Of a stretch of 35,000 nucleotides of DNA, positions 1-35,000 are shown piece by piece; position 1 is the stretch's first letter, and each line of letters starts with the position of its first letter. Both the position numbers and the translations under genes were made by a program. Source of the stretch: Anaeromyces robustus (Eukaryota; Neocallimastigomycota; Neocallimastigomycetes; Neocallimastigales; Neocallimastigaceae). Location: NCBI GenBank assembly GCA_002104895.1, contig MCFG01000318.1:1-35000 (forward strand). The letters are read 5' to 3'. Under the pieces are notes generated by a model that had not been told where the DNA came from, ran no database searches, and saw only the letters and a program-made list of their open reading frames with translations.

Positions 1-344
1 AATTCTTTAAATTTTTAATTATGTTAAATAAATAAATTATTAAATATTATTTTATTTATGATTTTTTATAAAAAATATAAATTATTAAAGATAATTTATT
101 TAAATTTTTTTAATAATAATTTCTATCATTATATATAAAGATTAACAATTGTTTTATTTTTATTATTTTTATTAGCAAGCTATTTATATTAATATATAAA
201 TCAATATTTAAAAGTTAAATAACTCAAACTATTTAATATATATTTGATATACTTCTAAATAATAATAATAATGATATTTAATCATGATTTTTTTATAACC
301 TTTTTTATTTGTTTGATAACTCAATATATTCATTTTTTTATTTT

Positions 345-779
345 TTTTTTTTCTTTTATATTGAATTACTTTTTTTTAAATTTATTATTTATTTTATATA
401 TGAATATTCAATACTATTTATATATCATTTAACTATATATATTATTTTAAAAAATATATAAATGACAATATTTATAATTTTTATAAATAAAACAATAATA
501 ATAATATAATTATTATTATTATTACTGAATATTCAAATATAAAAAATTAAAAAAATTATTTTTTTTTCTTTTATATTGAATTATTTTTTTTTTTAAATTT
601 ATTATTTATTTTATATGTGAATATTCAATACTATTTATATATCATTTAACTACATATATATATTTTTTTAAAATGTCAATATTTATAATTTTTCAAATAA
701 AACAATAATAATAATATAATTATTATTATTATTATTATTATTACTGAATATTAAAATATAAAAAATAAAAAAATAAAAA
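345..779. repeat. Tandem duplication of about 215 bp, two diverged copies
   Basis: The block at about 345-558 is repeated at about 560-779. Both copies run in the same order through a T-tract, CTTTTATATTGAATTA, a TTATTTATTTTATAT segment, GAATATTCAATACTATTTAT, an AACTA/TATA stretch, a CAATATTTATAATTTTT segment, an AAAACAATAATAATAATAT segment, an ATT array and ATTACTGAATATT. The copies differ by a few substitutions and by lengths of T, TA and ATT runs, so the duplication is not brand new. No terminal inverted repeats or coding potential are visible. Confidence 0.8.
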
Positions 780-868
780 AAGATTAATAAATAATACTAA
801 AATAAAAATTAAAATATATTATTATATATAATAATTAAATATTAAAATTATAATTATGTATTTACTTA

Positions 869-1234
<366 letters not shown>

Positions 1235-2656
1235 TATTTATATAATATTATTTATATAATAATTTTTTTAAAAAATAAACAATAAAGTTCAAAAAGTGGA
1301 TATTAAAAAATAAATAAAATTTTTTTAATATACACAATATGTTATGTCAATATCTTAACATTTTATTGGTTTATTTTAGTGGCTATGAGTGTATAAACAT
1401 TTTTAGTATAATAAAAGGATTAAAATAAAATAAAATAAAAAGTCAGAAAAACTTATTCCATAATTCTATGTAATAATAGATCATAAACAAATAAAAAATA
1501 AATTATTTAATGATATACTTAAAAATAATAATAATAATACAATAAAAATAAATGAAATAAATATGTCAAAGCCAATGAGCATATTAAAATTATTATTATA
1601 ATATATATAATAAATTCTACACTTTTTTTTTTAAAAAAAAAATAAAAAAACTTCACTAACTGATTTTTAAATATTAATTATTTTTTTTGTTTTAATACTA
1701 TTAAATATTAATATATTATTTATTAATTATTATTATTATTATTATTATTTGTTATTTGTTATTTGTTATTACAATTAAACTATTTTTTCAATCATATATT
1801 TTTATTATGAAGTTGTATAAGATAATCTAATCCAATAATTTAATATAATTCATATGATATTTATTTGCATCATATGTAATTCCATAAAAGGAAAGAATCA
1901 TGCACTTCATTTATTCTAAATTTGGTGGGTTGATGAAAAAAATTTGGTACTTTTATTAATTAAGAAATAAATAAATGGATAAATATTATATATTTTAATA
2001 AAATATATTTCATATTAAATATTTTGTTTAAAAATTAAATATATTAATATATATATATATAAATATTACCAAATAATTATGATAGACATTAATATTTATA
2101 TTCTTTTCTTTAGGTTTTAAATATTTTAAAATAGAAAAACCATTAATATTTATAAAGTATAAATATAATATTTAATATAATAAATCATATAAACATTATA
2201 ATGTTAAACTATAAGAAAATATTTAAAAATTAAATATAATAAATTAGATATTATAACATTTAAACAACAATATGAATTGCTTTTATGACAATATTTAGTG
2301 TTAAATAAATAAATAAATATATTAATAAATTAATTAATTGCATAGTTTTATTAAAAGATCTTAAATATGTATGCCATTATACCATTATCAAATTATTATA
2401 CATTTTTTATAATATTAATATTATCTTAGTTCAATTACAATTTTTCAAATTTATAATTAATACATTAAAAATCTTTTAATAATACTAAGTAATAAATATA
2501 TAATATATAAAATATATTTATTTTTTTTTTTACTATTTGAGGGTATTTATAATTATATATTATATATTACAATATATTCTAACATATTTAATTATATAAT
2601 AAATTTATTGGTAAATGATATAAAAAAAACTAAAAATTAAATTTTGTAATAAACCA

Positions 2657-2691
<35 letters not shown>

Positions 2692-3895
2692 ATTTTGTAA
2701 TAAACCAAAAAAAATATTAATTAAAATTTAAATAAAATATAATTTATTGTTTTTATATAAATATATTAAATATATAATATATTGCAATTATATATAATTC
2801 AATTTAAAAATTTAATTAAATACATAATAAAAAAAATTTACTATTATCAAATTAAATAAAATAAACAAAAAAGATTAAAAATATTCATACTGATTTATCT
2901 TTTATATAAATATATAAAAAAAAAAAAAAACTGCATTTTAATAGAATTATCTAATGTAGTTTCTTATTTCTTATAACATAATACAAATGTAATTTACTAA
3001 AAATGCAATCTTTTAAATCTTTTAAATAAGAAAGTTAAAAATTTTGTTTTAATATAAATTTTATTATTGCATATATTTAATTAAAACCACAAATTATATG
3101 TTATTTTAAATACTTTATATTTTTTTATTATGGATTATCTTTAACTGTTTTCAAAGTAAAATTAAAGAAAAAATATATCTTTTATGTTATTGTAAAATCT
3201 GTTACGCGTTTTTCATTAAAAAAAAAAAAAACTGATTAATAAATAAAAATAATTTAGAATTAATATAAATAAGATACAATATATATAATATATATATATT
3301 ATGAGTATATTATCTATTGTGTTGATTATATTAAGAAATAAATAAAGAGCAAAAATATTATTTATTTAAATTTGGTTATATTAAATAATTTTGGTTTAAA
3401 TTTTAAAATTATGGCAAAACATTTTAGAAATAAAAACATAAAAAATAAATAAATAAATAAAGCTAATATATTAAATATTATATTGATTAATATATTAAAA
3501 TTATATTAAAATAAATTAATATTACTTTATGAATATATTATTTTTATATATTATATTTTAAATAAAAGTACGATATTAATATATATTTTAAAATTTTAAT
3601 TATTAAAAAATATATTATATCCAAGACGTTATATGGAATGTAAAATAAATATAATTAAAATTAATTATTCATTATTATATAAACTGTATACTGTATATAA
3701 ACTGTTAATTGATATTTTATATTATTAATATATTAAATTATATATTAAATATATTATAAATGTTTATTTTATTGTACATTTCATCATAAAGTTTGTTTCA
3801 TTTATTCATTTATTAATTTTATTTATTTTTTTTTTATTTATTAATTTATTAATTTATTAATTTATTAATTTATTAATTTAATTACTTTTATTATT

Positions 3896-3896
3896 C

Positions 3897-3980
<84 letters not shown>

Positions 3981-3982
3981 TT
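3896..3982. repeat. TTTA tetranucleotide microsatellite
   Basis: Pure (TTTA)n run of about 21 units, preceded at about 3836-3880 by a separate array of the 8-mer AATTTATT. Confidence 0.9.
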
Positions 3983-4879
3983 ATTTTATTTTATTTCATA
4001 TTAAAATTTTTATATATAAAAAGAGTACAATTTGTCTTTTTTTATCATTTATTGTTTTTGCTACTAAAGTCTTAGTTTTATATTATGTAGTAATATATAA
4101 ATAATAAAATAATAATATATTTAATAATATAATAATAACAGTAGTTAATAATTACAGTTTTTTTTTTTTTTTTTTCAAATAAAATAATTGAGAAGAAACC
4201 TAAAAGTAAATAAATAAATAAATAATATTAAAATAAGTTGTTATCATGAATTAAGAATAAAATAAAACAATTTCCATTTATTTTTAACGTAAAAACGCTA
4301 AAAAAAAAATAATAAACAAAATTTTTAAATAAAATTAAATAATTTAAAATAATTATTTAATTCTCTTTAAAAAAAAAAAAAAATTCAAGGTAAATGTATA
4401 AATATTTCAATCAATGCAATTTAAGTAATTAACAAAAAACTTAAATATTTTTTATGATAATTTCATCATTATTTATATTATACTTTAAAAAAAAAGACAT
4501 TATAAATATTATTATTTAACTTATATAATAAAATAATTTAAACCTTATTTGTTTTTATACCTTTTTTTTTTGTAATAATAATTGTAATATTTACAATATA
4601 TTGAAAAGGTTTTAATAATAAAAAACAAAAATATAAAAAATATATTTATTTATATATATATAAAATAAAAAGTAAAATTTATTTTAATAATAGTTAATTA
4701 TGAAATTATGAAAATATATAATTTTTTATTTTTATATTATAAATAAAATTTTGAATAATTATTATTAAATCTACTTACAAGTATAATTTAAAATTTTTTA
4801 AATAAAAAAAATTTTAAATCAAAAATTTGTAATAAATTTTGTTATAACAAGCTTTAAAAATAATATAACATTAAAACAA

Positions 4880-4882
<3 letters not shown>

Positions 4883-4921
<39 letters not shown>
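4883..4921. repeat. 39-nt poly(A) tract upstream of the orphan gene
   Basis: An uninterrupted 39-nt A run, followed by a further A-rich, G-punctuated stretch to about 4970. It ends roughly 150 nt before the start codon at 5075. Long dA:dT tracts exclude nucleosomes and often mark fungal promoters, so a promoter role is plausible but inferred. Confidence 0.7.
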
Positions 4922-4923
<2 letters not shown>

Positions 4924-5074
4924 AAGAAGAAAAGAAAAAAAAATAAAAAAAAAGTAATAAAAGAAAATTAAATAATTACTGTAATCTTTTTTATATTATT
5001 ATTATATGTAATATTACTATATATATAAAATAAAATAACTTTTTTAAATAAATAAATTAATAAAAACTAAATAA

Positions 5075-7582
5075 ATGGCTGATTATTTAAATGAAGATTC
5101 ATTTTGTTCATGGCATACTTGCCAAGAAGAAAATCAATACACTAAACCCAGTAATGAAAATATTATAAAAGATTTTAATTTGAATATAGATGATTCAGAT
5201 GAAGATTCTATAAAAGAATTTCAACAAATTATAGATACGACTGATGCTTTTAATAATTTCAAAAATGGAAATAATAGTGATAATGATTTTCTTAGACCAT
5301 CAACACCAAATAGAATTTTAAAAAAAGATAATAGTCCTATATTGTCAAATATTTTAAGACCTAAGTATCTTAGTTTTAATAATGAACAGCTTCAGCAAAA
5401 TGTAAGTTTGGCTGATAAAACTACTCCATATAATAATGTAAATATTGTTGAGAACTCTCATGAAATACCATCTTTCACTTTAAATGATGAGAAAGTTTCA
5501 AATATATTCAATATTTCAGATGTAAAATTTAATATTTTATCAGAAAATCAAACATCTTCAATGACTTTGATTGATTCTCAAAATCAAGATATTGAAGAAA
5601 CCCCTTCAAATATTTCTATCCCAGAAGGTACACTATCAAATTATGAAAAAATAAATGCAATGTTACCACCAAGTGGTAAATCACATGATATCAATGAAAA
5701 TACTAAGAATAATCTTGAAAATAAAAAAGAAAATATTAAAGATGATATTGAAAATAAAAAAGAAAATATCAAAGATGATATTGAAAATAAAAAAGAAAAT
5801 ATTAAAGATGATATTGAAAATATAAAAAATAATATTGAAATATCCGATAATAAAATTAAAGATGATCTTAGTAATATTACTGATAATATAAAAGATAATA
5901 TGGAGGATACAAAAGAAATAATTAATGATGGTATAAAAAATGTTAAAGAAAGCACAGAAAATATCAAAATGAATACTACAGAAAAAATTAATAAAAATAA
6001 TGTCGTCGATGATAATAACAATGAAAATACAGGTACATTAGGTAGACTTTTTAGTTATTTTAAAGGATTTGGAAAATATGAAATTAATGAAAATGTTGAT
6101 AATAAAGAAGATAAAGCTAAAGAAGAAAATGAAATTAATACCATCCAAAAGGTAACAGATGTTCAAAATTTAAAACCACCTGTATTAATAGCAGAATCTT
6201 CCTCTTTGACAATGGTTGATAATGATGAATATGATGATTCAGAATTTGTAAATGCTTATGATGGCAATTATAATGAAAATTCATATGAAAATCATTATGA
6301 TGATAATTTTTCTTATAATAATAAAATAATTAATGAAAATAATGATAAAAATGAAATTGAGAATGAGAATGAGGATGATGTTGAAACTGAAGATGAAGAT
6401 GAATTTGAAAATGCTATTCAAGAAGTTAGTACAAATATAAATAATAATCAACAAAATATTAATTCTCAAGAAGTTGTTGTAGAAGAAACAGTTGTTCAAA
6501 GTTCAGATAATACAGGAAATGTTACTAATAAAATTTCTACCTATGTAAATAAAGACGATATAAACAATATAAATAATAATGAGCCACTACCAACAATCAT
6601 TAATAATAATATGGTCAATAATAATTATTACGATAATAAAAATGATGATCATAATATTATTGATAATTATGACGTTAACATTAATAATAATAATAATAAT
6701 AATATTATCGACAATAATAAATTTACTGATGATAACATTATTTATGATGATGATAATGAAAATGAAAATGATAACAATATTATCAATAATAATAATAATA
6801 ATAATAATATCGAAAATAATAGCACACAAAATGAAGTTGAAGACGATGAATCTGAAGCAACTACGGATGATTGTAAGTAAAATTATAATATTATTATTAA
6901 TATTAATAAAAATAAATGATAATAATATATAAATATATATAATAACATATCTATTTTATTGAACATTTTTTTTTATTAATAATTATTAAATTATATTTGA
7001 TTCAAAAAATATAGTCCAAGATGCTATAACTTCTTCATATGTTAATATCAATATTAATGAGTCACAATATTCTTCACAATACATATCAAAAATTCATCCA
7101 ATGGCATTATCAGACAAAGAAGGGACAATTAGAATAATTAATCCATTAGTAAAAAAAGGATCTTCAAATACTCTAAAAGCACAACCTATAAATATAGAAT
7201 TAGTACCAGTACATAAACCAATTAGTGAAGTTGGTGATTATAATTGTACTTTTGATAGTTTTAAAACGGGTATACAAGAATCTAGAATAATGAATGAAGA
7301 ATACGACAATAATATCTTACCAAATGAACAATCAAATAAAATTCTTAAAAAGAAACATGTATGTATTATTTATTATTATATAATTATAATATATATAGAT
7401 ATATATTTTCATTTTTCAATACTATAATAATTTATATATATATATAATTATAAAAAAAATTTTTTTTTTATTTATACATTATTAATTCTCTATTCATATA
7501 TATATATATATAATAGAAAAAGAGAAAGTGGTATAAGAAAATATTTAGATTGGCAATTTGTAAAAAGCATGATGATGTTTAA
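5075..7582 (+). CDS. Orphan Asn-rich protein with 11-residue repeats and basic C-terminus (three exons)
   Basis: I do not recognise a family. The model is join(5075..6872, 7015..7358, 7517..7582), 735 residues. Donors are GTAAGT and GTATGT and both acceptors are TAG. An alternative first acceptor six bases downstream (CAAG, exon from 7021) also stays in frame. Residues 1-210 are polar and probably disordered. Residues about 213-308 carry an 11-residue helical repeat (ENKKENIKDDI, three near-identical copies, then degenerate ones). A short hydrophobic/basic segment LGRLFSYFKGFGKY follows. Residues about 400-600 are Asn/Asp/Glu-rich with poly-Asn runs. The second exon is less repetitive. The third encodes a strongly basic tail (KKRKWYKKIFRLAICKK) suited to acidic membranes or nucleic acid. 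No signal peptide or membrane span is seen. An 11-residue period is known from LEA-type and lipid-surface-binding helices, so membrane association is one hypothesis. Existence of the gene is fairly sure; function is unknown. Confidence 0.75.
5713..5830 (+). repeat. 33-bp in-frame tandem repeat inside the orphan gene
   Basis: Three near-identical 33-bp units plus a partial fourth. The unit encodes the 11-mer ENIKDDIENKK. Differences are mainly silent (ATT/ATC), which suggests recent expansion under protein-level constraint. More degenerate copies continue to about 6000. Confidence 0.85.
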
Positions 7583-7803
7583 TTAAAAAAAATAATATAA
7601 TAACAATATAATAAAATCTTATATATCAATACATATATATATATATATGATTTTATTATTTTTTATTATAAATTATTAAAATAATTTACCATATTTTTGA
7701 AAATTAAAGTTTAATTTTTTAAAACGGAATAATCAAGAAGAATAATATAAAATAATAAATATCAACAAATAAAACAAAAGATAAATATAACTTAAATATC
7801 AGC

Positions 7804-7810
<7 letters not shown>

Positions 7811-7849
<39 letters not shown>
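7811..7849. repeat. 39-nt poly(A) tract
   Basis: An uninterrupted run of 39 A, about 230 nt after the orphan gene's stop codon, followed by GAAAGAAAAA. Its length matches the tract upstream of the same gene, so the two flank the gene. Confidence 0.8.
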
Positions 7850-7851
<2 letters not shown>

Positions 7852-8649
7852 AAGAAAAATAACATAGAACATTTAGGTTTTGAAAAGATATAATTATTCA
7901 CGCAAATTACATAAAAATAATTATTTATTGTTTATACATTTTATATTTTAACCATTAGTATATTATTTTATTTTTCGTTTTTTACAGTTAATAAAGCGTT
8001 ATTTTATCCTCATTATACAATAACTGTATATATAATATATATATATATTAATATTATCATAATTATAGCATTTAAAATATACTTTTAAATTATATTAATA
8101 ATATATAACAATATAACAAATACATAACCAAAAATATATAATATAATACATTTTTATTTTTTATAATATTAAACATATATATAATAATACCATAATAATA
8201 ACAAATTATAATATATTTATTATAGTAATAATTATGAGATTTATATAAAATATAACATTATTATTGATATTATTTAATATTTTACATGACCATAAATAAT
8301 GAAATTCATATACAAAATTTTAACATAATTTTAATTTGAGCATAAATAATAATATTTACACACTTTTATTATTTAATAATGATAATAATAATAATGATAA
8401 TAATTATAATAATAAAAGGAATAAAAGGAATAATGAAAATTAAAAAAAAAAAAATTTTTTTTTTCTCATTATTACTTAAAAAATATTAATAATAATAATT
8501 AATAATTAATATAATTTTGAAAAAAAATATATATATATTTTTTATTTATTATTTTTATTTTTAAATTTTTTTTTTCCTAAATGACTATTTAATATAACCT
8601 TGAATAAAATAATATTAAAGATATTAAAAAAATTAAAAAAAAAAAAAAA

Positions 8650-8680
<31 letters not shown>

Positions 8681-9532
8681 AAAAATAAAAATAAAACATA
8701 AATAAAATAAAAATAATATAAAACAAAAATAAAAATCAAATCAAACAATCAGATCAAAAATTACTTTTAAAATCTATATTAAAAAGAAACAAAAATTACA
8801 TAAAAAAAAAATCTATAATAATATTTATTATCTACATTTGTATATATATATTTACTTATTTAATATTATATTCATCATAATTAATAATTAACAATGGATA
8901 TCATATTTTTAATTAATTAATAGTGTAAAAATAATTATTATTATTTGTTTGTCTATTAATAAAAAATATTAAATATTTTATTTATTTTTTGTTTTTTCTT
9001 TGTTTTTATTTATATATATATATATATATAATTGTGTGTCATAATATGTCCATATCAAAATGTAACAAAAAACGTGGATGTATATTCTCTTCCTATAGTC
9101 AAAAAAAAAAAAATGTAACAATTTTATAAATTTTATCTAATTCAAAAAAAAAAAATTTAAATATTTATTATTTAAATTTTTAATTATGTAGAAATAATGA
9201 ACTCCGAGTTTTTGAAATATCTCCCGGATACAAAATAATAATAATTTGTATAAAAAATAATTATTAATATATAATGATTCTATAGTTTAGATAAATATAA
9301 TAATAAAACTTGTAAATATATAAATAATTATCTTATAATTGATGTTATAAATAAAGATCATAAACAACACTTTAATGAAAGATTAAGAATAAAAATGATA
9401 TTACTAATGAATTTGGTTGATGAAAGTAATAGAAATAAATGAAATTTTAAAAATGAATTTAGTAATAATATTTCATTTAAAGAATAATTAATAAAAAAAG
9501 TCAAAAATGAATATACTACCGTTTTATTTGTT

Positions 9533-9867
9533 ATTTTTCTTTTATTACTATTTTCATTGTTATAAAAATACTAAACAATTATTTTTAATTATTTTTTTTT
9601 TTTTTTTTTTTTTGTATCATCTTCCATATAATATAAATCTTTTTATTTTAATATAAAAATAATATATTACGAAATAATATAAAAAGTTTAAATTTAATTA
9701 ATTTTTCTTTTATTACTATTTTCATTGTTATAAAAATACTAAACAATTATTTTTAATTATTTTTTTTTTTTTTTTTTTTTGTATCATCTTCCATATAATA
9801 TAAATCTTTTTATTTTAATATAAAAATAATATATTACGAAATAATATAAAAAGTTTAAATTTAATTA
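9533..9867. repeat. Near-perfect 168-bp tandem duplication
   Basis: Copy 1 spans 9533-9700 and copy 2 spans 9701-9867. By eye they are identical apart from one T in the internal poly(T) run (22 versus 21). Each unit begins ATTTTTCTTTTATTACTATT and contains GTATCATCTTCCATATAATA after the T run. No target-site duplication, inverted termini or reading frame is visible. The identity implies a very recent duplication, or an assembly artefact around the T run. Confidence 0.92.
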
Positions 9868-10987
9868 ATAATTTCCTTTTATATTTTTTCAATTTCACAT
9901 ATTAAAAATTAAAAAAAAAAATATTAAAAATTCATTAATATTAATTTATTAAAAATATTAATTTATTTGTATATAAAAAAATAAAATAATTAAATATATT
10001 AATTATTAATTTTTTTTTGTTGTTTTTAATCTGGTTTAAAAAATTAATAATAAATTAATTATTAAAAAAATAAATAATTTGAATATTTTTAATTATTCAT
10101 TTTTAATTAAAAAAAAAAAAAAAAAAAACTTAATTGACATTTATTTAATTATAAAATGATATATTATTAATTATTATAAACTTTTAATCTATTGTAAACT
10201 ACTATTATAAAAAAATTCAGTAATATTTTATATTCCAATTTCTTTATTTTATATAAAAAACAAAAAATCTTAAAAATTTTTATTAAAAAAAAAAAAGAAA
10301 AAAAGAAAAAAAGAAAAAAAAAAAAAAAAAGAAAAAAAAATAAAAAAAAATAAAAAAAAAAAATAAAATGGTAAAATAGTAAAAGTAGAATGAAAAATCT
10401 GTATTATGGTAATTAATAAATAATTATTATCTTAATATTTTTAAATATTATAAAAAAAATTTTTTTTTAATATTACTAATATTATACATATATAATTAAT
10501 ACATATGTATGCATATTATAATTTTTAATTTTTTGAATTACACACTGTAAAATAACGAAAAATTATAATATTCTATTTTTTATATAAAATATATATTAAC
10601 CATTGAATTTATTTTTTTTTTTTCTATATTATATTTCAAATAAATATTTATAAACTTATTAGCAAAACTATGTTTATATATAAAGCAAAAATAATAAATA
10701 AAACCTTATAATAAAATTTGACAATTCAACAAGCGAAAATATATATATATATATATATAAAGCATAATTAAATTATATATATTATTTATAATACCTTTTT
10801 ACACAATAATAAAATAAAATTTAATAATTATAATCATAATATAAGAATATCAAAATATATAATTTCAAAAAATAATAATTAATAAAACAAAATTACGAGA
10901 ATTAAATTGTGAAATAATAATTAATATCTTTAAATTGAAATAAATTGAAATTTTAAAAAATTAAAAATCAATTAAATAAAATTAAAA

Positions 10988-11968
10988 ATGAATACCTACG
11001 GTAACAGAATAGATGTTATTAAAAAAGGCTATTTAATACATAAAAAACATACAAAAGTATTTGTAATTTTATGTTCACCTTTAACTATTTCTGATGTTTC
11101 CACAGTTTATTATTCAATTTTTGGAGGCAATGGTATAAATTAAATTAAATAATATATAAATTTTTTATTATTTTTTTTTTTATTTTAATATCAGTTATAT
11201 ACTTATATTGTTAAAAAAAAATTTTTTTTATAAATATATTTTTTTAATATTTCAAACAATTGAGGTTTGGAAAATAGAGCTGCAATATTAGGAAATATTG
11301 CTTTTGCTGCTATGGAAGGTAAATTGAAAATATGTATATATAATAAAAAGAAATTATTATATGTATTTTTAGTCTTAATATTGAAATAATAATTTTTTAA
11401 AATATATTTTTTTCTATATAGAAACACCATTATTGATTTTATTAGCTTCCGAAAAAGAAACTAGCCGTCCAATATTTGTTCATTTTATGAATATTAATGG
11501 TATTGATGATGAAGTATGTTTTTTTTTTTTTTTTTTTTATAAAAATGAATAAAATATTTGTTAATAAAAAGAAAAAAAAAAAATAATGATAATAATAGCA
11601 ACAATAATAAAATTTTACAGGTTAAATTGGGACAAGCTTGCTGCATGAGATTACATACTACTAAAGCAGATTTTACTTTTTCAGCATCAACTAGTACAGA
11701 TTATCAAGAATGGATTTATGCTTTTAAAGATGCTTATAAAAAAGCTCATCCAGCATCAAAAAGAAGAACATTAAATAAAGAAGTAGATGATGTTGATGAT
11801 TTAGAAGAAAATAATTATACAGTTGAAAATATTGACCCTAATATGTTTATTCCATATAATCCTACAGCTACATTAGGTCGTTCTCGATCAGCTTCAAAAG
11901 CAGAAAAACCTTTATTAGGTCGATTATTCGGCCAGTGTATACCGGATACTAATAATAATAATAAAAAC

Positions 11969-12002
<34 letters not shown>

Positions 12003-12451
12003 TTAATAATAATAATAACTATAATAAAAATCATCATCACTATAATTCAAACTATTTAAGAAATTCTCCTGCTGGTATGAGTCCTCGTAATAGATCATCT
12101 AATACAGCACGTGTTGTAACTCCATCCTCTCCAGCAAATAAAAAACCTATTGAAACAAATAGATTATCTAACCCCCCTGCTCATATTAATCTACCACCTA
12201 CTTTGCCTGTTAATCCTGCTACTACTTCTGTTATAACACCAAACAATGCTGTATATAGTGAAATGCCACCTTTAAATCCACCAACAAATGTAAATACTGT
12301 TAATACTAATGTTAATACTATACCAACTACTGCTACTACAACGACAACTACTACTTCTTCAGTAACTACAACAGCATTACCAACATCACCTGCACCAAAA
12401 AAAATTGAAATTCCTAAAAATGAAACACCAGTACCAATAAAAACTAATTAA
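10988..12451 (+). CDS. PH-domain protein with low-complexity C-terminal half (four exons)
   Basis: Model join(10988..11132, 11265..11318, 11422..11513, 11621..12451), 373 residues. Residues about 9-138 read as a pleckstrin homology domain. There is an opening strand with basic loop (KKGYLIHKKHTKVFVILC), a hydrophobic strand pair around PLLILLASEKETSRPIFVHF, then DFTFSASTSTDYQEWIYAF, the usual final strand and C-terminal helix with the invariant Trp (W128). PH domains bind phosphoinositides or proteins at membranes; ligand specificity cannot be read here. A linker with RSRSASKAEKP and LLGRLFGQC follows, then a poly-Asn/His block (about 207-240) and a Pro/Thr/Ser-rich tail that is probably disordered. 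The first acceptor could also be 15 nt downstream (exon from 11280), still in frame. Donors are GTATAA, GTAAAT and GTATGT. The open stretch upstream of 11621 (from 11558) is intron, not coding. Confidence 0.82.
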
Positions 12452-13323
12452 ATTTAAAAAAAATACGGAAAATTTTTAAATTAATATAAATATATATATA
12501 TATATATATATAATGAATAAAATTATATATTATATTTAAGCTACTTTTTTAAAATCTATTATTCTTTATAATAATATTATTACTATAAAACATTATAAAA
12601 AATATTAAAAAAAAAATTATACTTATGATAATTATATAACAAATAGCTCTACATATATCACATTATTCATTTTTAACTTGTTTTTTCTTTGATAACACTT
12701 TATATATTTATATTATTATTTTTGTATTTCATTTATTTATTATATATTACCAATATAATTATATCAATTAATATTAATAATAAATAAATAATTGTATATA
12801 TTTCTATTTTTGTATAAAATTTTCATCGAATTTACTTTACATTAATATATATAGTAATAATACTAATTAATATTTAATAAATATTTATTGTCAAAAAAAA
12901 AAAAAAAAAAAAAGCAAGGAAAAAAAAAATATAATAAAAGTCAAAAAGTATCTAAAACTTATTATTTTGAATATTTTTAATTATTTAATATTATGATAAA
13001 TACTAGTTAGTATTATATTATAAAATTATAATTATATCATTTTTATTTTTTTTTTATTTATTTATTTATTTTTTTTATTTATTTATTCATTTATTTATTT
13101 ATTTATTTATTAAATTATTTATTTATAAGAATAATAAAATATTTATTATTACTAATAGTATTCTTAATCATTGATATAAATAAAACTACTTTATTTTTGT
13201 ATATTAATTTTTTAATATATTATTATTTTTTTTATAGATTATTTGCTATATATTATTAAAAAACTTTTTATTTGTTCTATTTATTATTGATTATTACTCA
13301 TTATTTACATAATTATTTTATTA

Positions 13324-13357
<34 letters not shown>

Positions 13358-13513
13358 TTTTATACATTTTTTTTCCTTTATTATTATAAGAATTATTTAT
13401 TTTCGATTTGTTTTCGATATGTTTTAACAAAAATTTACTATATATATAATTACTTTTTGATTAATTAATTATTTGATTGATTTTTTAAAATATTTTTTTT
13501 TTCTTCCACTTTA

Positions 13514-13544
<31 letters not shown>

Positions 13545-13570
13545 CTGATTTTATTGATTTTAATTTATCT
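12452..13570. other. Intergenic region between convergent genes
   Basis: The PH gene (+) and the sorting nexin gene (-) converge here, so both 3' UTRs and polyadenylation sites should lie inside. It contains TA runs, an A-tract at about 12894-12913, a TTTA array at about 13052-13130 and an ATT array at about 13323-13355. AATAAA-like strings are too common in this base composition to identify real poly(A) signals. I see nothing else. Confidence 0.6.
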
Positions 13571-14519
13571 TTATTTATTAGATATTTGCGACTTTATTGA
13601 ACTCCAAAGTTCATATTGATATGCATCTATATCTCTATGTATCAAAGCATATTGCTTAAATATATTAATAAAATCATCCTTTCTTTCTTTTTCAAAACGT
13701 TGAATATCAGTATCAACTTGCAATGAAGCAATAGCTAATATACTTAATTGAGATTCTTGATCACCTTCTAATTGATTAATAAAATCTTTTGTACTAGAAA
13801 TATTATTTTGACGAGTAACAATTGGATCATTATCAATAAAAGAATTAATAGTACTTCTAAATCTAAGAATATTATTTTCTATACCAATACTACCAGTAGG
13901 TTCATAACTTGGTTCATGAGCATTTTCATTTTCCATATGTTTTAAATAATTTCTTTTATTTTCAAGTTGTTGAGAAATCTGTTGAAATCTCAAATATTTA
14001 TTTCTGTAAACTTTACAAACATTTAAAGCAATTTCAATATATTTTATATATTGTACAAGTGTATCAATAATATAAGTTTCCATATTTTGTAATGCAGTTT
14101 GTAACTTTGTATATAAAGTTTCTCCTGTCTTTCTAAATTGATCTAAAATTGGTGCATAAGGATCTTTCTCCATAGACCAACAATTATATATTTCACCTGA
14201 ATTTGAATATAATACACTTAAATCTTGAAGATTTTTACAAGCTTCGGATTGAATATTATACATTGCTGTAATATATTTTAAACATAAATTCAATTTGTCT
14301 TTTATTATAACAAGTCTTGGTTCTTATTATCATAATTATAATCATTATTTATGGATTATATACATTATTTTTTTATATAAAATGTAATGTATTTATAAAT
14401 ATAATATTATAATTTATATATAAATATTTAATTAATTAATAGTTAAAATAATTATTAATTGATTATTCTAAAAATAAATATAAAAATAAATGAAATCTTA
14501 TAATTTATTATTATTATTA

Positions 14520-14569
<50 letters not shown>

Positions 14570-15364
14570 AATACAAGAAACAATTTTGTTGGTGCCCTCT
14601 TTCAAATCAATAATATCTTGTTTTGAACTCCATTGAGCACCTTGTTGAATAAATAAATGAATAATATGCATACAACATAAGACTGGATGCTTTCTTAATC
14701 TATTCAAAAATGTTTGTAGCATACGTTTTCTTTTTTCGACCATTGTATCTTTTTGATTTTTACCGGATCCTGTAGCATATTCTATAAGATTTGATTTTCC
14801 TGGAATAGGTGGAATAATAAGAGTTGGGAAACGCGCTATCAAATGCTTTTGTAACATATCAAATTCTGAATATCTACGCTTAGTTTCAAATAATACTTCA
14901 TGATCTTGTTTCCTAATGGTCTGAATGGTGTAGATAATATATGAACTTCCGAAAAAGTCATTAATTTTTTCAGCTTGAGTAATTTCTATAAAATAATCAT
15001 TATAATTATCATGATTAAATATATTATCTAAAAGGTCACAACAATGAACCTTACTCTTTATATCAATTCCATATTCTTCAATAGAATTAATATTTGTTGA
15101 TCTTAATAAACGTTTAACATTCGGTTCAGGAGGTGTTATAAATGAACAATCAATTTGATTTCCAGCACTTTGAAGTAAATTTGGTTTATTTGGATATTCA
15201 ATATCGATATTTTTAAAACTTCCTTCTGTATCATCATTTAGGGTTGGATTTTCAATTTCAGAATCTTTATTATTAATATTATTATCAATATTATTATTAT
15301 TTATATCAACATCTTCATAATCTGGAGACATTAAAGGATCACTATCTACTGCTTGAAGTGACAT
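13571..15364 (-). CDS. Sorting nexin, Snx41/Atg20 type (PX-BAR), two exons
   Basis: Model complement(join(13571..14322, 14566..15364)), 516 residues. Residues 1-100 are acidic and Asn-rich. A PX domain spans about 122-243, with the PI3P-binding motif RRYSEF (163-168), the PPIP loop (185-188) and basic residues KRKR at 211-214. The second exon is a BAR helix bundle. It matches the Snx41/Atg20 family closely, especially the late segment IDNDPIVTRQNNISSTKDFI, where family members have IDGDP..TRRNNI. These proteins bind PI3P endosomes, pair with Snx4 and serve endosomal recycling and selective autophagy in yeast. The GTAATA donor lies at the start of an AAT run, so the poly-Asn tail of the first open frame is intron. 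Two AAG acceptors fit the phase (exon from 14322 or 14298), so a few junction residues are uncertain. The joined product includes both domains expected of the family. Confidence 0.9.
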
Positions 15365-17395
<2,031 letters not shown>

Positions 17396-19435
17396 TTAAA
17401 ATGCAAAAGATCCAGACTCTCTTCTATTATTTTCTATGTGTGGATATTGTTGTTGTAATATATATTGATATAAATCATCATCGTTGTTTTTACATATATC
17501 ATTTACTATTGAAAATCCTTCATGATTTATTGTATCTGAATCTGCTTTATGGTCTATTAGATACTTGAATAATGTAACATTTCTATCTTTATATACAAAG
17601 TAAAGTAATGTATTACCATATTTATCTTGAATATTAATATCTGCTCCATGATTAATTAAGTATTTTAATAACTCAATATTTCTATTTCTATACACTTGGA
17701 ATATTATAGAATTACCCTTTATATCTTTTTCATTCATTAAATATGGATACTTAACAATTAAATATTTAAATAAACCATATTTTTTATTTCTATAGGCATA
17801 ATATAGTATAGTATTTCCTTGATTTGTTTTATCATCCGGATTAGCACCATGGTCTATCAAATATTTAAATAATTCAATATTGCCACTTTTACATGAATAC
17901 ATTAATGCTGTATCACCTTCATCTCCCTTTTCATTACAATTAGCTTGATTTTCTATCAAAAATTTAACCAATTTAAAATCTCCATTTTCACACGCATACA
18001 TCAATACTGTATGACCACATTCATCTTTCTCATTAATATTTGCATTATTTTCAATTAAATATTTTGCTAACCCTAAATTACCTTTATCACATGCATTCAT
18101 TAATGGTGTAAAACCAACATTATCTTTTTCATTAATATTTGCATTGTGTTCTATAAGATATTTAATCATTTCTAAATCTTCTCTTTCACAAGCACACATT
18201 AATATTGTACTACCATTATCACTTCGAATATTAACATCAGCATTATGTTTAATTAAATATTTTACTATATCAATATAACCATTTTCATAAGCTGTAATTA
18301 ATGCTGTATCTCCATAAGTTCCTTTTTCATTTAGCATAGCTTGATGTTCTGTTAAATATTCTATAATTTCTTTTTTTCCATTTCTACATGAAATAACTAA
18401 AGCTGTATTATTTTTTTTATCCTTTTCATTAATATTTGAATTATTTTCAATTAATAATTTAATAATATCAAAATTCCCTATTTCACATGCATACATTAGT
18501 GCCGTATAATCATCATTATTTTTATTATTAACATTGGCATAATGATCAATTAAATATTTTACAGCATCTACGTTTTCTTTTTGAGTTGATATCATTAAAG
18601 CTGTATTACCTGAAACCTTTTCATTTTCATTAACATTAGATCCATTTTCAATAGCAAATTTTATTAAATCAATTTGATTTCCATTACATATTAATGTTAA
18701 AACTTCATTTCTTTTGAAAAAATTTTTGATAAAATCAATATTTAAATTATATAAAAATTTAACTATTTCATAATTATTTATTGAAATTGCATATAAAAAA
18801 AGCTGGTCATTGATGTTAGTTTCATTTAAAAATTTTTTCTTAGAATTTAATATAACATTATTTATTTCATTATTAGTTTTTTTCTGTTTATTTTTTGAAA
18901 AAATAATTAATTTTGATATTAAATCATTATTAATTTTTATATTTATATAATTAATTAATGTTTTAATCAAATAAAGTTTTTCTTTTTTAATTAATTCTTT
19001 TAACAAAAAAAAATTTATATTTCGTTGACTATCATTATCCCAAATCTTAATATTATGTTCTAATAAAAAAATTAATGATCTTGCATTCAACTTATCATGA
19101 GATAATAAATACAACAAGACATTTTCACCACTATTATTATAATAATTAATATTCACACCTTCTGTTAAAAAAAGTTCTGCAATGTCATATTTATGGTTTT
19201 CTAATGCTATAAAAAATGGTGTTTCATTCAAATTAGTTTCATAATTTAAATTAGTATAAAAACGTTTAATTATAAATTCTATTATAGAATATGAAATATG
19301 ATTTTTTAAACAAAATATTAATATATCAAAATTTGATTTATTAATATATTCTAAATCAATACCAATATTTTTATCAAAGAATTCGTAAATTTTGAAAAAA
19401 TTATCTGTTTTAATTGTATTTTGTATTACTTCCAT
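17396..19435 (-). CDS. Ankyrin-repeat protein, intronless
   Basis: 679 residues from a clear ATG, with no intron. Residues 1-230 hold a divergent N-terminal region with two or three weak ankyrin-like units (for example LNETPFFIALENHKYDIAEL). From about residue 240 to the C-terminus there are about thirteen contiguous 33-residue ankyrin repeats with the canonical G-TALM-AC--GN-E-VKYLIEHGAN-N pattern, the commonest turn being NINEKD. The last repeat is degenerate and the protein ends in a short tail. No signal peptide, membrane span, SOCS box, kinase or other effector domain is visible. Ankyrin stacks bind protein partners, so it is probably a scaffold or adaptor with an unknown partner. Large ankyrin families are common in gut fungal genomes, and repeat number is expected to vary between relatives. 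Confidence 0.93.
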   Translation of the reverse strand: MEVIQNTIKTDNFFKIYEFFDKNIGIDLEYINKSNFDILIFCLKNHISYSIIEFIIKRFYTNLNYETNLNETPFFIALENHKYDIAELFLTEGVNINYYNNSGENVLLYLLSHDKLNARSLIFLLEHNIKIWDNDSQRNINFFLLKELIKKEKLYLIKTLINYINIKINNDLISKLIIFSKNKQKKTNNEINNVILNSKKKFLNETNINDQLFLYAISINNYEIVKFLYNLNIDFIKNFFKRNEVLTLICNGNQIDLIKFAIENGSNVNENEKVSGNTALMISTQKENVDAVKYLIDHYANVNNKNNDDYTALMYACEIGNFDIIKLLIENNSNINEKDKKNNTALVISCRNGKKEIIEYLTEHQAMLNEKGTYGDTALITAYENGYIDIVKYLIKHNADVNIRSDNGSTILMCACEREDLEMIKYLIEHNANINEKDNVGFTPLMNACDKGNLGLAKYLIENNANINEKDECGHTVLMYACENGDFKLVKFLIENQANCNEKGDEGDTALMYSCKSGNIELFKYLIDHGANPDDKTNQGNTILYYAYRNKKYGLFKYLIVKYPYLMNEKDIKGNSIIFQVYRNRNIELLKYLINHGADINIQDKYGNTLLYFVYKDRNVTLFKYLIDHKADSDTINHEGFSIVNDICKNNDDDLYQYILQQQYPHIENNRRESGSFAF

Positions 19436-19659
19436 TATGTATTATAATTGTTTAATTAATGTATAATAGATGAGGAAAAAAAGAATTATAATAAATTATA
19501 TTACATTCATCTTTAGAAAAGAAAAAAAAAGAAAAGAAAGAAAATAAGGTATTTTATATAAATAAATAATTAAATAAAAAATTTTTCCTTCAACTATTTA
19601 TAGAAAGCAAATAAAATTAAATATTTATAGTGCTGTATACATATTTAATACATATATTA

Positions 19660-19694
<35 letters not shown>

Positions 19695-20380
19695 ATTATT
19701 TACTAAAATTCTTACTCTATGTATATAATATTTCAAAATAATAACTTCTTTATATATTAATATAGTAATATCTTATCATATTTTAATTATTTTTTCTTGT
19801 TCTATTATAATCAAAAAAATAAAACTATAACAAAATTAAATGAATAAATGTACTTTTTTATTCATATTTAATAAAAAATGTTAATAACAAAAAATCATAA
19901 AAAAAGATTTAAAATTAATTAAAAATAAAATAAGAAAAAATTAATAATGTAAATAAAGTTAGCATTTTTTTGATTGACCACGTTATAAAAAATTTTTTAA
20001 TTATAATTATTTAGATAAACTTAAAATATTAACATATAATAAATTAAAAAAATAATATATTTAACCATAAAAACATTTTCAAAATATATTCAAATTTAAA
20101 TTTATTTTAATATTTCAATAAAATTTTATTTCAGGATGTACTTTTTAAATATACGTGTATTTCGTTCTATAATTACAATTATGTATTTAATTCTAATTTC
20201 CATATTATAAAAAAAAAATTAAAATTTTAATTAAATATATAAATATATAAACTAATAAAATAGTATTATATAATTAAAAATAATAATAGCAATGAAAAAA
20301 ATTAATGAAAATTAAAATATATATATTTATAATTTTATTACAATTATTACTATTACTATTATTATTATTATTTATTATTA

Positions 20381-20416
<36 letters not shown>
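19436..20416. other. Intergenic region between ankyrin and helicase genes
   Basis: Both neighbours are on the minus strand, so this holds the ankyrin gene's promoter at its left end and the helicase 3' UTR at its right end. It contains a 28-nt poly(T) run (19663-19690; A-rich on the coding strand) and an ATT array running up to the helicase stop codon (about 20340-20415). No gene is seen. Confidence 0.6.
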
Positions 20417-20417
<1 letters not shown>

Positions 20418-22786
20418 CAATCAGAATCATCACTATTTGATCCTGAACTTGAATTAGAATCACTCTCATTTTCACTTTCTGATTCTGAACTTGAACTAGA
20501 ATCACTCTCATTTTCACTTTCCGATTCTAAACTTGAAATAGAATCGCTTTCATTTTCACTTTCTGATTCCGAACTTGAACTAGAATTACTTTCTGAATTT
20601 GAATTAGTTTTCTCTTTTTGTTCATTTTCTATTTTTTTATTTGTTTTATTTAATTTTTTATTATCTTTATTAAACTTCTTTTGATATACTTCTTCCTTTA
20701 ATTCCTTTAATGACTCATTATAAATTTCATAGAACGGATTTATATCTTTATCTTTAAAATTCTTCTTTTTAACTTTTTTATTTTCTTCACGATCAATACG
20801 AGACATCATATCTTTAAACCATCTAGCTTCACGTGCTTCAACAATTGATATAGCTTGACCTTCTCTACCTGCTCTGGCTGTACGTCCTACACGATGAACA
20901 TAAGTCTTTGGACGATTTGGTATTTCATAGTTAATAACAAAATCAAAAGATAAATCATTAGATAAATCAAGACCACGTGCCATAATATCTGAACAAATAA
21001 TAATTGTAGGTAAAGTATCAGAATGTAAAATTTTACGACGAGTAACTAATGGCATTTCTGATGAAATAACAGCTGTTGTTATAGATTGGAATTTAGATGA
21101 ATTTCTATCAATATCCATTGCATTTTTATTATCTTCATCTTCATTTTCATCTTCCTTTATCTTTTTTTCCCAAAGTTTATTAAATATATGTATTAAACGA
21201 CCTAATCTATGAGCTGATTCAAGTGAATTAGTAAAACAAAGGGCATTTTTAATTTTACTATTATATAATAAATGGAATAAAGCCAAAGGTTTTTGACCAG
21301 AATCTTTACAGATCATCATAAATTCATGTAAATCTGGTGGTATAACATAGTGTGAATCAACTAATGATATTTCTTCGTTAATATCTGAATTATCATCATC
21401 ATTTTTATTAGAATTAGTAACAACAGTTGAAACAGAAATATATGTTGGATTAAATAACTGTAAGGAAGCAATTTTTGCCGGATTTCTTGTTAGCGTAGCA
21501 GAAAATAGTAACTTCTGTACTGGAGTACAATGATTTATTCTATTTTCATTTGATAAATAATCATAATTTATATCAGTAACCAAATTTGCGGTATTTTTTC
21601 TATAAGTTTTTGCAGTATTTTCTGGTAAACCTAATTCATTAATATTAAAATTATTAATACAATTCTTAAATAGTGACATATTTGAAGATTTATCATTAAT
21701 AGAAGAATCTTTTTTCGAAATTGAATTTATACAATTTAAAACTTGATTTAACCAATCTTGATAATGCTGATTTAATAAACGGTCTGCTTCATCAATAATT
21801 AAATATCTTAAATGAGATAAAGTAAATCCAGGTGTTCCATTTAAATGATCTATTAATCTACCAGGAGTAGCAATTACAATATCAACTTTACAATTTCCTG
21901 TTTTTTCATCAATTAATTGACTTTGTTCATTAGAAAAACTAATACTACCTGTAATTGCTATAACCTTTAAATTAGTTTTTCGAGTAAAATAATTAAATGT
22001 TTCTTTAACTTGAGCAACCAAGTCACGTGTTGGTAATATAATAAGTGCACGAAGACGTTGAATAATTCTTTTTGATAAAGTCTCTATAATTGGTAATACA
22101 TAAGCTAAAGTTTTTCCTGAACCTGTTGGTGCTGAAACACATAAGTCACCAGTCATTCTTGTGGAAGTTGGTGTTGATAATAAAAATGGTAAAACACTAG
22201 TTTGAACTGGAAATAAATGTGTAATTTTCATTTGATTTAAACTTGAAATAACAGTTTTTGAAAGGTAAAATTTGGGATTATTTATATCATTTTCTTCATT
22301 TTTTTCTATATACGGTGAAATCAAAATTGGTTTAGCTAACCATTCTGGTAAACCTAATAATGATTTTTTTTCTTTTTTATTTCTATTTTTATCATTCTTA
22401 ATATTAATACTATTTTGTTCAATTCTCTTTTTTTTATCAAAATGTGGTTGGATTTTTAAATTATCATCTGTTATCTCATCATTATTTTCAATTTCAATTT
22501 CAATTTTTCTTTTTTTGGTATCATTATTTTCATTCTCATTTTCATTTTCATTTTTTTCTTTATTCGTTTTAAATGTATTCTCATTCAATTCTTCCACTGA
22601 ATTTTCTTTATTTTTTATATTTGATTCTTTAACTATTTTTTTATTTTTTTGACTCTCTTCTTTTTTCTTTTTTTTTAATTTTTTTATTTTATTTTCTACT
22701 TTCGATAAATAGGTATTTTTATTATTATCGCTATCATTTTGGTCATTTCGTTGATTTTCTAATTCATATCTCGATACCGAAAACAT
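20417..22786 (-). CDS. DEAD-box RNA helicase, Dbp6/DDX51 type (60S ribosome biogenesis)
   Basis: 789 residues, one exon. The N-terminal 140 residues are Lys/Asn/Glu-rich and probably disordered. The helicase core has a Q motif (Q195), motif I APTGSGKT (219-226), Ia LPTRDL, Ib TPGRL, motif II DEAD (332-335), motif III SAT (429-431), motif IV CFTNS, motif V SDIMARGLD, and motif VI HRVGRTARAGR (631-641). Local wording such as LLFSATLTRNP and KNALCFTNSLESAHRL, and the long insert between motifs II and III, fit the Dbp6/DDX51 subfamily, which remodels early nucleolar pre-60S particles in yeast. The C-terminus has a Lys-rich stretch and then a Ser/Glu tail built of near-identical 14-residue units, unusual for the core family but common in nucleolar proteins. 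All catalytic motifs are intact. Subfamily placement is from memory of motif wording. Confidence 0.93.
20450..20585 (-). repeat. 42-bp in-frame tandem repeat coding the helicase acidic tail
   Basis: About three copies of a 42-bp unit encode SSSSESESENESDS with minor changes. Clusters of Ser followed by Glu/Asp resemble casein kinase 2 target sites; phosphorylation is inferred. Confidence 0.85.
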
Positions 22787-22838
22787 TTCAAAAATAATAT
22801 TAATAATGATAAAGATAAAAAATTTAAAAAAATAAAAA

Positions 22839-22843
<5 letters not shown>

Positions 22844-22891
<48 letters not shown>
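22844..22891. repeat. 48-nt poly(A) tract, longest homopolymer in the window
   Basis: An uninterrupted 48-nt A run close upstream of the helicase start codon (minus strand). A nucleosome-excluding promoter element is plausible; exact length may be affected by sequencing error. Confidence 0.8.
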
Positions 22892-22893
<2 letters not shown>

Positions 22894-22937
22894 AAAAAAA
22901 AATCAGCAAATAATATTTGTCAAAATAATAAAATATT

Positions 22938-22946
22938 ATTTATTTT

Positions 22947-23042
<96 letters not shown>

Positions 23043-23084
23043 TTAATTAAATAATTAATTAATTAATTAATTAATTAATTAATA
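22938..23084. repeat. Compound TTTA / AATT microsatellite
   Basis: About 26 TTTA units followed without a gap by about nine AATT units. The AATT part is fully self-complementary and could form a hairpin. Confidence 0.88.
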
Positions 23085-23258
23085 ATATCTAATATAAATA
23101 TATACATAAATATTAAAATAAGAAATTATTATTCATTAAAATGTACATAATACATAAAAAATTATATATTTAAATTATATTTTCTTTATAATTTATTCAT
23201 CTATATCTTTTTTTTAAACTATTTCATTTTTTATATTAAAATAATTAATTAGTTTTTT

Positions 23259-24877
23259 TCATGAAGCGGATTTTAATATTGCACTCCCTCTATTTTGGTT
23301 GTTGGATTTAGTTGCAAGACTACCACTACCACAATTGCTATTATTATTGTTACGACTACTATGATTATAACCATATCCACTTTTCTTTTTAGAAATACAA
23401 TGTACAGATTCTGTGTAATGTAATTTAATTATATGATTAAATAATTTTGATTGAGTCTGATTTTCTGATAAAACTTTATGAACTTTTGGTTTATGAACCT
23501 TTTTCTTTTTGAATAATCTAATACCATACAAAAGTGTAAAATTATACATTGAGAGTATAACATATATACATTTAAATAATATAAAATACACTATATAATT
23601 TTTCATTTCTATATGATTCATTATATTAAATACAACAAAAAGTACTATATCACCAACAACAGTAAAAACTATATATCTTATATCATAATAAATACTTGAA
23701 AGATTCCATTCAAGGAATGATAAACAAAAAATAACCAATGATATTAAAAAGTTTGTAGAAAATAATAAAAACATAACAATATAACTAGAAAAATCATTTA
23801 AATAACAAGATTTAAAATTTTTTCCATTAGTAACTATTATTTCTTTAACAGAATATGGAGGTGAGAATATAGTTAATTCAATTGAAACAACGTTTAATAT
23901 CAAGAAAAATACAATTGAAATATATTTTTTTTCAAAAACCCATATTGATATATCGTTTTCTTGTGGAAAGTTTACAATTAATCTATATACCAATGGTGCC
24001 ATATTTAATGTATAACCAATAGATAAAAATGCTGATTTCATATGACATTTTAATGAACTTAAATCACCATATTCTAATATTCCAACCCATAACATAATAA
24101 TACATCCTATAACAGATATGAACCAAAATTCATGATCAATAAAATCGAAATTTAGTTTAAATCTTTCTGAATGAAGAAATAGTAAAGAAGAAAGCATGAC
24201 CAACGTACAAAAAGATACTACAATAATATATACTAAACCGACAGGATTATTATCTGTTGAAAGTGAAACATTATAAAACTTTAAAATATCATCTATATAC
24301 TGTACAATTTCATCCTCATCATGATCTTCATATAAATATTCATAAATATAATTTCTAAACATTTGTGAATATTTATCATATTCAGTAGTTTTATAGGTTG
24401 GTCTAGCAATAGGTTGAAAACTTTTAAAGAATTCACAATCTATAACTTTACAAACTTCTTCATCTTCATATAAACTAAGAATTCCAGAGAATAATCCTCT
24501 TTCCATAATAAATTTTTTCTGCACCTCCTTAGATGTCATATATGTAATTGCTTTAACTGCAGCTTCTCTTTTTTCCCCTTCAACATAATCTCCAATGCCA
24601 ATATTATATCCACCTATAGTTGTACCTGATAAACCTTTTTTATAACCTGGTAAAATTGTTCTAGGAATATCTCTTGAAGGTAAATACCAATATTTTAAAA
24701 AAATATAGTTACCGTCATATAATCTATCAACAGTTAATGTATCATCACTTAAAAATATTGTATCTTTATTATATAATTTTATATTTATAATAATTAAAAA
24801 AAATAAAAAAAAATAATAATAGTAATAATAATAAAATTTATTTTAGTCATTAATATGTTTTAAATAATTATTGTTAT

Positions 24878-24921
<44 letters not shown>

Positions 24922-26051
24922 CTGTTTGTGTATTTGTGTATTATTTTACCTGATGAAACTTCATCTTTAATTTTTTTCATCATTCTTAATGCATTTTTAG
25001 TTTCTTCACTTTTTATTTCTGGGAAAGGTGAATCAACTGATTCTCTAAAAGTATATATAAATTCATATATTGAACACATTCCAAGTTCCTTTCCTTATAA
25101 TTATAATATAATATTTTACAATATTACGAAAATTGAAAATATTTAATAATTATTAAAATTACTATATGTATTTTTTATATTTTACATACGTGGAAATAAA
25201 CCATTATATCCAATTAAATCAACATCTGGATTAGCTTTCTTTTCTGCTTCTATAATATATTTACTAGTTTCAATTAATTCATCCCATGTTTCAGGAAATG
25301 TTTTATTATAATTTTTTAATAATGCTTTATTTGTATATAAAACGGTATATTCAATTGATACTGGCTATTTATTCACATATATTATTGATTAATAAATAAT
25401 AAATATATGTTAATTTTAGATTTATTATAATATTATTTATATTATAAAATAATTAAAAAGATTATATATACTTACAAGTCCAACCCATTTATTATTAAAA
25501 ACACTCGTTTGAGATGCAATACCAGGTTTATACATTTCAATATGTTCTTCAGGTAAATGGTCTTTTAAATTTAATAAATATGGTTCAAACCTTTTTGCAT
25601 AAAGATTATCATAGAAATATATATCATATTTTTCAGATTTTTTTTTAAGAAGTGTTTCTACAGTTGATCCATAGCCACCAACATTAAATGTTGTATTATC
25701 TAATGTTAATAAATTAATATTTAAAGTAATATTTAAATTATGACTGTTTGAATATCTATTAAATTCATAGACTAATGGAGTATATATTTGACCATCTACA
25801 TTATGTGAATAAGCTAATGCATTAATTGTAATAGCATTTCCGAAATTTACTATTAATATAATGAAATAATAATATTAATATTTTTAATTATATAATATTA
25901 TATATATATTAGTTGTAATTATAAACTACTATCATAAATTATATTGTGGTATTCTATATATAAATAATTTTTTTCATAATAAATATACTAAAATCTTATT
26001 ACATAAGTTTAATATAAGCACTATAAAATATAGTAAATATTGTAATATCAT
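23259..26051 (-). CDS. Class C GPCR-like receptor with bacterial-type solute-binding ectodomain (five exons)
   Basis: Model complement(join(23259..24763, 24950..25093, 25190..25364, 25476..25849, 26003..26051)), 748 residues, every junction in phase. A short first exon supplies the only ATG and a signal peptide (about 1-22, cut after FGNA). Residues about 23-345 resemble bacterial ABC sugar-binding proteins (SBP class II). Examples are GLPVSIEYTVLYTNKALL, PETWDELIETSKYI, LIGYNGLFP, the YEFIYTFRESVDSPFPE hinge region and GGYNIGIGDYVEGEKR near its end. Seven membrane spans follow at about 421-444, 460-479, 487-511, 528-548, 573-598, 610-630 and 638-664. Cys487 at the top of TM3 and Cys567 in the second extracellular loop form the expected class C disulfide pair. 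The tail (665-748) is basic, then Ser/Asn/Gly-rich. Such fusions are reported as expanded in anaerobic gut fungi and are presumed nutrient sensors. Ligand and downstream coupling are unknown. Confidence 0.88.
24880..24925. repeat. TA/TG dinucleotide microsatellite inside a receptor intron
   Basis: A (TA)n run passes into (TG)n and TGTTTGTG variants. It sits inside the 186-nt intron (24764-24949) of the receptor gene. If read through, it would encode a spurious Tyr-Ile repeat. Confidence 0.9.
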
Positions 26052-26140
26052 TTTCCTGAAATAACCAAATAATTAAACTTTGAAATTTTTATTGAAAAAA
26101 TATTTTATGAATATATTAAAATAATAATTTTTTATTAAAA

Positions 26141-26173
<33 letters not shown>

Positions 26174-26533
26174 TAAAAATAAACAAAAAAAAATCTATCA
26201 TTCATCTTTAAAGAAAAAATTCTTTAAATATTAAAGATATTACATTTTTATTATATTTTATATTTAATCAATTTCTCATGAAAAATTACAAAATCACTAT
26301 AGAAATTACTTAAATTGGTTTTCATATGGTAGAACTTTATAGATTATAAAATTATAAAAATCATTTAAAATTTTAAAGTTTTGTATATAATAATTAATCC
26401 TTTTTCATTACTTACTCGATAATTGTATATAAATAAAAATATGTATAAATGTTATTATTAGAAAAATTAAAAATTTAAGTTTTTTTATAATTTTATTATT
26501 GAGAATTTTTTAAAAAATTAATTATCTCCAAAA

Positions 26534-26580
<47 letters not shown>

Positions 26581-27761
26581 ATTATATATTCTTTAAATAT
26601 TTTAATTAATTTTTTTTTATTTAACATTATTTAACATATTATAATAATGTGCTTAAACTTCGTCCCTCATTTTTTCAAAATTCACCCTTTTCATATATTT
26701 ATCTGATACTTATTTGTATTAAAACTTTCAAGTTTAATTATCTTAAATAAAAAAAAGTAATTTCTGTAAATGGAGAAGACTAAACAAGATATACATAATT
26801 TAATTTTTAAAATCTTTATCTGATATCTTTCTACTTATTAAAATATACTAATTTTTATTTTTAACCACCAAAAAAAAAAAAATTAAATTATTGTAATTAA
26901 TAATATTTTAATTTTTTTTTTTTTTTTGAAAACACTGTATTTTATTTTAATTTTATAATAAATAAAATTATTATTATATCCTTATAAAGGATATTTAAAT
27001 TATTTAAAATAAAATAGAATAATTTATATTAAGTATTATTCCAAATAATATTTAACTACAAAACATTCACATTTTCATTATAATCATATTTACTTCATTT
27101 AAATTATAATTATTTGTAATTTAGCAAATATTCCGTTTTAAATAATCTAATAAAAAAATTTTATAATATTATAATATAAAAAAAAATAAATTATTCCTAT
27201 ATTGAAATTTTATTGTTATTTATTACATTATTACATTATTATATATATTAAAAATTATATTTCCTACTTTTTATATATTTTTATCAATTCAATAAATAAA
27301 TATATAACTAATATTTGAAACTTCAAAAAAAAAAAATAAATATTTTATATTTCTACTTTACTTTGTTAATTTAATAAATATAACTATTATTTTGAACTTT
27401 AAAAAAAAATACCAACTTTAATTATACTAAACTTTAGTATTTAGCAAAAAAAAAAATTCACAAACACAAAATATAAATCGTATATAATGTTTTCTATTAT
27501 ATATTTAATAAAACAATATCCACTTAAAATATTTTATATATACTCATACTTTTTCAATTTATATACTTATACTTTTTCAATTTACCTCATCCTGTTAATT
27601 CAACTCATTTATAATAAATATTAAATTTGTTATTTATTTTTTAATATGGTTATTTTATATTTTTATTCTGATTAAATTTAAAATTCCATTCACAATTTTA
27701 ACATATGAAGTAAATTTTAAAATTTTCATTATACATATTTTTTCATTATTCTTTAAGGAAC
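26052..27761. other. Intergenic region upstream of the receptor
   Basis: No gene is supported. An AAT array lies at about 26141-26172 and an AAAT array at about 26534-26582. A slightly GC-richer island at about 26645-26705 (containing CTTCGTCCCTCA) is not recognisably coding. The left part should contain the receptor's promoter and the right end the 3' UTR of the P1 gene. Confidence 0.55.
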
Positions 27762-28432
27762 TTAGTCGAATAAACCTATTTTTCAAAAATAATAATTTAA
27801 AAATCTATAAATATTTATACTCATATAAGTTACATATTTACACAATTATTTATATATCACTTACCGAAACCCATATCACTGTCGGATTCTTCTTCTTCTT
27901 CCTTTTCTTCTTCCTTTTCTTCTTCAGCAGCAGCAGCACCACCAGCAGCAGCACCACCAGCGGCAACTGGAGCAGCACCAGCAGAACCAATGTTGAAGAG
28001 GAATTCCTTAATGTCCTTACCTTCAAGAGCCTTGGCGAAGATCTTTGGGTAGATGTTTTCAACAGCTACACCAGAGGCACTAATGACCTTTTCGAGCATT
28101 TCAACCTTTAATTGTTTTTAAATATTATTAATTCATTAATTTCATTTCTTTTTTTTAAAAAAAAAAAAAACTTTACTTTTATTTTTTATTTATTATCATA
28201 TTATATTTTCATCCATCAATGAATGATTATCATATGATGCGATTAATAACAATTAATAAACAATAACACTAAAAATAATAGAAGATATAATTTATTATAA
28301 ATATAATTAATACTCAATATATATTAAGTATTAATTCCACATAAACTAAGTACATACAGAAACATCAAGACCTTCATCTTGAAGAATGAGGGCGGCGTAA
28401 ACGCAAGCGGCTTCAGAGTCTGACATAACCAT
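27762..28432 (-). CDS. RPP1: Large-subunit acidic ribosomal stalk protein P1 (three exons, last coding exon 14 nt)
   Basis: Model complement(join(27762..27775, 27865..28105, 28358..28432)), 109 residues, the usual P1 length. The N-terminal helical domain has [18 protein letters not shown], and the second exon carries [20 protein letters not shown], both matching P1 rather than P2. An Ala/Gly/Pro hinge and an acidic stretch follow, then SDSDMGFG. The second exon would end as GFGK, but a GTAAGT donor lies within it. An 89-nt intron then joins in phase to GT TTA TTC GAC TAA, giving the universal stalk ending GFGLFD, the tail that contacts elongation factors. The start is ambiguous between two ATGs two codons apart (MVMSD or MSD). 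Codon choice favours GCC, CTC, ATC and AAG, quite unlike the A/T-ending codons of its neighbours, as expected of a highly expressed gene. A 252-nt first intron ends in AAG. Confidence 0.93.
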
Positions 28433-28537
28433 TTTGGACAAAAATGAATATCAAATTAATTTTAACTGAAACAAAAGAGAGTTCTAAGTTAATTAATTTT
28501 TCATAGACTTTTATGAGTTTAATAACGAAGCTTTATG

Positions 28538-28597
28538 ATTGGAATATATCACATGTTATTCTAATATTATTAAAATATTTTTAAAATTTAAGCCAAT
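28538..28597 (-). promoter_or_regulatory. Possible CCAAT boxes upstream of the P1 gene
   Basis: ATTGG at 28538-28542 (CCAAT on the gene's strand, about 106 nt before the start codon) and CCAAT at 28593-28597 in the opposite orientation. CCAAT elements are common in fungal promoters and bind the HAP/NF-Y complex. Five-base motifs occur by chance, so this is tentative. Confidence 0.3.
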
Positions 28598-28636
28598 CAA
28601 ATGAAATGAAGAATTATATAAGTTTGTTTTAAAAAT

Positions 28637-28905
28637 TATTAATAAGTTTATTTATTTATTTATTTAGTTAGTTATTTATTTATTTAGTTATTTAGTTATT
28701 TATTTATTTATTTATTTATTTAGTTAGTTAGTTAGTTATTTATTTAGTTATTTATTTAGTTATTTGTTATATTTAATTATTATTTATTATATTTATTTAT
28801 TTATTTATTATATTTATTTAGTTATTATTTATTAATTTATTTATTATATTTAATTATTATTTATTATTTATTTATTATTTATTTATTATTTATTTATTAT
28901 TCATT
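28637..28905. repeat. Interrupted TTTA/TTAG tetranucleotide array
   Basis: About 270 bp of TTTA units with many TTAG variants (for example three consecutive TTAG at about 28722-28735), later becoming TTATTTATTATA blocks. Unlike the purer TTTA arrays elsewhere it is heterogeneous, which suggests it is older. Confidence 0.8.
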
Positions 28906-28989
28906 TTATATATGAATAGGCAGTGGATACATATACAAATATTTAACATATTATTTTAAAGATTAGATTATATCAAGAGTTTTTATAAT

Positions 28990-29585
28990 AAAGGAGGTAT
29001 AATGTTCAGTAGGGATACTACTTTATAAAATACATTATGAGTGTGCAATATTTATAACATTTCTTATAATAATATTAATTATTATTAATTATTATAATAT
29101 ATATAAAAAATTAGAATAATATACAAAAAAATTTAACTATTATGAAAAACTAACTACTAATTGACCTAACCTTTTTATTTTATTAAATTAATAATTTATT
29201 TTATTAAATTAATAATTTCATATTATTAATATATTTTTCTTTTAAAATTTCGAAAAGTGTCAATAAAATAAATAATGATATTTTTTACAGTCAAAAGTTT
29301 TCTGTAAATATAAATCTATATATTCAAAAAAATTTTGTTATTTTTTTTATATTTTTTTTATATATTTTTTATAACATACGTTTAGTAATTATATGAATTA
29401 TAAAAAATAAATAATTAATATATGTAATATAAATATGACAAAACTAAATAATGCAATTTGTACTACATATAACAAAGGAGGTATAATGTTCTGTAGGGAT
29501 ATCATTTTATCAAATACATCAGGAGTGCTCAATATTTATAACATTGCTTATAATAATATTAATTATAATATATATGAAAAATTAA
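28990..29585 (+). repeat. Pair of dispersed repeats of about 110 bp
   Basis: The block at about 28990-29100 (AAAGGAGGTATAATGTTC, AGTAGGGATA, then ACTTTATAAAATACATTA, GAGTGTGCAATATTTATAAC) recurs at about 29474-29585 in the same orientation with scattered substitutions. Both are clearly GC-richer than the surrounding DNA at their start. There are no obvious terminal inverted repeats, target-site duplications or reading frames. Identity is unknown. Options include a short nonautonomous element, a non-coding RNA or an old segmental duplication. Confidence 0.7.
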
Positions 29586-29660
29586 AATATTTTTGTCTAG
29601 CATGAAATTTTCATTCTTTTAAGAGTCGATAAGACTTTTTAGTCTGTTAAAAATAAACTT

Positions 29661-29786
29661 TATTAATATGCTTGATGATAGAAGTGAGTTACAAATATTT
29701 ATATTTTATAAATTATATTAATATATTAATATGCTTGATGATAGAAGTGAGTTACAAATATTTATATTTTATAAATTATATTAATA
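29661..29786. repeat. 63-bp perfect tandem duplication
   Basis: Copies at 29661-29723 and 29724-29786 appear identical by eye. The unit begins TATTAATATGCTTGATGATA and contains GAAGTGAGTTACAAATATTT. It lies about 75 bp downstream of the second dispersed repeat. Confidence 0.9.
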
Positions 29787-31131
29787 TAATATATCTTATA
29801 TATTAAATTAATACATTTAACAGAAATTTCAAATATTCTAGCAAAATGTTATAAATACTAATAACATTTCATAAATTAATAAGTTATATTAAATATTTTT
29901 ATTATAGATTTGTAATATGAAGCTTAAAAAATATCCATAATTATTCAATTAAATATAATATATTAAAATTATTAAAAAATATTAATATATTATTATAATA
30001 ATAATTAAAGTTTGTATTCTTTGTTATGGTATTAATTATTATATAAATATTTAATAAACTTTAAATAATATCATATTTTAATATATTTTAGTATATACTT
30101 TTATTTTTTTATAATATAAAAATAAAAAGTATATAAATCATTAAAAAATAAAAAAAGCTAAATATTCATTTATTAATATGATATTGAAGATAATAATGTT
30201 TTTATTTTGATAATTATTATTATAAAATAAATAATATTAATAAGTCTACTTTTCTTTTGAATGTTGAAATTAAATAATAAAAATAATTTTAGTTTCTTTT
30301 TTTATTTTATTTTATTTTATTTTATTTTATTTTTTTTACATTTGCTATTTTTTTTCATTAGTTTGATATGAGTAATAAAATGTGTGTAATAGTTTTTTTT
30401 TATATCATTACATAAGGAAAAAAAAAATTGTTAAATATTATTTCTATAGAAATATATTGTTTTTAATATAAGTACAATATTAATCATTTGTTAATTGTGA
30501 TTCTAATATAATGCAATATATTAAACATTAAATATTATTAATATTATATATATATTATTAATATAATTAAATTTAATATTAAAAATAACAAACTTTATTT
30601 ATTAATTAATTTTTATATTATTATATTAACTTAATGAAGTAATAATAGTAAAAAGGATATATAATAATCACATATTTATTTTCTTTAATACTTCTTTTTT
30701 TTCTTTTTACAAAACAAAATTAAAAAAATATAAAAAAATAACATATAAAAAGTAATTTGAAAATAAAGGAAAAAAAAAAAAAAAAAAGAGCAGTATTTTA
30801 AAGATAATAAAAGATTGAAGAAAAGGAGTAATAAATAATAATTTTTCATTGTTTTATAATTATTATTTATTAATAAATTTTGACATATTGTTTTGTTAAT
30901 CAAATCAAAAATTTTCTCCAAATATTCATTTTATATATACCTAACTAAAAAAAGTAGCAATATATATATATAAATAATAAAGACAATTAAAAGACTTATA
31001 TAATAAAGTTATTTTATATCATTTTTCTTTGTTTTTGTATAAAATGTGAGTATTTTTTTATCCATTTTATATATAAAAAATTTAGGAATCAAATTATAAA
31101 GATAATAATTATATAAATATAGTTTTTCAAG

Positions 31132-31133
<2 letters not shown>

Positions 31134-31160
<27 letters not shown>
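31134..31160. repeat. 27-nt poly(T) tract
   Basis: An uninterrupted 27-nt T run about 900 nt upstream of the P4-ATPase start codon, with a second T-run (about 31768-31786) nearer the gene. Confidence 0.75.
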
Positions 31161-31165
<5 letters not shown>

Positions 31166-32055
31166 ATTTTTAAAGAATATATATGTAGTAATTATAATTA
31201 TTCATATGAAATATTGAGATTCTATTTTTGAAAAAAGAAAGAACAAAAATTGAAGATAATAAGTTACCTATTAATTAAAATGATATATATATTTAAATAT
31301 ATTTATTTTCTATTGAAAATAAATAGATAATGAATTATTTTGAAATATATTAAAATAATTAAAATATACTGTAATTTGTAATCTATTAAGAAAATTATAA
31401 TATATTATCAATATATATTATTACAAGATTATTAAACTAATTGATATAAGATATTGTTAATATAATAAGTAATACATTTTAAAGTGATTTTTAGTTTATT
31501 CACTAATTTTGAAAACATATATATTTTAATTTGTAATTTAAGAAATACTTTAAATTATATATATAAAACTGTTTAGAATTGTTATTGATAGAAAAATACA
31601 AAAAAAAAAATACTTTAATTATAATTGTATTTAATTATGAAATATAATAATTGTTATTTTTTTTTAATTAATAATTTAAGTAATTCAATGATTAATTATT
31701 TTATTATATTTATATTATTATTATAATATTTTTTTTTACTATTATATATATATATATTTAGATATCTTTTTTTTTTTTTTTTTTTTGAATAATTTCATTT
31801 TCATATTTGAATATATCTATAAACAAACAAAAACATTAAAAATAAAAATCAAAAGAACAGAAAACCAGAAAGCAAAACCAGAAAGCAATAATATTTATAT
31901 TATTAATATAAATACCAAAAATATAAGAATAACAAACGAAGAAAATAAAAACAAAATCAAACTATGAAAAATTTATAAAATAACAATAATAAATATTTAT
32001 ATATTATTTTCTTTTTTTCTTCTTTTTTTTTATTATTTTTAAATTATATAATATA

Positions 32056-35000
32056 ATGACTGTTGGTGTAGAAAGGAGAGTATTTATTAATACCAAGTTA
32101 CCACCTTCTTCCGTAGATAAATTTGGAGCACAACTTTTTTCATATCCAAAAAATAAAATAAAAACCTCAAAATATACAATAATAAATTTTTTACCAAAAA
32201 ATTTATGGGAACAATGTCGAAGAGTTGCTAATTGTAAATTTTTTTATACATTTTATTTTATATTGTTTTATAGTTTTTATTTATTTATATATATTTTTAT
32301 TAAAATTATCAAGTAGTAATATAATAATAGCATATACTTGACATATAATAGTAAAAAAATGTTGATAATAAATATATAATTTTATATTTAGAAAAATAAT
32401 AAAATATAATAACTTTATAGAAATCAATAATAGTTATTGAATTAGAAATATAATAATAATAATAATAATAAAAAAAAAACCATGTTAATAATAGATATAT
32501 AAAACTATAATAAGTGAAATAGTAAAATATAATAATTTTATAGAAATTAATAATAATTATTAAATTAACAAATAATTTAGGAAATAAACTGTTAAAAAAT
32601 TTTATAATTAATATATCAATAGTTCAGTAATTTATCATAAAATATATTGGTTTAGCTTAAATATTCATTTTTTTTTGAAAAAATAAAAGTTTTTATCGCT
32701 TAGAATGTCATTTTTTATGAAGTTATATTTACATATTTACATATATTTGATATTAAAAAATAATTAACATTTATATATTAAAAAATATTGAAATCTAACC
32801 CATTTTCAATATATAACAAATTTATAGTATTTTTTATTTTTTTAATTTTATTCCAATTTGTTCCAGTTTTTCAGGTAACTTTAATATAATAATAATAGAT
32901 AATAGATAATAATAAATAGAATTATTTTTAAATATCATTTAAATTAAAATAACTAACAATATTCATTTTATAAAGGAAATGGATCCTATATGGGCTATTA
33001 TACCATTGGCTGGAGTAATGCTTGTAACAGCAATGAAAGATGGTTATGAAGATTTAAAACGTCATCAGATGGATACAGAATTGAATAATTCTATTACTTA
33101 TATTCCACAAGATTGGGATAATTTAAATTATCCGTCAGTTCATATGTCATGGAAAAATTACATTCTTTCAACGATTTATTGGTATTTTACAAAACAATAT
33201 AGACCAAAAGTAAGAAAAATGAAAAGATATAAAGAGGTAAAACCAGCTGCTTTAACAATTGCCTCTATTATAGGTAAAGAATCTATTCCATTAGATAAAG
33301 GTCATAATGAAGGTTGGAGAAAGATTTTATGGAAATATGTAAGAGTTGGTGATATTATTTGTATTAGAAATAATGAAATGGTACCAGCAGATATGGTTGT
33401 TTTATCTACTTGTGAAAAAGATAATATATGTTATACTGAAACAAAAAGTTTAGATGGAGAAACTAGTTTAAAAATCAGGAAAGGTCCTGAAGAAACAGCT
33501 TATATTTCATCAGTGGATGAAGCTAAACATTTTAAAGGTTATGTTGATGCTGAAAAGCCTAGACCAGAACTTCAACGTTTTACTGGTGTTTTAACAATTC
33601 CATCTTCAAAATCTGATGATACAAATAAGAATGATGAAGTAATTTATCCTGAGGGAGAACATTCTATTCCATTAAATATAAATAATATATTATTACGTGG
33701 TTCTATTTTAAGAAATACTGATTGGGTAATTGGTGTAGTTTTGTATACTGGTTCAGATACAAAAGTTATTTTGGGATCAGGTCAAACACCATCTAAACGT
33801 AGTAAAATTGAAAAATCTATGAATCCACAAGTTATATTTAATTTTGTTATTCTTTTTACTTTATCTATTATAACGGCTTTTGTACATTATTTCATATTTA
33901 GTAATTGGTTAAAAATTAAAGTACCATGGATTAATTTTAACAATGGTTCTTTAAAGTCAATGATATTTGCATTAGGTAATGCTGTTATTCTTTTACAAAC
34001 TATTATACCTATTTCACTCTATGTTACTATTGAAATTGTTAAAATGGTTCATACATTTTGGATTTCTGGAGATAAAGATATGTTTTATGAACCACGTGGT
34101 GAGTCTTGTCTTGTAAAGACTTGGACCATTTCAGATGATTTGGGTCAAATAGAATATATTTTTTCTGATAAAACTGGTACTTTAACTCAAAATAAAATGG
34201 AATTTCGTCGTTGTACAATTAATGGGAAAATATATGGTATTAAAGGTACAGATGTTTCATTACAAGGAAAGAACGTTGATTTTGTTCGTGCTAAAGAAGT
34301 TGAAGTTGAAATGAAAATGAGAGATCAAATGAAATCTGTATATGATAATCCATATTTAAATCCAGAAGAAAGTCTTCCTTTTATAGATGATACCCTATTT
34401 GTTGATTTAGAAAGAAATGATGAACAATCTGAAAAAATAAAACAGTTTTTTACTCATGTTGCTCTTTGTCATACTGTACTCTCACCAAAATCAAAAGATC
34501 CAAGCCAATTTGTTTATGGTGCAGAATCGCCAGATGAACAATCATTAGTGACAACAGCAAAAGATTTAGGTTTTATTTTTGTTGGTCGTGATACCAATCA
34601 TATTTATTTAAATATTCAAGGTCAAAATGTTACTTATCAACTTTTAAATATTATTGAATTTAATAGTACTAGAAAAAGAATGTCAGTTATTGTACAAGAT
34701 CCAATTAATGGTGAAATTACTATATATTGTAAAGGTGCTGATAATATTATTTATGAACGTTTAAAAGAAAAGAATGAGTTTTCTTCAATTACTCTTTCCC
34801 ATTTAGAAAGTTTTGCAAATGAAGGTTTACGTACCCTTTGTATAGCCTATCGTACTATTCCTGAAGAAGAATACTATACTTGGAATCGTCAATATACAGA
34901 AGCTTCTAAATCTATGGAAAATCGTGAAGAAAAGATGAGAAGTGTTGCTGAATTAATTGAAAAAGATTTCATATTATTAGGTGCTACGGCTATTGAAGAT
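32056..35000 (+). CDS. P4-type ATPase, phospholipid flippase (3' end beyond the window)
   Basis: Model join(32056..32233, 32828..32874, 32976..>35000), 750 residues visible. P4-ATPases use ATP to move phospholipids from the outer to the cytosolic leaflet. The N-terminus has RRVFINTKLPPSS and YTIINFLPKNLWEQCRRVAN as in the family. The 47-nt second exon encodes the first membrane span, continued by EMDPIWAIIPLAGV. The actuator domain has the DGET loop (D235). TM4 carries the P4-specific PISL motif (about 420-423) in place of the PEGL of cation pumps. The phosphorylation site DKTGTLTQN has D473. The nucleotide-binding domain has GAESPDEQSLV (about 591-601), KGADNIIYERL and LRTLCIAYRTI. The window ends at LLGATAIED, before the hinge and the C-terminal spans. 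Every visible catalytic motif is intact. It resembles Dnf/Drs2-type pumps, but the subgroup is not settled. Introns are 594 and 101 nt; the second has an ACTAAC branch-like site and an AAG acceptor. Confidence 0.93.

Follow-up and report, generated by a model that had tools for sequence, protein, structure and literature searches.

The gene described here lies in a 35,000-nucleotide window (the whole stretch of DNA that was analysed) of an anaerobic gut fungus and belongs to a large family of paralogous genes for surface receptors. Its predicted product joins an ectodomain of the substrate-binding protein (SBP) type to a class C seven-helix (7TM) module, and it is probably a flytrap-type sugar receptor that signals via a G protein, the sugar and the coupling being the putative parts of this assignment. 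An initial annotation, made from the letters of the window alone, had proposed a signal-like start, an SBP ectodomain and a class C 7TM module joined in one frame across five exons, and the splice model and Pfam searches presented below bear out this observation. Its interpretation stands in part: the SBP type of the head, the prokaryotic kin of the head and the host are upheld, while the implied novelty of the architecture is not, since such receptors were published in 2016 for the same fungal group (PMC5168858) and in 2012 for another phylum (PMC3251606). New in the present work are a count of the family (at least 92 places) and a set of trees, which suggest a pattern of single fusion and head release that goes beyond the repeated fusion of PMC5168858.

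Structure of the gene and its product

The gene runs from position 26051 to position 23259 on the minus strand, where a predicted splice model joins five exons at GT..AG borders into 748 codons plus a stop; the coordinates, strand and exon count of the initial annotation are thereby reproduced. The features of the gene are the following.

23259..26051, minus strand: whole gene, encoding an SBP type II ectodomain and a class C 7TM module, 748 aa (splice model with GT..AG borders, Pfam)
26003..26051, minus strand: exon 1, which carries the start codon and the larger part of the signal peptide (aa 1-16) and is less certain than the other four (splice model)
25476..25849, minus strand: exon 2, end of the signal peptide and first part of the SBP N-lobe, aa 17-141 (splice model; paralogous exons in the genome)
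25190..25364, minus strand: exon 3, aa 142-199 (splice model; intron-sized jump at about 141/142 in 29/35 scorable genes)
24950..25093, minus strand: exon 4, aa 200-247 (splice model; jumps near 199 in 29/42 genes and near 247 in 37/44)
23259..24763, minus strand: exon 5, a single open frame for the second SBP lobe, the linker, all seven helices and the C-terminal tail (open frame, splice model, Pfam)
24276..25832, minus strand: SBP-type ectodomain, about aa 23-410, split by three introns (Pfam SBP_bac_8 and SBP_bac_1; PDB matches to SmoF, MalE3 and TMBP)
24435..24452, minus strand: C352-x4-C357 pair (invariant in 26/26 near-complete fungal heads; missing from four aligned bacterial SBPs)
23535..24248, minus strand: class C 7TM module, which spans aa 420-657 and includes C487 and C567 (PF00003 above cut-off; invariant cysteines)
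23262..23525, minus strand: C-terminal tail, partly low-complexity and Ser/Asn-rich, aa 661-748 (translation)

Exon 1 (16 codons) was assigned from the open frame, the splice borders and hydrophobicity only, and a paralogue, L039, whose match to the window protein spans residues 1-161 unbroken, has no intron at the place of the exon 1/exon 2 border. Residues 1-22 look like a signal peptide when judged by eye.

Both halves of the spliced protein are recognized by Pfam profiles above their curated cut-offs. The head is matched by SBP_bac_8 (aa 105-351, E 8.8e-13, 49.1 bits, cut-off 27) and by SBP_bac_1 (aa 70-185, E 4.4e-11, 43.8 bits, cut-off 26), and the helices are matched by 7tm_3 (PF00003; aa 420-657, E 3.9e-9, 37.0 bits, cut-off 33.5), which gives 39.9 bits for this gene in the genome-wide profile search. 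When exon 5 is taken alone, 7tm_3 is found at E 1.7e-9 and SBP_bac_8 at E 0.065, below significance. In the hydropathy profile a peak at the N-terminus rises above a threshold of 1.5, as do six helices out of seven; TM3 stays below it, yet lies inside the Pfam match.

The comparison with metazoan class C receptors (mGlu, CaSR, GABA-B), which have a bilobed ligand head in their general plan, shows that the 7tm_3 module and the cysteine pair before TM3 and in loop 2 are shared, but that the metazoan head is of the ANF type (type I) whereas the head of the window gene is of type II. The NCD3G nine-cysteine domain was not found on the spliced protein in a Pfam search at E up to 1; it is missing in GABA-B as well. 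An ANF-type head was rejected, because PF01094 (ANF_receptor) has no match in the gene or anywhere in the 70-Mb genome and the SBP profiles score above cut-off; the same PF01094 search gives matches in 7 of 14 control genomes. The proposal that the head belongs to another lineage than the metazoan flytrap is thus supported, and the outcome that would have spoken against it, a best alignment to ANF-type domains, is absent from the gene and from the genome as a whole.

The conservation of the protein was evaluated on 44 sequences including that of the window, 14 others having been dropped (among them L001, L003 and four without a 7TM module). The two cysteines that had been singled out as conserved, C487 before TM3 and C567 in extracellular loop 2, are each invariant (44/44), as are G467 and W600. 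In class C receptors such a cysteine pair joins TM3 to extracellular loop 2.

That the two halves might be separate genes, as the initial annotation had considered, is disfavoured because the SBP second lobe, the linker and all seven helices lie inside the single exon 5. A mis-joined pair of genes was rejected, given this unbroken exon and the repetition of the same order at 53 places of the genome, the window included. Bacterial contamination was also rejected, on the grounds of intron places common to paralogues, AT-rich DNA and the neighbouring genes.

The G+C content of the window is 7-29% per kilobase. The neighbours identified by Pfam are a DEAD-box helicase, an acidic ribosomal protein, a PX protein and the start of a phospholipid flippase; three of the eight window frames given to Pfam had no match, and no ABC importer gene was found among the eight frames. 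The window also holds a large ankyrin-repeat protein in one open frame (17396-19441, minus strand, 681 aa) and a long run of the tetranucleotide TTTA between the helicase and receptor genes (22955-23045).

The receptor family in the genome

The genome searched is a 70.2-Mb assembly of 769 contigs, the window included. The profile CBM_10 (fungal dockerin) has at least 150 matches in it (150 scored of 683 candidates) and none in 14 control genomes, and these dockerins, together with the G+C content of the window, identify the organism as an anaerobic gut fungus (Neocallimastigomycota), with which the rumen-fungus host suggested beforehand agrees.

A genome search with PF00003, in which 150 of 187 candidates were scored, gave at least 127 matches, and the window head used as query gave at least 159 (104 of 579 candidates scored). 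Among the matches listed there are at least 92 places that correspond to the second lobe, the window included, and at 53 of these 92 a PF00003 match stands directly behind the second lobe on the same strand, at a distance of -8 to 51 bases. The remaining 39 listed places have no Pfam 7TM match behind them; when ten of these were read, six proved to have a 7TM module by tblastn and four did not. One of the 92 listed places, on contig C346, carries six internal stops. The window head was taken as the query for this count because exon-by-exon Pfam, which yields just seven SBP_bac_8 matches in the genome, misses even the window's own head.

When the family is approached from the side of the helices, tblastn finds a match to the window's head at 23 of the 30 top-ranking 7tm_3 loci. 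Among these 30, L008 and L023 have a gap upstream and match just the last 60-80 residues of the window's head, and L002, L003, L004 and L006 have no match to it by tblastn. L001 is matched by tblastn over residues 265-666 of the window protein at 20.6% identity; its second lobe is probably related to that of the window gene, and the joined L001 head has no SBP match in Pfam. L001, L002, L003 and L006 are 7tm_3 receptors with heads that either do not belong to the window's family or are marginal to it; a C-x4-C motif can be made out by eye in L001 and L002, and SBP_bac_8 matches L003 weakly, at E 0.002, which is under the cut-off. L004:13-2349 encodes a class C receptor in one open frame, with no family recognized for its head and a weak EGF-like stretch before TM1. 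At two further loci, C343:9454-10860 and C343:14896-16284, SBP_bac_8 is found above cut-off ahead of 7tm_3, and neither locus is among the listed matches of the window head. Candidate signalling partners are present: the genome gives 30 G-alpha and 19 RGS profile matches at the level of exons.

Some heads occur without helices. Contig C493 encodes three SBP proteins (L036, L037) that lack a 7TM module, form one clade and each show at least two of the shared intron-sized jumps; a fourth matched place lies on the same contig. The intronless locus L031:1375-3459 (C690:154874-156958) encodes an SBP head, which is 42% identical to the head of the window gene, followed by leucine-rich repeats and a hydrophobic C-terminus, again with no 7TM module. 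NCBIfam effector models match the repeat part far under their cut-offs, and these matches reflect the repeats.

Origin of the heads and history of the family

The head of the window gene matches the solved structures of SmoF (7nbz, 2.4e-15), MalE3 (6dtq, 5.2e-14) and TMBP (1eu8, 8.4e-14) over about 300 residues, and a fourth match is to 6jaz, an ABC periplasmic substrate-binding protein (3.4e-12). SmoF, MalE3 and TMBP are binders of sugars and glycosides, TMBP being a trehalose/maltose-binding protein, and on the strength of these matches the head is predicted to have the two-lobed type II fold. It differs from the three proteins in the added C-x4-C pair and in being tethered to seven helices. 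The assignment of the head to the binding-protein kind of ABC transporters, as first proposed, is therefore upheld by Pfam, by the PDB matches and by its prokaryotic sugar-binding relatives.

These relatives are distant. Of 72,556 plasmid records, 211 match the head, none over 80% of the query, and the best, from Sinorhizobium, has 26% identity; four plasmid-borne SBPs that were aligned to the head are 20-23% identical. A search of bacterial genomes with the window head alone yielded no relative, and a search with the fungal head alignment yielded 79 loci, in which long matches are at most 26% identical and a few short ones higher. Viral contigs searched with query A2 yielded no relative. In the collections searched, the significant relatives of the head, as recognized by such sequence matches, are prokaryotic sugar-binding proteins only. 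Four of seven plasmid loci are annotated, and one of these four, with a related SBP, sits in a cluster with ThuA, a trehalose-utilisation gene; since the neighbours of the bacterial SBPs differ (ThuA, 6-phospho-beta-glucosidase and L-fucose isomerase are among them), no single sugar is indicated.

The history of the heads was examined in two trees, which is also the comparison with bacterial SBPs that the initial annotation had recommended. Of 58 sequences gathered from the genome, nine duplicates, fragments or reverse-strand matches were dropped, and the 26 of the remaining 49 that cover more than 90% of the head were used. The quick tree has 72 rows, 46 of them bacterial (40 from the 79 loci and six from the seven plasmid loci, one frame being too long); eight of its end branches are long, in one case two long branches meet, and the letter make-up of 37 rows is uneven. 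The careful tree keeps 32 of the 46 bacterial rows and is rooted on four Bacillota rows chosen by the analyst, with uneven make-up in 32 rows. The 26 near-complete fungal heads all group together in the careful tree, as a single clade (100/100) apart from the 32 bacterial rows.

The simplest reading of these sequence comparisons is that the head is of bacterial origin. That it is instead of old eukaryotic descent is rather unlikely. In favour of such descent, the best long bacterial matches are only about 26% identical, the fungal clade sits on a long stem (1.42-1.55 changes per site over both head trees, 1.42 in the careful one), the nesting of the fungal heads among bacteria depends on the chosen root, and this genome is the sole eukaryote searched for heads. 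Against such descent, the quick tree rooted on Enterobacter places the fungal clade together with 31 bacterial rows apart from 15 further bacterial rows (97 SH-aLRT), and SBP-coupled ABC importers have so far been described in prokaryotes only, according to PMC5168858.

The 7TM tree, with 49 rows, gives a parallel picture for the helices. The 42 modules of the window's family are united in a single clade (100 SH-aLRT), and L001-L004 and L006 stand outside it; L008 and L023, which were left without a group beforehand since a gap in the DNA precedes them, have modules that fall inside the family. Introns were scored as length jumps between aligned residues (48 rows used, 10 dropped), a procedure by which a few jumps are missed where a match ran into the intron, and intron-sized jumps recur at three common places (29/35, 29/42 and 37/44 scorable genes). 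The occurrence of one head clade, one 7TM clade and common intron places favours one fusion and joint duplication for the window's family. Three C8 genes branch first in the 7TM clade (85 and 89 SH-aLRT), and in the quick head tree the first branch is the only C8 head of sufficient length (96 SH-aLRT), an early place that the careful tree, in which the base of the fungal clade does not resolve, does not confirm.

Repeated fusion of SBP heads to class C modules, which PMC5168858 suggests for gut fungal class C receptors generally, is an unlikely explanation here. It would accommodate the weak SBP_bac_8 match of L003 and the unassigned head of L004, and likewise the two C343 loci, with SBP_bac_8 above cut-off before 7tm_3, that are missing among the listed window-head matches; within the window's family, however, there is one clade of 26 heads and one of 42 7TM modules, and the intron places are common. 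Judged from the trees and intron places, the most likely history of the window's family is that a fungal ancestor acquired a bacterial SBP gene, that one fusion followed, and that head and helices then duplicated jointly.

The heads without helices bear on what may have followed. The C690 head falls in a supported tree group with ten receptor heads (97/92), and a tree that groups the 22 receptor heads without the four free heads is rejected (p-AU 0.008, in a test set up after the quick tree had been seen). It follows that at least some of the free heads, which occupy two places in the tree (C493 and C690), appear to have lost the 7TM module. A full sequence of events can be offered tentatively, as a reconstruction that is about as open to doubt as to belief: a bacterial gene of the TMBP/SmoF kind would have passed to an ancestor of the gut fungi, would have been fused once to a 7TM module, and would have radiated to some 90 or more receptors, some heads then being freed by 7TM loss to become free sugar-binding proteins and an intronless head with leucine-rich repeats.

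Proposed function and its significance

Receptors of this design have been described before. PMC5168858 (Seppala et al. 2016) reports, for Neocallimastix, Anaeromyces and Piromyces together, 107 class C receptors, of which nearly half have type II SBP heads that are related to sugar-uptake proteins and none has an ANF head, and it also describes free SBP homologues; fungal group, head and 7TM class are the same as in the window gene, which is a further member of this set, no difference of kind having been found. PMC3251606 (Krishnan et al. 2012) reports SBP_bac_1 in eight glutamate-family receptors of Allomyces macrogynus and ANF in most fungal members; SBP_bac_1 is common to these receptors and to the window gene, but Allomyces belongs to another phylum, Blastocladiomycota. 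Among the papers listed in searches of open-licence literature, none on the ligand of gut fungal SBP class C receptors was found.

In the mechanism proposed here, the type II head would lie outside the cell, connected to the class C seven-helix module by a short linker without a nine-cysteine domain. A soluble plant-derived sugar, the most likely kind of ligand, would close the two lobes in the manner of a flytrap, the lobe movement would be passed on to the seven helices, and the helices would then activate a heterotrimeric G protein.

The conservation of the putative pocket can be evaluated by comparison with TMBP, in which the positions matching D92, D97, W273, 300 and 146 presumably hold the sugar. 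In 48 rows (10 dropped), D92 is kept in 31/31, D97 in 29/32 and W273 in 37/45, and position 300 is Y or F in 34/45. Position 146, which is Asp in the four aligned bacterial SBPs, is E in the window gene and D in just 16/42 rows. The literature search found no paper on the pocket residues of TMBP and, by title, none on the structure of SmoF.

The two halves of the protein are not conserved to the same degree. In all 29 comparisons with more than 300 head positions (of 43 possible) the head is better conserved than the 7TM module, with means of 46% and 30%. Crude dN/dS values are below 1 for both halves in six hand-picked pairs (about 0.3-0.7 for the head and 0.35-0.8 for the 7TM module), the 7TM value being higher than that of the head in four pairs, about equal in one and slightly lower in one. 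The stronger conservation of the heads suggests that binding is what selection holds most firmly, and the less conserved, divergent 7TM module could mean that signalling is relaxed.

If signalling were not the main role at all, then the head might serve in surface capture or adhesion, binding released sugars or polymers so that these are concentrated or so that the fungus stays attached to fibre or methanogens, with the helices mainly as an anchor. This is improbable, but several observations are in keeping with it: the three SBP copies and one copy with leucine-rich repeats that lack a 7TM module, the lower conservation of the 7TM module, and the higher transcript levels that SBP homologues and class C GPCRs show on Avicel and xylan in the presence of a methanogen partner, as reported in PMC8665504, where the function is called unknown and sugar-polymer binding or physical contact is speculated. 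It is opposed by the invariance of C487, C567, G467 and W600, by the dN/dS below 1 of the 7TM module in the six pairs, and by the G-alpha and RGS matches, for none of which a plain anchor has an obvious need.

The interpretation as a sugar receptor coupled to a G protein, with the family history set out above, has in its favour the three profiles on one protein, the PDB matches, the missing ANF domain, the size of the family, the head and 7TM clades with their common intron places, the invariant cysteine pair, the G-alpha and RGS matches, the partly kept pocket side chains, the dN/dS values below 1 and the one ThuA cluster. Weighed against it are the differing bacterial neighbours, the varied position 146, the divergence of the 7TM module (37.0 against a cut-off of 33.5 bits) and its lower conservation, the long stem, the uneven letter make-up of many rows, the root-dependent nesting and the unplaced C343 loci.

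Plant fibre is what gut fungi live on, and an obvious candidate for sensing the sugars that their enzymes release is this orphan receptor family. The pattern of single fusion and head release would provide a definite history, open to testing in other fungi. If that history is true, then the radiation to some 90 or more receptors would be a fungal counterpart of the chemoreceptor expansions of animals.
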